Part shown: piece by piece, positions 1 through 64,000 of the stretch | Layout: the number at the start of each line of letters is the position of its first letter | Position numbering within the stretch: the stretch's first letter is position 1 | Assembly (NCBI GenBank): GCA_035709005.1 | Contig: DASTFB010000104.1 | Location: 1 to 64,000 of the forward strand | Source: Candidatus Methylomirabilota bacterium | Lineage (GTDB): Bacteria > Methylomirabilota > Methylomirabilia > Rokubacteriales > CSP1-6 | Direction: 5' to 3' | Length of the DNA: 64,000 nt | The notes under the pieces: model-generated | Database searches by the model: none | Told to the model about the DNA's origin: nothing | What the model saw: only the letters and a program-made list of their open reading frames with translations | Made by a program: the position numbers and the translations under genes

Positions 1-1
1 C

Positions 2-595
2 GCCCTCGCGTTCGTGGAAGTGCTCGCGCGAGAAATCCAACGGGGGCTGTCGGTTCGAGGCGTGCCCACCTCGGAGGGGACGGCGCGACGCGCGCGCGAG
101 CTGGGGATCCCGCTCGTCGAACTCGGCGAGGCCGAGCTGGACGTCACGATGGACGGCGCCGACGAGGTGGACCCCGACCTCAACCTGCTGAAAGGAGCCG
201 GCGGCGCGCTCGCGCGCGAGCGGATCGTCGCCGCCGCCTCACGCCGTCAGATCATTCTGGTCGGCGCGGACAAGCTGGTGCCCGCTCTTGGCACGAGGGC
301 CCGGTTGCCGGTCGAGGTCATCCCGTTCGCCGCCGCGCCGTCCCGCCGGCGCCTCCGGGAGCTGGGCTACAAGCCCGAGCTCCGGCGCCGTGGCGCGGCG
401 CCGTTCGTCACCGACAATGGCAACGTCATCCTCGACTGCGAGACCGGGCCGCTGACCGACCCGGCGGCGGTGGAGCGAGCCATCCGTGCCATTCCCGGTG
501 TCGTCGATACGGGTCTCTTCCTCGGCACTGCCGAGACCGTCCTCGTTGCGGATGGCGACACCGTGCGGGTGCTGTCGCGAAAAGGCAAATCGTGA
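2..595 (+). CDS. rpiA: Ribose-5-phosphate isomerase A, 3' part (5' end outside window)
   Basis: It interconverts ribose 5-phosphate and ribulose 5-phosphate in the cytoplasmic pentose phosphate pathway. The reading frame is already open at base 2 with residues ALAFVEVL, so the GTG at 14 is an internal codon and the N-terminal part lies upstream of the window. Conserved RpiA blocks are visible: TMDGADEVDP (substrate and catalytic loop), LLKGAGGAL with the conserved Lys, and DNGNVILDC near the C-terminus. The next gene is convergent on the other strand and its stop lies only 17 bp away. I am sure of the family, and only the missing start limits the entry. Confidence 0.95.
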   Translation, partial: ALAFVEVLAREIQRGLSVRGVPTSEGTARRARELGIPLVELGEAELDVTMDGADEVDPDLNLLKGAGGALARERIVAAASRRQIILVGADKLVPALGTRARLPVEVIPFAAAPSRRRLRELGYKPELRRRGAAPFVTDNGNVILDCETGPLTDPAAVERAIRAIPGVVDTGLFLGTAETVLVADGDTVRVLSRKGKS

Positions 596-611
596 TCGCC
601 CAGCGCCCGTG

Positions 612-2582
612 CTACGGCACTGAGGATTCCGGCGGATGGACGATGCGCGGCGTGACCAGGATCAGCAGCTCCCGGCGTGAGGTCCGCTCCTCCCTGGTCC
701 GGAACAGCCGGCCCAAGATCGGCACGTCCTTGAGGAGTGGAACCCCGCGCTCCGCGACGTCTCTCAGCTCCCGCACCAGACCGCCCAGCACGAGGGTCTG
801 AGTATCGCGGAGCACGACCGAGCTCTCGAGCTCCCGCTTGATGATCTGGCGCGAGCCGGTGGACGGCTCCCGCTCACCGAGCTCGTTGACTTCCTGGCGG
901 ACGTCTAGCGCGATCGCCCCGTCTTGGCCGATCCTCGGCTGCACGCTGAGCACGACGCCGGCATCCCGGTACTCCACGACCTGAGTGACGATACCCAACA
1001 GCGCGTCGGCGGGCAGCCCCGGGGACGGCGAGGCCGTGACGACCGGGATCGAGTCCGAGACCTTCAGCACGGCCCGCTTGCCTTCGGCGGCCAGGATCTG
1101 GGGTCTCGCGGTCACCCGGGCGACCTTCGTGACCGCCAACGTGCGGAGCAGGATGAGCGCCGCATCGGTCTCGGCGACCAGGCCGGTCAGCCCCTCGCTC
1201 GCCAGGGCGAGGGGCGGGAGCCCCAGAGCCGCCTCGACCGGCGGCACGGGACCGGTGAGGGCAACCGCCGTGAGCGAGCCGATCACGGCCGCCCAGTCGA
1301 TGCCCAGCCGCTGCTCGTCGATCAGATCGACTTCGGCCGCGATCACCTCGATCTGCACCTGCCGCGGTCGCCGATCGAGCTGCCGCAGCGTCGCCTCGAT
1401 GGCGGTGCGGACGTTGGGCGAGGTCACGACGAAGAGTGTGTTGGTCGCAGCGTCGGGCACGAACCGCGCGTGCGGGTCGACCTCCACGTACGACGCCCGG
1501 AGTGTGGCGGCGAGCTCGACCGCGTCGGCGTGCTCGGCCCGGTAGACCAGGAGCCGCCGTCTCGGGCCGAGGTCGGCATCGAGTTGCGCGACGAGCCGGC
1601 GGATGGCCTCCAGCTCGTCCGGTCGCGCGTGCACGATCAGCGCATTCGCCCGTCGTTCCCCGACGATCAGGGGAGGGCCATCAGCCCGGCCCTCGGGACC
1701 GCGGGGCGCGGGCGGCGCCGCCGGGAGACCGGCAGCCGCGCCAACCCCCTTGGCGAAGATTCGATTGAGCGTCGCAGCGAGGCTCGGGGCATCGGCGAAG
1801 CGAAGGGGAAACACCTCGAGCCCCTCGAGCGCGCGCTCGACGTCGAGGATGCGGACGACCGCGAGCAGGCGAGCCACGTTCGAGGCCGCGTCCGTCAGGA
1901 GCAGACTGTTGGTCTCGCTGTGCGTGCCGATGTGACCTCGCGTCGACATCAGTGGCCTGAGCTGGGAGGCCAGGTCGGTCGCCGCCGTGAACCGGAGAGG
2001 GACGATGTGCGTCACGACCTCGTCCCCGCGGATGCCCGGTCGGGGCGTCGGGCCACGACCGGTCGTAACGGCGCGCTCCCGGGCCCCCTCGCCGCGGATG
2101 ATCTTGTGGATCGGCCCCGCCCGGACAGCGGTGAACCCGTGGGTCTCCAGCGCCGCGAGCAGGAGACTGACGACCTGGTCCTCGGGGATCGGAACCTGCG
2201 TGACCACCGTCACCCGGCCGCTCACGTCCGGCGCCAGGACGTAGTTGATGCCGGCGGCCTCGGCGATGGCCCGCACGACGGACTCGATGGGTGTGTCGAG
2301 GAAGCGGAGCGTCACGCGGCGCCCCGGTGCCGAGGGGCGGGCCTCGGCACCGGGCGCCGGCCGCAGCGGATCCCCCGAGGCCGATTGCGCCAGGGTCACC
2401 CGTGGGCTGATCCAGGCCGGCAGGAGAAGCCCAAGGAGCAGGACGAAGATGATCGCGGCCCCCGACCTCCCTTCTCCGTTGTGGGAGCTTCGCCACCAGC
2501 CTGGTCGAGCCCCTCTGATGACCGACCGGCGCCGGTGTCCCCGGTGAACTGATCTGTTGAACTCATCATAGACGAGGATCAC
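612..2582 (-). CDS. GspD/PilQ-type secretin
   Basis: Secretins form the outer-membrane ring of type II secretion or type IV pilus machines. After a hydrophobic segment (about residues 42-65, IIFVLLLGLLLPAW then a LAQ signal-peptidase-like site) come an STN/N0-like domain (RFLDTPIESVVRAIAEAAG), repeated N1/N2-like modules (HIVPLRFTAATDLASQLRPL and VFPLRFADAPSLAATL), and a C-terminal secretin core ending in LLKDVPILGRLFR and LVTPRIV, the usual secretin signature. At 656 aa it has normal GspD length. The only in-frame conventional start before the signal peptide is a GTG at 2582 with a weak Shine-Dalgarno sequence, so the first 40 residues are doubtful. No other secretion genes lie beside it here. 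It could serve type II secretion or pilus assembly. Confidence 0.87.
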   Translation of the reverse strand: MILVYDEFNRSVHRGHRRRSVIRGARPGWWRSSHNGEGRSGAAIIFVLLLGLLLPAWISPRVTLAQSASGDPLRPAPGAEARPSAPGRRVTLRFLDTPIESVVRAIAEAAGINYVLAPDVSGRVTVVTQVPIPEDQVVSLLLAALETHGFTAVRAGPIHKIIRGEGARERAVTTGRGPTPRPGIRGDEVVTHIVPLRFTAATDLASQLRPLMSTRGHIGTHSETNSLLLTDAASNVARLLAVVRILDVERALEGLEVFPLRFADAPSLAATLNRIFAKGVGAAAGLPAAPPAPRGPEGRADGPPLIVGERRANALIVHARPDELEAIRRLVAQLDADLGPRRRLLVYRAEHADAVELAATLRASYVEVDPHARFVPDAATNTLFVVTSPNVRTAIEATLRQLDRRPRQVQIEVIAAEVDLIDEQRLGIDWAAVIGSLTAVALTGPVPPVEAALGLPPLALASEGLTGLVAETDAALILLRTLAVTKVARVTARPQILAAEGKRAVLKVSDSIPVVTASPSPGLPADALLGIVTQVVEYRDAGVVLSVQPRIGQDGAIALDVRQEVNELGEREPSTGSRQIIKRELESSVVLRDTQTLVLGGLVRELRDVAERGVPLLKDVPILGRLFRTREERTSRRELLILVTPRIVHPPESSVP

Positions 2583-2654
2583 GTCCGGCCCTAGGGATCG
2601 TCTGCCGGGGCTAGCCGCCGCGGGCGAACTCCGGGTAGAGCGTCAGGCCGCGCT

Positions 2655-4268
2655 CTAGCCTTGGACGGGACCCTGGCCGCGCTCCCGGATCAGCTCCTCG
2701 AAGAACTCACGAAGCGCCGGGACGTTCGTGAACAGGGCATCGAAGGCCTCCCGGTCCAACGTCAGCACGTCGAGCGGGGTGGCGCTGTGCACGGTGGCAT
2801 TTCGGGGAGCATGGCTGATGAGGGCCATTTCGCCGAACCACTGGCCGGGGCCGAGCCTGGCCAGGATCTCCGGCTTTCCCCCGGGGCTCTCGCGGGTCAC
2901 CTCTACTTCGCCCTTCGCGATGGCATAGACCAGGTCGCCGATGTCCCCTTGCCTGAAGACGACCTGCCCCGGCTCGAAGTGCTGCCGGCTGATCGTGGCG
3001 GGGCGGTCCGTCTTCATCTGCACGATGTCGGGCGAGAGCAGGAGGTCGACAAACCACCCCATCGCCACCCGCACCTTCCTGTCGGTCCCGGGCAGCTTCA
3101 GGAGGTAAGCGAGGCGAGCCAGGAGCCACGCCGAGAATCCGGAGAGCTTGACCCCACGGATGTTGGCCACGGCGTTGCGCCCGCCGAGGCTGCACATCGC
3201 GCCCAGGGTGACAAAGGCGAAGCGACGCTTCTGACCTCCCCCGATTGCCGCGGCGATGTTGTCGGCCACACACTTGCCCTGTCGCAACGCGTGCTGGGCC
3301 GTCGGGGGATAGGGCCTGCCGGTGGCTGGATCGAGGATCGTCGCGTTGTCGCCGACCGCCCAGACACCCGGATAGCCTCGAACCTCGAGGAACTCGTCGA
3401 CGACGATTCGCCCCCTCTCGTTGGTGCAGGGAAGCGTCGCCACCAGGGGGTTCGGCGCGGCCGGCACGGTGCTGACCAGCGTCCTGGTCGGGAGGTGCTC
3501 ACCCGTGTCGAGCACGGCGCTGTCCACCGTGGCTCCCGCCAGCCCCACCTTGAGACGGATCTCGACGCCGCGCCGCGTGAGGATCTTGAGGGCGAAGTCG
3601 GCGAGATCCTGGGGCAGCTCCGGGAGGATGCGGGCCCCGAGCTCCAGGATGATCACCCGGATCTCGTCGGGCCGCAGATTTCGATAACTCCTGGCGGCCT
3701 TTCGGACGAGCTCGTTGAGCTCGGCCGCCACCTCCACGCCGGAGTATCCGGCGCCGCCCACCACGAAGGTGAGCAGCCGACGCCGCACCGCCGGGTCATC
3801 CTCGACCGCGGCCTCCTCCAGGGCGTGGAGGACGTGATTGCGCAGCACGAGGGCGTCGCCCAGGTACTTGAACGGCAGGGCGTGCTCCTGAAGACCGGGC
3901 ATCCCGGCCAGACGCGTGATGTTGCCGAGCGCCAGGACCAGGTGGTCGTATTCGAGCACCGCGGCCTTGTGGTCCACGCCTGGCGAGATGACCACCCGGC
4001 GCGAGCGCAGGTCAATCTCCTCGACCTCGCGGGTATAGAGCTTGACCCGGGGGCAGAGCCGGCGGATCGGGATGATGGGATCGAGCACGCCGATCGTGCC
4101 CGAGATCACCTCGGGCAGCATCGGCTGGTACACGAGGTAGTTGTTGCGGTTGACGAGGGTGATCTCGACCTTCGCGTCGCGCGCCAGGAGTTTCTCGAGG
4201 GTCATCGCCGTGTATACGCCCCCGAAACCCCCGCCGAGAATGAGGATGCGGATCGGGTTCCCCGCCAT
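2655..4268 (-). CDS. Type II NADH dehydrogenase fused to a cyclic-nucleotide-binding domain
   Basis: It is a single-subunit NADH:quinone oxidoreductase on the inner face of the membrane. The FAD dinucleotide-binding motif ILGGGFGGVYTA is at residues 9-20, the NAD motif VVGGAGYSGVEVAAEL is near residue 170, and WAVGDNA, the second FAD contact, is near residue 305. An amphipathic NDH-2 segment near residues 370-410 (WLLARLAYLLKL) is followed by an added domain of about 120 residues. In it, FRQGDIGDLVYAIAKGEVEV and GEMALISHAPRNATV match the cAMP/cGMP-binding fold, including the phosphate-binding Arg. Plain NDH-2 enzymes are about 400-450 aa, so 537 aa fits the fusion. The domain suggests that nucleotide binding controls the enzyme, which is inference. 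It is a single gene, with the secretin gene downstream on the same strand. Confidence 0.9.
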   Translation of the reverse strand: MAGNPIRILILGGGFGGVYTAMTLEKLLARDAKVEITLVNRNNYLVYQPMLPEVISGTIGVLDPIIPIRRLCPRVKLYTREVEEIDLRSRRVVISPGVDHKAAVLEYDHLVLALGNITRLAGMPGLQEHALPFKYLGDALVLRNHVLHALEEAAVEDDPAVRRRLLTFVVGGAGYSGVEVAAELNELVRKAARSYRNLRPDEIRVIILELGARILPELPQDLADFALKILTRRGVEIRLKVGLAGATVDSAVLDTGEHLPTRTLVSTVPAAPNPLVATLPCTNERGRIVVDEFLEVRGYPGVWAVGDNATILDPATGRPYPPTAQHALRQGKCVADNIAAAIGGGQKRRFAFVTLGAMCSLGGRNAVANIRGVKLSGFSAWLLARLAYLLKLPGTDRKVRVAMGWFVDLLLSPDIVQMKTDRPATISRQHFEPGQVVFRQGDIGDLVYAIAKGEVEVTRESPGGKPEILARLGPGQWFGEMALISHAPRNATVHSATPLDVLTLDREAFDALFTNVPALREFFEELIRERGQGPVQG

Positions 4269-4336
4269 TGATCGTTCTCCGCGGTCCAGAGCGATGCTGC
4301 GCGCGTAATCTAGGCGCCCCGCCCGGGGCTGTCAAT

Positions 4337-4745
4337 CGGAAATCCGGCACCTGCTGGTGCTACATGAAAATGTCATGGGGTAACTGCTCTGTGAAAGTGT
4401 CGGCCTGCCATGGAGACCTTCACGATGAGCAGGAAGGAGCGGGTCCGGCCGGGTGTTATCAAGGCTACTGTGGCTGCCACGTCGAACTCCGCGACAACCT
4501 CCCAGGCGACTTCGTCCTCAAGCCACGCCGCGCGCCGAGCGGGGACCGGCGCCCCCGGCCTCCCCGCCCGGCCCCATCCGCCGCTCGCCCCCTCTCGACG
4601 CCCCCCACGCTGCGGACCCATACCGGCCGGCAGCCGCTGCCGACTCACCCCTGGATGCGGGCCTGGGACCCGATCATGCGCGCCAAGCACCGCCGCGAGC
4701 TTCGTCGGCGGGCCGCCAGCGACAGCGGAAATCCGGCACCTGCTG
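4337..4745 (+). mobile_element. Probable transposase relic between 20-bp direct repeats
   Basis: This fills most of the 507-bp gap between the NDH-2 and TpsB genes. The same 20 bases, cggaaatccggcacctgctg, occur at 4337-4356 and 4726-4745 in the same orientation. Inside, an ATG at 4410 opens METFTMSRKERVRPGVI, which resembles the N-terminal helix-turn-helix start of ISNCY/IS1202-like transposases. Similarity stops after about 20 residues. A short stretch near 4640-4700 (PTHPWMRAWD) recalls the C-termini of the same group. I read it as an element that lost its middle, or a short non-autonomous derivative. The family assignment comes from memory of the motif and is not certain. Confidence 0.42.
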
Positions 4746-4775
4746 AGGAACAAGTGGTCAGAGTCTTGGGGCGTG

Positions 4776-6539
4776 CTAGAACGCGGCGACGGTCAGCTGC
4801 AGATGGACGCCGTGATCCTGGAGCTCGGAGCCCTGCCTGTCGCGTTCGAGAAGCCGATAGCCCCAGTAGACCTCGAACTGGGGTCTCAGCCGAAACGGTC
4901 CCGGGCCGGGCGTCGTGACCGCCCACCGCAGCCCCATACCGATGCTGGCCAACCGGATGTCGTCGTCGCCGTTGGCCGACTTCACATTCGTGGCGTCGGC
5001 GAAGTCGACGAACGGGGCGATCTCGATGTAATCGGCCCAGCGGCGCTGGCTGATCAGTGGCACCCGCGACTCGAGTGACGCGATCACCGTGCTGTCTCGC
5101 AAGGCCGTAACCTCTCGGTACCCGCGTACGCTGTAGCGGCCTCCCACGGCGGCCTGCTCGAGCGCCAACAGAGCATCGTCGGCCCGCTGAATGTCGGCGC
5201 GGAAGATGAGCTGGCTATCCCAGAACGGCAGTCGCTGCACCCACTGAAACTGCCCCAACCACGCGAAGTAACGCCCGTCGGGGCCCTGCGAGCTGTTGTG
5301 AATCGTGGCACCGAGCGCGTCCACGCCCAAGGAGAACCGGGACCGCGCGGCCAGGACGAACTTCCGGGTGCGGTAGAGCCAGTCCGCGCTGATCCGCAGC
5401 GCCGTGACGATCATCTCGCCGTCCTCGGCGCCTGGAAAGAGCGAAAAACGTTCCCCCAGGACGAAGGTGGTGTTGGAGAGTCGCTCGCCCGTCAGCTCGA
5501 GGCCGAATTCTTGCCGGATCGTTCGATACACCGGATGCCTGAGCGTGAAACCGAAGATCTCGGATTCGCTCGTGATATCCAGGTCCTGGAAGGTCTCCGT
5601 CACGATCACGAAGTCGTTCTTTCGATACTGAAATCCGAACGTCGTATCACGGGCCGTCAGCGGAATCGAATATCGGAAATCGAGTTGGGGATTGACGCCT
5701 TCCGTCCGCCCGTACCCCAGGCTCAGAACATCGCCGTGGCCGGTGAGGTTCTGGTGCTGGAGGGTGATCGAACCGCCTATCTCTCCCACCGCCGGGTTGT
5801 GATAATTGTTGACATCGAGCAGTAGCCGGTAGGGCCGGACTTCCTCGACCCGCAGCGCCAGCACGCTCTCCCCCAGGCGCAACCCCGGTTTCAGCTCCGA
5901 GTCGATGCGTTTGATCCGGGGATCCTGCTGGAGAAGCTGCAGCTGATGCCGAAGCTCGTTCACGTTCAGGGGCGTTCGGGCTCCGGGCTCGACGCGACGG
6001 CGGAGATGCGACTCGCGAAACCAACGGTTGTCCGTCACTTCGATCCGACTCAGCTCGCCCTCGATGATCTGTATGGTCACCACGCCGTCGCTGACGGTCT
6101 GGTCCGGAAGGATGGCCCCCGAATTCACGTAGCCCCGATCGACGTAGAGTCGGGTGAGCGCGAGCCGCGCCTCTTCGAAATCCTCGACCGCCAGCTCTCG
6201 ACCTTCGTATGGCGCCACGACCTTCGACAGATCCTCGGCGGTGAAGACCGTGCTGCCGACGACGCGGATCTCTCGGACGAACAGGCGGTCGCGAGACAAC
6301 TCCTCTGGTTGCGATGGCGCGGGGGGCAGCGGCGGCAACGGCGGCGTTAGTGGAGGCTCCGGCCAAGCCGGGTCGCTCGGCAGGGGCTCCTGGATCAGCG
6401 TCGGCGGGCTACCGGAGCGCTGGGTGGGATCGAGCCCCGGAGGGGCCTGAGCGTGGGCCACCGACCCGACAAGGGCCACGGCGAGCGTGACCAGAGCCAC
6501 TGCACCGCTCGCCGCGCCGCCACAGCCTACTTCGAGCAC
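4776..6539 (-). CDS. TpsB transporter of a two-partner secretion system (ShlB/FhaC/HecB family)
   Basis: TpsB is the outer-membrane Omp85-type pore that exports its TpsA partner. An N-terminal signal peptide (hydrophobic residues 12-30, cut near AHA) is followed by a proline-rich linker and two POTRA domains (FVREIRVVGSTVFTAEDL and VTIQIIEGELSRIEV). A C-terminal 16-strand-type barrel follows, with the family repeat VGGRYSVRGYRE. The protein ends in a phenylalanine, as outer-membrane barrels usually do. At 587 aa it has typical size. Its start overlaps the end of tpsA by 13 bp, so the two genes form one operon with the substrate first. I am confident of the family. The exported cargo is most likely the neighbouring TpsA. 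Confidence 0.92.
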   Translation of the reverse strand: MLEVGCGGAASGAVALVTLAVALVGSVAHAQAPPGLDPTQRSGSPPTLIQEPLPSDPAWPEPPLTPPLPPLPPAPSQPEELSRDRLFVREIRVVGSTVFTAEDLSKVVAPYEGRELAVEDFEEARLALTRLYVDRGYVNSGAILPDQTVSDGVVTIQIIEGELSRIEVTDNRWFRESHLRRRVEPGARTPLNVNELRHQLQLLQQDPRIKRIDSELKPGLRLGESVLALRVEEVRPYRLLLDVNNYHNPAVGEIGGSITLQHQNLTGHGDVLSLGYGRTEGVNPQLDFRYSIPLTARDTTFGFQYRKNDFVIVTETFQDLDITSESEIFGFTLRHPVYRTIRQEFGLELTGERLSNTTFVLGERFSLFPGAEDGEMIVTALRISADWLYRTRKFVLAARSRFSLGVDALGATIHNSSQGPDGRYFAWLGQFQWVQRLPFWDSQLIFRADIQRADDALLALEQAAVGGRYSVRGYREVTALRDSTVIASLESRVPLISQRRWADYIEIAPFVDFADATNVKSANGDDDIRLASIGMGLRWAVTTPGPGPFRLRPQFEVYWGYRLLERDRQGSELQDHGVHLQLTVAAF

Positions 6540-9500
6540 CCCAGGCGTGGCGTCTGGCGAACACGGCTGGGCGCCGGCTGGCTGTCCTCCTCGGCGACGG
6601 GACCAGAGACGAGGCCCGGGTCGAGCGGACTCGGCAAGAGCCCGCCGGGCTCGGCGGGTATTCCGTCCCGCCCGCCGAGCACGAAGGTGCTGAACCGGCG
6701 TTCGCTCGCCCGCACCGCGCAGTGCTCGGCGAGGAGGGCCGTACCGGTGCCGAACTCCTTGGGCAACGGGGCCACCTGGGTCTCCGCCGGGCTCACTGCC
6801 GTCTGGATCGTGACCGTTCCGGGGAAGCCCAGCGCCGAAGACGCGCTGATGACGCTTTCCGAGGTGAGGAACACGTCGGCCACGATCAGCACGTTTCCGC
6901 CCGGCCCGCCGAACGCGTCGGCCCGAACCTCGCTGCCATTGAGCACGACGGCTTGAGGATCGATCGTGATGTTCCCGCCGCGGCCCTGCCCGGTACCCAC
7001 ACTGGTCGTGACCTGGCTGTCGAGCAAGTGCACGAGTGAGCTGACCTGAAACGTGATGCTGCCGCCGTCGGAGCTGAGGGCTTCGGTGGTCACCCGGCTC
7101 CCGCGGCTGGCAAACTGGTCACCGACGACCAGGATATTCCCGGCCGTGCCCGTCGCGGCACTCCTCGCCGTGATCGCGGCGTCGCCGGAGAGATCAACGC
7201 GTGCGGCGTCGATCTCGATGTCTCCTCCGGCGCCGCTCCCCCGGGTGGCGGTCGAAATTGTGCCACCGTCGGTGAGTGTCAGTTTCGGCGTCGAGATGCT
7301 GATGCGGCCGGCGCTGCCGGTCACCGGCCCGAAGACATCGACCGTATCGCTGAACAGACCGGACTGGACCCCGCCAGCGTCCGACCCGGAGATCGTGACC
7401 GACTCGCTCGCTGTGATCGTCAGCCTCCCGCTCGAACCGGCGCCGGCGGTCCGGCTGATGATGCGCGAGCCCCCAGCCACGGTCAGCTGTCCGACGTTCA
7501 GCTCGATGTCACCCGCCTGCCCGCTCTCGACTGTGATGCCCGAAATCCCGCCGCCATCCGTGACTACCAGAGTCGGTGCCGACACCGTCACGTGACCGGC
7601 AGCGCCGCTGCCGCTCGCCTCACTCGCGATCGCGCTCCCGATACCTTCGGTTGTTTCGCCAGAGATCGTCACGGACTCCGAGGCTCTCACCGTGACGGTC
7701 CCACCGGGCCCGGCGCCAAGCGTGTTGCTGGCAATTCGACCGCCACCGAGCAGCGTGAGCCTCCCGACTTCCAGCTCGATCGTCCCTGCCCGACCGCTAC
7801 CGAGCGTGGAAGTGCCGATTTCCGCGCCATCATTCACCGTCACGACTGGCGCGGAAATGTTGATCTGGCCCGCGTCGCCGGTACCGTCCAGCCGTGTCTC
7901 GCTGAGAATGGCGCTCGCGAACGGGCCGCGTCCCGAGACCGTCACGGACTCGGTCGCGCTCACGGTCACGGCGCCGCCTGAGCCGGCGCCGAAGGACTGG
8001 CTCTCGATGCGCGCGCCACTGTCCGCCGTGAGGCGCCCCACCTGGATCTCGATGTCGCCCGCCCGCCCGTCACCGAGGCTCGTCGCCGAGATGAGACCGT
8101 CGGCAGCGATGCTCAGGACCGGGGTCCTCACCGTGATCGTGCCGGCGTCCCCCGTGTCGCCCGCCCCGCTGAAGAGGCCGGCGAAGAGGCCGGCGGGACT
8201 GCGCCCCGAGATCGCAACGGCCTCCGTTGCGTTCACCGTGAGGCTCCCGCCCTGTCCGGCTCCGAAGGTGGTGGTCTCGAGCCGACCTCCGTCCAGTGTA
8301 AGATGGCCGACCTGCACCTCGATCTCGCCGGCGCGGCCCGTTCCAGCAGCCGCCGTCGCGATCTGACCACCCGCGGTCAGATTCACGGTCGGAGCCGAGA
8401 CAGTGATCCGTCCCGCGTCCCCACGTTCAACCGCGAAGCTCGAGATCTGACTCTGAAGGCCGTCGCTCCGGCTCCCCGAGATTGCGACGGACTCGCTCGC
8501 CGTCACCCTGATGTCGCCCGCCGACCCGGGTTGTTCCCCCGTGTTGCTGCTGATCGATGTCCCCCCGGTGACCGTGAGCCGTGCCGCTTGTAACTCGATG
8601 TCGGCCGCACGACCGGTGAACGCACCTAGACCCGTTGCGATCTGGGAGCTGTTCGAGGCGGTGACGTCGTCTCTGACCCGGATGTCGATGCCGGGTGATG
8701 GACCATTGGCGCTGCCGAACGCAGCGACGAAGCCGGAGTCGACGACGAGCCTTCCGCCGCGGATGACGACGGTGCCGGTGGAAGCTCCGCTGGCGTCGAG
8801 AAAGGCGCGGTCAGACAGCTCGATCGCGCCGAGCCTTGCGAACGAGTCGAGCGCAACCTCGGCGCCTGGACTTGCGATATCCAGAGGGACGTTCCCGGCC
8901 GAGCCGACACTCACGACGTTGAGTCGGCCGCCGGAGGCCTGCACAAAGGCCACGTTCTGCCCGTCTGCACGCGGGCGACCCTCGATCTTGACGTCGCCGC
9001 CGACGACGGACAGCGTCTGGCCTTCGCTCACCCGCAGTTCGCTGCCGGAGATCGTGATGGACGCCGGGTTCGGCCCAAGGAATCCAAACGCCGCGGGCGG
9101 TGCCGTGGTCAAGACGCTCGCGGCGTTGGGGTTGGCGACGAAGGCGCCGCCGTCCGCGAGCCGGAGCACATCCGCGGTGCTGACGTGAAACGCCCCGCTC
9201 ACGTCGAGCGACGCGTTCGGCCCGAACAGGACACCGCTCGGGTTGAGCAAAAAGAGGTTGGCGCCGCTGATCTCGGACCGCAACTGGCCGTCGATCGTGG
9301 AGCGCTCGCCACCCGTCACGCGGGCCAGGATATTGGCGATCGTGGAGGGGCCCGAAAATGCCGCAGTCTCGCCGGTGCCGACGTTGAAGCGCCCGAAGCT
9401 GTGGAACAGGTTGGGGCCCCGGATTTGGCCCAGGTCGGGCGTGATCTGGTAATTCGGCCCCGTCAGGGGGCCCACGGGGCCCAGGCTGCCGTCGAGGGTG

Positions 9501-9592
9501 ATCTGCGCGAGGCTCGGAGCGGGCCACAGCGCCACGCACCCAAGGAGGACCGCCACCAGACAGCGAAGCCTCCGAGCCACCAGAGCAGGCAT
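6527..9592 (-). CDS. TpsA exoprotein with filamentous haemagglutinin N-terminal domain
   Basis: A large secreted or surface adhesin-like protein, the partner of the adjacent TpsB. From the ATG at 9592 there is a signal peptide (residues 1-29, ending LAQ). The TPS secretion domain then carries the hallmark NLFLLNPSGVLFG and SGAFHVSTADVL motifs near residues 105-140. The rest is a long beta-helix made of about six repeats of roughly 91 residues built around GRAGDIEL, ASESVTISG and GDAGxIxVSAP. A TTG 39 bp upstream would add 13 residues of non-signal sequence, so I chose the ATG. The product is 1021 aa, short for an FHA adhesin but common in cyanobacterial-type TPS loci. Its function beyond secretion is unknown. 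Confidence 0.9.
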   Translation of the reverse strand: MPALVARRLRCLVAVLLGCVALWPAPSLAQITLDGSLGPVGPLTGPNYQITPDLGQIRGPNLFHSFGRFNVGTGETAAFSGPSTIANILARVTGGERSTIDGQLRSEISGANLFLLNPSGVLFGPNASLDVSGAFHVSTADVLRLADGGAFVANPNAASVLTTAPPAAFGFLGPNPASITISGSELRVSEGQTLSVVGGDVKIEGRPRADGQNVAFVQASGGRLNVVSVGSAGNVPLDIASPGAEVALDSFARLGAIELSDRAFLDASGASTGTVVIRGGRLVVDSGFVAAFGSANGPSPGIDIRVRDDVTASNSSQIATGLGAFTGRAADIELQAARLTVTGGTSISSNTGEQPGSAGDIRVTASESVAISGSRSDGLQSQISSFAVERGDAGRITVSAPTVNLTAGGQIATAAAGTGRAGEIEVQVGHLTLDGGRLETTTFGAGQGGSLTVNATEAVAISGRSPAGLFAGLFSGAGDTGDAGTITVRTPVLSIAADGLISATSLGDGRAGDIEIQVGRLTADSGARIESQSFGAGSGGAVTVSATESVTVSGRGPFASAILSETRLDGTGDAGQINISAPVVTVNDGAEIGTSTLGSGRAGTIELEVGRLTLLGGGRIASNTLGAGPGGTVTVRASESVTISGETTEGIGSAIASEASGSGAAGHVTVSAPTLVVTDGGGISGITVESGQAGDIELNVGQLTVAGGSRIISRTAGAGSSGRLTITASESVTISGSDAGGVQSGLFSDTVDVFGPVTGSAGRISISTPKLTLTDGGTISTATRGSGAGGDIEIDAARVDLSGDAAITARSAATGTAGNILVVGDQFASRGSRVTTEALSSDGGSITFQVSSLVHLLDSQVTTSVGTGQGRGGNITIDPQAVVLNGSEVRADAFGGPGGNVLIVADVFLTSESVISASSALGFPGTVTIQTAVSPAETQVAPLPKEFGTGTALLAEHCAVRASERRFSTFVLGGRDGIPAEPGGLLPSPLDPGLVSGPVAEEDSQPAPSRVRQTPRLGCSK
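7215..8640 (-). repeat. About six coding repeats of roughly 273-288 bp in tpsA
   Basis: The codons for the recurring motif GxAGxIEx fall near 8610, 8320, 8050, 7770, 7499 and 7215, which gives a period of about 91-96 residues. Each unit has the order GRAGDIEL-xVGxLTxxGG-RIxSxTxGAGxGG-ASESVTISG-GDAGxIxVSAP. The units differ enough to be old duplications kept by selection for a beta-helix. They remain a likely site for unequal recombination. Confidence 0.75.
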
Positions 9593-9693
9593 GCGGGAGC
9601 GGAGTATAGGTGAGGATCCCCCAGCCAACAAGTGGGGAACCGACTGGTCAGCGTGCTGGCGAGGTCAGTAGCGGCGTGATAGGTTACACCGCC

Positions 9694-11997
9694 GTGAGGG
9701 CGCTGGTCATCACGCTGCTGGCTTTCACCCTGATCGCCCTGACCGCCGCCTGGGGCCAAGCAACTCCTCCGGCGCGGGCGCTCAGGGGGGACGACATGGC
9801 GGCCTCCATCGACCGCGCCACGCGCGCGCAGGAGCGGGGCGCATTCGATGTGGCGGCCGAGAGGTGGCTCGAAGTGGCCGGGCGTTACGACCGCGAGCAG
9901 AACACCGGGGGCCACATCCACGCGCTCGCGCAGCTCGCGCACGCCTACCAGTCGCTGGGCCACTACGTCAAGGCGCGGGACAGTCTCGAGCGGGCCCTCA
10001 CGCTCGCTCGGCCGTCCTCGGATCAGCGCCAGATCGCCTCGATCCTGCGCCAGCTCGGGAGCGCGACAATGGCGATGGGGCTTCTGGAGCGCGCTGGTGA
10101 CGCGCTCACCGAGGCCCAGGCCCTGGCGCAGGCAGCCGGCGATCCCGCCCTGGAGGCCAGCGTTCTAAATGACCTCGGGAATCTTCTGTCGCGTCGAAAA
10201 CAGTACGCGGAAGCGCTGCAGCGCTACGAGGCCAGTGGCGGGCTCGCTCAGCGGGCGCGTCGCCCCTCGCTCGCCGCCCGCGCCCTGACCAACGCGGCCG
10301 CCGCCGCCCGTCAGGCGGGACGACTCCAGACCGCACGGGCGCGCCTCGACGCCGCTGATCTCGAGGTCCGCGGCGTCCCCGATTCGTACGACAAGGCTTA
10401 CGAACTGGTGAGTATCGGCCTCGGGTATCTGGACCTTCGCCGATCACCGGCGGATCGCGACCTGACGTTACGGGCGGCCCGGCTGTTCCGGAACGCGATC
10501 GACGTGAGCAATCGGATCGGCGCGCCCCGGCTGGGAGCCTACGCCTGGGGTTCGCTCGGGAAGCTCTACGAGGACGACCGCCGGTACGAGGAGTCGCTGC
10601 AGGCCACGCGGCAAGCCGCCCTGGCCGCCCAGCAGGTGAACGCGCCCGAGTCACTCTACCGCTGGCAGTGGCAGACGGGACGACTCTTCGCCCGGCTGGG
10701 CCGCCAGGACGCCGCGATCTCCGCGTACCGCCGCGCGGTCTCGACACTCCAGTCGATCCGGAGCGAGATCACCGTCAGTCACGGGAACGACGGGGCCTCC
10801 TTCCGCGACTCGGTCGGCGCGCTCTACTTCGAGCTGGTCGATCTCCTCCTCCAGCGCTCGGCCACGGCCGCGGCGGGGGACCAGCAGGCCTATCTCATCG
10901 AGGCGCGTGATCGGGTCGAATCACTCAAGGTGGCCGAGCTGCGCGATTACTTCGGGGATGACTGCGTGGAGGCCGCGATTTCGAAAGTCACGCGCCTCGA
11001 CGTGGTCTCCCCCACGGCCGCGGTCCTCTACCCCATCCCGCTGCCCGATCGTCTCGAGCTCCTGCTCCATCTCCCGTCCGGCCTCATGCGCGTCTCCGTT
11101 CCCGTGACGAACACGGCGCTCACCGAGGAGACCCGGCAGTTCCGGCGGAGGCTGGAGAAGCGGACGACACGCGAGTACCTGCCGCACGCCCGGCAACTCT
11201 ACGACTGGCTCATCCGACCGCTGGAGACGGAGCTCGGCCGCTTCGCCATCGATACCCTGATCGTGGTGCCGGACGGTCCGCTCCGGACGATCCCGATGGC
11301 CGCGCTCCACGACGGCCGCAGCTTTCTCATCAGTCGATTCGCGCTGGCCACCACCCCCGGCCTCACGTTGACGGATCCGCGACCGCTCAAACGGGACAAC
11401 CCGAGAGTGCTGGTGGCCGGGCTGACCCAGAGCGCGCAAGGCTTCCCGCCGCTGCCCAACGTCGGGACGGAGATCGAGGCCCTCCGCCAGCTCTACCGGG
11501 CCACGGCGCTCCTGAACGAGGAGTTCCGGCTGGGGCCCTTCGAGAAGCAGCTCCGGGAGGAGCCGGTCTCGATCGTCCACATCGCCTCCCATGCTCAGTT
11601 CACTGGCGACGTCCGGGCCACGTTCCTGCTGGCCTTCGACGACAAGCTGACGCTCGATCGGCTCGACCAGTTCATCGGGCTCTTCCGCTTCCGTGACGAG
11701 CCGCTCGAGCTCCTGACCTTGAGCGCATGTGAGACGGCGGCCGGCGACGACCGGGCGGCGCTCGGGTTGGCCGGCATCGCCGTCAAGGCCGGCGCGCGAA
11801 GCGCCCTGGCCACGCTCTGGCACATCAACGACGAGGCCTCGTCGGCGTTGGTCGCCGAGTTCTATCGCCAGCTTCAGACGCCGGCCACCTCGCGGGCGGC
11901 GGCCCTGCAGCGCGCCCAGCTCAAGCTCCTCGACGATCCGCAATACCGGCACCCGAGCTACTGGTCCCCCTTCCTCTTGATCAGCAACTGGCTGTAA
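9694..11997 (+). CDS. TPR-CHAT protease-fold protein, exported or membrane-anchored
   Basis: A GTG at 9694 starts directly before a signal-like segment (VRALVITLLAFTLIALTAAWGQA). Longer versions from 9610 would add a polar, unlikely N-terminus. Residues about 50-400 are TPR-like helical repeats (AHAYQSLGHYVKARDSLERAL; DLGNLLSRRKQYAEALQRYEA). The C-terminal third is a CHAT domain of the caspase/gingipain clan with both predicted catalytic residues: His in VHIASHAQF and Cys in TLSACETA, followed by GLAGIAVKAGARSALATLW. The CHASE2-cyclase gene begins 3 bp after its stop, so they are co-transcribed. Such proteins are frequent beside TPS genes in cyanobacteria. A role in processing or regulating the exported adhesin is inference. 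Confidence 0.88.
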   Translation: MRALVITLLAFTLIALTAAWGQATPPARALRGDDMAASIDRATRAQERGAFDVAAERWLEVAGRYDREQNTGGHIHALAQLAHAYQSLGHYVKARDSLERALTLARPSSDQRQIASILRQLGSATMAMGLLERAGDALTEAQALAQAAGDPALEASVLNDLGNLLSRRKQYAEALQRYEASGGLAQRARRPSLAARALTNAAAAARQAGRLQTARARLDAADLEVRGVPDSYDKAYELVSIGLGYLDLRRSPADRDLTLRAARLFRNAIDVSNRIGAPRLGAYAWGSLGKLYEDDRRYEESLQATRQAALAAQQVNAPESLYRWQWQTGRLFARLGRQDAAISAYRRAVSTLQSIRSEITVSHGNDGASFRDSVGALYFELVDLLLQRSATAAAGDQQAYLIEARDRVESLKVAELRDYFGDDCVEAAISKVTRLDVVSPTAAVLYPIPLPDRLELLLHLPSGLMRVSVPVTNTALTEETRQFRRRLEKRTTREYLPHARQLYDWLIRPLETELGRFAIDTLIVVPDGPLRTIPMAALHDGRSFLISRFALATTPGLTLTDPRPLKRDNPRVLVAGLTQSAQGFPPLPNVGTEIEALRQLYRATALLNEEFRLGPFEKQLREEPVSIVHIASHAQFTGDVRATFLLAFDDKLTLDRLDQFIGLFRFRDEPLELLTLSACETAAGDDRAALGLAGIAVKAGARSALATLWHINDEASSALVAEFYRQLQTPATSRAAALQRAQLKLLDDPQYRHPSYWSPFLLISNWL

Positions 11998-12000
11998 GCG

Positions 12001-13941
12001 ATGCGGGCCGCGCGCCGGATCCGGGACGCGCTCCGATCGCCGATCGCGATCGCGCTTCTGATCAGCAGCCTCGTCGTGCTGGGAATCATCGCGCTGCGGA
12101 CCGGCGGCGCCCTCGAATCACTCGAGCTGACAGCCTACGACTGGTACTTGCGCGCGCAGCCGGCGACGTCGATGGACCGTCGGATCGTGCTCGTCACCAT
12201 CACCGAAGAGGACATCCAACGCCTCGGGCACTGGCCGCTGACCGACGCGACAGTGGCCGACGCCCTCACGCGGCTCCTCGCCTACCGTCCCCGGGCGATC
12301 GGCCTGGACCTTTACCGCGACCTGCCGGTGCCGCCCGGCCGCTCAGACCTCGACGCCGTGCTGAAGGCCGATCGCCGTGTCGTGGTCGTGACCAAGATCG
12401 GCGAGGGCACATCAGACGGCATCCCGCCGCCGTCCGCGCTGGCCAACAGCGATCAGGTCGGCTTCAGCGACGTGGTCGTGGATCGCGGAGGCATCGTCCG
12501 CCGCGGTTTGCTGTTCCTCGATCGTCGCGACACCATCGCCTACTCGTTCGCCCTGCGTCTCGCGCTGCTCTACCTGCAGGCCGAGAACATCGGCCCGCAA
12601 TCTGACTCGCGCAACCCCGAACATCTTCGCCTCGGGCGCACGACGATCCGCCCGCTCGAGGCCCACGAAGGACCCTACGCGCGCGCCGACACCGGTGGGT
12701 ATCAGTTCTTGCTCGATTTCCATGGCCTGCAAAGGGGATTCCCCAGCTTCTCGTTCCGACATCTTCTGGAGGATCGGATCGAGCCGGCCGCCTTGCGTGA
12801 CGCGATCGTCATCCTCGGAGTCGCAGCCGAAGGCAGCAAGGACTTCTTTTATACGCCCTACAGCCGCGGCCGCGATGCCGATCAGCAGATTTCCGGCATT
12901 GCCCTACACGGTCACATCGCGAGCCAGCTCTTGCGCATGGCCCTCGAAGGGGCTTCGCCGCTCCGCGCCGTCGAGGCCGGGCACGCCGCGTTGTGGATCG
13001 CGCTCTGGAGCCTGCTGGGTGGAGTGGCCGGTCTGGCCTCCCGCTCGGCCTGGCGCTTTGCCCTGATCGCCGGCGGTGGGCTGTTGGCGCTCGGCGGCCT
13101 CGTGTATGTCGGCTTCCGGTTGGGATGGTGGGTTCCTTTGATTCCACCGGCGCTGGGCTGGTTCGGCGCGGCGACCCTGGTGACCGCGTACACCTCGTAT
13201 TGGGAAAAGGCGCAGCGAGCCCAGCTCATGGGGCTGTTCTCGCGGCACCTGTCGCCGGAGATCGCCGACGCGGTCTGGAGGCAGCGTCATGAATTTCTCG
13301 ACGGGGGGCGCCCTCGTCCCCAGCGCCTGACCGCCACCGTGCTGTTCACCGATCTCGTCGGCTACACGTCTCTGTCGGAGGACCGCTCTCCCCAGAGCCT
13401 CGTCGAATGGCTCAACGTCTACATGGAGGCGATGGCCCAGCCCGTGATCGAGAACGATGGCTTGATCAACCAGTACATCGGTGACTCCATCATGGCCCTC
13501 TTCGGCGCTCCGTTTCCCCGAGCGACGGCCGCCGAGGTCAGCCGGGACGCGGTCAACGCGGTCGAGTGCGCGCTCGGCATGGAACGGAACCTTCAGGCGC
13601 TCAACCGACGCTGGCAAAGTGAGGGGCTGCCGACGGCCGCGATGCGGATCGGGATTTTCACCGGGCCCGTGGTCGGAGGCAGCGTCGGGAGTGCCCAGCG
13701 GCTCGCGTACACCGTGATCGGCGATACGGTCAACACAGCCTCGCGGCTCGAAAGCTACGCCAAGGATCTCTTCTTCGACGATCCGCTCGGCCACCCCTGC
13801 CGAATCTTGATCGGGGCGACCACCGCCAGCCACCTGGGCGAGCGGTTCGAGCTGGAGGCGGTCGGGGAGGTCGAGCTGAAGGGCAAGCAGCGGAAGGTCG
13901 CGATCTATCGCGTCGTCGGACACCGGCGAATCCAAGAATGA
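12001..13941 (+). CDS. CHASE2-domain class III adenylate/guanylate cyclase
   Basis: A membrane sensor that makes cyclic nucleotide. A first transmembrane helix (about residues 16-32) leads into an extracytoplasmic CHASE2 domain (DRRIVLVTITEEDIQRLGHWP to GVAAEGSKDFFYTPYS, about 45-320). Two or three transmembrane helices follow (about 325-400), then a class III cyclase domain (about 440-640). The cyclase has the metal-binding Asp in TVLFTDLVGYTSLSE, the GDSIMALFGAP motif, and IGIFTGPVVGGSVGSAQRLAYTVIGDTVNTASRLE, which holds the Asn/Arg transition-state region. Its 646 aa length is normal. It forms an operon with the CHAT gene and is divergent from tpsAB. The substrate (ATP or GTP) cannot be settled by eye. 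Confidence 0.93.
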   Translation: MRAARRIRDALRSPIAIALLISSLVVLGIIALRTGGALESLELTAYDWYLRAQPATSMDRRIVLVTITEEDIQRLGHWPLTDATVADALTRLLAYRPRAIGLDLYRDLPVPPGRSDLDAVLKADRRVVVVTKIGEGTSDGIPPPSALANSDQVGFSDVVVDRGGIVRRGLLFLDRRDTIAYSFALRLALLYLQAENIGPQSDSRNPEHLRLGRTTIRPLEAHEGPYARADTGGYQFLLDFHGLQRGFPSFSFRHLLEDRIEPAALRDAIVILGVAAEGSKDFFYTPYSRGRDADQQISGIALHGHIASQLLRMALEGASPLRAVEAGHAALWIALWSLLGGVAGLASRSAWRFALIAGGGLLALGGLVYVGFRLGWWVPLIPPALGWFGAATLVTAYTSYWEKAQRAQLMGLFSRHLSPEIADAVWRQRHEFLDGGRPRPQRLTATVLFTDLVGYTSLSEDRSPQSLVEWLNVYMEAMAQPVIENDGLINQYIGDSIMALFGAPFPRATAAEVSRDAVNAVECALGMERNLQALNRRWQSEGLPTAAMRIGIFTGPVVGGSVGSAQRLAYTVIGDTVNTASRLESYAKDLFFDDPLGHPCRILIGATTASHLGERFELEAVGEVELKGKQRKVAIYRVVGHRRIQE

Positions 13942-14085
13942 GACCGACGGTGGCCTCATAACGCGACCATGACTCCGGCTCCGGCGAGCTGCAGGGCCAT
14001 GAGAGAGAGGCCGAGAATCGCACGACGCTCCACCAGGCGGTTGGCGAGCGCCGCTGACTAAGACACGGAGGACAGGAGGAGCACC

Positions 14086-14829
14086 GTGAAGACAACCGCA
14101 GTCCTCACATTGTCGGTCTGGGTCGTAGCCGGACCGCTCGATCTCGGCCTCGTTGGCATTCCCGCCCCGGTCACGCCGCTCTCCGCGCAGCCGACGACGG
14201 CCAGTCAGCCCGTGTACAAGCCCCCACGTCGCGGCGCGCCGGGCGGACGAGTCGGCGGCGCCACGCGGGGGCACGGTGCCGGCACCACCACGGTGGCCGT
14301 CCTCGTGCCCGACCACACGGGCTTGACGGTTCAGGAACAACCGACGCTGTACTGGTTCCTCTCTACGCCTACCACGCTACCCATCGAAGTCACCCTCATC
14401 GAGGCCAATGCGGTCAGGCCGATGCTCGAGACCCGGCTGCCTGCGCCGGAGCGGCCCGGAGTGCAACGCATCAGCCTGGCCGATCACGGCGTGCGGCTCG
14501 TGCCCGGCTCCACCTACAAGTGGTACGTCGCCCTGGTGGTGGACCCGAACTATCGCTCGAAGGATATCCTGGCCGGGGGTCTCATCGAGCGCGTGGAGCA
14601 GAGCGCCGTCCGGCTGGAGGCGATGCCGGGCGACCCGCTCACCGCCCCCCGCATCTTTGCCGATGCGGGGGTGTGGTACGACGCCATCGCGTCGATCTCA
14701 GCCTTGATCGAACACAGCCCCGGCGATCCCCTGCTGCGATCCCAAAGGGCGGCGCTGCTCGAGCAGGTGGGGCTACGTGAGATTGCCGAGTTTGACCGCA
14801 GGCCGGGTAGGCAACAGGGTGTTCGGTAG
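14086..14829 (+). CDS. DUF928 family exported protein
   Basis: Translation starts at a GTG with strong upstream purine runs (ggaggacaggagga). A signal-like N-terminus precedes the DUF928 core, seen in VAVLVPDHTGLTVQEQPTL (about residues 65-85), YWFLSTPT, and LVPGSTYKWYVALVVDP (about 140-160). The C-terminal helices resemble the usual DUF928 tail (WYDAIASISALIE). The family has no known biochemical role. It is widespread in cyanobacteria, next to CHAT, CHASE2-cyclase and haemagglutinin-type TPS genes, exactly as here. The 144-bp gap after the cyclase gene contains no clear terminator, so it may belong to the same transcript. Confidence 0.82.
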   Translation: MKTTAVLTLSVWVVAGPLDLGLVGIPAPVTPLSAQPTTASQPVYKPPRRGAPGGRVGGATRGHGAGTTTVAVLVPDHTGLTVQEQPTLYWFLSTPTTLPIEVTLIEANAVRPMLETRLPAPERPGVQRISLADHGVRLVPGSTYKWYVALVVDPNYRSKDILAGGLIERVEQSAVRLEAMPGDPLTAPRIFADAGVWYDAIASISALIEHSPGDPLLRSQRAALLEQVGLREIAEFDRRPGRQQGVR

Positions 14830-14913
14830 AAGGCCAGTCGAGCACTCACTCAGCACATCCAGGCGGCCACCGACTGGCTGAGACGCGTCGTTCGTGAGCG
14901 GAGGTTTGCCCTC

Positions 14914-16017
14914 CTAATCCAACCAATCCCTCTCCTTGAGCTTGCGGGGCAGGTACTTCTTGGTGAGGTACTGGAAGTCCTTGTTGGCCAGGGCGTCCAG
15001 CTCGTACTTGAGCCCGCTGGACAGCATCCGCTTGATCTCCTCCTGCCAGCTCTTCTTCTGGAACCACGTGTAGCTGAGCAGCTCGCGCGCCCGGGCGATG
15101 TCCTTGTCGTTCAGCTTGATGCCCACGTTGCGCGGCAGCCCGTACGATTCGGGATCCGCGCTCGACAGCCCGATGAACTTGGCCTTGGGGATGGCCATGC
15201 GCTGGCTCTCGAAGGCCAGGTTGATGGAGCCCTGCTTGACCACCGAGTAGATGTAGTAGCCCCAGGGGTCGTTGTCCACGAGGACGTAGACCGGCAGCCG
15301 GTACTCCTCGTGCAGCCGGCGGGCCAGCCGTCGGACACCGCGCGGCGGCTGGCCGTTGCCGGTCAGGAGCACGCAGTTGTACCGGCGCCAGAACTTGTCC
15401 TCGGAGAGCCGGTTCCACTGGGTGCCCTTCTCGACCAGGAGGACGAACTCCGCGGTGCATCGCCGGATCTGCAGATACTCCGGCTCGACGATGGAGGGCA
15501 CGGAATAGCCGCCCTTGCCCAGGCGCGCGCAGTCCACGCGGTCGCCGTCGTCGACCAGCACCAGCGGCCCCACGACGGAGCCGGCGTTCTCGGCCCGCAC
15601 GTGAAGCTCCTCGCGCAGAGCGGCCAGCGTCACCTCCAGGTCCTCGATGAGGGGATCGGACTCGTCCTGGGTGTCGAGGGTGTTCTCGTGCGAATCCTTG
15701 ATGGTGTGCTTGGTCCGGTAGTAGATCTCGCGGAGCGACGTGGTGAGGTTGGATCGCTGCAGCTCGGAGAGGGCGTCGGCCACGAGGACCGTCTGCATGA
15801 ACTTCTTGGCCATTCCCACGTTGAAGAACGACCGGGCCTGCTTGCGCTTGCCCAGCTCGATCAGGCCCTTGCGCTCGTTGAAGGTGACGTTGGACAGCGA
15901 GCGGACCGGGATCGCCAGGGTGGGATCCTTGCGCCGTTCCGCCGCGCTGATCACCACGTCGGCCACGCCGACCAGCTTCTTCTCGACCGCGGTCATCCGC
16001 CGAGGCTTGGTGGCCAT
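14914..16017 (-). CDS. top6A: DNA topoisomerase VI subunit A (Spo11-like)
   Basis: The DNA-cleaving subunit of type IIB topoisomerase VI, which relaxes and decatenates DNA with ATP. The catalytic Tyr lies in SLREIYYRTKHT (about residues 95-106). The Toprim domain supplies the conserved Glu in LLVEKGTQWNRL and the acidic pair in VDNDPWGYYIYS. Its 367 aa is standard for the archaeal family. It lies 10 bp downstream of top6B in the same orientation, so the two subunits are co-expressed. The enzyme is archaeal in origin and sporadic in bacteria, which suggests past transfer, although base composition looks like the surroundings. Confidence 0.95.
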   Translation of the reverse strand: MATKPRRMTAVEKKLVGVADVVISAAERRKDPTLAIPVRSLSNVTFNERKGLIELGKRKQARSFFNVGMAKKFMQTVLVADALSELQRSNLTTSLREIYYRTKHTIKDSHENTLDTQDESDPLIEDLEVTLAALREELHVRAENAGSVVGPLVLVDDGDRVDCARLGKGGYSVPSIVEPEYLQIRRCTAEFVLLVEKGTQWNRLSEDKFWRRYNCVLLTGNGQPPRGVRRLARRLHEEYRLPVYVLVDNDPWGYYIYSVVKQGSINLAFESQRMAIPKAKFIGLSSADPESYGLPRNVGIKLNDKDIARARELLSYTWFQKKSWQEEIKRMLSSGLKYELDALANKDFQYLTKKYLPRKLKERDWLD

Positions 16018-16027
16018 GGGCTCGCTC

Positions 16028-17857
16028 TCAGGCCTTCCCGGGCCGGCCGTCGCCGTTGAGCGCCGGCACCTCGCCCTCGACGCCCTCGGGCGTGACGATG
16101 ATCGAATGCGGCAGCCCGGTCGGCCCGCTGCCGTTCTTGCCCAGCAGCTCGTCCGTCGCCGTGCCCCCCGTCCGCTTCAGGGCGATCTGCTTCAGCTGCT
16201 CCTTCAGCTTCGCCGTGGGCAACCGACCGCCCTTGAGGCGGTTGCAGGACTCGACGACCTCTTCGATGTAGAGCTCGAAGATGTTGCGCCGACGGAACTC
16301 GCTGTCCGCCCGCTGACGGCGCCGGACGAAGGCGCCGAGCCGCCGGCCGCACTCGCGGAGGGCCAGCGTGATCTCCTTGCGGATCTCGTCGTAGTCGGCG
16401 ATCGCTTCCTTGGATTCGCTGGTGAAGGGCACCCATACCGAGGCCATGTGGACGAAGATCACCATGGGGCCGGCGGGCAGCGCCCCGCGAGACTGGGGCA
16501 CTCCGTAGTTACGCCAGGTCGTGTCGAGCACGGCCTTGTAGATCACGCAGGCCGACTGCTGATAGAGCAGCGGCACCCGGTTGGCGTACCGGATGACCCG
16601 GGCCAGCTCGGTGCCGTCCTGTTGGGCCTCCCCTTCGGCGAGCGGCACGGCCGGCTTGTCCTCCCCCCTGCCGTTCGCCGAGGGCCCCCGCCCGTACGCC
16701 AGACCCGCCTCGATCACGAAGGGGTTGCCGCGATACACGGCCGGCGGCCGACTCACCGCCGTGTAGAAGTCTCCCTTGATCTGCTGATACAGGCCGGACA
16801 GGATCGCCTTCTCGCCGATCGGCGACAGGCAGTTGGTCGGGGGGGCCATGATCCTGGTGGACTGGATCGTCTTGTAGAGGGCCTCGGCGGCCTCGCCGTG
16901 GATGTCCCGGGGCCGCGCGCGGGGGGACAGGCCCGCCGCCTTGCAGATCTCGGCGGCCAGGGCCGGCGACACCCGGCTGAAGTCACCGGCCAGGAACCCG
17001 GCCAGCGAGTGGCTGGTGGTGTCCTGCAGCAGCTTGAGCAGCATCCCGAGCTCGATGCCGTAGGGATGCGGCTTGATCTCGCGTGGCGAGGGTGGCAGCT
17101 CGGCGTAGGTGCGGGGATGCTCTCGGGTCTCGTCCTCCGGCGTCAGGTAGGTCAGCTTGACGTGGGGATTGGCGATGATCGTCTGCTCGATGTACTCGTC
17201 GACGGAGGCGCGGCCCTTCTGGTACCGGCCCTCGACCTCCATGGTCACCCGGGTGCCCCGGGGGCACTCCCAGTCGATCTGCTTCTTCTCCAAGATCAGC
17301 GGCTCGTTCTTCTTGGTATCGATCTGGACCTCGAAGTAGTGCGCCGGGGCCTTGGGGCCGGTGCGGGAGATGATCTGCACCGGCTTGCCGGTGGTGAGCT
17401 GGCCGTACATGCCGGCGGCCGAGATCCCGATGCCCTGCTGGCCTCGGCTCATGCGCAGGCGGTGGAACTTGGAGCCGTAGAGGAGCTTCGCGAAGATCCG
17501 GGGAATCTGCTGGCGGACGATGCCGGGGCCGTTGTCGCTGACGGTGATCCGGAAGCGGCTGGCCTGGCTCGCCGGGGGCGGCGGCCCCCCGTTGGCGACG
17601 GCCTCCACCTTGACGACGACATCGGGGAGGATTCCGCCCTCCTCGCAGGCGTCCAGCGCGTTGTCGACAGCTTCCTTGACGCAGGTGAGCAGGGCCTTGC
17701 GCGGATTGTCGAACCCCAGCAGATGGCGGTTCTTGGTGAAGAACTCGGAGACGGAGATCTCCCGCTGCCGGGCTCCCATCTCCACGGCCGAGACCGCGGG
17801 CGTGGGCTTGGGCTGCGGGGCGGGCTTCGCGGGCTTCCGGGGCTTCCGCTTCGGCAT
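16028..17857 (-). CDS. top6B: DNA topoisomerase VI subunit B (GHKL ATPase)
   Basis: The ATPase and gate subunit partnering Top6A. After a basic, Pro/Lys-rich tail of about 25 residues come the GHKL motifs: N-box CVKEAVDNALDACEE (about 60-75), G1 box VSDNGPGI, and G2 box SRGQQGIGISAAGMYGQLTTGKP (about 135-160). A helix-two-turn-helix and an S5-like transducer domain follow, with the family Lys probably in the RGNPFVIEAGLAYG region. At 609 aa it is somewhat longer than archaeal proteins of about 530 aa, owing to the tail and the C-terminus. The ATG follows the zapA gene and its 230-bp downstream spacer. Confidence 0.95.
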   Translation of the reverse strand: MPKRKPRKPAKPAPQPKPTPAVSAVEMGARQREISVSEFFTKNRHLLGFDNPRKALLTCVKEAVDNALDACEEGGILPDVVVKVEAVANGGPPPPASQASRFRITVSDNGPGIVRQQIPRIFAKLLYGSKFHRLRMSRGQQGIGISAAGMYGQLTTGKPVQIISRTGPKAPAHYFEVQIDTKKNEPLILEKKQIDWECPRGTRVTMEVEGRYQKGRASVDEYIEQTIIANPHVKLTYLTPEDETREHPRTYAELPPSPREIKPHPYGIELGMLLKLLQDTTSHSLAGFLAGDFSRVSPALAAEICKAAGLSPRARPRDIHGEAAEALYKTIQSTRIMAPPTNCLSPIGEKAILSGLYQQIKGDFYTAVSRPPAVYRGNPFVIEAGLAYGRGPSANGRGEDKPAVPLAEGEAQQDGTELARVIRYANRVPLLYQQSACVIYKAVLDTTWRNYGVPQSRGALPAGPMVIFVHMASVWVPFTSESKEAIADYDEIRKEITLALRECGRRLGAFVRRRQRADSEFRRRNIFELYIEEVVESCNRLKGGRLPTAKLKEQLKQIALKRTGGTATDELLGKNGSGPTGLPHSIIVTPEGVEGEVPALNGDGRPGKA

Positions 17858-17876
17858 ATACCCTCAATACCACGAG

Positions 17877-18017
17877 GGCTTGACTCCGGCGCTAAGGAAC
17901 AGGTACACAGGAATCGTCCCTGCGCTGTTGGTGATGCCGGTAACGTTTCGACCTCATTTTGCCAAACGGGCGCTGTGATCGAGGGCCGGTGCGCAAGCCC
18001 TGAGGTCAAGGGAAGCC
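17877..18017 (-). ncRNA. ssrS: Candidate 6S RNA downstream of zapA
   Basis: The 232-bp spacer between zapA and top6B has no convincing protein gene. On the minus strand its core can form a closing helix: GGC and TTGAC near 18017-18005 pair with GTCAA and GCC near 17885-17877, with a bulge between. A GCGC/GCGC helix lies further in, and a large, weakly paired centre separates the two sides, which recalls 6S RNA. A gene placed directly downstream of zapA on the same strand is the classical ssrS location in many bacteria. At about 140 nt the core is short for 6S (about 180), so this is a candidate only. The 6-bp hairpin at 18040-18056 may belong to its 5' region. Confidence 0.3.
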
Positions 18018-18089
18018 TGAAGGCCTTCTAACGGGGCCCACCTGGTCTAGCCAGGTCCGAAACACCTCGGCACACGGCAGAGGCGGGGA

Positions 18090-18386
18090 TTACGTTCCTG
18101 CGCGCCCGGTCGCCCGGTCCAGGAGGCTCTGGATCGCGTCCAGTCGGGCCCCCGCGTCGGCCGTCTCGCGGGAGCGCTCCTCCCGAGCCCGGAACAGCTC
18201 ATCCGTGATCTCCAGGGCCGCCAGCAGCAGCGACTTGATGTGGTCCGGCACACCCGCGCGCCGGACCGCCTCCACCCGCTGCTCGAGGTGGCGGGCCAGC
18301 GTGCGCACGTATTCGGTATTCGCCTCCGTGCGCACCACCAGGGTCTGACCGAGGAGCGTGAGCTCGACCCGCTTGACCTCGCTCAT
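18090..18386 (-). CDS. zapA: Cell division protein ZapA
   Basis: A small cytoplasmic protein that bundles FtsZ filaments at the division ring. The 98-residue product shows the ZapA pattern: an N-terminal beta strand (VELTLLGQTLVVRT), the helix EYVRTLARHLEQRVEAVRRAG, ILLALEITDELF-type residues (LLLAALEITDELFRAREE), and a C-terminal coiled coil. A good Shine-Dalgarno sequence (ggagg) lies 5 nt before the ATG. It follows the small coiled-coil gene by 16 bp and closes the infC-to-zapA run of same-strand genes. Confidence 0.93.
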   Translation of the reverse strand: MSEVKRVELTLLGQTLVVRTEANTEYVRTLARHLEQRVEAVRRAGVPDHIKSLLLAALEITDELFRAREERSRETADAGARLDAIQSLLDRATGRAGT

Positions 18387-18402
18387 CGTGACCTCCGCGT
18401 CC

Positions 18403-18594
18403 TCACAGGTCCAGCTTGTTGATGTCGGACAGGATGGCGTCGATCTGGGCCACGGTCTGCTTGCGCTCGGCCGCCACCCGGGCCAACTCGCGGCGCAGCC
18501 CCTCGTTCTCCTCCCGCAAGCGGTCCAGGGTCGCGACCGCCCGCCGCACGGCGTCCTCCAGCTGACCCAGGCGGTCGAGGAGCGTGTCGGCCAT
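18403..18594 (-). CDS. Small coiled-coil protein, ZapB-like
   Basis: A 63-residue protein, almost entirely one predicted coiled coil (LDRLGQLEDAVRRAVATLDRLREENEGLRRELARV). Its ATG overlaps the TGA of pheT by one base (TGATG), indicating translational coupling. The position between pheT and zapA, the length and the heptad pattern fit the ZapB-like proteins often found before zapA, which bridge ZapA and the chromosome terminus. Sequence alone cannot separate ZapB from any short coiled coil, so the role rests mainly on context. Confidence 0.75.
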   Translation of the reverse strand: MADTLLDRLGQLEDAVRRAVATLDRLREENEGLRRELARVAAERKQTVAQIDAILSDINKLDL

Positions 18595-21023
18595 CAGGCG
18601 CCCCGCCACGTGATCTTGAACTGCTCGGCCACCCGCTGGGCCACCGCCTCCTGGATCCGATTGGCCTCCTCGTCGGTGAGAGTACGGTCCTCCGCCTGCA
18701 GCGTGAGGCGCCAGGCCAGGTTGCGCCGGCCTTCCTCGAAGGTGAACACGTCGAAGAGCGTCAGTTGCCGGAGCAGCGGACCGGCCTCGGCGCGGATCAC
18801 GGCCTCGATCTCGGCGGCGGTGACGGTGCGCAGGGCGCCGACCAGGAAGGCCACGTCGCGCTGCACCGCCGGATAGCGCGGCAGGGCCTGGTAGCGGATC
18901 TCCGGCGGCGTGAGCCGCAGGATCTCGTCCAGCGGCAGCAGCGCGGCGAACACCGGGATGCCGATGTCGAACAGGGCTCGCACATCGGCCGCGACCTCGC
19001 CGAACTCGGCGACGGTCACGCCGTCGGCCACGAGCACGCCCCGGCGGTCCGGCTCGAACCCCTTGACCCCGGCGGCCAGATGCGCCCGCGAGGCCGGCGC
19101 GGGCACCCGCAGCGCCTCCAGCACGTGCTCGGCCAGCCCCTTGGCGTCGTAGATGTCGACCGGCTCGACACGTCCCTCGCCCGCCGGCCGGACCCACCAT
19201 GCCGGCGGCTCCCGGGCGCCGGCCAGGGCGATGGCCAGCCAGCGGGACTCGCGGGGCAGTCCGGGGGCCGGCTCGAAGATCTTGCCGATCTCGAAGACGC
19301 GCACATTGGGCTGCTGTCGGCGCAGGTTGGTCGCCACCACACCCAGGACCCCCTCCAGCGGGTTGTAGCGCAGGAGCGAGGCGTCCCGGCTGAGCGGGTT
19401 GAGCAGCGCGAGCGGGCGCGGCGCCGCCGGCGTGCGCAAGACCTCGTCGTAAGCGGGGTCGCTGAAAGTATAGGTCACCGCCTCGTGGAGGCCCGCCCCC
19501 ACCAGCGCCCGCCGCACCGTTTCGGCCTGGCGCAGGCTCATCGGGAGCTGGACCGGCCGCAAGGGCACGGGGACCAGCGCCGAGGGGATCTTGTCGTAGC
19601 CCCACACGCGGATGACTTCCTCCACGAGGTCGTCCTCGATGCTGAGGTCGCGGCGGAAGCTGGGCACCTCGACCTCGAGGGCGTCGGCCTGCGCGCGCAC
19701 GCCCAGCCCCAGCCCCGTGAAGATGCGCGCGGCCTCGGCCTGCGGGGGCGCCACGCCGAGCACCCGGCCGAGCCGCGCCATGCGCAGGGTGATCCGCGGC
19801 CGGGCCTGGGGCCGCGGATACGCGTCGACCATGCCGCGGGCCACCGTGCCGCCGGCCACCTCGGCGATGAGCTGAGCGGCCCGATCGCTGGCGTCGACGA
19901 GGGCCTCGATATCGGCCCCGCGCTCGAAGCGGTAGGCGGCGTCGGTGAGGAGGCCCAGCGCTCGGGACGTCCGTCTGATCGAGGCCGCCGCGAAGCAGGC
20001 GCTCTCCAGCAGCACGCGGGTCGTGGCCGGCGTGACTTCGGTCTCGGCGCCACCCATCACCCCGGCGATGCCGATGGCACGCTCGGGATCGGCGATCACC
20101 AGCATGGCGCCGTTCAGCGTGCGGGTCTGGCCGTCGAGCGTGGTGAAGCGCTCGCCGTCACGGGCGCGGCGGACGACGATCGTCCCCTCCGTCACGGTGG
20201 CGTGATCGAACGCGTGAAGCGGGTGGCCGAGCTCCCACATGACGTAGTTGGTGACGTCGACGACATTGCTGATGGGCCGCAGCCCCGCCGCCCGGAGGCG
20301 GGCGGCCAGCCACGCCGGAGACGGCCCTACCCGGACCCCGCTGATCACGCGGGCCGTGAACCGCGGACAGAGGTCGGGGGCCTCGATGCGGACCCGCGCC
20401 AGGCTCTCCACCGCGTCGTCGGACTCCTTGACGACGACCGCGGGCGCCCGGAACGGCGCCCCGGTCAGCGCGGCCAGCTCGCGGGCGATGCCCACCACCG
20501 ACAGGCAGTCGGGACGGTTGGGCGTGACCTCGACTTCCAGCACCCGGTCGTCCAGTCCGAGGTGGGCGACCAGGTCGGCGCCGAGCGGGGCGTCGGCGCC
20601 GACCAGCAGGACGCCGGCCTCGTGCTCCGCGCCCAGACCCAGCTCGCGTTCCGAGCACAGCATGCCCTGGGACTCGACGCCGCGGATCTTCGTGGCGGTG
20701 ATGCGACGTCCCCCGGGCAGCGTGGCGCCCGGCGCCGCGAAGGCGGCCCGGACACCCGGCCCCGCGTTGGGCGCCCCGCACACCACGCTGAAGCGCTCGT
20801 GCCCGGTGCTGACGCGGCAGAGGACCAGCCGGTGCCCCTGGCTCTCGCCCAGCTCGCGCTCGATGGCCTCGATCTCGGCCACGACGACGCCGGCCAGATC
20901 GGGAGGGGCCAGCGGCGTGATCCCGGCGATCTCCACGCCGGCGTTCACGAGGCGGTCGGCCGCCTGCTCGGCCGTGAGGTCGAGGTCGACGAATTCGCGG
21001 ACCCAGCGGTACGGAATCTTCAT
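18594..21023 (-). CDS. pheT: Phenylalanine--tRNA ligase beta subunit
   Basis: The large subunit of the heterotetrameric enzyme that charges tRNA-Phe. The ATG at 21023 begins [20 protein letters not shown], the normal N-terminus. The same frame stays open upstream through pheS only because of high GC. Domains in order: B1 and the tRNA-binding EMAP-like B2 ([10 protein letters not shown], residues about 45-150, with [15 protein letters not shown]), the B3/B4 editing domain ([31 protein letters not shown]), B5 ([16 protein letters not shown]), the catalytic-like core ([25 protein letters not shown]), and the C-terminal anticodon-binding FDX-ACB domain ([15 protein letters not shown]). The 809 aa length is usual. 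It overlaps pheS by 4 bp (ATGA). Confidence 0.97.
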
Positions 21024-22042
21024 GCGAACTGCCGCAGCATCCGCACGTCGTCCTCGAAGAAGAGCCGGATGTCGTCCACTCCGTACTTCAGCATGGCGAT
21101 GCGCTCGATGCCCATGCCGAAGGCCCAACCCGTGACCTCCTCCGGATCGTAGCCCACGTTGCGCAGCACCTGCGGGTGAACCATGCCCGAGCCGAGGATC
21201 TCCAGCCAGCCCGATTGCTTGCACACCCGGCAGCCGCTGCCCCCGCAGCGGAAGCACAGGACGTCGACCTCGGCCGAGGGCTCCGTGAACGGGAAGAACG
21301 ACGGCCGGAAGCGGATCTTCGAGCGCGGCCCGAACATCTCGCGGGCGAAGAGCTCCAGCGTGCCCTTGAGGTCGGCCATGGACACGTTCCGATCGACGGC
21401 CAGCCCTTCGACCTGATGGAACATCGGGGAGTGGGTGATGTCGGCGTCGCGCCGGTACACGCGTCCCGGGCAGATGATGCGGACGGGTGGCCGCTGGGTC
21501 TGCATGATGCGGATCTGCACCGGGGAGGTGTGGGTCCGCAGCAGGGTGTCCTCGGACAAGTAGAAGGTGTCCTGCATGTCCCGGGCCGGATGGTCCCGGG
21601 GGATGTTGAGGGCCTCGAAGTTGTGGTAGTCGTCTTCGACCTCGGGGCCCTCGGCGACCGCGAAACCGAGGCCGAGAAAGATGGCGACGCTCTCGTCCTG
21701 GACCCTGGTCAGGGGATGGCGCGCGCCCAGGGGCGGCCGGCGGCCGGGCAGCGTGAGGTCCAGACGCTGGCGCGCGCGCTCCTGGCGGCGCTCGGCCTCC
21801 CGCGTCTCGCCCAGCCGCAGCTCGAGCAGCGCTTCCAGCTCGCGCTTGGCCTCGTTGGCGGCGGCGCCCACCAGCGGGCGCTCGCGAGCCGGCAGCGTGC
21901 CCAGCGAGCGCAACAGCAGCGTGAGCCGGCCCTGCCGGCCCAGGTAGCGCACGCGCAGCTGCTCGAGGTCCGCCGAGGCGCTGGCCCGCGCGATGGCCGC
22001 GCGCGCTTCCTCGGCGAGGGGATCGACGCGAGGGTGCCCCAT
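21020..22042 (-). CDS. pheS: Phenylalanine--tRNA ligase alpha subunit
   Basis: The catalytic subunit, class II fold, 340 aa. An N-terminal coiled coil (residues 1-90) binds tRNA. Motif 1 is around [12 protein letters not shown], motif 2 includes [17 protein letters not shown], and motif 3 is [17 protein letters not shown], with the active-site loop [19 protein letters not shown]. Its ATG directly follows the rplT stop (no gap), and it overlaps pheT by 4 bp. This is the conserved rpmI-rplT-pheS-pheT order. Confidence 0.97.
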
Positions 22043-22396
22043 TCAGGCACGCGTCTTCACTGTGTCGGCCAGCTTGGCGAAGGCGGCAGGATCCTTGACC
22101 GCCAGCTCGGCCAGCACCTTGCGGTCGAGGCCGATGCCGGCCTTCTTGAGGCCGGCCATGAAGCGTGAGTACGACACCCCGAGCGTCCGGCAGGCGGCGT
22201 TGATCCGCACGATCCACAGTCCTCGCGCCGCGCGCTTCTTCTGCCGGCGGTCCCGGTAGGCGAAGGCGCCCGCCCGGAGCACCGTCTCGGCCGCCGTCCG
22301 GTACAGCCGACGGCGGCCCCCCACATACCCCTTGGCCTGCTTGAGGACCTTCTTGCGCCGCTGGCGCGTCTTGCTTCCACCCTTTGCCCGTGGCAT
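22043..22396 (-). CDS. rplT: 50S ribosomal protein L20
   Basis: A 117-residue ribosomal protein that binds 23S rRNA early in large-subunit assembly. The highly basic N-terminal half ([29 protein letters not shown]) and the conserved [28 protein letters not shown] block identify it. In many bacteria L20 represses its own operon, but I see no clear leader structure to prove that here. It lies 51 bp after rpmI. Confidence 0.98.
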
Positions 22397-22447
22397 CCCT
22401 GCTCCTTTGCGTCGGGCCTGGCCGGCCCGACGATCGGCGACGGTCGG

Positions 22448-22645
22448 CTACAGATACGGCACGAGCACCCGCATCCGGCGCTCGTCGGCCGGGCTGATCG
22501 GCCGTACCTTCCGCAGCCGGCGCCGCCGGTGCGGAGACTTGGCCTCCAGCAAGTGGCTCTTCCACCCCTTGTGGCGCATGAGCTTGCCGGTGCCGGACTT
22601 CTTCAGGCGCTTGGCCGCGCCCCGCTTCGTCTTCATCTTGGGCAT
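22448..22645 (-). CDS. rpmI: 50S ribosomal protein L35
   Basis: A 65-residue basic ribosomal protein with the family start MPKMKTKRGAAKRLKKSGTG and the central HLLEAKSPHRRRRLRKVRPIS block. It sits 19 bp downstream of infC and before rplT in the standard infC-rpmI-rplT operon. Confidence 0.98.
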   Translation of the reverse strand: MPKMKTKRGAAKRLKKSGTGKLMRHKGWKSHLLEAKSPHRRRRLRKVRPISPADERRMRVLVPYL

Positions 22646-22664
22646 GCGCGCTCCCTCACGTTCC

Positions 22665-23186
22665 TCAGTGCTGAGCCCGGGGGGACAGCATGATGTGCAG
22701 CATCCGCCCCTCCATCCGCGGATTGTTCTCCACGGAGGCGATGTCCTGCACGGCCTCCACCATCTTCTGCAGCATCTTCCAGCCCAGCTCGGTGTGAGCC
22801 ATCTCCCGGCCCTTGAAGCGGACCGTCACCTTCGCCTTGTGCCCCTCCTCCAGGAAGCGCCGGACGTGGCGCACCTTGAACTCAAAGTCGTGCTTCTCCG
22901 TCTTGGGCCCCATCTTCACTTCTTTGATCTGAATCGTCGTCTGCTTCTTGCGCGCTTCCTTCAGGCGACGGGACTGCGTGTACTTGTATTTTCCGAAGTC
23001 CATGATGCGGCAGACCGGCGGCTGCGCATCCGGCGCCACCTCCACGAGGTCCAGCTCCCGCTGGCGGGCGACCTCCAGCGCCTGTTGAATCGGCATGATG
23101 CCCAGCTGCTCGCCTTCGGCGCTGACCACCCGAACTTCGCGGACGCGGATGCCCTCGTTGATGCGGATCTCTTTGGTTTGGCTGAT
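22665..23186 (-). CDS. infC: Translation initiation factor IF-3, probable ATC start
   Basis: IF-3 prevents subunit joining and checks the initiator tRNA and start codon on the 30S subunit. The N-domain opens with ISQTKEIRINEGIRVREVRVV and contains ALEVARQRELDLVEVAPDAQPPVCRIMDFGKYKY; the C-domain holds KEVKMGPKTEKHDFEFKVRHVRRFL. No ATG, GTG or TTG exists in frame near the expected N-terminus. An ATC at 23186-23184 lies 7 nt after a good AGGAG and gives 173 aa, the normal size. IF-3 genes of many bacteria use AUU, AUC or AUA starts for self-regulation, so this choice is plausible. It lies 94 bp downstream of thrS. Confidence 0.95.
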   Translation of the reverse strand: MSQTKEIRINEGIRVREVRVVSAEGEQLGIMPIQQALEVARQRELDLVEVAPDAQPPVCRIMDFGKYKYTQSRRLKEARKKQTTIQIKEVKMGPKTEKHDFEFKVRHVRRFLEEGHKAKVTVRFKGREMAHTELGWKMLQKMVEAVQDIASVENNPRMEGRMLHIMLSPRAQH

Positions 23187-23198
23187 GGCGTCGCTCCT
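23184..23198 (-). promoter_or_regulatory. infC ribosome binding site and ATC start codon
   Basis: AGGAG at 23198-23194, a 7-nt spacer, then ATC at 23186-23184. It decides the start because no standard start codon is available in frame. IF-3 discriminates against such codons, which gives negative feedback in E. coli. Feedback here is inferred by analogy. Confidence 0.75.
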
Positions 23199-23280
23199 GA
23201 TTACGAGGTCGTGAAGACCGCGCGCGCGAGGCGCGCGTGGCCGCGCCGCCGCCGGGCGGCGCTGGACAGGGGACGCTCGC

Positions 23281-25074
23281 TCACGAGCGACCCACGGTGA
23301 GGTCGGGATCCCGGGCGCTGATCTCGCGGGCGAGGTCGGCGAGGAGGCGATCCACGGGAACGTCCTTGATCTCTTCGCCGGAGCGGCGACGCAGGCTGGC
23401 GGTGCCGCTCGTCCGCTCGCGCTCGCCCACGATGACCATGTAGGGCACCTTGCGCAGCTGGGCATCGCGGATGCGATAGCCGAGCTTCTCGTTGCGGTCG
23501 TCCAGCTCGGCCCGGACCCGGGCCGCCTGGAGCCGCCCGTGCACGGTCCGGGCGTAGTCCAGGTGCTTCTCGCTGATGGGCAGCACGCGGGCCTGCACGG
23601 GGGCCAGCCAGGTGGGGAACGCCCCCGCGTAGTGCTCGGTGAGGATGCCGACAAAGCGCTCGAACGATCCCAGAATCGCCCGGTGGATCGCCACCGGGCG
23701 CTTGGCCTGACCGTCGGCGTCGATGTAGGTCAGCTCGAAGCGCTCGGGCAGCATGGTGAGATCCACCTGGATCGTGGCGATCGTCCACTTCCGGCCGAGC
23801 ACGTCCTCGACGTCCACGTCGATCTTGGGACCGTAGAAGGCCCCGTCGCCGGGGTTGAGATCGTAGGCCAGCCCGTTGGCCTTGAGGGCCTCGTGCAGCG
23901 CCCGCTCCGCCGTCTCCCACTGCTCCTCGGTGCCCAGCGAGTCGGCGGGCCGGGTGGCCAGCTTGAAGGACGGCTCCAGCGAGAACGTCTTGTGCCAGGT
24001 CCGCATCAGCCCCAGCAGCTGCGTGACCTCGTCCTGGAGCTGATCGGGCCGGCAGTAGATGTGGGCGTCGTCCTGGGTGAACTGGCGCACCCGAAAGAGG
24101 CCGGTCAGCGTGCCGGACCGCTCGTTGCGATGCAGCCGCCCCATGTCGGCGAAGCGCAGGGGCAGGTCGCGGTAGGAGCGCAGGGCGTGGCGATAGACGA
24201 TGGTCGACTCCGGGCAATTCATGGGCTTGAGCGCGAACATCTGCTCTTCCGCCTCGAGCTTGAACATGTTGTCGGCGTAATGCTCCCAGTGCCCGGACTG
24301 CTCCCACAGCTTCTTGTTGACGAGGATCGGCGTGGAGACCTCCTGATAGCCGAGCGCGTCCAGATGCTCCCGCACGAACCGCTCCAGCTCCCGCACGATC
24401 GTCCAGCCGTGCGGCAGCCAGAACGGCGAGCCCGGGGACACCTCGTTGAAGATGAACAGGTCCAGCTCCCGCCCCAGCTTGCGGTGGTCGCGCTTCTTGG
24501 CTTCCTCCAGCCGCCAGAAGTGCCTGTCCAGCTCCTCCTGGGTGAGCCAGGCGGTTCCGTAGATCCGCTGCAGCATGGGGTTCCGCTCGCTGCCGCGCCA
24601 GTAGGCACCCGAGGACGACAGCAGCTTGAAGAACTTCACCTGGCCCGTCGAGGCCACATGGGGGCCGCGGCAGAGATCGATGAACTCACCCTGCTGATAG
24701 AGCGAGACCCGGGGGGCGCCGAGGCCCTCGAGGATCTCCACCTTGAACGGCTCGTCCCGGCCGCCGAAGAAGCGGACGGCTTCCGGCCGGGCCATCTCGC
24801 GGCGCTCGAACGGATAGTCGGCCGCGGTGATCGCCCGCATCTCCGCCTCGATGCGCTCGAGGTCGGCGGTGGTGAACGGCTCGGCCTTGAGGAAATCGTA
24901 ATAGAAGCCGTCCTCGATGGCCGGGCCGATCGCCAGCTTCACTCCGGGGAACAGGCGCTTCACGGCCTGGGCCATGACGTGCGCGGTGGAGTGGCGGAGC
25001 GTAGAAAGCGGCGACGGGTCGCAGTCGAACTCGCCGGTCAGCGTGAGGTGGCGGTCTTGTTCAGCCTCGGCCAT
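23281..25074 (-). CDS. thrS: Threonine--tRNA ligase, form lacking the N-terminal TGS domain
   Basis: It charges tRNA-Thr. The product is 597 aa, while standard bacterial enzymes have about 640. The editing-domain motif HSTAHVMAQAVKRLFP appears by residue 30, so the leading TGS (ubiquitin-like) domain is absent. The rest is complete: editing domain with the SAD motif (YWRGSERNPMLQRIYG following), class II catalytic core with zinc ligands in MNCPE (Cys), DAHIYC-type region (QDDAHIYCRPDQL), motif 3 region (HRAILGSFERF), and the anticodon-binding domain (LPISEKHLDYARTV). A tRNA-Val gene lies 22 bp upstream on the same strand. Confidence 0.95.
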   Translation of the reverse strand: MAEAEQDRHLTLTGEFDCDPSPLSTLRHSTAHVMAQAVKRLFPGVKLAIGPAIEDGFYYDFLKAEPFTTADLERIEAEMRAITAADYPFERREMARPEAVRFFGGRDEPFKVEILEGLGAPRVSLYQQGEFIDLCRGPHVASTGQVKFFKLLSSSGAYWRGSERNPMLQRIYGTAWLTQEELDRHFWRLEEAKKRDHRKLGRELDLFIFNEVSPGSPFWLPHGWTIVRELERFVREHLDALGYQEVSTPILVNKKLWEQSGHWEHYADNMFKLEAEEQMFALKPMNCPESTIVYRHALRSYRDLPLRFADMGRLHRNERSGTLTGLFRVRQFTQDDAHIYCRPDQLQDEVTQLLGLMRTWHKTFSLEPSFKLATRPADSLGTEEQWETAERALHEALKANGLAYDLNPGDGAFYGPKIDVDVEDVLGRKWTIATIQVDLTMLPERFELTYIDADGQAKRPVAIHRAILGSFERFVGILTEHYAGAFPTWLAPVQARVLPISEKHLDYARTVHGRLQAARVRAELDDRNEKLGYRIRDAQLRKVPYMVIVGERERTSGTASLRRRSGEEIKDVPVDRLLADLAREISARDPDLTVGRS

Positions 25075-25096
25075 ACACTCCTGGAGAAAGGGTGGT

Positions 25097-25171
25097 TGGT
25101 AGGCTCGGGCGGTTTCGAACCGCCGACCTCCTCTGCGTCAGAGAGGCGCTCTCCCACTGAGCTACGAGCCT
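25097..25171 (-). tRNA. tRNA-Val (anticodon GAC)
   Basis: The minus strand folds as a complete cloverleaf. The acceptor stem AGGCTCG pairs with CGAGCCT, the D arm is GCTC...GAGC, and the anticodon stem CCTCT/AGAGG encloses loop CTGACGC (anticodon GAC, reading GUC). The T arm GGCGG-TTCGAAA-CCGCC is followed by discriminator A and an encoded CCA. It is 75 nt and lies between the TonB gene and thrS. Confidence 0.97.
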
Positions 25172-25244
25172 ACTCAAAAAGTACCGCTCATGCTACACGG
25201 CGCCCCGGCGCGCTGTCAAGCGAACCGCACGAGATTTCAAGCAT

Positions 25245-26342
25245 TTACCGGAGGAGGTTGGTCAGCGAGGTATCCACGACGTAGTTGAAGCGCGCCGTGA
25301 TGGCGATACCCGCGCTCCCGCGCCTCATGGAGACCAGCATCTGCGGCGGCACGACCGGAAACGGCGAGCCCAGCTTGATGGCGTTGACCGCGTAGTCGTC
25401 GTAGATCGGCAGCCCCGACGACTGGACCACGTCGACGAACTGCAGCCGGCCGTCCTTCAGGATGCCGAACTCCACGACGAGGGACGCCGTGCTGTACTCG
25501 CACTCCCGCGTCCGGTCGTTCTTGACACAGGGAAATCCCCAGTTGGCCTTGATCCGGCGGCGCAGGCGATCGAGGTAGTCGTTGTACCTGGTGTCGGTGG
25601 AGTCCAGGGGAATCGGCTCCCCCTCGATGCCTCCGCGGCCGCCGCCCCGGCCCCCGGCGCCGCCCCCGCGCAGGGCCGAGCGAATGTCGATGGGCGGCGG
25701 CTCGGGCGCGGGCGTGGGGGTCGGAGCCAGGGCCACCCGAGGCTCCACGCTCGGCGGCGGCTCGGGTGCAGCCGGCGCCGTCGGGGCCGGCGGCGGCTCC
25801 GGAGCTGGAGGCGTCGCGACCACGGGCGGCTCGGGCGCGGGCGGCGGCTCTTCGACGGGCGCCGGCTCTTTGACAGGCGGCAGCTCCTCGACAGGCAGTG
25901 GCTTCGGAATGGGTGTCTCGGCCACAGGGGGCGGCGGTGGCGGCTCCACCGCTTTTGGAACGGATGGCGCTGGTGGCTCGGGAGCGGGCGCGGGCGCCGG
26001 CTGACTGGCGATAGGGGGAGGCTGCGGCGTTGGTTCGGGCCTGGGCTTGACCACCGCTGCCACACGCGGCGGCGGAGCCGCTTTCTGCGGAACAGTCCTG
26101 GGCGGCGTGGGCCGAGCCGGACGCGCCGCCGGGCCTGCGGTCTTCGCGGCAGGGTTGCCGCTGGGGGCCGGCTCGCCGAGATCAGGAAGCTCGACGATGA
26201 GCGGCTCGCCCCGCTTGATCGGAGGCGGGCTGGACGGGACGCCCAGCAGGAAGACGAGGGTCGCGGCCACGCCGTGAAGCGCGAGCGAGGCCACGACGCC
26301 ACGCACCGGCCGCCGCCGAAGCGCCTGCCACACCGAGAGCAT
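25245..26342 (-). CDS. TonB-family energy transducer (TolA/TonB-like)
   Basis: It would couple inner-membrane proton motive force to outer-membrane receptors. A single N-terminal transmembrane helix (about residues 14-36, VVASLALHGVAATLVFLLG) is followed by a periplasmic Pro/Glu/Ala-rich spacer of about 170 residues. A Gly-rich patch (GGGAGGRGGGRGG) and a C-terminal TonB-like domain follow, in which DYLDRLRRRIKANWGFP and VVEFGILKDGRLQFVDVVQSSGLPIYDDYAVNAI match the family. No ExbB/ExbD genes lie in view. It could also be a TolA homologue. It stands just upstream of tRNA-Val and 14 bp downstream of aroF. Confidence 0.87.
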   Translation of the reverse strand: MLSVWQALRRRPVRGVVASLALHGVAATLVFLLGVPSSPPPIKRGEPLIVELPDLGEPAPSGNPAAKTAGPAARPARPTPPRTVPQKAAPPPRVAAVVKPRPEPTPQPPPIASQPAPAPAPEPPAPSVPKAVEPPPPPPVAETPIPKPLPVEELPPVKEPAPVEEPPPAPEPPVVATPPAPEPPPAPTAPAAPEPPPSVEPRVALAPTPTPAPEPPPIDIRSALRGGGAGGRGGGRGGIEGEPIPLDSTDTRYNDYLDRLRRRIKANWGFPCVKNDRTRECEYSTASLVVEFGILKDGRLQFVDVVQSSGLPIYDDYAVNAIKLGSPFPVVPPQMLVSMRRGSAGIAITARFNYVVDTSLTNLLR

Positions 26343-26356
26343 CCTACGATTATAGG

Positions 26357-27373
26357 CTAGATGTCACGCCCCACCGCGCGCGCCACCCGACCCACGCGCT
26401 CCATCAGCTCGGCGAAGCGCTCCGGTTTGAGGGACTGCGGGCCGTCGGACAGGGCCTCGGCCGGGCGAGGATGCACCTCGATCAGAAGGCCGTCGGCGCC
26501 CGCCGCCACCCCGGCGCGGGCCATCGCTTCCACATATTCCCAGTGGCCGGTGCCGTGGCTGGGATCCACCACCACCGGCAGATGGGTCAGCTTCTTGATC
26601 ACCGGGATGGCGTTGAGGTCCAGGGTGAAGCGGGTCGTCGTCTCGAACGTGCGGATGCCACGCTCGCACAGGATGACGTCGGGATTCCCGCCGGCCAGGA
26701 TGTACTCGGCCGACAGGAGCCACTCCTGAATGGAGGTCGCCATGCCCCGCTTGAGCATCACAGGCTTGCGCACCTCGGCGACACGCTTGAGCAGCGAGAA
26801 GTTCTGGACGTTCCGGGCCCCGATCTGGATCACGTCGGCGTACTCGGCGACCAGGCCGACTTTGTCGGGCTCCATCACCTCGGTCACCACCGGCAAGCCG
26901 GTCTCCCGCTTGGCCTCGGCCAGCAGCTTGAGCCCCTGCTCTTCCAGGCCCTGGAACGCGTAGGGCGAGGTCCGGGGCTTGAACGCCCCGCCCCGGAGCA
27001 GAGCCGCCCCCGCCCGCTTGACCTTGCCGGCCACGTCCAGCACCTGGTCCCGCGATTCCACCGAGCAGGGACCGGCCATCACCACCACGCGGGGACCACC
27101 GATCAGCACGCCGTCCACGCGGATGACCGTCGGCTCGGCCTTGCACTCCCGGCTGGCGAGCTTGAAGGGGTGAAGGATGCGCTGGACGGTCTCCACGCAT
27201 TCCAGATTTTGCAGCGAGAGCAGATCGTCCTTGCCCCGCTCGTCGCCGACCGCGCCCACCACGGTGCGCAGCTCCCCCCGGATCGTGTGTGGGACATAGC
27301 CCAGCTCCCGCACCCGGCGGACGACGTCGGCGATCTCGCTCTCGGACGCTCCGGCCTTCAGCACGATGATCAT
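26357..27373 (-). CDS. aroF: 3-deoxy-7-phosphoheptulonate (DAHP) synthase, type I-beta with N-terminal regulatory domain
   Basis: It condenses phosphoenolpyruvate and erythrose 4-phosphate, the first step of aromatic amino acid synthesis. The ATG at 27373 has GGAGG 6 nt upstream and gives 338 aa. Residues 1-70 ([21 protein letters not shown]) form the ferredoxin-like regulatory domain of Thermotoga-type enzymes. The barrel follows with [74 protein letters not shown] and [12 protein letters not shown], which hold the PEP- and metal-binding residues. A 300-nt leader with an aromatic leader peptide and a terminator precedes it, so transcription attenuation is likely. A dispersed hairpin repeat stands just before its ribosome binding site. 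Confidence 0.97.
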
Positions 27374-27389
27374 CGGTGGCCTCCATTGA

Positions 27390-27432
27390 ACAGGGCATGG
27401 GCACCCGGGCTTCGCCACGCCCATGCCCCGCC
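27390..27432. repeat. Dispersed palindromic repeat, copy 1 (before aroF)
   Basis: A perfect 10-bp inverted repeat, GGGCATGGGC (27393-27402) and GCCCATGCCC (27419-27428), encloses a 16-nt loop. Almost the same unit, including the loop and flanks, recurs at 63111-63155 upstream of the EF-G2 gene. It resembles a REP-type element or a leader hairpin. It begins about 17 nt before the aroF start codon on the minus strand. Confidence 0.8.
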
Positions 27433-27507
27433 GCGACCACCCGCGGCGGACGTTCTGTCACGTTGCGTGAGTCCCGCTCTCCGGGACGGATCCGCACCCT
27501 GACGTGG

Positions 27508-27541
27508 AGAAAACAAAAGGCCGCGGGGGGCCCGCGGCCTC
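27508..27541 (-). terminator. Rho-independent terminator of the aroF attenuator
   Basis: On the minus strand AGGCCGCGGG (27540-27531), a 3-nt loop and CCCGCGGCCT (27527-27518) form a 10-bp stem followed by TTTTGTTTT. It lies between the leader peptide and aroF. An upstream strand at 27562-27556 (CCCGCGG) can pair with the first terminator arm and would then prevent termination. Confidence 0.85.
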
Positions 27542-27593
27542 GAGGTGGCTCGGCGCCGCGGGCGTCCGGTCCGCCCGCGGCTCCCTGATCAGC

Positions 27594-27665
27594 TCATGTC
27601 AGGGCGCTCGGGCAGACCCCGGCGAAGAAAAAGTAGCCCGCGAAGCGACGCCAGGAGGTGCCCAT
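27594..27665 (-). CDS. Putative aromatic leader peptide of the aroF attenuator
   Basis: A 23-codon frame encodes MGTSWRRFAGYFFFAGVC and then PSALT-stop. One Trp, one Tyr and four Phe codons, three of them consecutive, match the leader peptides that sense charged aromatic tRNAs before phe, tyr or aro genes. It starts at an ATG about 6 nt after the predicted transcription start, so translation would be leaderless or nearly so; no clear Shine-Dalgarno sequence is seen. The stop codon lies inside a small hairpin (27583-27604), and 14 nt further a 9-bp stem (27556-27580) precedes the terminator. Confidence 0.7.
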   Translation of the reverse strand: MGTSWRRFAGYFFFAGVCPSALT

Positions 27666-27677
27666 AACGTGGCCGGT

Positions 27678-27707
27678 AGCTTAGGCCGAGCCGAGCGGGC
27701 TCGTCAA
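27678..27707 (-). promoter_or_regulatory. Predicted sigma-70 promoter of the aroF leader
   Basis: TTGACG at 27707-27702 and TAAGCT at 27683-27678 are 18 bp apart (or CTAAGC at 17 bp). It lies in the short gap after the VTT-protein stop and just before the leader peptide, so transcription would start near 27671. Confidence 0.6.
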
Positions 27708-27728
27708 GCGTTTTGCTGCCCGCGCTTT

Positions 27729-28499
27729 CTAGTGTTGGCGCCGCCGGGGCCGATGGGGAGCCAGGCGCCGGAGGATCGCCTCACGATAGTAATAGATCGG
27801 CAGGATCAGGGCCACCACGACGGCCAGGAAGGCGATGGCGTAGATGTACTGCTGCTCGGCGACGTTCGCGCCGAAGTAGGAGGAGATCAAGGTGCCGGGC
27901 AGCCGCCCCAGCGTCGAGACGAGCGCGAAGATCCAGAAGGGCAAGAAGCTGATACCGAACAGGTAGGAGATGATGTCCTTGGGGAAGCCGGGGATGAGAT
28001 AGAGCAGGAAGCAGATGATGGCGCCCTCGGCTTCGATCACGAAATTGAGCCGGTTCCAGTTGTGCTCGCTGAGCCACGGCCGAACGAACGGCTCTCCCCA
28101 TTTCCGTCCGATGCCGAAGCAGATGAGGGTGCCGGTGGTGAGCCCGATCGTCGAGTAGACGAGCCCCCCCCAGGTGCCGAAGAGGGCGCCGCCCACCGGG
28201 CCGGTGATCTCTCCGGGTATCGGCGACAACACGACCTGCAGAGCCTGGATCACGATGAAGACGAGGGGGGCCAGCCAGCCCCACGACGCCACGGTGTCCT
28301 TCAAGAAGTGCTTGTCGCGGTAGAGGCGCACGATGAAGCCGACGAGCGGCGACTCCGTCACCACCAGCCACACCACCAGGATCAGCAGGACGGCCAGGGC
28401 GAGGGACAGCACCGCCCACCGCGCAGTCGGAGTGAAGCGGAGCGGGCGCGGGCGGTCGAGCGCCTTCACACGGGCGGGCGGCGGTGCGCCCACGGACAC
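27729..28499 (-). CDS. TVP38/TMEM64 (VTT-domain) membrane protein
   Basis: A polytopic inner-membrane protein of the VTT/DedA-related superfamily, whose members are linked to lipid scrambling or ion homeostasis. About six hydrophobic helices are visible. The family core includes VVLSPIPGEITGPVGGALFGTWGGLVYSTIGLTTGT (about residues 105-145) and the re-entrant YLIPGFPKDIISYLFGISFLP (about 178-200). Translation probably starts at a GTG at 28499, overlapping the amidase 3' end by 34 bp, so the two are likely co-transcribed. The exact substrate is unknown. Confidence 0.85.
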   Translation of the reverse strand: MSVGAPPPARVKALDRPRPLRFTPTARWAVLSLALAVLLILVVWLVVTESPLVGFIVRLYRDKHFLKDTVASWGWLAPLVFIVIQALQVVLSPIPGEITGPVGGALFGTWGGLVYSTIGLTTGTLICFGIGRKWGEPFVRPWLSEHNWNRLNFVIEAEGAIICFLLYLIPGFPKDIISYLFGISFLPFWIFALVSTLGRLPGTLISSYFGANVAEQQYIYAIAFLAVVVALILPIYYYREAILRRLAPHRPRRRQH

Positions 28500-29872
28500 G
28501 CCGCCTCGTACGCCGCGGAGGCGGCCAGCACTGCTCGATCGGCGCGACGGCGGCCGATGACCTGCAGCCCCACGGGACGGCCGTCGTCAGTGAGCCCGGC
28601 CGGCAGGCTGGCCGCCGGCTGTCCGGTGAGGTTGAACGGATAGGTGAAGGGCATCCACCCCAGCGCCGACACGTGCTGATCGCAGATGTCCCGGGGCGTC
28701 GGCGTTCCGGCCGGGAACGGCGCCACCGCGACGGTCGGCGTGAGCAGCAGGTCGAAGCGCTCCAGAAAGGCGTGCACCTCGCTCCAGTACGCTCTCACCC
28801 GCTCGCCGGCCAGCACGTAGTCCCGCGCGGGGATCGCGCCGCCGCGGCGGATGAGCTTTACGAGCGTAGGGTCCAGGACGGCCTCGGCCGCCGGCAGCTG
28901 ATCGGACCAGTGCGCGTAGAACTGAGTGGCCACCAGGGTGCTGAACGCCTCCTCCGGATTCTCCCAGCCCGGGCTGACCACCTCCACGTGGCAGCCGAGC
29001 GACTCGAACTCGGCGGCTGCGTTCTCGCACAGGCGCTGCACCGCCGGCTCGACGACGGCGTAGCCCAGGTCCGGCGTCCACGCGACGTGCAGTCCCTTGA
29101 TCGGCTCGTCGCAGGCGGCGACGTACGAGCCAACCTCGCGCGGCAGCGAGTGGCGGTCGCGGTCGTCGGCCCCCACGATCACGTCGAGAGTCAGGGCGGC
29201 GTCGCGCACGGAGCGGGCGAGGGGCCCCGTGCAGCTCAGATGCTGCCAGCCGGGAAAGACGGGGTGCTCGGGGACGCGCCCCCACGACGGCTTGAAGCCG
29301 TACACGTCGCAGAACGCGGCAGGGATTCGGATCGAGCCCCCGCCGTCGGTGCCGAGCGCGATGGGGCCCAGTCCGCTGGCCACCGCTGCTCCCGCGCCTC
29401 CGCTCGAGCCCCCCGGCGTGAGCGCGGGGTCCCAGGGGTTGCGGCTGACCCCGAACATCGGATTCTCGGTGATCCCCTTGTGCCCGAACTCCGAGGTGTT
29501 GGTCTTGCCGAGCAGGACAGCCCCGGCGGCGCGCAGCCGCGCCACGGCCACGGCGTCCTCCTCCGGCACCGCCTCGGCGAACAGCCGCGAGCCCCCGGTG
29601 GTGCGCAGGCCGCGGGTGAAGATGACGTCCTTGACCGAGACGGGGACACCGTGCAGGGCGCCCACCGGCTCGCCCTTCATCACGGCGATCTCGGCTTCGC
29701 GGGCCGCCCGGCGGGCGACGTCGGGGGCGACCAGGCAGAAGGCGTTCAGGCGCGGGTTGAGCGCCTCGATGCGCGCCAGGACCGCTTCGGTGACTTCCAC
29801 GGGAGAGACCTGCTTGGTCCGCACAAGGGCGGTGAGCTCGAGCGCCGAGAGCCAGACGAGCTCGGAAGTCAT
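28466..29872 (-). CDS. Amidase (amidase signature family)
   Basis: It hydrolyses a carboxamide of unknown identity. The Ser-cisSer-Lys triad is present: Lys in GVPVSVKDVIFTRG (about residue 78), cis-Ser in TDGGGSIRIPA, and the nucleophilic Ser in PGGSSGGAGAAVASG. The ATG at 29872 gives 468 aa, a normal size, and starts just before the SALELTALVRTKQVSPVEV helix. An in-frame extension to 29971 would add 33 doubtful residues. GatA is less likely because gatB and gatC are absent here and the C-terminal half differs. Confidence 0.88.
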   Translation of the reverse strand: MTSELVWLSALELTALVRTKQVSPVEVTEAVLARIEALNPRLNAFCLVAPDVARRAAREAEIAVMKGEPVGALHGVPVSVKDVIFTRGLRTTGGSRLFAEAVPEEDAVAVARLRAAGAVLLGKTNTSEFGHKGITENPMFGVSRNPWDPALTPGGSSGGAGAAVASGLGPIALGTDGGGSIRIPAAFCDVYGFKPSWGRVPEHPVFPGWQHLSCTGPLARSVRDAALTLDVIVGADDRDRHSLPREVGSYVAACDEPIKGLHVAWTPDLGYAVVEPAVQRLCENAAAEFESLGCHVEVVSPGWENPEEAFSTLVATQFYAHWSDQLPAAEAVLDPTLVKLIRRGGAIPARDYVLAGERVRAYWSEVHAFLERFDLLLTPTVAVAPFPAGTPTPRDICDQHVSALGWMPFTYPFNLTGQPAASLPAGLTDDGRPVGLQVIGRRRADRAVLAASAAYEAACPWAHRRPPV

Positions 29873-29930
29873 GAGGGCCGAGAGGACACCGCGACCATCC
29901 TCAAACTTCGCACATTGTATCATCCGCGCT

Positions 29931-31172
29931 GTGGAGGATGGGGGCCCCCCCTGCGCAGCTGCCGTCGGCACGACGGTGGCCTACGCGCCGGCCGCCGACG
30001 GCGTCTGGCGCCGCGTCTTCGAGCTCGACCGCCGGGGCGCGCCGCTGGCGGCGCTGCGCTGGGCGTCCGGCGCCCTGAGCGCGGCGTGGGTCCGGATTCC
30101 CGACGGCGGCTGGCTGGCCATCGAGCCGCGCGCCGCCGAGCAGCCCCCGTGGGGGCCGGTCGACCGGGTCGCCGTGGCCGAGCGGGTCGGAGAGGTCGGC
30201 ATGCCCATCACGGTCTTCGAGGCGCTCGACTGGGCACGCGTCGACAGAATTCCGACCCTGGCCGAGCCCGGGAAGCTGCCGCCCGGCGGCGGGGCCGCGA
30301 TCCTCAACCTCATTGCCGCCCTCGCGCTCGACCAGCGCTCCCCGCCCCTGGCCTATCGCGGGCCGTACCCGTCGGAGCAGCTGTTCCTCGCCCTTCTCGA
30401 GTCGTTTCGCTACGACACCGCACCCGTCGATCCGCTGGCCGCCTTCACATCCGGCCAGCTCGGCTGGATGCCGTCGCCCCACGAGCGGGTCTTCGAGCCA
30501 GGCGGGATCTACGTGCAGCTGCGCGGGCGCGTCGAGAAAGTCGTCTGGCGCGGCCGCGCGTACCACCGGCCGGACTGGCAGGGCGTCGTCCGTCATGCGA
30601 CCCGCCGGGTGTGGGAGGCCGGTGGGGAGGTGCGGTGCTCCGTGTGGGCGCTGGGCGGCGCGCTCGAAGATCATCTCCGGCTGACCCCGGCCGGTGAGGT
30701 GACGGCCGTCCTGGAGCCCGCGGTCTCCTCGGCCGGCGGCCGGCGTCTGGATCCCGCCGTGGCGGCCGGGATCGGCGCCATCGTGGCCGCCCAGAGCGCG
30801 GCCCCGCTGGCCCCCCTGCTTCGAGAGCGGGCGGCCCGGCTCGCCTTCGCGTGGGGCGCCGTCGATGGGGATCTGGTCGAGGTGGGCCCCACGGGCGCGC
30901 GGGTGTCGATCCTGCTGCGCGCTCGCCTGGCGGCGGCGCTGGCGCCGCTCGACACTCCGGCTGCCCGCGCGGCCGCCGCGCTGGCTGTCCTCACCGAGAT
31001 CGCCCTGGCCATGGGCGACGCGCTGCGCGCCGCAGCGCAGGGTCAGCTGGCCACGCTGCCGGAGGCGGAGCAGCGGCGCTGGCTCACCGCCGGGCCGGCG
31101 GCCGCGCCGGGCACCGACGCCTCCATCATCATGGCGGCGGTGCATGCCCTCCTCGGCGAGCTCGCCGACTGA
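29931..31172 (+). CDS. Uncharacterised 413-residue protein
   Basis: I do not recognise a family. The frame is open further upstream, but the GTG at 29931 is the best start: it leaves a short divergent promoter region with the amidase gene and begins where codon use becomes protein-like. Visible features are SPPLAYRGPYPSEQLFLALLESFRY, GWMPSPHERVFEPGGIYVQLRGRVEKVVWRGRAYHRPDWQGV (a beta-rich central part, about residues 180-230) and an Ala-rich helical C-terminus. There is no signal peptide or transmembrane helix. It is convergent with the M50-like gene, 6 bp away. Confidence 0.7.
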   Translation: MEDGGPPCAAAVGTTVAYAPAADGVWRRVFELDRRGAPLAALRWASGALSAAWVRIPDGGWLAIEPRAAEQPPWGPVDRVAVAERVGEVGMPITVFEALDWARVDRIPTLAEPGKLPPGGGAAILNLIAALALDQRSPPLAYRGPYPSEQLFLALLESFRYDTAPVDPLAAFTSGQLGWMPSPHERVFEPGGIYVQLRGRVEKVVWRGRAYHRPDWQGVVRHATRRVWEAGGEVRCSVWALGGALEDHLRLTPAGEVTAVLEPAVSSAGGRRLDPAVAAGIGAIVAAQSAAPLAPLLRERAARLAFAWGAVDGDLVEVGPTGARVSILLRARLAAALAPLDTPAARAAAALAVLTEIALAMGDALRAAAQGQLATLPEAEQRRWLTAGPAAAPGTDASIIMAAVHALLGELAD

Positions 31173-31178
31173 CCGGCG

Positions 31179-32402
31179 TCACGTCGCCGCCTGGACGATG
31201 AGCAGGACGTTGAAGGCGATGAAGGCGGCCAGCGACATGGCGGACACGACGACGTAGCCGATCCACAGTGCCGCCTGCCCGCCCCAGCGGGCCACCGGCG
31301 CTCCCCGCAAGAGGGATCCCACGTAGGCGACGGCATCGTGGCGCAGCGTCGGCAGGCCCAGCAGGTCGACCATGATGTGGTAGCCGTCCATCTCGATGAA
31401 GCAGCAGGGGTAGAGCGCGATGAAGAAGGCCTGGACCTGGATCAGTCCCGACGTGGCGGCGAATGCCTGCAGGAATCCGGGGGGCGAGGCGACGGCCACC
31501 AGGAACCACAGCGCGCCCAGCACGAGGTGGACCAGGGTGCCCGAGAGCGCCGTGATGATGCGGGCCCGCCGGCTGGCCATGAAGATGTCGGTCACGTCGA
31601 CGTAGAAGCTGGGCACGAAGCCGTGGAGAAACGTGAAGCCGAACTCGCGCACCCGGCGTCCGTAGTGCACGAGAGCGAGCCCGTGGACGAGCTGGTGGAG
31701 GATGAGGGTCGCGAAGAAGAGCAGCTTGACGGCCAGCAGCGCGGCCACGGGATTGGCGCCCAGGCCGCGCGCCACCTGGTCGGCCTGGCCCCACAGCCGG
31801 ACCCCGGCGACCGCGCCGACGATCGCCAGGGCCAGGCAGGCCAGCAAGGCCGCCCGGGTGAACAGCACGAAGCCGCCCCACCGGTAGAGCCGCTCGAAGA
31901 GCGGCTGCACCCGCCGGCTCGACACGTTGATGCGCTCCAGCGCGGTCAGCGCCTGCTCGATGCCGTGGACCAGACGCCGCTGCCGGTTGCGGGCCAGCAC
32001 CCGCCGCAGGGCCGAGACGGGCTCCAGCGTGAGCAGCCGGGCCCGCTGCAGCTTGTCGATGAGCGTGGGAATCACGTCGAAATCGAAGGCGCCGTACCGG
32101 AGCACGTAGGCCGTGGCCATGTCCTGCACGGACGTGGTGCCGTCCATCTGCTCCCACAGGAAGCGCTCGTGCTCCGACACCATCACGTAACGGTCGCTCT
32201 GCGTGTTCTTGAGGACGAAGCGACGTTGACCGTCCACGCGCGAGCCGACCTCGGCGAGCTCCCACTGCTCGGAAGGCAGGCGCCGGGGTCGCAGGCCCAG
32301 CCAGCCGGCCGCGCTGCTGACCTCCCGGACGTCGAAGCTCTCGTCGCCCCGCCGGACGAGGAGCTCGAGCTTGGCGCGTGACGCCGGCCGGCCGGTGCTC
32401 AT
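31179..32402 (-). CDS. PqqD-like domain fused to an M50-type membrane pseudoprotease
   Basis: Residues about 55-130 (YVMVSEHERFLWEQMDGTTSVQDMATAYVLRYG) look like a PqqD/RRE-type fold, used elsewhere to bind leader peptides. A membrane part follows with about six helices, and two motifs align with site-2-type peptidases: HQLVHGLALVHYG and the Asp-containing FIEMDGYHIMVDLLG. The usual HExxH glutamate is Gln, so proteolysis is unlikely unless the alignment is misleading. Its ATG overlaps the cNMP-binding gene by 4 bp, and an NHLP-like small protein lies just upstream. It may handle or export that peptide, which is inference. Confidence 0.78.
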   Translation of the reverse strand: MSTGRPASRAKLELLVRRGDESFDVREVSSAAGWLGLRPRRLPSEQWELAEVGSRVDGQRRFVLKNTQSDRYVMVSEHERFLWEQMDGTTSVQDMATAYVLRYGAFDFDVIPTLIDKLQRARLLTLEPVSALRRVLARNRQRRLVHGIEQALTALERINVSSRRVQPLFERLYRWGGFVLFTRAALLACLALAIVGAVAGVRLWGQADQVARGLGANPVAALLAVKLLFFATLILHQLVHGLALVHYGRRVREFGFTFLHGFVPSFYVDVTDIFMASRRARIITALSGTLVHLVLGALWFLVAVASPPGFLQAFAATSGLIQVQAFFIALYPCCFIEMDGYHIMVDLLGLPTLRHDAVAYVGSLLRGAPVARWGGQAALWIGYVVVSAMSLAAFIAFNVLLIVQAAT

Positions 32403-32899
32403 CGCGACTCGACGTCGAGCCCGGTCGCCTCCAGGCCCCAGCGGGTGACCTCGGCCACCAGGTTGCCGGAAGCCCGGAGCCGGTCGATGAACACGTGGAC
32501 GAGGGCCTGGAAGAACGCGGCGGCCGCGCGGGGGTTGATCTCGGTGAGGACCTTGAGGTTGTCGCGATCCAGCACGAGCAGCATCGTATCCGCCTCGGCC
32601 TGCACGGTGGCCGAGCGGGGGGCGCGGTCGACGAGGCTCATCTCACCGAAGAAGCTCCCGCTGCCCTCACGCCCCAGCACCTGCTCGACGCGCCCGGTGA
32701 CCGCCTTGGAGATGATCACGGAGCCGCTGCGCACGACGAACATCTCCTCCCCCCGGTCCCCCTCTCGGAACAGCACCTGACCCTTCCGGAGAGGACGCTC
32801 GTGGAGGCGCGAGGCCAGGGCCAGCAGCTCCGGCTCGGCGAACTCTTGGAACAGGCGGACGGTCTTGAGAAAGGCGCCGGTCTCGGCCGGGCTCGGCAC
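32399..32899 (-). CDS. Cyclic-nucleotide-binding domain protein
   Basis: A 166-residue single-domain protein with the cNMP fold: LRKGQVLFREGDRGEEMFVVRSGSVII near the middle and the phosphate cassette FFGEMSLVDRAPRSATV with its Arg. The following hinge helix (NLKVLTEINPRAAAAFFQAL) is present, but no helix-turn-helix, so it is not a CRP-type regulator. It is coupled to the PqqD/M50-like gene by a 4-bp overlap and lies 13 bp after the NHLP-like gene. Cyclic nucleotide control of that cassette is a reasonable inference. Confidence 0.9.
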   Translation of the reverse strand: MPSPAETGAFLKTVRLFQEFAEPELLALASRLHERPLRKGQVLFREGDRGEEMFVVRSGSVIISKAVTGRVEQVLGREGSGSFFGEMSLVDRAPRSATVQAEADTMLLVLDRDNLKVLTEINPRAAAAFFQALVHVFIDRLRASGNLVAEVTRWGLEATGLDVESR

Positions 32900-32912
32900 C
32901 CTCCCGCGCCCG

Positions 32913-33131
32913 TCAGGTGGCCAGGCGGCGGAGGAGCGCGGACCGCAGCGCCTGCTCCCGCTGCAGCGGCGGTGTCCGCGTCAGTCGCACGACGGCGTTC
33001 AGGATCGCCTGCCGCTCGTCGTCGCTCAGCTCGTAGCGGGCGAGGACCGTCTCGGGCGTCTGCTGGAGCTCGGCCACGAAGTCGGCATCGACCATCGCGC
33101 GTCCGACGAGCTCCCGGATCCGTGAGGCCAT
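32913..33131 (-). CDS. Small NHLP/Os1348-like leader-type protein
   Basis: The 72-residue product begins MASRIRELVGRAMVDADFVAEL and continues QQTPETVLARYELSDDERQAIL. This pattern, a helix, a D-x-x-F-x-x-x-L-x-x-x-P block and L-(S/T)-x-x-E-R, matches nitrile-hydratase-like leader peptides and Os1348-type small proteins. Those families include precursors of ribosomally made, modified peptides. The C-terminal 22 residues are Arg/Leu-rich, with no Cys or Gly-rich core, so a modified product is not obvious. It heads the three-gene run with the cNMP and PqqD/M50 genes. Confidence 0.65.
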   Translation of the reverse strand: MASRIRELVGRAMVDADFVAELQQTPETVLARYELSDDERQAILNAVVRLTRTPPLQREQALRSALLRRLAT

Positions 33132-33190
33132 GGCGCTGTCGATGATAGCACGCTGGCCAACAGTCGTCAGCCGCGCCGCCCGACGCTACA

Positions 33191-33703
33191 ATGACCGCCG
33201 CCATGGCCCCGGGCTTCGACCAGTCGCTCGCGCCCGAGCTGGCCACGTACGGCCGGGAGCTCTGCTGGATCCTGGAGCAGACCGCGACGTGCGTGCAGGG
33301 GCTCACCGCCGCGCAGCTCAACTGGCGCCCGGCCACGGGCTCGGCCAACAGCGCCTGCGCCATCGTCAGCCACGTCCTCGGCAGTACGCGGGTCTACGCG
33401 CTGGGGTTCGGCTGCGGCCAGCCGGTCCGTCGCGATCGGGACGCCGAGTTCGCCGCGGCGGGGACCGACGCCCGACCGCTCGTGGCCGCGCTGCGCCAGC
33501 TGGCCGCGGACATCACGAGGGCGCTGGCCGGGCTCGCGCCCGCCGACCTGGATGTGCGGTTCACGCCCCCGCGCGAGCTCTGGGGCACCGGAGAGCTCGT
33601 CGAGATCTCCCGGCGGGGCGCGCTCGTGGAGAGCATCCGGCACGCGAGCCTGCATTTGGGCGAGCTTCGCCTCACCCGCGACCTCGCGGTGGGCCAGGCT
33701 TGA
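33191..33703 (+). CDS. DinB-fold protein
   Basis: A 170-residue four-helix protein of the DinB/DUF664 superfamily, whose members are often metal-dependent thiol transferases. Helix blocks are visible in LCWILEQTATCVQGLTAAQLNWRPA, ACAIVSHVLGSTRVYALGFGCGQ and LVESIRHASLHLGELRLTRDL. The His residues of the second and last blocks could form the usual three-His metal site. It starts at an ATG at 33191 and diverges from the NHLP-like gene over 59 bp. Function is unknown. Confidence 0.83.
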   Translation: MTAAMAPGFDQSLAPELATYGRELCWILEQTATCVQGLTAAQLNWRPATGSANSACAIVSHVLGSTRVYALGFGCGQPVRRDRDAEFAAAGTDARPLVAALRQLAADITRALAGLAPADLDVRFTPPRELWGTGELVEISRRGALVESIRHASLHLGELRLTRDLAVGQA

Positions 33704-33712
33704 GGACCGGCC

Positions 33713-35539
33713 TCAGTGCCGCAACAGGTAGGGCACGTCGGCCACGACGGTGTTCTTGCGGTACAGCAGGGCGCCCTTGATGAGCAGGGCGGACTGGTTG
33801 TGCAGGAAGTGCTGCCACCAGCGCCGGGGCAAGAACTCGGGCAGGACGATCGTCACCATCTGGTTGTCGCCGCGGGCCTGGATCTGATCGATGTAGTCGA
33901 GCAGTGGCCTGAGCAGCGATCGATAGGGAGAGGTCAGGACGACCAGTGGCAAGCCCAGGCCCCAGCTCGCCCATTTCTCCTCCATCCTGGCGGTCCGCAG
34001 GGGATCCGTCTCCACGTAGACCCCGCGGACGGTGGCCATCGGTGCGAGCGTCTTCGCATACTGCACGGCCCGCACCACGCCGCGGTGGACGTCGCCGGTG
34101 AGGATCAGCACCGTATGCTGGAACTGGGGCGGGCTCGTGTACCCCTCCAGGGACAGCTCGGCGGCGACATGCTCGTAGTGACGGTGGATGGTGAGGAAGA
34201 GCATCACCACACCGGGAATGACGAACACCACGATCCAGCCGCCCTCGCTGAACTTCGTCACGGCCAGCGTGACCAGGACGATGCCGGTGGCGATCGATCC
34301 CATGCCGCTCACCGCGAGGCCCCACCGCCAGCCCGGCTCCTTGAGCCTCAGCCAGCGGCGCACCATGGCCCCTTGAGACAGCGTGAACGAGGTGAAGACG
34401 CCGATCGCGTAGAGGGGCAGGAGCGCGTGGGTATCGCCCTCGAAGGCCACGATCAGCAGGATGGCGAACCCGCTCAGGATCAAGATGCCGTTGGAGTAGA
34501 CCAGGCGATCGCCCTGGGCGGCGAACTGCCGCGGCATGAAGCGGTCGCGGGCCAGGAAATAGGAGAGGCGCGGGAAGTCGGCGAACGAGGTGTTGGCGGC
34601 CAGCAGGAGAATGAGCATGGTGACGATCTGGATCTCGTAGTACAGCACGCCGGTCCCGAACACCCGCCGGGCGATCTTGGACACGACGGTCTCGTTGCCG
34701 CCGGGCTGGATGCCGAAGTCGTAGGCCAGGTAGGTGATGCCGAGGAACATCGTCACCGAGATGGCGCCCAGCCAGGCCATCACGACGCGGGCGTTCTCGG
34801 CCTCGGGCGGCTTGAGGGCGGGAACGCCGTCGGACACCGCCTCGATGCCGGTGAGGGCCGTACAGCCGGCCGCGAAGGCCCGCAATAAGAGGAAGAGGCC
34901 AATCGCTTCGATCCCCGGCGGGTGCGGCTGGTAAGGCGCTTCCGGCAAGAGCCCCAGCTTGGCGCCGACCACGCCGTAGGCGACCATCCCGAGGACGCTG
35001 CCGATGAAGAGAAAGGTCGGCGCCGCGAAGATGCGGGCCGATTCACGGACCCCGCGCAGGTTGCCAACCGCCACCAGCGCGATCGTCCCCACGCAGAGCA
35101 GGGTCCGGTACGGGACCAACCACGGCAGCGCGGAGGTGAGGGCGGCGATCCCCGCCGCCACGGACACCGCCACCGTCAGCGTGTAATCGGTGAGGAGGGC
35201 CGCCGCCGCGGTCAGGCTGGGTAGGGTCCCCAGGTTGTCCTTGGTGACGATGTAGGCGCCGCCCCCTTGCGGGTACGCCTTGATCGTCTTTCGATACGAC
35301 ACCACAACCAGGATGATGAGCGTGGCGATGCCCACGCTGATCGGCAGGGAGTAGCTGAGGGCCATCGCCCCGGCCACGACGAGGACGTAAAGGATCTCCT
35401 CGGTGGCGTAGGCGACGGAGGACAACGGATCGGAGGCGAACACGGCCAGCGCTCCGGCCTTGCCGAGTCGCTCGTGGCGGGCCTGCGCCAGTGGCATCGG
35501 CTGGCCAACCAGGAGGCGCTTGAGCAGCGCTAGTCGCAT
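33713..35539 (-). CDS. APC-family transporter, KimA-like potassium importer
   Basis: A 608-residue inner-membrane protein. The N-terminal two thirds show the APC permease pattern with about 12 helices, opening with FASDPLSSVAYATEEILYVL and KAYPQGGGAYIVTKDNLG. From about residue 450 a soluble universal-stress-like domain follows (VLILTGDVHRGVVRAVQYAKTLAP). This layout and length match Bacillus KimA (607 aa), a high-affinity potassium importer. Remains of kdpC, kdpB and kdpE lie immediately upstream, which supports a role in potassium uptake. An amino acid permease with the same fold remains possible. I see no c-di-AMP riboswitch before it. Confidence 0.85.
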   Translation of the reverse strand: MRLALLKRLLVGQPMPLAQARHERLGKAGALAVFASDPLSSVAYATEEILYVLVVAGAMALSYSLPISVGIATLIILVVVSYRKTIKAYPQGGGAYIVTKDNLGTLPSLTAAAALLTDYTLTVAVSVAAGIAALTSALPWLVPYRTLLCVGTIALVAVGNLRGVRESARIFAAPTFLFIGSVLGMVAYGVVGAKLGLLPEAPYQPHPPGIEAIGLFLLLRAFAAGCTALTGIEAVSDGVPALKPPEAENARVVMAWLGAISVTMFLGITYLAYDFGIQPGGNETVVSKIARRVFGTGVLYYEIQIVTMLILLLAANTSFADFPRLSYFLARDRFMPRQFAAQGDRLVYSNGILILSGFAILLIVAFEGDTHALLPLYAIGVFTSFTLSQGAMVRRWLRLKEPGWRWGLAVSGMGSIATGIVLVTLAVTKFSEGGWIVVFVIPGVVMLFLTIHRHYEHVAAELSLEGYTSPPQFQHTVLILTGDVHRGVVRAVQYAKTLAPMATVRGVYVETDPLRTARMEEKWASWGLGLPLVVLTSPYRSLLRPLLDYIDQIQARGDNQMVTIVLPEFLPRRWWQHFLHNQSALLIKGALLYRKNTVVADVPYLLRH

Positions 35540-35626
35540 GCGTCACATGACTGTACTCCAACTGCCCTCATGCGCCCGTATTTCTTACGCGGTGCGCCAT
35601 ACCCCGCCCGCGTCGGTGCGAGTCCG

Positions 35627-35725
35627 CTACCTCCCGTCCAGCGTCAGGTTCAGGGCGAGAACGTTCACGCGCGGTTCACCGAGGAATGCGAGCTGCCGGC
35701 CGCGTAACCATCGCCGGTCGCACAT
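35627..35725 (-). pseudogene. kdpC 3' remnant
   Basis: The last 24 codons before TAG read GRQLAFLGEPRVNVLALNLT and LDGR, the conserved C-terminus of KdpC, a subunit of the Kdp potassium ATPase. The frame can be read from an ATG at 35725, but its first eight codons show no KdpC similarity. The rest of kdpC is missing. It is on the same strand and downstream of the kdpB remnant, as in intact kdpFABC. Confidence 0.8.
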
Positions 35726-35770
35726 GAGTCGGCTTCGCCGGCGCAATCCGCCCTGCCCTGGGGAGGCCGA

Positions 35771-35866
35771 CTAAAGGCCCAGGGCAACCAGAATCGTGTC
35801 GATCAGCTTGATGCCCGGGAACGGGATGATGATGCCGCCGATGCCGTAGATCCAGACGTGACGGCG
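35771..35866 (-). pseudogene. kdpB 3' remnant
   Basis: The minus strand reads RRHVWIYGIGGIIIPFPGIK and LIDTILVALGL before a TAG at 35773-35771. This matches the end of the KdpB P-type ATPase. Nothing upstream in the frame resembles KdpB: the sequence runs into the oppositely oriented kdpE remnant at 35874. The order kdpB then kdpC on one strand is conserved. Confidence 0.8.
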
Positions 35867-35873
35867 GACAGGA

Positions 35874-36128
35874 ATGGCAAGGCTTCGGGTGGCGATCCGC
35901 CATACGGCGGGCGCCTCGCACGAGGGCGGTGAGGCGACGTTCAAGGTGGGCGAGCTGCAGATCGATTTCGTGCGGCGGCGGGTGTTGCTGGGATCCCGTG
36001 AAATCCGGCTGACGCACTACGTCCGCGTCTTTATGGCCCACCTCAGGCACAAGCTCGAAGCCGAGCCGGCTCGGCCCCGTTATCTGCTCACCGAGCCAGG
36101 CGTGGGCTACCGGCTCGCCGCAGAGTGA
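35874..36128 (+). pseudogene. kdpE remnant: DNA-binding domain with an internal deletion
   Basis: An 84-codon open frame starts at an ATG at 35874. It matches the OmpR-type DNA-binding domain of KdpE: FKVGELQIDFVRRRVLLGSR, then EIRLT, joined directly to HYVRVFMAHLRHKLEAEPAR and PRYLLTEPGVGYRLAAE. The recognition-helix region normally lying between EIRLT and HYVRVFM is deleted, as is the whole receiver domain. The product cannot fold as a normal winged helix, so I call it a pseudogene although no stop interrupts it. Confidence 0.83.
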
Positions 36129-36149
36129 GCGAGCCGCACCGCCGGGGTT

Positions 36150-37433
36150 TCAGCGCCTCCAGCGGACGACGCCGGTGATGCCGTCGACGGCGACGGTCGC
36201 CCCCTCGGGGATCTGTCGGGTGGCGCTCCGGACGCCCAGCACGGCCGGGATGCCGCGCTCGCGCGCCAGCGCGGCCAGGTGAGAGGTGCTGCCGCCCAGC
36301 TCGGCCACCACGCCCGCGGCCCGCGGTAGCACGGTGGCCAGCGCCGGCCCTCCGACCCGGGTGACGACGACGTTGCCCATCATGACGCGGTCGAGATCGC
36401 GCTCGTCCAGGACCAGACAGGCGGGACCGGTGCCCCAGCCGATCCCCGCCGGCTGCCCGGTCAAGGCGGGATGGCGAGTCCAGATCGGATCGGTCTCGGC
36501 GCGTGGCGCCAGGCGCAGTGGCCGCGCCTGCAGGATCCAGAAGCCTCGCCCGTCCTTCGCCCACTCGATCTCGACGGCGGACCCCAGCTCGGCTTCCACG
36601 CTCAAGACGAGCCGGGCCAGCGCGGCCGCCTCGGCATCGGTCAGGCACGGCGCCTCCACCTGCTCGCGCGGCACCGCATGCCAGTGCGGACCGGCCTCGG
36701 CCGCCGTCACCCGATGCTCCTTGCTTCCCGGCTCCACCGCCTGCAGCGAGGCATCCCGGCCGAGGAGGTAGCGATCGGGAACGATATCGCCCTGGGCGAT
36801 GGCCGACCCCAGACCCCACGTCCCCGTCAGCACGATCTGCTCGTCGGGGTTGAGGCTGAACGCGCCCCCCGAGGCGTCGGCGTGGATCATGCGCTGGATG
36901 AGGATTGGCATGGCGGACTGGGCGGGATCGACGCCGCAGGCGCGCATGTACCGGAGCGCCCGCGTGGACCAGAGCGCCGCCCAGCAGCTGCGCACCGCCG
37001 TGGCCAGGTCGGCCGGCTCGGCGATCCCCAGGAACGTCTCGAACTGCCCGGCGAACGAGGTTCGGGCGCCGTCCTCGCCGAGCGCCGACGAGCGAACCGC
37101 CAGCGAAGCGCCGGCCCCGCCGCTCAGCCGCGCCCAGACAGCCTCCAGCGCCGCGGCCACCCCCGGATCGAACGCCTCGCGCGTGAACGCCAGCCTCACC
37201 TTCAGGGCGAGGCGACGCGCCTCGGATGGCTCGGCGGCGGCCACGCTTCGCGCGATCGCGGCGAGCCCGCCGAGCTCCAGCTGCCGGTGGTATGCCTCCG
37301 CGGTGAGGCAGACGGCGGCGGGCACGGGAAGGCCGGCGCGGTGGAGCCGGCCGAGCGTGAAGGCCTTCGCTCCGACCCGCTCGGCGGTGGCCGCCGCGCC
37401 GTCCGTGAGGGCGGCCAGGAAGCCGTCAGGCAT
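36150..37433 (-). CDS. Two-domain PEP-synthase-like protein (ATP-grasp plus phosphohistidine swivel)
   Basis: Residues 1-320 match the ATP-grasp part of pyruvate phosphate dikinase/PEP synthase (GAKAFTLGRLHRAGLPVP, LAVRSSALGEDGARTSFAGQFETFL, VEIEWAKDGRGFWILQARPL). Residues about 345-427 form the swivel domain with the phosphorylated His in GGSTSHLAALARERGIPAVLG. The PEP/pyruvate-binding barrel is absent. At 427 aa it is also far shorter than rifampicin phosphotransferase, which has an extra substrate domain between these parts. It may phosphorylate an unknown acceptor supplied by another protein. It overlaps the alcohol dehydrogenase gene by 8 bp. Confidence 0.82.
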   Translation of the reverse strand: MPDGFLAALTDGAAATAERVGAKAFTLGRLHRAGLPVPAAVCLTAEAYHRQLELGGLAAIARSVAAAEPSEARRLALKVRLAFTREAFDPGVAAALEAVWARLSGGAGASLAVRSSALGEDGARTSFAGQFETFLGIAEPADLATAVRSCWAALWSTRALRYMRACGVDPAQSAMPILIQRMIHADASGGAFSLNPDEQIVLTGTWGLGSAIAQGDIVPDRYLLGRDASLQAVEPGSKEHRVTAAEAGPHWHAVPREQVEAPCLTDAEAAALARLVLSVEAELGSAVEIEWAKDGRGFWILQARPLRLAPRAETDPIWTRHPALTGQPAGIGWGTGPACLVLDERDLDRVMMGNVVVTRVGGPALATVLPRAAGVVAELGGSTSHLAALARERGIPAVLGVRSATRQIPEGATVAVDGITGVVRWRR

Positions 37434-38457
37434 CGGGGGTGATGACGATGCGGAGGACGCGGTCGGGATCGCGCTCGTACTCCTCGAAGGCGCTGCCCAC
37501 CCGGGGCAGCGGATACCGGGCCGTGACGAAGCCGTCCAGGTCTACGGCGCCGCTGGCCACCAGGCGGATGCAAGGCTCGAAGTCCGCCGCGGTCAGGCCC
37601 CGCGAGCCGTAGACCGTCAGCTCCTTGTAGTAGAACGGGAACGTCGTGAGCCCCTCGACGGGATCGTGGCCGATCCCGTAGACGAGCAGCTTGCCGCCGG
37701 GCCGCAGCATGGCGATGGCCGGGCCGATCACGGACGCGACGCCCGTCGACTCGATGACGACGTCGGCGCCCGCGCCGCGGGTGATGCTCAGCACCTCGTC
37801 GACGACATCCTGCCCCGAGCCGCGGACGACGTGGGTGGCGCCCCAGCGGCGGGCCAGGTCGAGCTTCCAGGGGCTGCGCGAGACGGCCAGCAGCGGGTCG
37901 GCCCCGGAGAGCCGGGCCAGCTGGGTGTGCAGCAACCCGGTGGCGCCTTGCCCGAGCACGACTACCGCATCGCCTGGCGAGATGCCCACGCGCTCCTGGG
38001 CGTGTCGGACGGTGGCCAGGGTCTCGATCAGCGTGGCCGCTTCCAGCGAGAGCCCGTCGGGCAGCGGATGCAGGTACCGCTCGGGCAGCACCACGTGCTC
38101 GGCCAGCGAGCCCTCGACCTCGCGGCCGAACAGGCCGGCCCGCCGGCAGAGGTTGGGCCGTCCCCGCTCGCAGGAGTCACATGTGCCACACGTGATGATG
38201 GGATCGATGATGACACGCTGCCCGACCGTCACCCGGCTGGTCCCGGGGCCGAGGGAGTCGACGACGCCGGTCGACTCGTGGCCCACCACCACCGGGTAGC
38301 GCACGCCGGGATGCTGGCCCGTGAAGATGGCCAGATCGGTGTGACAGACGGCCGTCGCCGCCGTCCGCACCATCGCTTCCCCGCGCCCCGGCGTCGGCAC
38401 CGGGCGCTCCTGCAGCGTGAAGCGCCGGGGCGCCGTCAGGACGGCCGCGCGGCTCAT
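37426..38457 (-). CDS. Zinc-dependent medium-chain alcohol dehydrogenase
   Basis: An NAD(P)-dependent oxidoreductase of 343 aa. The catalytic zinc site is seen in VCHTDLAIFTGQHPGVRYPVVVGHESTG (Cys, His-Glu), and the structural zinc site in CGTCDSCERGRPNLC (four Cys). The Rossmann motif is VVLGQGATGLLHTQLA. The substrate is unknown. The downstream PEP-synthase-like gene overlaps it by 8 bp, so the two probably act in one pathway. Confidence 0.92.
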   Translation of the reverse strand: MSRAAVLTAPRRFTLQERPVPTPGRGEAMVRTAATAVCHTDLAIFTGQHPGVRYPVVVGHESTGVVDSLGPGTSRVTVGQRVIIDPIITCGTCDSCERGRPNLCRRAGLFGREVEGSLAEHVVLPERYLHPLPDGLSLEAATLIETLATVRHAQERVGISPGDAVVVLGQGATGLLHTQLARLSGADPLLAVSRSPWKLDLARRWGATHVVRGSGQDVVDEVLSITRGAGADVVIESTGVASVIGPAIAMLRPGGKLLVYGIGHDPVEGLTTFPFYYKELTVYGSRGLTAADFEPCIRLVASGAVDLDGFVTARYPLPRVGSAFEEYERDPDRVLRIVITPDA

Positions 38458-38497
38458 TACCGGTTCGCCCGGGAGCTCACCACCGTCGCAGTCTCCT

Positions 38498-38523
38498 CAC
38501 GAATCAACCTCACGAATCAACCT
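38498..38523. repeat. 13-bp tandem duplication across a gene end
   Basis: The unit cacgaatcaacct occurs twice without spacing, at 38498-38510 and 38511-38523. It reaches into the stop codon of the M24 gene. It looks like a recent replication-slippage event and would not change the encoded protein beyond its end. Confidence 0.85.
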
Positions 38524-39757
38524 AGTCGACGAAGGTGATCTCCTCCACGGGGAAGTTGGAGATGATCTCAGTGCGGTCGGGGTGGACGATCAGCATCTCC
38601 TCGATCCGCACGCCCCACTCGAATTTCTTGCCGTGCTGGGTCTCCAGCGCGAAGACCATCCCCGGCTTGATCTCCAGCGGGTGATCCAGCGACCAGATGC
38701 GCGAGATCACCGGCTGATCGTACTGGGCCAGGCCCAGGCCGTGGCCCCAGAGGTTGGCCGCGGCCTGATCCTCCTCGTCGTAGCCCCACGCCTCCTTGGC
38801 CGACGGCCACTTCAGCGCGATGTCGCGGGTGGTGGCGCCCGGGCGCACGGCGTGGATGGAGTCGTAGAGCCACTTCAGCGCGGTGGCGTAGTAGTCCTTC
38901 ATCTCCTTCGTCGGCGGCTTGCCCACGCAGTACGTGCGGTAGTAGCAGGACTTGTAGCCGTTCCAGGTCAGCGCGGCCAGGTCCATGAACACGATCTCGC
39001 CGGGCTTGATGATGCGATCGGAGAAGTTGCGCCAGTTCGGCCACGTGTTCGGGCCGGAAGAGACGATGACGTCCTCCACGTCCTCCATGCCCGGGATGTC
39101 GTAGAGGAACTCCATGATGTGGGCAGTCACCTGGTTCTCGGTGAGCCCGGGCTTGAGGAACTTCATCGTCTCCCAGTGGGCGGCGTCTCCGATAGCCCCC
39201 ACGACGCGCAGGCACTCCTGCTCGTCCACGTTCTTGATGGCCCGGGCCTCCATCATGGGCGTCATGCCGTCGGCCCACTTGAGCTTGGCCTCCTGGAAGG
39301 CCTGCAGCATGTTGATGTCGATGAAGTCCACGCCCAGCGTCTGGTCGGCCACGCCGTAGCGCTTGAGCTCCTTCACGATGGCGTCGGTGAACTTCTTCAC
39401 CTGTTGCTTGGAGGCCGGCCCCGCCGCACCCTTGATCCAGGCGTAGGAGTAGCGGATGTTCTCTTCGGGGATCCACGGCGCGTGGCGCTGGATCTGAAAG
39501 CCGATGTCGCCCTGCTCGAAGAGCACGGGCGGGCCGTCGCCGCAGAGCAGCGCGTAGCGGAGACCCGGCTTGAGCCGGTTCCAGCCCGGGGTCAGCGTGC
39601 TGGTCACGTAGCGGACGTTCTCGTCGTACATGAGGAGCATCGCGCCCAGGTTGTGGGCCTTCATCCGCTCGCGGGCCCGCTCCAGGCGGTACTTCCGGAG
39701 GCGGTCCCAGTTGACGCGCTGCTGCCAGTCGACGCCGACACTGCCGAAGTTCGCCAT
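38522..39757 (-). CDS. M24-family metallopeptidase-like enzyme (creatinase/prolidase fold)
   Basis: The ATG at 39757 has GGAGG 6 nt upstream and gives 411 aa. The N-terminal creatinase-like domain (residues 1-170) precedes the pita-bread fold. Metal ligands can be assigned: Asp in VFMDLAALTWNGY, His in WGHGLGLAQYD, Glu in FALETQHG and Glu in VRIEEMLIV. The second Asp of the usual D-x-x-R-T segment is Cys here (GYKSCYYRT). The site may therefore bind one metal or a different metal, and the enzyme may not be a peptidase. DMSP lyase DddP shares this fold. The frame is open further upstream but without homology. Confidence 0.88.
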   Translation of the reverse strand: MANFGSVGVDWQQRVNWDRLRKYRLERARERMKAHNLGAMLLMYDENVRYVTSTLTPGWNRLKPGLRYALLCGDGPPVLFEQGDIGFQIQRHAPWIPEENIRYSYAWIKGAAGPASKQQVKKFTDAIVKELKRYGVADQTLGVDFIDINMLQAFQEAKLKWADGMTPMMEARAIKNVDEQECLRVVGAIGDAAHWETMKFLKPGLTENQVTAHIMEFLYDIPGMEDVEDVIVSSGPNTWPNWRNFSDRIIKPGEIVFMDLAALTWNGYKSCYYRTYCVGKPPTKEMKDYYATALKWLYDSIHAVRPGATTRDIALKWPSAKEAWGYDEEDQAAANLWGHGLGLAQYDQPVISRIWSLDHPLEIKPGMVFALETQHGKKFEWGVRIEEMLIVHPDRTEIISNFPVEEITFVD

Positions 39758-39853
39758 GCATGACCTCCGCTCGGGGCGTTGGGATTCCAGCGTGGGCGGA
39801 AACGCGGGAGATTTAAGCACACAACGCGGCTCGCAGCAATCGGCGGCGTGCCG

Positions 39854-39881
39854 TAGAATCGGGCCCAGGAGGACGGCAATG
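39854..39881 (+). promoter_or_regulatory. Possible -10 box, strong RBS and ATG of the Gfo/Idh gene
   Basis: TAGAAT at 39854-39859 fits a -10 box, although no good -35 precedes it. AGGAGG follows 7 nt before the ATG at 39879. The strong Shine-Dalgarno sequence fixes the start against a longer open frame. Confidence 0.5.
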
Positions 39882-40994
39882 AGCGTTCCGCGCGCAACGA
39901 AACCCATCGGCCTGGCCATCGTGGGCGCGGGCCGGATCGGCCTCATCCGGGGGGAGATGGCCGCCCGGCATCCCAGTGTGGGCTGGATCGGCGTCGCCGA
40001 GACGCGGGCCGAGCACGGCAAACAGGTGGCCGACCGTCTCGGCGCCGAGTTCGTCACCACGGATTTTCGGGAGCTGTTGCGACGGCCCGAGGTGACGGCC
40101 GCCATCATCGCCACCGACGAGCACCTGCACGTGGAGCCCATCCTGGCCGCGGTCGACCGGGGGCTCAGCCTGATGATCGAAAAGCCGCTGGCCACGGAGC
40201 TGGCCGATTCCGCCCGGGTCCTGGCCGCCATCGAACGCTCCGGCGTCGACGCGGTCGTAGGCTACACCCAGCGTTTCCGGCGGCGCTTCCTGGTGGCCAA
40301 GGAGAAGGTGCGCACCGGGCAGCTCGGGGACGTCACCCTGGTCACCTCCCGGGCGTTCATGAACCGCCTGGTGGCCCTCGACAATTACCGGCGTACCGAC
40401 CGTCCCGAGACGATTTCCCCCATGGTGATCTCGGGCACGCACGCGCTGGACGTGGTGATGTGGCTGATGGACGCCAAGACCCCGGTCGAGGCCTACGCGC
40501 GGTCCATCGACCGCGTCCTCGGGCCCACCCACAAAGGGATCGATGCCACCGCCGGGCTCATCAGCATGAGCGACGGATCGCTCTACCATCTGAACATCTC
40601 GTGGGCCCTGCCGGTGGTGTGGCCGGGCTCGGTCTACAGCCTGGAGATCGGCATCGTGGGCACGGAGGGCGTGCTCACCATCGACGACACGCACCGCGAC
40701 GTCGTCATGGCGAGCACCCTCCCCCAGCAGGCCGGCTACACGCCGGATGTCACGCGCAACGTCGATTTCCTCGAGAGCTATCCGCCCGGCAACATCGCGC
40801 TGGGTGAGCTGTGGGGGCCCATGCGCGAGGAAACGACCTCGTGGCTTGGCCGCCTGGCCCTCGGCCATCCCACTCCGCACGCGACCGCCGCCGAGGCCCA
40901 CAACCGCCTCATGCTGACCAAGGCCCTCGACCTCTCGGCGCGCCGGCGGCGACCGGTCCCGCTGCCCATCACGCCCGAGGAGGAGCGGGCCTGA
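39879..40994 (+). CDS. Gfo/Idh/MocA-family NAD(P)-dependent oxidoreductase
   Basis: It oxidises a sugar, inositol or similar polyol. The product is 371 aa. The Rossmann motif IVGAGRIGLIRGEMA is at residues 14-28, the EKP active-site motif (LMIEKPLATE) is near residue 100, and the catalytic His lies in SGTHALDVVMWL (about 185-196). The length and C-terminal sheet are typical. The following dehydrogenase gene starts 5 bp after the stop, so the two form an operon divergent from the M24 gene. Confidence 0.92.
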   Translation: MSVPRATKPIGLAIVGAGRIGLIRGEMAARHPSVGWIGVAETRAEHGKQVADRLGAEFVTTDFRELLRRPEVTAAIIATDEHLHVEPILAAVDRGLSLMIEKPLATELADSARVLAAIERSGVDAVVGYTQRFRRRFLVAKEKVRTGQLGDVTLVTSRAFMNRLVALDNYRRTDRPETISPMVISGTHALDVVMWLMDAKTPVEAYARSIDRVLGPTHKGIDATAGLISMSDGSLYHLNISWALPVVWPGSVYSLEIGIVGTEGVLTIDDTHRDVVMASTLPQQAGYTPDVTRNVDFLESYPPGNIALGELWGPMREETTSWLGRLALGHPTPHATAAEAHNRLMLTKALDLSARRRRPVPLPITPEEERA

Positions 40995-40999
40995 GGCCT

Positions 41000-41989
41000 A
41001 TGGCCCCCAAGGCCAAGGTGGTGCTCACCGACTACGTCTGGGAGTCCCTGGACGTGGAGAAAAAGACGCTCGAAGGCCTGGCCGACCTGGTGGCCCTGCA
41101 GACCAAGAAGCCCGAAGACTTCCTGGCCGAGGCGGCGGACTGCGACGCCCTGCTCAATACCTACGCCGGGCCCATCACCGCCGAGGTCATGAGCGGGATG
41201 CCGCGGTGCAAGATCATCGCCCGCTACGGCATCGGCGTGGACACGATCGACGTGGCGGCGGCGACGGCGGCGGGCATCATCGTGACGAACAACCCGAGCT
41301 ACTGCATCGAGGAAGTCGCCGAGCACACGATGGCCCTGCTGCTGGCCTGCGCCCGCAAGGTCGCGCTCTACGATCGGCTCGTGCGCGAGGGGCGCTGGGA
41401 GGTGCCGCCCGGCAAGCCGCTGTTCCGCCTGGCCGGGCGCACGCTGGGCCTGGTCGGCTTCGGCAACATCGCCCGGGCCGTGGCGGTCCGGGCCGCCGCC
41501 TTCGGCATGCGCGTGCTCTACGTCGACCCGTTCGTCACGGCCGGCCAGCACGCGGTCCCCGGCGACAAGCGGGAGCTCGGCGCGGTGCTGCGGGAGGCGG
41601 ACTTCCTGTCCCTGCACCCGCCGCTGCTGCCGGAGACCCGGGGGATGATCGGCGACGAGGCCTTCGCCCGGATGAAGCCGACGGCCTTCGTCATCAACTG
41701 TTCGCGCGGGCCCATCCTCGACACCGCGGCCCTGGTGCGGGCGCTGGACGCCGGCCGGATCGCCGGGTGCGCGCTGGACACCACCGACCCCGAGCCGCTG
41801 CCCGACCCCCATCCCCTGCGCGGCCGCGACAACGTGATCATCACGCCGCACGTGGCCTGGTACAGCGAGCAGGCGCTGGTGGGGCTCCAGGCCGGCGCCC
41901 CCAGCGAGGTGCGTCGCGTGTTGACGGGCGAGTTCCCCGTCAACGTCGTCAACCGGGCGGTCAAGGGCCGGAACCGCGCCGGTCTCTAG
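41000..41989 (+). CDS. D-isomer-specific 2-hydroxyacid dehydrogenase
   Basis: It reduces or oxidises a 2-hydroxy/2-keto acid with NAD(P). The product is 329 aa. The nucleotide-binding motif is GLVGFGNIARAVAVRAAAFGM (about residues 148-168). Catalytic residues are Arg in INCSRGPILDTAAL, Glu in the DTTDPEPLPD segment, and His in ITPHVAWYS. The N-terminal YGIGVDTIDVAAATAAGI block is typical. It could be a phosphoglycerate- or hydroxypyruvate-type enzyme, and the substrate cannot be fixed by eye. Convergent with the next gene. Confidence 0.93.
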   Translation: MAPKAKVVLTDYVWESLDVEKKTLEGLADLVALQTKKPEDFLAEAADCDALLNTYAGPITAEVMSGMPRCKIIARYGIGVDTIDVAAATAAGIIVTNNPSYCIEEVAEHTMALLLACARKVALYDRLVREGRWEVPPGKPLFRLAGRTLGLVGFGNIARAVAVRAAAFGMRVLYVDPFVTAGQHAVPGDKRELGAVLREADFLSLHPPLLPETRGMIGDEAFARMKPTAFVINCSRGPILDTAALVRALDAGRIAGCALDTTDPEPLPDPHPLRGRDNVIITPHVAWYSEQALVGLQAGAPSEVRRVLTGEFPVNVVNRAVKGRNRAGL

Positions 41990-42006
41990 GGACCCTCCGC
42001 GGTCCC

Positions 42007-43551
42007 CTACTGCGCCTTGAGCTTCATGTCCTCGTAGGACGGGTAGAACACCATGGGGATCGTGTTGATCTGGTGATCGGCCACGCGCGGCCCTACCCCC
42101 ATCAAGGCGCGCAGGTCCATGATGGGCGCGAACATGGCCCGATCGATCGTGAGCTGCTGGATGCGGTGGAGCAGGGCTTCGCGCTTCTTGACGTCCCGCT
42201 CCTTGGCCTGCTGGTGGAACAGCTCGTCGATGTCGGGATAGCCGCCGTAGGCGTAGCCCCCTTTGGAGTACATGAACTCGGCCACCCGGCTGGCCGCGTT
42301 ACCCGAGTTCCCCACCGCGGTGAGGAAGATCCCGCGCAGCTTCTTCTCGCGCCAGTTGGCATAGAAGGTGGCCCGCTCCGTCGGCCGCATCTTCACCCGG
42401 ATCCCCACCGCGTTCAGATAGTTCACGGCGGCCTCCGACACCGAGAAGAACGGCGGAATCGGCACGAAATCGCCGGCGTCGAGCCCGTTGGGATAGCCGG
42501 CCTCGGCGAGGAGCTTCTTGGCTTTGGCCGGGTCGTAGGGCGGGGGCTGAACTTGAAGCGCGAAGTCCATCACGCGGGGCACGATGACACCGGCCGGCGG
42601 GCAGAGGCCCACGCAGGCCGCCTCGCTGATCGCCTTGCGGTCCAGCGCGTAGTTCACCGCCTGCCGCAGCCGGATGTCGTGCCACGGCGACTTCGGGTCC
42701 CACTGGTCGGCGAACTCGATCCAGAAGATGGAGGCGTGCCGGGTCGCCACCAGCTGTAGCCGCGGGTCCCGCTTCACCTCCTCGGCGTCCTGCCCGTCGA
42801 AGGCGAAGGCGATGTCGGCCTCGCCCCGCTTGAGCATGGCCAGCCGGGTGGTCCCGTCGGGGACGCTCTTCATCACCAGGCGCTTGATGTTGGGCACCTT
42901 CCGCCAGTAGGCCGTGTTGGCCTCCAGCACGACCTCGACGCCCGGCGTGTAGCTCACGAACTTGAACGGCCCGGCGCCGATGGGATGCTTCCGGAAGCCC
43001 TCGTCGCCCACCTGCGTGACGTACTTCTTGGGGACGACGATGCCGGCGGCGCCTGCCGTCGTGCCGAAGAACGTCATGAAGTCGGGCCAGGGCTCGTTGA
43101 GATGGAAGCGCACCGTCAGGGCGTCGACCACCTCGACCTGGCGGACGCGCGTCTTGAACTCCCGGGCGGCCGCCCCCTTGTAGCGGTCGAAGCTGAACTT
43201 CACGTCCTCGGTGGTGACAGGGTCGCCGTTGTGGAATTTTAGATTCTTGCGCAGCTTGAACTCGTACACGAGCCCGTCCGGGCTCTCCTTCCACGATTCG
43301 GCCAGGCCGTTGCCCATCTTCTGCCCGGGCAGGGGACGGACCAGGGCATCGTGAATCGCGAACAGCAAGCCGAAGGGCGTGATCTGCGGTGGCGCCGTCG
43401 AGGGATCGAACCAGACCGGAGGGATGGTAACGTGCCAGGCCATGATCGCCTGACCGGCGGGGGCCGTCTGGCCGGAAACCTCCGCGCCCGCGCCCAGCGT
43501 GAGCAGGGCGGCGATGAGCAGCACCATGACTCGAAGGGACGCTGGGGCCAT
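42007..43551 (-). CDS. ABC transporter substrate-binding protein, family 5 (peptide/nickel type)
   Basis: A periplasmic binding protein of 514 aa. A signal peptide (VMVLLIAALLTLGAGAEVSG) follows the ATG at 43551, which has GGAGG upstream. Family features are the N-terminal MAWHVTIPPVWFDPSTAPP strand, GNGLAESWKESPDGLVYEFKLRKNLKFHNGDPVTTEDVKFSFD, and the late MWLDL-equivalent region. No permease or ATPase gene accompanies it here, so its transporter must be elsewhere or it acts alone. The ligand is unknown. Confidence 0.93.
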   Translation of the reverse strand: MAPASLRVMVLLIAALLTLGAGAEVSGQTAPAGQAIMAWHVTIPPVWFDPSTAPPQITPFGLLFAIHDALVRPLPGQKMGNGLAESWKESPDGLVYEFKLRKNLKFHNGDPVTTEDVKFSFDRYKGAAAREFKTRVRQVEVVDALTVRFHLNEPWPDFMTFFGTTAGAAGIVVPKKYVTQVGDEGFRKHPIGAGPFKFVSYTPGVEVVLEANTAYWRKVPNIKRLVMKSVPDGTTRLAMLKRGEADIAFAFDGQDAEEVKRDPRLQLVATRHASIFWIEFADQWDPKSPWHDIRLRQAVNYALDRKAISEAACVGLCPPAGVIVPRVMDFALQVQPPPYDPAKAKKLLAEAGYPNGLDAGDFVPIPPFFSVSEAAVNYLNAVGIRVKMRPTERATFYANWREKKLRGIFLTAVGNSGNAASRVAEFMYSKGGYAYGGYPDIDELFHQQAKERDVKKREALLHRIQQLTIDRAMFAPIMDLRALMGVGPRVADHQINTIPMVFYPSYEDMKLKAQ

Positions 43552-43631
43552 GTGGTGTCCTCCTTGTCGACAAGCGGGTGCGCGAGAGAATCTGTCCAAA
43601 CCGGGTCCGCGTCAAGGGTTATGATGCCGCC

Positions 43632-45119
43632 GTGGATCCGATCCTCATCGGCAAGGGCGAACATCCCGTGTACGTGCTGCCCCGCTACGGCAACCGCCAT
43701 GGCCTGGTGGCGGGCGCCACCGGCACCGGCAAGACCGTGTCCCTGATGGTGCTGGCCGAAGGCTTCTCGCGACTGGGCGTGCCGGTGTTCCTGGCCGACG
43801 TGAAGGGTGATGTGGCCGGCCTGGCCATGCCGGGCGTCGCCACCGAGAAGATCCAGCAGCGCGTCGCCCAGATCGGCATCGCGGGCTACGCCCCCGAGGC
43901 CAGTCCCGTGGTGTTCTGGGACCTCTACGGCAAGGCCGGCCACCCGGTGCGCGCCACCATCAGCGAGATCGGCCCGAGCCTGCTGGCGCGGATGCTCGAG
44001 CTCAACGACACCCAGACGGGAACGCTGGATGTCGCCTTCAAGCTGGCCGATGAGCGGGGCTTGCTGCTCCTCGACCTCGAGGATTTGCGCGCCCTGCTCA
44101 GCTTCGTGGCCGACAACCGCAAGCAGATTTCCACGCAATTCGGCCTGGTGAGCGCGCCCTCGCTGGCCGCCATCCAGCGCGCGCTGCTGTCGCTGGAACG
44201 GGAGGGCGGCAAAGCACTGTTCGGTGAGCCGGCCCTGGAGCTCGCCGACCTGCTACGCACCGACCTCAGCGGGCGCGGCATCGTCAGCATCCTCGCCGCC
44301 GATCAGCTCATCCTCAAGCCCCGGCTCTACTCGACCTTCCTGCTGTGGCTGCTGTCGGAGCTGTTCGAGAACCTGCCCGAGGTGGGCGATCTCGACAAGC
44401 CCAAGCTGGTCTTCTGCTTCGACGAGGCTCACCTGCTGTTCGACGACGCGCCGCCTGCCCTGCGCCAGCGGGTGGAGCAGGTGGTGCGGCTCATCCGCTC
44501 CAAGGGCGTGGGCGTGTACTTCTGCACCCAGTACCCGGACGACGTGCCCAACGAGATCCTCGGTCAGCTCGGCAACCGCATCCAGCACGCGCTGCGCGCC
44601 TACACCCCGCGGGACCAGAAGGCCGTGCGCACCGCCGCCGAGACCTTCGTGGCCAACCCCAAGCTCGACGTCGCCAAGGTCATCGGCCAGCTCGGGGTCG
44701 GCGAGGCCCTGGTCTCCAGTCTCCTCGACAAGGGCGTGCCCATGCCGGTGGAGCGCACGCTGATGGCCCCGCCCCGCTGTCGCATGGGGGCCATCACGCC
44801 GGAAGAGCGCGCCGCGGTGCGGGCGCGCAGCCCGGTCGGCGCGACGTACGACATGCCCGTGAACCGGGAGTCGGCGTACGAGATGCTGAGCCGCCGCGCC
44901 GAGACGGCTGACGCCTCTGCGCGAACGGGCTCGGCACAGAAAGACGGGCCAGCGGAATCCGGCGGGGGGTTGAGCGATCTGTTGTGGGGCACCAAGCGGC
45001 GGCAGGGCATGGTGGAAGCCATGGCCAAGCAAGCCGCGCGCACCGTGGGCAGCCAGATCGGCCGGCAGATCCTGCGCGGCGTGCTGGGTGGCATCCTGGG
45101 CGGCTCGCGCCGCCGGTAG
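43632..45119 (+). CDS. HerA-like DUF853 ATPase (YjgR type)
   Basis: A 495-residue FtsK/HerA-related P-loop ATPase. Walker A is GATGTGKTVSLMVLAEG (about residues 29-45) and Walker B is PKLVFCFDEAHLLFDDAP (about 255-272). The arginine-finger region and YFCTQYPDDVPNEILGQLGNRIQHALRAYTP fit the DUF853 family. The tail (ILRGVLGGILGGSRRR) is Gly-rich. GTG at 43632 is the best start, because the frame upstream lacks family residues. The cellular role is unknown. It stands alone between oppositely oriented genes. Confidence 0.9.
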   Translation: MDPILIGKGEHPVYVLPRYGNRHGLVAGATGTGKTVSLMVLAEGFSRLGVPVFLADVKGDVAGLAMPGVATEKIQQRVAQIGIAGYAPEASPVVFWDLYGKAGHPVRATISEIGPSLLARMLELNDTQTGTLDVAFKLADERGLLLLDLEDLRALLSFVADNRKQISTQFGLVSAPSLAAIQRALLSLEREGGKALFGEPALELADLLRTDLSGRGIVSILAADQLILKPRLYSTFLLWLLSELFENLPEVGDLDKPKLVFCFDEAHLLFDDAPPALRQRVEQVVRLIRSKGVGVYFCTQYPDDVPNEILGQLGNRIQHALRAYTPRDQKAVRTAAETFVANPKLDVAKVIGQLGVGEALVSSLLDKGVPMPVERTLMAPPRCRMGAITPEERAAVRARSPVGATYDMPVNRESAYEMLSRRAETADASARTGSAQKDGPAESGGGLSDLLWGTKRRQGMVEAMAKQAARTVGSQIGRQILRGVLGGILGGSRRR

Positions 45120-45134
45120 GCGCGCGCCGGTCCG

Positions 45135-46091
45135 CTACTTGATGGCCTGCGGGTTGATCGGCGAGCCCGTGCCCCGGGTGATCACCAGCGGGGGCGCGCA
45201 GAAGAAGAACTCGTAGACGCCGTCGGCGGCGCAGTCCTCCGCCAGCTCCTTCACGTAGAAGATCTCGCCGTGCACGATCCCGATCGCCGGGATCGTGACC
45301 AGATGCCAGGGCTGGAAGACATCCTTCGGCGTGTCGTTGGGGCGGACCTCGATCCCCCAGGTGTCGCTGCAGATCGCCGCGATCTGCTTCGCATGGATCC
45401 AGTCCAGCGTCTCGAAGGCCAGGCCGGGGGCGTCGCCCCCCGCATAGCCGCCCCATTCCCCCTTCTGCAGGCGGTCCTCCATCTGCCCGGTGCGGATGAT
45501 GACGAAGTCGGCTCGGCGGACTTCGACCTTCTGTTGCCGGGCCGTGGCCTCGAGATCGGCGACGGTGATCCCATAGCCGTCCTGCAGGCAGGCCACGCCC
45601 TTGACCCGCGCCACGTCGAGCAGGACGCCCCGGCCCACCATCTTGTTGGCGAACTTCTCGATGCCGTTCTTGTGGGCGCCCCGACTGTCCACGAGGGTCG
45701 CCGGGTACCCGTTCCACATCTTGTCGCCCAGGAAGACGTGGGCGAGCGCATCCCACTGGGTGGCCGCCTGGGTGGGCAGGTTGATGGCGTCATCCGCGTA
45801 GCGCAGGCCCGGGGTCACGTCGTGCTTGCCGGCCACGGCGTCGGTGCCGGTGGCCAGCATCTGATGGAGCGGGTTCCAGCGCCCGCCGAACAACCCGCGC
45901 TGGGGGCCGTTCTCGTCGAGATTGAGGCCGAGCCGGAAAACCTTGCCCTTCTTCACGAGCCGAGCCGCGTTCACGATGTCCTGAGGCGTGATGTAGTTGA
46001 GGACGCCCAGCTCGTCCTCGGGACCCCACTTGCCCCAGTTCTTGAGCTCCTCGGCCTTCTTCAACACGTCGGCTTTGCTCAGCTTGGCCAT
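45135..46091 (-). CDS. Cyclase-family (kynurenine formamidase-like) metal hydrolase
   Basis: A 318-residue protein of the cyclase/KynB superfamily. The core includes TQWDALAHVFLGDKMWNGYPA, where related enzymes have H-x-G-T-H-x-D-x-P-x-H. Here Gln and Trp replace the leading residues but the Asp and His remain. Further conserved parts are GRGVLLDVARVKG and FVIIRTGQMEDRL. The substrate is unknown; the divergent motif argues against true kynurenine formamidase. Its ATG lies 7 bp from the stop of the upstream hydrolase gene. Confidence 0.87.
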   Translation of the reverse strand: MAKLSKADVLKKAEELKNWGKWGPEDELGVLNYITPQDIVNAARLVKKGKVFRLGLNLDENGPQRGLFGGRWNPLHQMLATGTDAVAGKHDVTPGLRYADDAINLPTQAATQWDALAHVFLGDKMWNGYPATLVDSRGAHKNGIEKFANKMVGRGVLLDVARVKGVACLQDGYGITVADLEATARQQKVEVRRADFVIIRTGQMEDRLQKGEWGGYAGGDAPGLAFETLDWIHAKQIAAICSDTWGIEVRPNDTPKDVFQPWHLVTIPAIGIVHGEIFYVKELAEDCAADGVYEFFFCAPPLVITRGTGSPINPQAIK

Positions 46092-46098
46092 GGTCTCC

Positions 46099-47268
46099 TC
46101 ACAGCTTCTCGGCCAGCCAGTCGAACATGACGCTGGTGCCGAGGGTCAGGTAGTCGCGCTGGCAGTGCTGGGAGCCTCCCTCCTCCGTGGTGAAGACCCG
46201 GAAGGTCTTGTCCGCGGAGCCGACCGCCTCGAACAGCGCCCGGGCGTCGGCCATGGGGATCTGCTCGTCGTCGGCCCCGTGGGTCAGCAAGAAGGCGCAG
46301 CGCATGCGTTGCACGACGCCGTCCAGACGGAACGGCTCCAGCTTCTTGAGGGCCTCCTCGACGCTGTTCACGCCGAGAATCCAGCAGATGTGGTGGCCGG
46401 GCACCGACATCGAGGCGCGGAAGCCCGCCTCGATGCGCCGCTTCCAGGTGGCGTGATAGTCCCAGATGGCGCCCCAGGCGATGCAGGCCTTGAAGCGGGG
46501 TTCCAGCGAGGCGCACCGGGGCGCGTAATAGCCGCCCAGGCTGACCGCCATCACCCCCAGGCGCTCGGGGTCGACGTCGGGTCGCTGCACCAGGTAGTCC
46601 ACGGCGGCGCGGGCCGCCACCTCGTAGTCGTGACGCAGGTAGTGGCCGCGGAAGCGGATCGCCTCGCCCGTGCCCGGGCCGTCCACGATCAGGCAGGCGA
46701 TCCCCCGACGGACCAGATCGGGAACGCCGCGGAGGTACTGTAGCTCCTTGGTGATGTCGAGCCCGTCGAAGAACACGACGCAAGGCCGGCGGGCCAGCTG
46801 GGTGTTCTCCGCGTGCACGAAGTACGCCGGTAAGCTTCCGCCTTCGTAGGGGACCTCGACCACCTCGATGCGTGGGCGCTCGGTCAGACCAGCGAAGCGC
46901 TTGAAGCACTCCACACCCTGCCGGTACGCCTGCAGCGCCGCCTCGTCTTTCGGCGTGCGGAAGCGCTCGCCCATCTGGTAGTAGTCGCAGGCGCGGAGAT
47001 ACGCGCTGGCTGCCGTGATCTTCCGGCCACGCTGCTCGGCCTCCCGGGCCAGAGCCGCCACGCGGTCGGCCTCGGCGCGCCAGGCCTCGAACCACGCCGT
47101 GTCGTCGCCCACGTGCTTGCGCAGGCCTCGGCAGGCCCGGTCGACTTCGCCGATGTCGCTTCCCCCCCAGGGCGCGCTGCTCAGAATCCCACACACGGCC
47201 GACGACCATCGGTAGTCCTCGGGGAAGTACGTGAACCAGGTGGCGGTCTGCGGCAGCACTGTAGGCAT
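46099..47268 (-). CDS. Alpha/beta hydrolase with N-terminal cap (acyl-peptidase/FrsA-like)
   Basis: The product is 389 aa from an ATG with GGAGG upstream. An N-terminal helical cap (residues 1-130) is followed by the hydrolase core: ARRPCVVFFDGLDITKE, the oxyanion region, the nucleophile elbow GVMAVSLGGYYAPR (Ser), an Asp in TDGADDE-type sequence (LLTHGADDEQIPM), and the catalytic His near GGSQHCQRDYL. This layout resembles 2,6-dihydroxypseudooxynicotine hydrolase and related C-C bond hydrolases. The substrate is unknown. It lies 7 bp before the cyclase-family gene in the same operon. Confidence 0.88.
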   Translation of the reverse strand: MPTVLPQTATWFTYFPEDYRWSSAVCGILSSAPWGGSDIGEVDRACRGLRKHVGDDTAWFEAWRAEADRVAALAREAEQRGRKITAASAYLRACDYYQMGERFRTPKDEAALQAYRQGVECFKRFAGLTERPRIEVVEVPYEGGSLPAYFVHAENTQLARRPCVVFFDGLDITKELQYLRGVPDLVRRGIACLIVDGPGTGEAIRFRGHYLRHDYEVAARAAVDYLVQRPDVDPERLGVMAVSLGGYYAPRCASLEPRFKACIAWGAIWDYHATWKRRIEAGFRASMSVPGHHICWILGVNSVEEALKKLEPFRLDGVVQRMRCAFLLTHGADDEQIPMADARALFEAVGSADKTFRVFTTEEGGSQHCQRDYLTLGTSVMFDWLAEKL

Positions 47269-47394
47269 GGCGTCCTCCGTTCGAGCGGTATACAGCGCCG
47301 ACGAAGGGGCCGTCAAGAGCGCCGACGGCGGGGCACCCGCACTTGTGGTATGAGAGGGGGCACCACACGCGACCACCGATCACGGGGGTGGCCC

Positions 47395-48234
47395 ATGAAA
47401 CAGCTCACGGCCAACGTCCACGTGGAGACCGGGTTGCGCGGGTCGAACCACGGCTTCGTCACCACGTCTGATGGTCTGGTCCTCATCGACGGCCCGTTCA
47501 AGCCGAGCGACGCCCTGCGCTTGCGCGCCGAGATCGAGCGGCGCGGCCGGCTCCGCTACATCCTCAACACCGAGCCCCACGGCGATCACTGGACGGCCAA
47601 CGCGTTCTTCCAGGTGCCGGTGGTCGCTCACGAAGGCGTGCGGACCCGGATCCTGACCACGGACATGGCCGAGCACGTGGCCCGCGTGGCGTCTTTCGGT
47701 CCCGAGGAGCCGAAGCTGCTGGAGGGATATCGGCCCAATGCCCCCATCATCACGTTCCAGCGCGAGATGCGGCTGCACGTGGGCCAGCACACGTTTCGCA
47801 TGGTCCACATGCCCGGGCACACGCCCTATCAGGCCGCCGTGATCGTGGAAGAGGAGGGCGTGGTCTTCACCAGCGACAACATCTTCTGCAAGGTCCAGAC
47901 CTGGCTTCAGGAAGCCGATCCCGACCGCTGGCTCCAGGCCCTGGACGCCCTGCGGAGCCTGCGGGAAGAAGTCTTCGTTCCCGGCCACGGCCCCGTCTGC
48001 GACAAGCGGTATCTCGACGAGCAAGAGGCCTTCATCCGGGAATGGGTGGCCTACGTCGAGAGTGGCCTCGACCGCGGCCTGACCAGGGACGAGTGCGTGG
48101 CCACCCTCACCGCGATGACCGACCGTTACCCGATGGACGTGGAGCAGGACGGCATGGCCCCCCGGGTCATGCGGATGAACGTCGCCAATCTCTACGACTA
48201 CCTGACCGGCGCCGGCATCCACCGGCGGAGCTGA
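47395..48234 (+). CDS. Metallo-beta-lactamase-fold hydrolase
   Basis: A 279-residue MBL-fold protein. The metal motif reads TEPHGDHW, so the first His of H-x-H-x-D-H is Glu here, while the second His, Asp and third His are kept. Later ligands are visible in VHMPGHTPYQ (His), FTSDNIFC (Asp) and VPGHGPV (His). A one-metal or changed metal site is possible. It diverges from the alpha/beta hydrolase gene, and its stop abuts a truncated acetyltransferase. Confidence 0.88.
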   Translation: MKQLTANVHVETGLRGSNHGFVTTSDGLVLIDGPFKPSDALRLRAEIERRGRLRYILNTEPHGDHWTANAFFQVPVVAHEGVRTRILTTDMAEHVARVASFGPEEPKLLEGYRPNAPIITFQREMRLHVGQHTFRMVHMPGHTPYQAAVIVEEEGVVFTSDNIFCKVQTWLQEADPDRWLQALDALRSLREEVFVPGHGPVCDKRYLDEQEAFIREWVAYVESGLDRGLTRDECVATLTAMTDRYPMDVEQDGMAPRVMRMNVANLYDYLTGAGIHRRS

Positions 48235-48374
48235 GCGTCGAGATCCGCCCCGCCCGGCCGGAGGATCTCGCGGCCATCGACGCCGTGCACCGGGCGGCGT
48301 TCGGCGGCCGCAGAGGCGAGGCTCGCCTCGTCTTCATGGTCACCGAGCTGATCCGGGAGGCGGAGCTCTCTAGA
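48234..48374 (+). pseudogene. Truncated GNAT acetyltransferase
   Basis: Directly after the MBL stop, a frame reads VEIRPARPEDLAAIDAVHRA and AFGG, then continues to about VTELIREAELS. This is the N-terminal quarter of a GNAT N-acetyltransferase. Similarity ends near 48374 and the frame stops at 48419. The acetyl-CoA-binding motifs are absent. No normal start codon is seen. The HNH gene begins its 3' end at 48416, so a rearrangement probably cut the gene here. Confidence 0.65.
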
Positions 48375-48415
48375 CGGGCGAGGCCGCCACGCGCACTTCA
48401 GAGCTGGAGGGGCCG

Positions 48416-48977
48416 CTAGTCAGCCTTCTCCCCGGACTCAGGGGGCGATGAGGGGAACTTCCCGAGAGCCCGTGGATGAAGGACGTCGATCGCCCAGCCG
48501 ACATCAAGATGTTCCCCCAGCCAGCCTGGACACGACGTCCGTGGGTGGATGTTGAGGCCCTGCGCGGCGTGGTGTGAGCGAAGCGCGTGCGCGGGGTCGG
48601 TCGGCACTGCGGGCGGCGCCGGAACCTCTGCGAGGAGCCGCCCATCGGGCCGGCGGAATCTCAGCGCACCATCGGGTTCGCGATCGACCTGAAAGCCCTC
48701 CTCGTGGACCGCCCGGTGGTGCCGGCGACACAGCAGGGTGAGGTTCGAGAGTGTCGTTGGGCCACCTTGAGCCCAGTGGCGGATTTGATGCCCCTGGCCG
48801 AAGCGCACGCCGCAGCCGGGGAAGCGGCAGCCGCGGTCGCGGTGCTGGAGTGCCCGGCGTAACGCGGGCGGGATCGTCCGCGTTCGGGCGCCGACTTCCA
48901 GCAGGCGGCCGGCCTGGTCGTGGCGCATCACAACTCGCCGGGCATCGCACGCCAGGCGCCGGGACGTTTCCGCGGAA
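48416..48977 (-). pseudogene. DUF222-HNH endonuclease, C-terminal half split by an IS110 element
   Basis: The frame continues the protein whose first half lies at 50456-51337. After AETSRRLACDARRVVMRHDQ it contains the HNH motif with metal-binding Cys and His (CRFPGCGVRFGQGHQIRHWA; LTLLCRRHHRAVHEEGF). It ends at TAG 48416-48418. Removing the intervening element with one copy of GGAA restores codons GTT-TCC-GCG-GAA in frame and a protein of about 479 aa, the usual size of this family. The half alone might still be translated from an internal start. Confidence 0.88.
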
Positions 48978-48984
48978 CCCATCA

Positions 48985-49201
48985 TGTGGCTGGCGCCACT
49001 CCCCGTCCCACTGAAACTTTATATGCTGTGACGCGGACGAGCGGAGGTCGTCGCGTTACTGGTGCCATAGAGCCCGTCGCGGAACCTGACCCGGGGCGTT
49101 TGGAGGTACCCCATCGTGTCGACACAGCGTGTGCGCTGTGATCACGCATCAGGAAATTCTTCACCCATGAACGCCCTGCTCCGTCCGGAAAGGCGACCGC
49201 C
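48985..49201 (+). ncRNA. Candidate bridge (guide) RNA region of the IS110 element
   Basis: The non-coding left end before the transposase can fold into hairpins, among them CACAGCG-tgtg-CGCTGTG (49123-49140, 7 perfect bp) and an imperfect stem near 49031-49055. CGCGGAACC at 49078-49086 is identical to the left insertion junction (48971-48979). CGCGTT at 49052-49057 is the reverse complement of AACGCG at the right junction (50459-50464). Bridge RNAs carry loops that pair with target and donor DNA, so these matches are suggestive, but the loop layout is not proven by eye. Confidence 0.5.
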
Positions 49202-50437
49202 ATGGAGATCGTGAACGCGCGGTGTGCGGGCCTCGACGTACACAAGGCGACCGTCGTGGCCGCTGTGCGGGTGCCGGGACCACAGTACGGTGAGCGCCAC
49301 AGCGAGCGAAAGACCTTTGCCACCACGAAGCGGGGTCTCACCGAGCTGACCGACTGGCTGATTGCCCATAGCGCCACCACCGTGGCGATGGAGTCCACCG
49401 GGGTGTATTGGCGGCCGGTGTATGCGGCGCTCGAAGGCGTCGTGAACGTGATCCTCGTCAACGCGCGACATGTAAAAATGGTCCCGGGCCGCAAGACCGA
49501 CATGAAGGACTGTGAATGGCTGGCCCAATTGCTCGAATGTGGTCTGCTCCGCAGCAGCTTCGTCCCGCCGGCGGCGGTGCGCGACCTCCGAGACCTGACC
49601 CGCCTGCGCAAGACGCTGATCCGGGAACGCGGTCACCACGTCAATCGCATCGAGAAGACACTCGAGTTGGCGCAGATCAAGATCGGCAGTGTCATCAGCG
49701 ACCTCATGGGCAAGACGGGCCGCGCTATCCTCGAAGCCTTGATCGCGGGCGTTGACGATCCGGATCAGCTGGCCGAGCTCGCACAGGGCTTGCTTCGGAA
49801 GAAGCGGCTGGCCCTTCGCGAAGCGTTGGTGGGCGGCCTCAGTCCGCACTACGCTTTTCTGCTGCAACAGCATTTGTCGCTGATCGACGCGCTCGACGTC
49901 CACATCGCCACCCTGGATGCTCGGATCGAGACGGCCATCCTTCCATTTGCTGACGCCGTGGCACTCGCGCAGAGCATGCCGGGGGTGGCGACCCGCGCGG
50001 CGCAGGCGATTCTCGCCGAGACCGGTGTCGACATGGCCTCGTTCCCGTCCGCTGCACACTTCGCCTCGTGGGCGCGTTTGTGTCCCGGCAATCATGAAAG
50101 CGCCGGCAAGCGCCAGCCCGCCACGACCGGCAAAGGCGCGACCTGGTTGCGGGCGACGCTCCAGGAATCGGCGTGGGCCGCCGGCCACGTCAAGAAGAGC
50201 TACTACCGCGCGCTCTATTACCGCCTCAAAGGGCGGCGCGGACCCAAGAAGGCGATCGTCGCCGTGCAGCACGCCATGCTGGTCGCCCTCTGGCACATGC
50301 TCACTCATCGCGTGCGCCATCAGGATCTCGGGGCCGACTACTTCACTCGTCGCGACGCGGCACGCGTTCGACGCCACCACGTTCGCCATCTTCAAAGGCT
50401 CGGCTATGACGTCGTGCTCACGGAGAAGGCCGCCTGA
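49202..50437 (+). CDS. IS110-family transposase (DEDD recombinase)
   Basis: The 411-residue enzyme carries the N-terminal RuvC-like DEDD fold: CAGLDVHKATVVAAV (first Asp, residues about 8-20), AMESTGVYWRPVYAAL (Glu), and VPGRKTDMKDCEWLAQLL (Asp pair). The C-terminal Tnp2 domain has AQSMPGVATRAAQAILAETG, then LCPGNHESAGKR and the conserved Ser region used for strand exchange (TTGKGATWLRATLQESAWAA). Both domains are complete and no frameshift is seen, so it is probably active. Confidence 0.96.
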   Translation: MEIVNARCAGLDVHKATVVAAVRVPGPQYGERHSERKTFATTKRGLTELTDWLIAHSATTVAMESTGVYWRPVYAALEGVVNVILVNARHVKMVPGRKTDMKDCEWLAQLLECGLLRSSFVPPAAVRDLRDLTRLRKTLIRERGHHVNRIEKTLELAQIKIGSVISDLMGKTGRAILEALIAGVDDPDQLAELAQGLLRKKRLALREALVGGLSPHYAFLLQQHLSLIDALDVHIATLDARIETAILPFADAVALAQSMPGVATRAAQAILAETGVDMASFPSAAHFASWARLCPGNHESAGKRQPATTGKGATWLRATLQESAWAAGHVKKSYYRALYYRLKGRRGPKKAIVAVQHAMLVALWHMLTHRVRHQDLGADYFTRRDAARVRRHHVRHLQRLGYDVVLTEKAA

Positions 50438-50455
50438 CTCGACCTAAGTTTCATA

Positions 50456-51337
50456 GGAAACGCGTGTGCCCTCCTCGAGGACGGACTGACCGGGTGCGTC
50501 CTGGTCCGCCCGGACCTCAGCGTCGACGTGGACCACCACCTGATAATGCTCGTCCGGGGTCCCGGGCTCGAGCCCGTGGTGCAGGGCCGTCTCGGCCAGC
50601 AGCGCCAGGGCGTCGGCCTGCTGCTGAGCCATCGTGGAGGTGTCCGGGTAAAAGGACGATGCTCCCGCAGGAACGTCGGCCGAGCCGGGGTCCATCTCGG
50701 CGGGGCGCTGCTGCTCCATGGCGCGCGCTTTCTGATACAGCGTCTCCCGGGCCGCCGTCAGCGCCTGCACGACCAGCGCGCCGACCTCGGGCTCCAGCCG
50801 CCCGCGCAGGACCACCATGCCGTCTTCATCTTGATACACGTGCAGCGCTCGGCTCTTGTGCCGCCGTGCGGCTTCCTGAGCTTCGGCCTGCCGGTCGACC
50901 TTGCGCCAGCCCCGCACGATCCGCTCGACGTGCTCGGCCGTGCCGGCCCGCCCGACCGCGAGCAGGCGTTCTTCGGTCTCGGCGGTGGCCACGCGGGTCA
51001 AAGCCCGCACCTTGGCGTACGAGAGCTCCCCGCGGGCCAACGCCTGGGCCAGCAACGGCAGTCCGCCCAGAGCCCGCGCCACGCGGACGCGCTCGCGCGC
51101 CGCACCCAGGTCCATCCCTACCCGCCACGACAGCCAGTGGGCACAGGACTTGAACCCGTTGCCCCAGCCGCCGCGCGCGTCAAACACGCGGATCAGATCC
51201 AGGAGGCGAGCAGTGGCGGCGTCCAGGTGAGCGGCCAGCTCGGCAATCTCGTCGCCCAGCCGGTCGAGCTCTGCGGTCCTGGCGTGATTTGCCGTGCAGT
51301 CGTCAATGGCAACACGAATCGGCGAGTGAATTTCCAT
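50456..51337 (-). pseudogene. DUF222-HNH endonuclease, N-terminal half split by an IS110 element
   Basis: From an ATG at 51337 with a purine-rich RBS (agggggg), 294 codons encode the DUF222 domain: helices such as ELDRLGDEIAELAAHLDAATA, GWGNGFKSCAHWLSWRVGMDLGAARERVRVARALGGLP, and LSYAKVRALTRVA. The native frame runs to GTRVS at 50456, after which the element adds YET and a stop. The continuation is at 48977-48416. The family is found in many copies in actinobacteria and other GC-rich bacteria; its role is unclear. Confidence 0.88.
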
Positions 51338-51655
51338 GGCGCCCCCCTGCTTGAGGCGACTCTACACCCCGATTTCCGACGCCTCTGCAAGGCGTGACAA
51401 GCCGCGATCGTGGCCCAGTCGCAATTTTCTGTGGTGAGCCGCTCGATCGCCGTTCGTTTGCTCCGCAGCGGGCGCAGAACGGGCCTCTACGCAGCACCGC
51501 CGATGTGCCGCAGGAGCGCCCGCGAAAACCTGTCAAGCGAAAACGAAGGTCCGGACCGAAAAGATAGGTAACAGATTGGACGGCCGGTCTGCTGTGTCAC
51601 CAATGTCGACGGTCGCACGGAACGTCTGCGAATTCAGACGCTCGCCCGAACCCGG
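51338..51655. other. 318-bp spacer without a gene
   Basis: No protein frame here shows recognisable similarity. Visible features are a weak 5-bp hairpin (51379-51395), a TTGACA on the minus strand at 51536-51531 without a matching -10 box, and a perfect 10-bp palindrome GGTCCGGACC at 51548-51557 in a locally AT-richer patch. It could be the promoter region of the HNH gene or debris of an old insertion. Confidence 0.5.
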
Positions 51656-51901
51656 CTACTTCCCCGCCATCGACGGAATCCGGCAATCGCCCTTGAGCGA
51701 GATCGGCTGCCCGCCCGACTCGGTCAACACCGACGCCAGCCGCGCGTACAGGGTCTCCGAGACGTCGACAACGAACGAGCGTTCCCTCGCATCGGGATCG
51801 TGAAATGTCACCGTCGTAGGCGTGGTGCGGTAGTAGAGCTTCCACCGCTGGCCCGAGACCAGATCCAGGCGCAGCTCGTTCGTATAGCTGGTGAGGATCA
51901 T
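51656..51901 (-). CDS. Small protein of unknown function (81 aa)
   Basis: From an ATG at 51901, MILTSYTNELRLDLVSGQRW continues through YYRTTPTTVTFHDPDARERS to a C-terminus with a short Cys-containing tail. The alternating hydrophobic pattern suggests a small beta-rich fold. I do not recognise the family. The frame is open a further 30 codons upstream, but that part is Arg-rich and unlikely. It is 145 bp downstream of the molybdopterin gene on the same strand, so it could be the last gene of the sulfur operon. Confidence 0.6.
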   Translation of the reverse strand: MILTSYTNELRLDLVSGQRWKLYYRTTPTTVTFHDPDARERSFVVDVSETLYARLASVLTESGGQPISLKGDCRIPSMAGK

Positions 51902-52046
51902 CGTCAATCCCCGGGGTGGGGCGGGGTGCAGTACTCGATCTCGAGAGCCTTCCACGGACTCCCCACGAGATCGGGCACGTCGGGGCCGCAAGCGCCCGTC
52001 AGACAGCCCGGGATCGGCAGCGCCGCGACCGCGCCGCGCCGCCGCA

Positions 52047-54857
52047 CTACTGGATCCGATACGCTTCGTCGGCCGGGCGGAAGGCCCTGGGCAGCCACAG
52101 CGGGCGGCGCAGGTTGCCCGGGCCCGGTGCCGGACGGGTGAGGCTCAGCCACTCCCGATAGACCTCGTGGGCCTTGTTGGTGTCGACCACGATGTCGCCG
52201 TAGCGGTCGTCGGGGTCGGGCCGGGACACGCGAACTTTCTGATGCCAGCAGTGCTGGCCGCTGACCGGGTCGGGCTGCACGGGGAACGTCAGGTTCTGGT
52301 TGACGCCGGCCTCCGTCCACCAGACGCGCCGCGAGTCGGGATCGTCGCTGTCGAACGGCTCGATGCCGTGGATCTGCCGCATGCGCCACCGGCCGGGCTC
52401 GAGCTGCTTGAGGTCCACCAGCGCGGTGGACCAGCGCTCGCCTCCACTGTCCTCCTGAAGCCGCCAGCGTCCCAGGTGGTGGGAGCAGGCGATGACGCCC
52501 GGGCGAAGGCCTTCGGTGACCCATACCCGATCGACGAAATGGCCGATGGCCGTGCTGACCTTCAGCAGGTCGCCGGTCCGGGCCCCGACCCGCGCGGCGT
52601 CCTCGGGATGGATCCAGATCGGGTTGGTGTGAGAGATCTCGTAGAGCCACTTGGCGTTGCCCGAGCGGGTGTGGATCAGCGTGGGCAGGCGAAAGGTCGG
52701 GAGCAGGACCATCTCGCCACGGTCACGATCCAGGCGCGACCAGTGGACGTGACTGCGCAGGTAGTCGGGCACGGCCTGCTCCGGCCACTTCCAGTCGCTG
52801 AGCGTCGAGGAGAAGAATTCCAGCTTCCGGGACGGCGTGGGAAAGCCCGCCCGCACCGTTCCATCCACCTCGCAGCCGACCACCCGGCCATCTTTCGAGG
52901 CGAGCTTCGTGCGCGGATCGATCGAGGCGCCGGCCAGCGCGGCGGGCGCCAGCGCCTGCTCGTGAGGCCGGTACGGGCCCTCGTCGACGAGGAAGGAGCC
53001 GTACCGCCGCATGTAGCCCAGCGGGGTCAACCCCTCGGCCCGGGCGGCCTCCGGCAGCCCGGGCACGCTGTGCTCGAAGATCCAGCGATAGAACTCCTCG
53101 ATGCGGAGCTTTTCCCCGGGGCGGTAGGGCGACTCGAAGTAACGGCGGATGCCCAGGGCGCCGTCGGGGTCGATGCGCCAGGACAGCTCGATCCAGAACT
53201 CGTCCTCCTCCCACACCTGACCGAGGCCCGCCGCCTCGTGGGCCTGCCAGGTCCAGTCGAACGTGCGGCCCTGGCGCTCCAGGGCCACGCGAAGCACGGG
53301 TTGCCGGAATCCGATCCAGCGCGCGGCGTGGGTCTCCTGGGACATCAGGTCGTGGCGCTCGGAGGCGACTCCCATCGGCAATACGAAATCGGAGAACCAT
53401 GCCGTCTCGCTCCACACGGGAGTCAGACAGGCATGCCGCTCGATCTTGGCCTCGTCGGTCAGCATCTCGATCCACGACATGCCGTCGGGGTTCGTCCAGA
53501 CCGGGTTGTACACGCGGGTGAAGTACATGGCGAGCTTGCCGCGGCCCTCACGCAGGAAATGCGGCAAGAGATAGCTCATCTCGAAGAAGGCGAGCGGGTA
53601 CTCGCGGGGCATGAGCAGCTCGCTCCACACCTGAGCCGGCGGTGGCATGAGTGGCGGGGCGGGGATGAACTTGTTCCAGGCGTTCGGGGCCGTGCCGCCC
53701 TCCGCCCCCACCGCCCCCATGAGCACGACCAGCAGCTGCAGAGCCCGGGCGACCTGCCAGCCGCCCAGGTTGCCCGCCGCCGTGTTGCGCCAGATGTGGG
53801 TGGCCAGCGCCGGGCCGGCGTCGGCGATGGCCCGGGAGACCTCGACGATGGTGGCGGCGTCCACGCCGCTCTCCTGCTGGGCGAACTCGGGGGTGAACTG
53901 GGCATACCGTTCGTCGAGCGCTCGCTCGAAGGCCTCGAAGGTCACGGGCAGATCGGTTCGCTCGGCGCGCAGGTATTCTTCCCAGTTCACCCACCGCCGC
54001 ACGAACTCACGGTCGTAGCGGCGCTCCCGGATGAGCACGTGGGCCATGGCCAGCAGCACCGCCCCTTCCGTGCCCGGCCAGGGAGCCAGCCACCAGTCGG
54101 CCATGGCGGCGGTGTTGCTCAGGCGGGTGTCCATGACGCACACCCTGGCGCCCCGCATCTTGCCCTCGATGATCCGCTGGGCGTGCGGGTTGAAGTAGTG
54201 ACCGGTTTCCAGGTGGGAGGAGAGCAGGAGCATGAACCGGCTGTGGGCGTGGTCGGGCGACGGGCGATCCATCCCCATCCAGAAGGCGTAGCCGGCCCGC
54301 GCGCTCGCCGAGCAGACGTTGGTGTGGCTGTTGTGGCCGTCGATCCCCCAGGCGTGCAGCACCCGCTGCAAGTAGACGAGCTCGTGGCCGGGCCGGCCCA
54401 GGTGGTACATGACCTCCTGCGGGCGGCGCGCGACAAGCGCCTGGCGGATGCGGGCGGCGATGTCGTCGAGGGCCTCGTCCCACGTGACCCGTTCCCAGCG
54501 GCCCCCCCCGCGGGGACCGACGCGCCGGAGCGGGTAGCGGATCCGTTCCGGATCGTTCACCTGGTTCAGCGTGGCCGGACCCTTGGCGCAGGTGCGTCCG
54601 CGGCTGCCCGGATGCGCCGGATTGCCCTCGAACTTCTGAATCTGGAGCCGGTCACGGTCGACGTACGCGAGCAGGCCGCAAGCCGCCTCGCAGTTGAAGC
54701 AGATGGTCGGGATGAGGGAGTAGCGCCGCTTGACCTTGCGGGGCCACGCGGCGGGATCGTATTCCTCCCAATCGTCCCAGCGCTCCCGCGGCGGAAAGCT
54801 CATGAGCCCGCTGGCGGGCGGCGGCAGGTCGCGAGCGGTCGGGTTGAGCGGCTGCAT
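52047..54857 (-). CDS. Molybdopterin oxidoreductase, catalytic subunit (SoeA-like)
   Basis: A DMSO-reductase-family enzyme of 936 aa. The N-terminal [4Fe-4S] ligands are in CFNCEAACG and GRTCAKG (about residues 52-100). The likely Mo-coordinating Cys is in HTNVCSASARAGY. The cofactor-binding C-terminal domain begins near HTRSGNAKWLYEISHTNPIWIHPEDA. There is no twin-arginine signal, so the protein should stay in the cytoplasm, as SoeA does, unlike periplasmic thiosulfate or polysulfide reductases. Its ATG shares one base with the stop of the ferredoxin/NrfD gene. A sulfite-oxidising role is inferred from this and the operon; another substrate is possible. Confidence 0.88.
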   Translation of the reverse strand: MQPLNPTARDLPPPASGLMSFPPRERWDDWEEYDPAAWPRKVKRRYSLIPTICFNCEAACGLLAYVDRDRLQIQKFEGNPAHPGSRGRTCAKGPATLNQVNDPERIRYPLRRVGPRGGGRWERVTWDEALDDIAARIRQALVARRPQEVMYHLGRPGHELVYLQRVLHAWGIDGHNSHTNVCSASARAGYAFWMGMDRPSPDHAHSRFMLLLSSHLETGHYFNPHAQRIIEGKMRGARVCVMDTRLSNTAAMADWWLAPWPGTEGAVLLAMAHVLIRERRYDREFVRRWVNWEEYLRAERTDLPVTFEAFERALDERYAQFTPEFAQQESGVDAATIVEVSRAIADAGPALATHIWRNTAAGNLGGWQVARALQLLVVLMGAVGAEGGTAPNAWNKFIPAPPLMPPPAQVWSELLMPREYPLAFFEMSYLLPHFLREGRGKLAMYFTRVYNPVWTNPDGMSWIEMLTDEAKIERHACLTPVWSETAWFSDFVLPMGVASERHDLMSQETHAARWIGFRQPVLRVALERQGRTFDWTWQAHEAAGLGQVWEEDEFWIELSWRIDPDGALGIRRYFESPYRPGEKLRIEEFYRWIFEHSVPGLPEAARAEGLTPLGYMRRYGSFLVDEGPYRPHEQALAPAALAGASIDPRTKLASKDGRVVGCEVDGTVRAGFPTPSRKLEFFSSTLSDWKWPEQAVPDYLRSHVHWSRLDRDRGEMVLLPTFRLPTLIHTRSGNAKWLYEISHTNPIWIHPEDAARVGARTGDLLKVSTAIGHFVDRVWVTEGLRPGVIACSHHLGRWRLQEDSGGERWSTALVDLKQLEPGRWRMRQIHGIEPFDSDDPDSRRVWWTEAGVNQNLTFPVQPDPVSGQHCWHQKVRVSRPDPDDRYGDIVVDTNKAHEVYREWLSLTRPAPGPGNLRRPLWLPRAFRPADEAYRIQ

Positions 54858-56434
54858 CAGCTGAGCGGCACGGACTGACCGGCCCGGATCCAGAGATCCT
54901 CGTAGAGCCACAGGCCGCCGAGGGCCAGGAGCGCGGCGACGACGTTCAGCGGCGCCGACTCCCACTCGGTGGCGGCGATCCCAGCCGCGATCGGGGCCAG
55001 CACGCCGGCCGCGATGACGCCGCCCCACAACGGCAGGCGTAGCGGCCCCCGCCTGAGCAGCCGGGCCGCCAGGCCCGCGTCCTGGCTGGCGTGGCGGCTC
55101 AGGAGCTCGACCATCACCAGGCAGGCGTGAGCGGCGAGCGAGAGCACCAGCAGCGGCACCAGAAGACCGGCCTGGGGGCCGGCGTAATCGATGATCGTCG
55201 TCACGCCGCCCTCGGAGGTGACGGATGCCGGCGGGCGCTCCCACCCGGGCGCCGCGAGCAGGAGGACCGCGCTACCGGCGACCACGGCGGCGACGATGAG
55301 ATGCACCAGCTTCAGCGGGCTCTGCCAGAAGTCGCGGCCTTCGGCTTGCCCGAACAGGAAGGCGCTGTAGCCCGCGGTCGCCAGCGCCAGCAGCATCGCG
55401 GCGACAGCGAGCGGGCCGGCGATGACCGTTCCGGCCAGCGAAGTCAGGGCCCCGATGCCAACGACGGCGCCGAAGGCCATCAGGATCCAGGCGCCCCACA
55501 CCAGCCAGGACCGCCAGTTCGGCATGAGCAACAGGTAGTGGAAACGGTCCGGGCGCTTGAGGTCGGCGATGAGGAGTCCCGCGGTCAGGGCCAGGAGCAC
55601 CAGGCTGATGAGCGCGGCGACGAGTGTGGAGCGGGCGTCCGAGATCAGCGGCACGCCGACCAGGATGGCCCCGGCCGCAATGGATTTCGTCCACAGGTAG
55701 GTCGAGACCTTCCAGCCCCACGGGCGCGGCTGGTGAGGCACGTCGTACACCGTGCGCGCCCGGGCATGGTCGCCGGCGGCGTCTGCCTGCTGGCCCGAGA
55801 GCACCATGTCGACCAGGGAGAGCTCGTCCGCAGGGCGCTGGGCCCAGAGGTAGTGGGCCGTCGGGACCTGGAGCGACGGCGTCAGGGCCGCGGTGTCGGC
55901 GCCGATGTAGAAGACCTTGGGGCGTGTCCCCTGCTCCGGCTTCCGCACCTGCACCTGCTCGGTATCCACGAGCCGGGCGATCTGGCTCGTCGCATCGTCG
56001 AGGTCGCCGGCGATGATGGCCTGCTCGGGACAGACGATCACGCAGGCCGGCTCCAGCCCCAGCTCGGTGCGGTGGGCGCAGTAATGGCACTTGGCCGCCG
56101 TTCCGGTGGTCGGATCGATGTAGAGGGCGTCATAGGGGCAGGCCTGCATGCAGGACTTGCAGCCGATGCAGCGCTGGCCGTCGAAATCCACGATGCCGTC
56201 ACCGCGGCGGTAGAGGGCCACGGTGGGGCAGATGGTGACGCAGGGCGCGTCGTCACAATGGTTGCACCGCAGCACCGCGAAGTACCGGCGGGTGTGGGGC
56301 AGCGTCCCCCGCTCGACGTACTTCACCCAGGTCCGCGATGCGCCGAGGGGGACTTGATTCTCCTCCTTGCAGGCGACAGTGCAGGCGTGACAGCCGATGC
56401 ACCGGCGCTGATCGATCACGAAGCCGTATCGCAC
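54857..56434 (-). CDS. Fused four-cluster ferredoxin / NrfD membrane subunit (SoeBC-like)
   Basis: The 525-residue protein starts at a GTG. Residues 1-190 carry sixteen Cys in four groups (CIGCHACTVAC, CNHCDDAPCVTIC, CIGCKSCMQACP, CHYC...CVIVCP) for four [4Fe-4S] clusters. From about residue 235 it is a polytopic NrfD/PsrC-type quinone-binding membrane domain with about eight helices (STYLWTKSIAAGAILVGVPL onward). It would pass electrons between the cytoplasmic molybdoenzyme and the quinone pool. In SoeABC these two parts are separate proteins, so the fusion is notable. It is coupled to the gene on either side (1-bp overlap and 10-bp gap). Confidence 0.92.
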   Translation of the reverse strand: MRYGFVIDQRRCIGCHACTVACKEENQVPLGASRTWVKYVERGTLPHTRRYFAVLRCNHCDDAPCVTICPTVALYRRGDGIVDFDGQRCIGCKSCMQACPYDALYIDPTTGTAAKCHYCAHRTELGLEPACVIVCPEQAIIAGDLDDATSQIARLVDTEQVQVRKPEQGTRPKVFYIGADTAALTPSLQVPTAHYLWAQRPADELSLVDMVLSGQQADAAGDHARARTVYDVPHQPRPWGWKVSTYLWTKSIAAGAILVGVPLISDARSTLVAALISLVLLALTAGLLIADLKRPDRFHYLLLMPNWRSWLVWGAWILMAFGAVVGIGALTSLAGTVIAGPLAVAAMLLALATAGYSAFLFGQAEGRDFWQSPLKLVHLIVAAVVAGSAVLLLAAPGWERPPASVTSEGGVTTIIDYAGPQAGLLVPLLVLSLAAHACLVMVELLSRHASQDAGLAARLLRRGPLRLPLWGGVIAAGVLAPIAAGIAATEWESAPLNVVAALLALGGLWLYEDLWIRAGQSVPLS

Positions 56435-56444
56435 GGGTCGGGCG

Positions 56445-57230
56445 CTACCGCACGGCCACGTCCCACCAGACGCGGGCCGCGGTGAGCGTGATGAACATGA
56501 GCAGGATGAGGCGCAGCGGCCAGACGCCCAGGCGCCGGCTCACCGCCGCGCCGAGGGGGGCGCCCGGCAGAGCGCCCAGGGCCACGGCGGCCGCCGGCCC
56601 TGGCGGAACCTGACCGGTGATCAGCTTGCCGGCGACGCCCGCGATGGCCGCCACGGCGGTGATGGCCAGCGAGCTGCCGATGGTCACGCGGATGGGAACG
56701 CCGACAACCACGAGGAGGAGCGGCACGAGGAGGAAGGCTCCGCCCGCGCCCACGAAGCCGGCGGCAAGACCGACGGCGCCGGCCACGGCGACGATGCGCG
56801 CCGGGCTGTATCGCGTCCGCTCGCCTGCGTGAACGGGCTCGACAGAATCCAGCGGGATCAGCATGAGGACGATCGCCACGGTGACCATCAGCGCGAAGAC
56901 CACGAGCAGCCATCGCTCGGGGGCGTACTTCGACAGCAGGGCGCCGAGGAACGACGCCACGGCCATGGCGGTACCTCCGATCCAGGCCAGGTCGACGTTC
57001 ACGGCGTCGTACCGCCGGTGCGCCAGCATCCCCGTCAGCGACGCCACGAAAACCTGGACCATGGTGATGGCGGCGACCGTCTTGACGTCGAGGCTGCCGA
57101 CTCCGAGCAGGGGCGGCACGTAGAGGAGCAGCGGGATCATGATGAGCGCGCCCCCGATGCCCAGCAGGCCGGCGGCGAAGGCTCCGGCTACGCCGAGACC
57201 GAAGAGCGTCGCCGCCATGATGGCCGACAT
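56445..57230 (-). CDS. TauE/SafE-family anion exporter
   Basis: A 261-residue inner-membrane protein with about eight helices. The repeated family motif is seen in GLLGIGGALIMIPLLLYV (about residues 20-38) and VGAGGAFLLVPLLLVVVGVPIRVTIGSSLAITA (about 160-195). Members export sulfite, sulfoacetate or related organosulfur anions. Placed between the cytochrome c and the ferredoxin/NrfD genes, it probably moves sulfite or a similar product. Its ATG directly abuts the stop of the cytochrome gene. Confidence 0.9.
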   Translation of the reverse strand: MSAIMAATLFGLGVAGAFAAGLLGIGGALIMIPLLLYVPPLLGVGSLDVKTVAAITMVQVFVASLTGMLAHRRYDAVNVDLAWIGGTAMAVASFLGALLSKYAPERWLLVVFALMVTVAIVLMLIPLDSVEPVHAGERTRYSPARIVAVAGAVGLAAGFVGAGGAFLLVPLLLVVVGVPIRVTIGSSLAITAVAAIAGVAGKLITGQVPPGPAAAVALGALPGAPLGAAVSRRLGVWPLRLILLMFITLTAARVWWDVAVR

Positions 57231-57815
57231 TCAGCGCTGGCTTGAAAAGTACGCGGCCAGGTCGGCCAGCGTGTCGTCTGGGATCGTCTTCATCAACGTT
57301 TTGACGGGCTTGAGCCGCTCATCCCCGGGGCTGCGCCGGTCCTGTTTGAAGAGCAGCATCTGGTTGCGCAGGTAGCCGGGAGGTTGGCCGCGCAGATCGG
57401 GCACCAGCTTGGCCGCGTCGCCCTGGCCGCGGTCGCCGTGACAGATGGAGCACTGGGTGGCCGCGGCCCGGCCCCGCTCGGCGGCGGCCGCGTCGACCTT
57501 CACCGCGGTGGCCGTGCGCGGCTGGGCGGCGAAGTAGGCGGCGATGTCGTCGACGCCGAGGGTGAGCACCTGCTTGGCGTAAGGCTCCATCTCGGGCGAC
57601 GGGCGCCGTCCCGCCGCATAGTCCTCGATGGCCTTCTTGAAGTAGGCGGCGGACATGCCGGCCAGGATGGGCATGCTGTCCGACGGGCTCTGCCCCTGAG
57701 GACCGTGGCAGACGACGCAATTGAGGGTCTTCAGCGCGCCCGGGCCGTCGAGCGGTCCGGCCCCGGCGACCCCGCCGGCGGCGAGCACGAGGAACACCGC
57801 GAGGATGATCTGCAT
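57231..57815 (-). CDS. Dihaem cytochrome c (FccA/c4-like)
   Basis: The ATG at 57815 (RBS ggagg) precedes a signal peptide (IILAVFLVLAAGGVAGA), so the 194-residue product is periplasmic. Two haem-binding sites are seen: CVVCHG (about residue 33) and CSICHG (about 122), each followed by a c4-like fold with Met-containing segments (SMPILAG; VPDLRGQP). It lies 10 bp after fccB and most likely accepts electrons from it, as FccA does in flavocytochrome c sulfide dehydrogenase. A free c4-type carrier is the alternative. Confidence 0.92.
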   Translation of the reverse strand: MQIILAVFLVLAAGGVAGAGPLDGPGALKTLNCVVCHGPQGQSPSDSMPILAGMSAAYFKKAIEDYAAGRRPSPEMEPYAKQVLTLGVDDIAAYFAAQPRTATAVKVDAAAAERGRAAATQCSICHGDRGQGDAAKLVPDLRGQPPGYLRNQMLLFKQDRRSPGDERLKPVKTLMKTIPDDTLADLAAYFSSQR

Positions 57816-57825
57816 CGTGCCTCCT

Positions 57826-59088
57826 TCAGGCCAGCATGTCTCGCCAGATGCTGGTGGCCCAACCAATCGCGTTCTGGGCGACGGCGGCGCTCTGGCCCGG
57901 CGTGAGCTTTTGCTCGATCTGCACGACCTTGCCCCCTTCGATCTTGTAGGCGTTGACCACGGCGATCGCCTCGCGGTCGTTGACCCAGCTGTAGCAGGTG
58001 TTGCCGGGGGGCAGGACCGGCGGCTGCTTGTCCTGGATCAGATGCGCGACGGCCACGGCGCAGATCTTCCCCATGGCATTGGCGATGTTGCCCGATTTGG
58101 GCACGGGCAGGCCGGTCGTGGAGTCGCCCACCACGTGGACGTTCGGGTGCTTGACCGATTCGTAGGTGACGTGGTTCACCTCGCACCAGCGCTTGTCGGC
58201 CCCGACCAGGTCGGCCTGCGCGGCGATGGCCCCGGCGCGCTGGGGCGGGATGAGATTGACGACGTCGTACGTGACCTTGTCGCCGAACTCCGTGGTGACT
58301 TCCCGCCGGCCGGGATCCACTTTGGCCACCTTGCTCGACCCGCGATACTCGAGGTTCGGATAGGCCTTCCAGGCCGCGCGGAAGAGGCCCGCCTTGGAGA
58401 TGACGTTCGGGTTGGCGTCGAGCACGATCAGCTTGGCTTTCGGCTTGTGCGTCTTCAGATACCAGGCGACCTGGCACGCCCGCTCGTAGGGGCCGGGCGG
58501 GCAGCGGAAGGCGGCCGGCGGAATGGAGAGGACGAACACGCCGCCGTCGGGCATGGCGGCGAGCTGCCGGGCCAGCTCGACGGTCTGCGGCCCGGCCTTC
58601 CAGGCGTGCAGGACTTTGTCCCGGTTCTCGACCAGCCCCTCGACCTGACTCCACTGGAACTCGACTCCCGGCGACGCGATGAGGCGGTCGTACGCGAGGT
58701 ACCCTTCGCCGACCCTAACGCGCCGGGCCGCGGGATCGATGGCGGTCACCGTCTCGTGGATCACGTCGACGCCGTGCTTCCGCAGCCCGCCATAATCGAA
58801 GGTCATGCTGTCGATGGTCCGCACCCCGCTCAGCACGAGGTTGCTGAACGGGCACGACACGAACGTGCGATTGGGCTCGAACAGGATGACCTCGATCGAG
58901 GGATCGGCCAGGCGGGCGTACTTCGCCGCGGTGGCGCCGCCCCAGCCGCCGCCGACGATGACGACGCGCCGTCCCCTCTTGGGCCGGAAGTCCCCCTTCA
59001 TCGGCCGGGCGCAGCCGGCGCCGAGGCCACCCGCGGCCAGCGCGGTCCCGCCCACCTGCAAGAATCGCCGACGTGTCATCAGCGCCAT
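57826..59088 (-). CDS. fccB: Sulfide dehydrogenase flavoprotein (FccB/SoxF-like)
   Basis: It oxidises sulfide to sulfur in the periplasm and passes electrons to cytochrome c. The N-terminus has a twin-arginine signal (MTRRRFLQVGGTALAAGGLG) with the RR motif. The FAD motif is VVIVGGGWGGATAAKYAR (about residues 40-57). The redox-active Cys lie in FVSCPFSNLVLSG, AFRCPPGPYERACQ and GNTCYSWVNDREA. The 420-residue length and the CPPGPYERA motif favour FccB over sulfide:quinone reductase. The operon partner cytochrome c is directly downstream. Confidence 0.94.
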   Translation of the reverse strand: MALMTRRRFLQVGGTALAAGGLGAGCARPMKGDFRPKRGRRVVIVGGGWGGATAAKYARLADPSIEVILFEPNRTFVSCPFSNLVLSGVRTIDSMTFDYGGLRKHGVDVIHETVTAIDPAARRVRVGEGYLAYDRLIASPGVEFQWSQVEGLVENRDKVLHAWKAGPQTVELARQLAAMPDGGVFVLSIPPAAFRCPPGPYERACQVAWYLKTHKPKAKLIVLDANPNVISKAGLFRAAWKAYPNLEYRGSSKVAKVDPGRREVTTEFGDKVTYDVVNLIPPQRAGAIAAQADLVGADKRWCEVNHVTYESVKHPNVHVVGDSTTGLPVPKSGNIANAMGKICAVAVAHLIQDKQPPVLPPGNTCYSWVNDREAIAVVNAYKIEGGKVVQIEQKLTPGQSAAVAQNAIGWATSIWRDMLA

Positions 59089-59106
59089 GATCCCTCCCGC
59101 CTGCGG

Positions 59107-60270
59107 TCAGCTCAGCGCCGACAGCTTGCCCGTCTGCTCGTTCCAGGTGGCGGCCAGGGCCCACGCCGCCGCCACGCCCAGGATCACCAGCAGGGCCGCG
59201 CCCCAGCCCAGGACGGCCGGGAGAAAGACGGCGACGCCCAGGGCGCCGCCGAGGCCGAGCTGGGTCAGGGCCAGCCGCGCCAGCGAGGCCCCCAGGGCGA
59301 AGCACGCGACGGCCACCCACAGCTTCACGTGCCCTTCCCCGGCACGCCAGATCGAGCCGGCTCCGCAGCCGCCGGCCAGCGTCATGCCGATGCCGAACAG
59401 CAGGCCACCCACCAGCGCGCCGGGCCCGGCGGCGGCGAAGACCCACTCCGACCGATCCTTGAGATCCGTGAACTTGAGGATGGCGAAACCGAGCGTGCTG
59501 ATGCCCAGGGCCAGCGCGGTGGCCCGCGTGTGCGCGGCGTCGCCGGTCATGAAGGGCTCGCGGAAGGCCCGGACCAGGCAGAAGCGTGAGCGCTGGAAGA
59601 TGATCCCGAACACGCCGCCGAAGAGCAGGAAGACGCCCTGGTTCGCGTACCCCGCTCCGCTGTACGCGAACGGCAGGGTGAGCAACGCCAGCAGCAGCAG
59701 CCCGCCCGCCAGCGGTTGGCGGCGTCCGCCGTGGGCCGCCGCGTAGACGCGCGCCGGCCCGGACGACCATGACGGCCGGTGGCCGATCTCCCAGATCAGA
59801 TAGCGGATGGCCAGGAACGCGCCGGCGCCGAGCCCCAGCATCATGCCGAGGCCGGCCAGCGACAGGGCGCTCGTCGCCGAGAAGAATCCGCCGATGTTGC
59901 AGCCGAAGGCCAGGATGGCGCCTCCGCCCATGAGCAGCCCGCCGACCGCGCCCTTCACCAGCTCCCCGGCCGGCGGCACCCGGATGGCGAACTCTCGGCT
60001 GAGCAGGGCGGCGGCCAGCCCGCCGAGCAACACACCCAGATTCAGGAGCGAGCCCGAGTAGAACCACGGCGGCAACAGGTCGGGACGATGCAGCACGCCC
60101 AGCCCGACGAGCACCCAGTCGCCCCAGTTGCGCAGCCCGTCGGAGGCCGTCCACGGTCGGTCGAAGGCGAACAGGAACACGTTGACCGTGGCCACCAGGA
60201 CAGCGGCGCCCCACACCGGCCAGGGGCGTCCGACCAACGCGTCGTACTGCCCGGCGAAGACGCCGCTCAT
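59107..60270 (-). CDS. YeeE/YedE-family transporter (TsuA-like, thiosulfate or other sulfur compound)
   Basis: A polytopic inner-membrane protein of 387 aa from the ATG at 60270; an in-frame ATG 21 bp earlier is possible. Conserved Cys motifs of the TsuA/YeeE family are present: LAFGCNIGGFFSA (about residue 100), QRSRFCLVRAF (about 222), and LAGGCGAGSIWRAGEG (about 300). These thiols relay thiosulfate by hydrogen bonding in TsuA. It heads the sulfur operon, 18 bp before fccB, and would bring sulfur substrate into the cell. A selenium-related YedE is less likely in this context. Confidence 0.9.
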   Translation of the reverse strand: MSGVFAGQYDALVGRPWPVWGAAVLVATVNVFLFAFDRPWTASDGLRNWGDWVLVGLGVLHRPDLLPPWFYSGSLLNLGVLLGGLAAALLSREFAIRVPPAGELVKGAVGGLLMGGGAILAFGCNIGGFFSATSALSLAGLGMMLGLGAGAFLAIRYLIWEIGHRPSWSSGPARVYAAAHGGRRQPLAGGLLLLALLTLPFAYSGAGYANQGVFLLFGGVFGIIFQRSRFCLVRAFREPFMTGDAAHTRATALALGISTLGFAILKFTDLKDRSEWVFAAAGPGALVGGLLFGIGMTLAGGCGAGSIWRAGEGHVKLWVAVACFALGASLARLALTQLGLGGALGVAVFLPAVLGWGAALLVILGVAAAWALAATWNEQTGKLSALS

Positions 60271-60344
60271 GACGGGCGCAGAGTGTAGCATGCGCGAAGC
60301 CGCCGGCTCCCAGACCGCCCGGACGCCGGCGGCGTTCCGCTCGA

Positions 60345-60722
60345 TCAGCGCAGCGCGGATTCTAGACTGGGCGCCTGGGTCACGTGCAGCTTCGCGACCA
60401 TCTCGTTGATCGGCTGCACCATCTGGCTCATGTGATGAACGGCCCGGCCCAGCGCGTCGGTCACGGCCGCTTGCTCCGACTTGAGGAACTCGTACTGGCC
60501 GCGCAGCGTCTCCAGATCCGACTGCAGCGTCCCGAGCTCTCGGCGCAGCGCCGTCACCTCTTCCCGCGCGCGGTCGGACTCCTCCTGGGCCCCCGTGAGC
60601 TTGTCCCGCAGCCGCTGGTTGTCCTCCAGCACACTGGGGATAGTGCGGCCCAGCAGGAGTTGACTCTCTTCGATCCAGCGCTCGATCTGCTGCCGGGCTT
60701 CGGACGTCTCCACGATGCTCAT
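60345..60722 (-). CDS. Coiled-coil protein of unknown function
   Basis: The ATG at 60722 gives 125 residues, mostly one long coiled coil (DNQRLRDKLTGAQEESDRAREEVTALRRELGTLQSDLETLRGQYEFLKSEQ). A short C-terminal helix (AVHHMSQMVQPINEMVAKLHV) follows. There is no signal peptide or membrane helix. Codons upstream of this ATG show no conservation-like pattern. It is 75 bp upstream of the YeeE gene on the same strand; whether it belongs to that operon is unclear. Confidence 0.7.
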   Translation of the reverse strand: MSIVETSEARQQIERWIEESQLLLGRTIPSVLEDNQRLRDKLTGAQEESDRAREEVTALRRELGTLQSDLETLRGQYEFLKSEQAAVTDALGRAVHHMSQMVQPINEMVAKLHVTQAPSLESALR

Positions 60723-60977
60723 CCTGATCTGTCCCCCCTTGTCCGGTTCGGACGACCCCGGGGTCGCCGACCCGGGGTGGTCGCCAATGATCACGTCGTG
60801 CGGCGACTCGGTGCGCGCGCCGCGCGTGGCCGCACGGCGGAACAGGAAGTTGCGCGGGAAAGTCCTCTTGAACACCGCGTCAGCGTGTCGAGAGACGAGC
60901 CGAAGAAGTACCCAACATCTTGCGTGCTGCGGAATCTATCACGCAGCATTTCGCGGGCGCAAGAGTTTCCTGCGCGC

Positions 60978-63062
60978 TCAGTGCTTCTCGGCCTTCTCCC
61001 GCTCCGCTTTGGCTTCCTTGATCACGCGCTCGGCCAGGAACGCCGGTAGCTCCTCGTAGTGGGAGAACTCCATCGAGTAGCCGCCACGGCCGCCGGTCAT
61101 CGATCGCAGCGACGGCTCGTAGGTGAGCATCTCGGCCATGGGCACCTGGGCCCGCACCACGGCCGTCTCCCCGGCCGGCTCCATCCCCACGATCCGCCCC
61201 CGGCGGGAGTTGACGTCCCCGATGACGTCGCCCGCGACATCCGACGGGCACGTGATCTCCACGTTCATGACGGGCTCGAGCAGGATCGGACTGGCCTCCA
61301 CGAACACCTTCTGCAGCCCCATGGACGCGGCGATCTGGAAGGCCATGTCCGAGGAGTCCACGTCGTGATAGGAGCCGTCGTAGAGCGTCACCTTGAGGTC
61401 CACCACCGGGTAGCCGGCGAGAATGCCGCGCTTCATGCAGTCCCGCACGCCCTTCTCGACGGACGGGATGTAGTTCCGGGGGATGGCCCCGCCGAAGATA
61501 TCGTCGACGAACTCGAAGCCGCCCCCGCGGGGCAGCGGCTCCACCCGCAGCCAGGTGTCGCCGTACTGGCCGCGGCCTCCGGTCTGCTTCTTGTACTTGC
61601 CCTGCCCCTCGGCCCGGCCCTTGACGGTCTCCTTGTAGGGGATGCGCGGGGGCAGCAGGTTGACGTCCACGTTGTATTTGCGCTTCATGCGGTCGACGAC
61701 CATCTCGACGTGGAGGTTGCCGACACCGGAGACCAGCAGCTGCTTGGTCTCGGCGTCGAAGTGGTAGTGGACGGTGGGGTCCTCCTCGGCGATGCGAGCC
61801 AGGGCGTTGGAGATCTTGTCCTCGTCCCCGCGGCTCTTGGGCTGGATGGCGAACGAGATGGCCGCCTCCGGAAAGACGATGCGCGGCAGCTCGAAGGGCT
61901 GGCCCTCGTCGGTCAGCGTGTCGCCGGTCAGCGTCTCCTTGAGCTTGGCCACCACCCCGATCTCGCCGGGGCCGAGCGTCTCCGCGTTTTTCGGCGTTTT
62001 GCCCATGAGCCAGGAGACGTGGCTCATCCGCTCCCGCGCGGTCCGAGCCGGATTGAGCAGCGTCGACTCGGATTTGAGCGTGCCGCTGAACACCCGGAAG
62101 AGGCTGAGCTTGCCAACATGGGGATCGCTGAGGGTCTTGAACACCAGGACGCTGACCGGCGCCTTGGGGTCCGGGGCCCGGGTGGCCGGCTGCTTGGTCT
62201 TGACGTCGGTGCCGCTCACCTCCCCGCCGTCGGCGGGCGAGGGGAAGGAGTCGACGAGGAGGTCCAGGAGCGCGGCCGCGCCTACCGTCCTGGTGGCGGC
62301 CGCCGCCAGCACGGGCACCAGCTTGCCCTCGGCGATGCCGGCCCGCAGCGCCTTGAGCATCTCCGCTTCGCCGAGCGAGCCCTCCTCGAGGTACTTGCTG
62401 AGCAGGTCGTCGTCGGTCTCCGCGGCCGCCTCCACCAGCTTCTCCCGATACTCTCGGGCCCGGTCCGCCGCCGCGGCGGGCACGTCGCCCTCCCGGAGCT
62501 TGCCGTCGGCCAAGGTGAATCCCTTCATCTTGACCAGGTCGACGAACCCCTGGAACCCGCTCTCCTCGCCGATGGGCACGTGGACCGGCACCAGCCGGCC
62601 CTTGAGCCGGCGCCCCAACGACTCCAGCGTGCGGAAGAAGTCCGCCCGCTCCCGATCGAGGCGGTTGATCACCACGGCCCGGGGCAGGTTGTACTCGGTG
62701 GCGAACTTCCACACCTTCTCCGTCTGCACCTGCACGCCGGCGACGGCATCGACCACGACGATCGCCGACTCGACCACGCGGAGCGCGGCGCGGGCGTCGG
62801 CGATGAAGTCGCCGTACCCGGGGGTATCGACGACGTTGATCCGGTGCCCCTTCCAGTCGCAATACGCGACGGCGGTGTTGATGGAGATCTGGCGCTTGAT
62901 CTCGTCGGGGTCGAAGTCGCAGGTCGTGGTGCCGTCCTCGACCCGCCCCAGCCGCGTGACGGCGCCGGCGGTGAACAGCAGCGCCTCCACGAGCGATGTC
63001 TTACCGACGCCGCCGTGGCCGACGACGCCCACGTTGCGAATCTTGCCCATTTCGATGGCCAT
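60978..63062 (-). CDS. Elongation factor G-like GTPase (EF-G2 type)
   Basis: A 694-residue translational GTPase with all five EF-G domains. The P-loop is GHGGVGKTSLVEALL rather than the AHIDAGKTT of ordinary EF-G, and the G4 motif is NRLDRERAD rather than NKMDRxGAD. These are typical of the EF-G2 subfamily. G3 is VDTPGYGDF. Domain IV includes GGRGQYGDTWLRVEPLPRGGGFEF. It is probably a specialised paralogue used in ribosome recycling or with altered translocation. A canonical fusA with rpsL, rpsG and tuf would be expected elsewhere. A dispersed hairpin repeat lies 49 bp upstream of its ATG. Confidence 0.92.
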   Translation of the reverse strand: MAIEMGKIRNVGVVGHGGVGKTSLVEALLFTAGAVTRLGRVEDGTTTCDFDPDEIKRQISINTAVAYCDWKGHRINVVDTPGYGDFIADARAALRVVESAIVVVDAVAGVQVQTEKVWKFATEYNLPRAVVINRLDRERADFFRTLESLGRRLKGRLVPVHVPIGEESGFQGFVDLVKMKGFTLADGKLREGDVPAAAADRAREYREKLVEAAAETDDDLLSKYLEEGSLGEAEMLKALRAGIAEGKLVPVLAAAATRTVGAAALLDLLVDSFPSPADGGEVSGTDVKTKQPATRAPDPKAPVSVLVFKTLSDPHVGKLSLFRVFSGTLKSESTLLNPARTARERMSHVSWLMGKTPKNAETLGPGEIGVVAKLKETLTGDTLTDEGQPFELPRIVFPEAAISFAIQPKSRGDEDKISNALARIAEEDPTVHYHFDAETKQLLVSGVGNLHVEMVVDRMKRKYNVDVNLLPPRIPYKETVKGRAEGQGKYKKQTGGRGQYGDTWLRVEPLPRGGGFEFVDDIFGGAIPRNYIPSVEKGVRDCMKRGILAGYPVVDLKVTLYDGSYHDVDSSDMAFQIAASMGLQKVFVEASPILLEPVMNVEITCPSDVAGDVIGDVNSRRGRIVGMEPAGETAVVRAQVPMAEMLTYEPSLRSMTGGRGGYSMEFSHYEELPAFLAERVIKEAKAEREKAEKH

Positions 63063-63110
63063 ACCGAGACCTCCCAGGCGGCGAGCGCTGCGGCTGCGAT
63101 GCTATCACAA

Positions 63111-63155
63111 ACAGGGCATGGGCACCCGGGCTGTCGCCACGCCCATGCCCCGCCG
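63111..63155. repeat. Dispersed palindromic repeat, copy 2 (before the EF-G2 gene)
   Basis: The 10-bp arms GGGCATGGGC (63114-63123) and GCCCATGCCC (63141-63150) enclose a 17-nt loop. Arms, loop and flanks match the copy at 27390-27432 with only one or two changes. Both copies lie shortly upstream of a minus-strand gene start. Confidence 0.8.
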
Positions 63156-63162
63156 GGACGTC

Positions 63163-63210
63163 GGAGGGGGCATACACTGGCGCGCCCTTAGGGGCGCGAC
63201 GGCCCCCTCC
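63163..63210. repeat. Nested inverted repeat in the thrC-EF-G2 spacer
   Basis: Outer arms GGAGGGGGC (63163-63171) and GCCCCCTCC (63202-63210) flank inner arms CGCGCCC (63181-63187) and GGGCGCG (63192-63198). It could form a long interrupted hairpin in DNA or in the RNA between thrC and the EF-G2 gene. Function unknown. Confidence 0.65.
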
Positions 63211-63230
63211 GAAACTCCCCCCGAATAGGA

Positions 63231-63249
63231 GCGGCGGCAAAGCCGCCGC
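63231..63249 (-). terminator. Possible thrC terminator hairpin
   Basis: A perfect 8-bp stem GCGGCGGC/GCCGCCGC with a 3-nt loop lies 15 bp after the thrC stop. It is not followed by a clear T run on the minus strand, so it may be a weak or factor-dependent terminator. Confidence 0.45.
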
Positions 63250-63263
63250 CCGAACGAAAGACG

Positions 63264-64000
63264 TTATCGCGCGAGCGCGGCTTGGACTTGGGCGGCGATT
63301 CCTTCTTCGGTTCCTGTCAAATGCAGCGGCGGGGGAAGCGGTGGTGGAGGGTTCTTCAGCCCAGAGCCGGTGAGGACCAATACGACGCGGGTGTCGGCGG
63401 AGACGGCGTGGCGGGTGGTCATCTCGATGAGGGCCGCCACGGTGGCGGCGGCCTCGGGCGCCGTCCAGAGGCCCTCGAGCCGGGCCAGCAAGCGCTGGGC
63501 CTCGTGGATCGCGTCGTCGCCGACCGCGATGGCCTCACCGCCGCTCGCGCGCAGCACGCCGAGCATCTGGCGGCCGGCGAACGGCGACGGCACGCGCAGG
63601 CCTGGCGCGGAGGTGATGGGGTTCGGCCACGCCGCCGTGGTCTCCGCGCCGTCGCGCCAGGCCTGGACCACGGGCGCGCACCCCTCGGCCTGGACGCAGA
63701 CGAAGCGGGCCCGCGGCCCCGTGAGCCAGCCGAGCGCCGTGAGCTCCTCCCAGGCCTTGGCGATCCCTACCAGGCCGGTGCCGCCGCCCGTGGGGTAGAC
63801 GAGCAGATCGGGCTCGGCCCACCCGAGCTGCTCGGCGAGCTCGAGGCCCATCGTCTTCTTGCCTTCCAGACGGTACGGCTCCTTCAAGGTGGAGAGGTCG
63901 AGCCAGCCCCGGCTCGCGGGCGCCACCCGAGCCGTGATCCGCCCCGCCGTCGCGATGGTGCCCTCGACGGTGAAGACGCGGGCTCCGGCGATGAGGGCCT
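63264..64000 (-). CDS. thrC: Threonine synthase, C-terminal part (5' end outside window)
   Basis: A pyridoxal-phosphate enzyme that makes threonine from O-phosphohomoserine. The frame is open to the window edge (ALIAGARVFTVEGT), so the N-terminal third, with the PLP lysine, lies outside. Visible are the substrate region SRGWLDLSTLKEPYRLEGKKTMG, the phosphate-binding loop YPTGGGTGLVGIAKAWEEL (about residues 62-80 of the part seen), and a C-terminal VVLVLTGSGLKNP motif with the PLP-contacting Ser. These match the short thrC class that resembles threonine dehydratase. Confidence 0.92.
   Translation of the reverse strand, partial: ALIAGARVFTVEGTIATAGRITARVAPASRGWLDLSTLKEPYRLEGKKTMGLELAEQLGWAEPDLLVYPTGGGTGLVGIAKAWEELTALGWLTGPRARFVCVQAEGCAPVVQAWRDGAETTAAWPNPITSAPGLRVPSPFAGRQMLGVLRASGGEAIAVGDDAIHEAQRLLARLEGLWTAPEAAATVAALIEMTTRHAVSADTRVVLVLTGSGLKNPPPPLPPPLHLTGTEEGIAAQVQAALAR

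Follow-up and report, generated by a model that had tools for sequence, protein, structure and literature searches.

A candidate five-arm relay attenuator with Phe and Tyr control codons precedes a DAHP synthase gene of Rokubacteria

In the window (the whole stretch of 64,000 nt that was analysed), aroF is very probably governed by a ribosome-mediated transcription attenuator, a five-arm relay that, judged from the comparison and folding of sequences, would couple the expression of DAHP synthase to charged tRNA-Phe and tRNA-Tyr. Rokubacteria are soil bacteria, and for these uncultured organisms the attenuator offers a testable control mechanism for the entry enzyme of aromatic synthesis. The features are given below in the order of transcription.

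27702–27707, minus strand: -35 element TTGACG of the leader promoter, read from the sequence and also present in relatives
27678–27683, minus strand: -10 element TAAGCT (TAGAGT-like in relatives), from the sequence and the relatives
27594–27665, minus strand: leader ORF of 23 codons with its ATG at 27665, encoding MGTSWRRFAGYFFFAGVCPSALT and a stop; translation, conserved in relatives
27653–27651, minus strand: Trp codon
27644–27642, minus strand: additional Phe codon
27624–27635, minus strand: control codons TAC TTT TTC TTC (Tyr-Phe-Phe-Phe), from the sequence
27610–27618, minus strand: arm 1, GGUCUGCCC, within the leader ORF right after the control codons; pairs with arm 2 (covariation; three phases among relatives)
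27599–27604, minus strand: 5' side (CCCUGA) of the apical stem of the 1:2 hairpin, the loop of which holds the leader stop codon (fold)
27583–27588, minus strand: 3' side (UCAGGG) of the same apical stem (fold)
27573–27581, minus strand: arm 2 in the register paired with arm 3, GCCGCGGGC (compensatory changes)
27568–27576, minus strand: arm 2 in the register paired with arm 1, GGGCGGACC
27555–27563, minus strand: arm 3, GCCCGCGGC, partner of arm 2 (anti-antiterminator) or arm 4 (antiterminator)
27531–27539, minus strand: arm 4, GGCCGCGGG, 5' arm of the terminator
27519–27527, minus strand: arm 5, CCCGCGGCC, 3' arm of the terminator
27510–27518, minus strand: U-tract TTTTGTTTT of the intrinsic terminator
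26357–27373, minus strand: aroF, the regulated gene, a DAHP synthase of the type with a ferredoxin-like domain (PF00793, PF18152, NF006421); start codon ATG at 27373, GGAGG at 27384–27380

Leader, promoter and terminator of aroF

An earlier note, made from the letters of the window, had proposed a promoter TTGACG and TAAGCT with a spacer of 18 nt, a 23-codon frame containing one Trp, one Tyr and four Phe codons, a first stem and a terminator; each of these was found where it had been placed, the first stem at 27581–27573 with 27563–27555 and the terminator at 27539–27531 with 27527–27519, then the U-tract at 27518–27510. A promoter search of the window at a strict threshold returned no promoter, and the pair is weak taken alone; TTGAC(G/A)-17/18-TAGAGT-like sites occur at the equivalent position in the relatives. 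Transcription would start at about 27671, leaving a 5' UTR of about 6 nt. The -10 box ends 9–13 nt before a start codon that has no Shine-Dalgarno sequence in 25 of the 35 leaders of the window's family; this comparison supports leaderless translation, as the note had suspected, and the leader of aroF is apparently translated in this way. A sub-clade (L023, L025–L030 and L035) has a longer 5' UTR, mostly a Shine-Dalgarno sequence, and a GTG or ATG start. A leaderless leader is unusual but not new, because in the ilvBNC leader of Corynebacterium glutamicum the transcript start and the start codon are one nucleotide apart (PMC11857589).

The codons nearest to arm 1, one for Tyr and three in a row for Phe, stand 9–18 nt upstream of it. 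Trp, with a single codon 36 nt upstream of arm 1, probably plays no main part in the control by this leader. The first proposal, control of aroF by the charging of tRNA-Phe, tRNA-Tyr and tRNA-Trp, is supported by comparison for ribosome progress over aromatic codons, with this correction on Trp. The 35 family leaders carry 2–8 aromatic codons each (at least four in 34 of them). One leader (L024, genome G022) has intact arms and several Cys codons, with one Tyr and one Phe codon only, and it may be losing or changing its specificity.

In the window's family the first of two GC-rich hairpins has no U-tract, and the second has one and is the terminator, so that an intrinsic terminator is present between the leader ORF and aroF. 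GGUCUGCCC and GGGCGGACC pair over their full length of nine bases with one G-U, and GGGCGGACC shares bases with the 5' arm of the first hairpin. The stem energies in the window are -33.3 (1:2), -23.8 (2:3), -27.4 (3:4) and -22.3 kcal/mol (terminator). The leader region folds with z = -3.4 (none of 200 shuffles was as good), and two terminator-like sites were observed against 0.5 expected. The antiterminator 3:4 and the terminator 4:5 are mutually exclusive, arm 4 being common to both. Pairing of arm 3 with the 5' arm of the terminator, predicted by the earlier note, is possible, at -27.4 for the antiterminator versus -22.3 kcal/mol for the terminator. The classical layout that the note saw in this pairing was not recovered, because an extra arm in the leader ORF (27618–27610) makes the structure a five-arm relay and not the simple four-arm form. 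In the full RNA at equilibrium, 1:2 and the terminator can coexist (-67.1 kcal/mol); therefore, switching must happen during transcription.

Elsewhere in the window, a 6S RNA was found at 17914–18093 on the plus strand (Rfam RF00013, 85 bits), and thrS-, infC-, rplT-, pheS- and pheT-like ORFs are consecutive on the minus strand (18594–25074). The pheS-like ORF directly follows the rplT-like ORF, leaving no space for a Phe leader before pheS.

Conservation of the arms and the proposed switch

Protein matches were obtained in all 60 relatives searched. The leader is present in 35 of 35 family members read, always before aroF or before the first of two tandem aroF genes, with the pattern M...FFYFA(G/E)V(C/R)P(G/P/S)AL(T/S) and fewer aromatics in one, L024. 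Covariance model R1 matched 54 of 57 family genomes (E<1e-12); one of the misses, G034, is a genome 64% complete whose sole protein match is distant. In family f5, the loci that were read (L041, L042) showed no leader in the pattern search, and R1 gave no strong match.

The U-tract stands 137 nt from the aroF start, and a VTT-domain gene lies upstream of the leader on the strand that leader and aroF share; the hairpin might thus be an ordinary terminator of that gene, accompanied by a chance ORF, with the promoter of aroF further downstream. This is almost certainly not the case, because the whole family keeps the promoter, the ORF, its codon bias and the arms between the terminator and the upstream gene, and matching codons are found before other operons.

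Aligning the leaders of related genomes, as the earlier note had advised, showed that the peptide and the alternative stems are kept in close relatives, that the aromatic codons are conserved and that 1:2, 2:3 and 4:5 carry compensatory changes. Among the 35 leaders, 1:2 was paired in 98.4% of cells (10 double-change cells), 2:3 in 99% (10 double changes) and 4:5 in 99.7% (4 double changes); the antiterminator 3:4 was paired in 99.7% and is retained, yet showed no covariation above chance. One sub-clade changed stem 2:3 from G-C to A-U, by which 3:4 stays as G-U and 2:5 breaks. The latter pairing, which is unused and served as the control, was broken in 10 sequences. Extended to 71 loci, 1:2 was paired in 96.8% with 24 double changes, compared with 4.2 in shuffles (0/1000). 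In this table L094, L107, L100 and L235 were unparsed and L010 was misparsed, and these five were read by eye.

Across the 71 loci, the bases of arm 1 are read in three phases (VCP, GLP/RLP/CLP and ACP), and a UGC/CGC exchange replaces Cys by Arg and preserves the pair. Because three reading phases are used, it is the RNA and not the peptide that is conserved at arm 1. The same observations bear on a nascent-peptide arrest, in which the end (G/E)VCPxAL, strongly conserved in Rokubacteria, would be sensed in the ribosome tunnel as in TnaC: the Cys/Arg exchange that keeps the pairing, and the fact that sister families and many Desulfobacterota read arm 1 as RLP, GLP or CLP, make this extremely unlikely. 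Action of the leader RNA or peptide in trans, with attenuation as a secondary effect, has a precedent in peTrpL of Sinorhizobium (PMC7298713). It is most improbable here, since the peptide is not conserved outside the control codons and arm 1.

The geometry of the leader was compared with the attenuator reading. In nearly every family member, 9 nt separate the last aromatic codon from the GUC of arm 1 (15 nt in one leader with few aromatics), and arm 2 begins 8–16 nt after the stop codon in the family. Given this spacing, a stalled ribosome would halt before arm 1, and a ribosome at the stop codon would cover arm 1 and leave arm 2 uncovered. In favour of a classical four-arm attenuator of the trp type, in which a stalled ribosome would itself hide the 5' strand of the first stem and so free arm 3 for the antiterminator, are the 1:2/2:3/3:4 form of arms 2 to 5 taken by themselves and the conservation of 3:4. 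We consider this arrangement very unlikely. The first stem starts about 43 nt after the final Phe codon and, in the family, 8–16 nt past the stop, out of reach of a stalled ribosome, which therefore cannot mask it, and the covarying 1:2 pairing would be left unexplained. Nor do the control codons lie inside arm 1, as the trp type requires for the masking of this arm by the stalled ribosome: in almost all of the 71 loci, the last control (aromatic) codon comes 7–10 nt before arm 1.

We folded 33 leaders of the presumed relay with the ribosome footprint removed, using 13 nt from the A-site codon. This is the footprint of E. coli ribosomes in general. With the ribosome stalled at the penultimate aromatic codon, 3:4 at the end of arm 4 had a mean probability of 0.97; when the stall was on the last Phe codon itself, arm 1 was partly covered and the mean antiterminator value went down to 0.75. 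A ribosome placed at the stop codon gave 2:3 a value of 1.00 before arm 4 emerged, and 3:4 was still 0.40 at the end of arm 4. When arm 1 was mutated under the stall, 2:3 was 0.94 at the end of arm 3, with arm 4 yet to appear. The counted 1:2 pairs failed to form in the folding of L017 and L030. Taken together, the covariation, the three reading phases of arm 1 and the masked folding support a switching role of arm 1. Untranslated leaders still formed 1:2 (mean 0.82 at the end of arm 4), and no arm A able to hide arm 1 was found in the folding, which therefore predicts that an untranslated leader would read through and not terminate.

The switch would then operate as follows. RNA polymerase would start about 6 nt upstream of the ATG of the leader, and the almost leaderless RNA would be loaded with a ribosome. 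If it stalled in the Tyr-Phe-Phe-Phe run, its front edge would stop at arm 1 and leave this arm free; arm 1 would take arm 2, the leftover arm 3 would form the antiterminator with arm 4, the terminator 4:5 would come too late, and aroF would be transcribed. If aromatic amino acids were plentiful, the ribosome would reach the stop codon and cover arm 1, leaving arm 2 free to take arm 3, so that arm 4 would be available to arm 5 and transcription would stop at the U-tract.

The same arms before other operons and in sister families

The second-best model match in the window's own genome (G000:C53:13214-13333, L089) has unchanged arms and the leader MTLRVLSRGLILLALPGLPGASAT, which is followed by genes for pyruvate phosphate dikinase (ppdK), a DapA-like protein and acetolactate synthase (ilvB). 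Of nine relatives inspected, eight have such a Leu/Ile leader before ppdK, and the ninth has it before an ORF of equal size. The loci of this sister attenuator before ppdK-dapA-like-ilvB are L089, L090–L096, L099 and L107. In several of these leaders the -10 box ends about 7–9 nt from the start codon, and these are apparently leaderless too.

We sought the arm set elsewhere with model R2 and with a pattern that was run against 84,980 species, and found it in Desulfobacterota and other delta-type bacteria. The scan returned 80 loci, most by chance; 15 had a hairpin with a U-tract, all from Rokubacteria or delta-type bacteria. In the latter group, including Desulfobacterota, an AroG-type DAHPS is preceded by an FYFWFYYFY leader, a DAHPS with chorismate mutase-prephenate dehydratase by FFFNYYYFYF, ADTH synthase with dehydroquinate synthase II by YYFYFWYYWF, trpD by WGWWW and leuA by LLTLLPGLALLRLL, whose control codons are for Leu. 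Class-level searches added 12 new loci, all 12 with aromatic leaders; the first part of the downstream ORF served to recognise DAHPS or ADTH synthase there. This match of codons and operon across unrelated enzymes is, among sequence-based arguments, the strongest functional one; read in this way, the arm set is a common chassis whose control codons are exchanged to fit each operon. Such leaders could help to give operons an amino acid specificity in unculturable genomes.

Other loci were recorded alongside. Two leaders (L097 in G054, L100 in G053) are Val-rich, MDLL..SVVVAVVR(A/T)CPRAGGV, with tandem U-tailed hairpins of like type, and the ORF after them has a sigma-54 interaction domain. The Phe-rich leader MFSMTDIFIFFFGFFRGVCPLSS of L114, with matching arms and tandem terminators, precedes a gene for a periplasmic binding protein, which suggests an attenuated amino acid transporter. 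The weak R1 matches L102–L105 and L108 look like chance terminators and were rejected as leaders.

In sister families, the loci L036, L037 and L043 have one hairpin only, the homologue of 2:3, and here it bears the U-tract. Consequently, 1:2 would be the antiterminator directly in these leaders, which fixes the polarity. Two successive U-tailed hairpins occur in L038, L039, L040 and L044. In the desulfobacterotal loci L218–L221, which lie before ADTH synthase, the U-tract belongs to the second hairpin and is missing from the first, so the relay form appears to exist outside Rokubacteria too. We infer that one design runs in steps through the single, tandem and relay forms; found side by side, these provide a case in which the origin of relay attenuators can be studied. 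More tentatively, and with a chance that we put just short of even, all these leaders may stem from one chassis old enough for both Methylomirabilota and Desulfobacterota, copied between operons by exchange of control codons only and rebuilt stepwise from one terminator through tandem terminators to the five-arm relay, with read-through as the untranslated default and no his-type arm A.

Comparison with known attenuators

Rfam 15 gave no gathering-level match to the window leader and 12 relatives (Trp, Phe, His, Leu and Thr leaders, T-box), and at a relaxed threshold the window leader matched unrelated families only. The leaders would therefore add to Rfam an absent attenuator family, in which the RNA arms are constant and the codons vary with the operon. 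The literature searched, open-access papers other than the earlier survey of proteobacterial attenuators (Vitreschak 2004, cited in PMC1262725), contained no description of such leaders in these phyla. What appears to be undescribed is the chassis, together with its spread and its three forms; the kind of attenuator, attenuation of DAHP synthase and the relay layout are known.

With the trp, pheA and pheST leaders of E. coli the window leader shares a short ORF with control codons, an antiterminator and an intrinsic terminator. In the four-arm layout of trp, arm 1 is masked by the stalled ribosome, whereas the window leader requires the stalled ribosome to leave arm 1 free. The AroR-aroF system of C. 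glutamicum is an attenuated DAHP synthase operon that responds to Phe limitation (PMC4046766; PMC11802643, citing Neshat 2014). It is alike in having an aromatic leader peptide (Phe-Tyr-Phe) before the operon and in ribosome stalling under Phe limitation that leads to read-through; it belongs to another phylum. The ilvBNC leader of C. glutamicum likewise has an anti-antiterminator, an antiterminator and a terminator, and a leader start near the transcript start (PMC11857589), but its three hairpins overlap, compared with five separate arms here, and its context is unrelated. The his attenuator of enterobacteria has stems AB, CD and EF with the alternatives BC and DE (PMC10989985). Arm A was not found in the leaders described here, their control codons are aromatic, Leu/Ile or Trp and not His, and there is no Rfam match; in the order of the pairings, however, 1:2, 2:3, 3:4 and 4:5 of the window correspond to B:C, C:D, D:E and E:F of his (PMC10989985).
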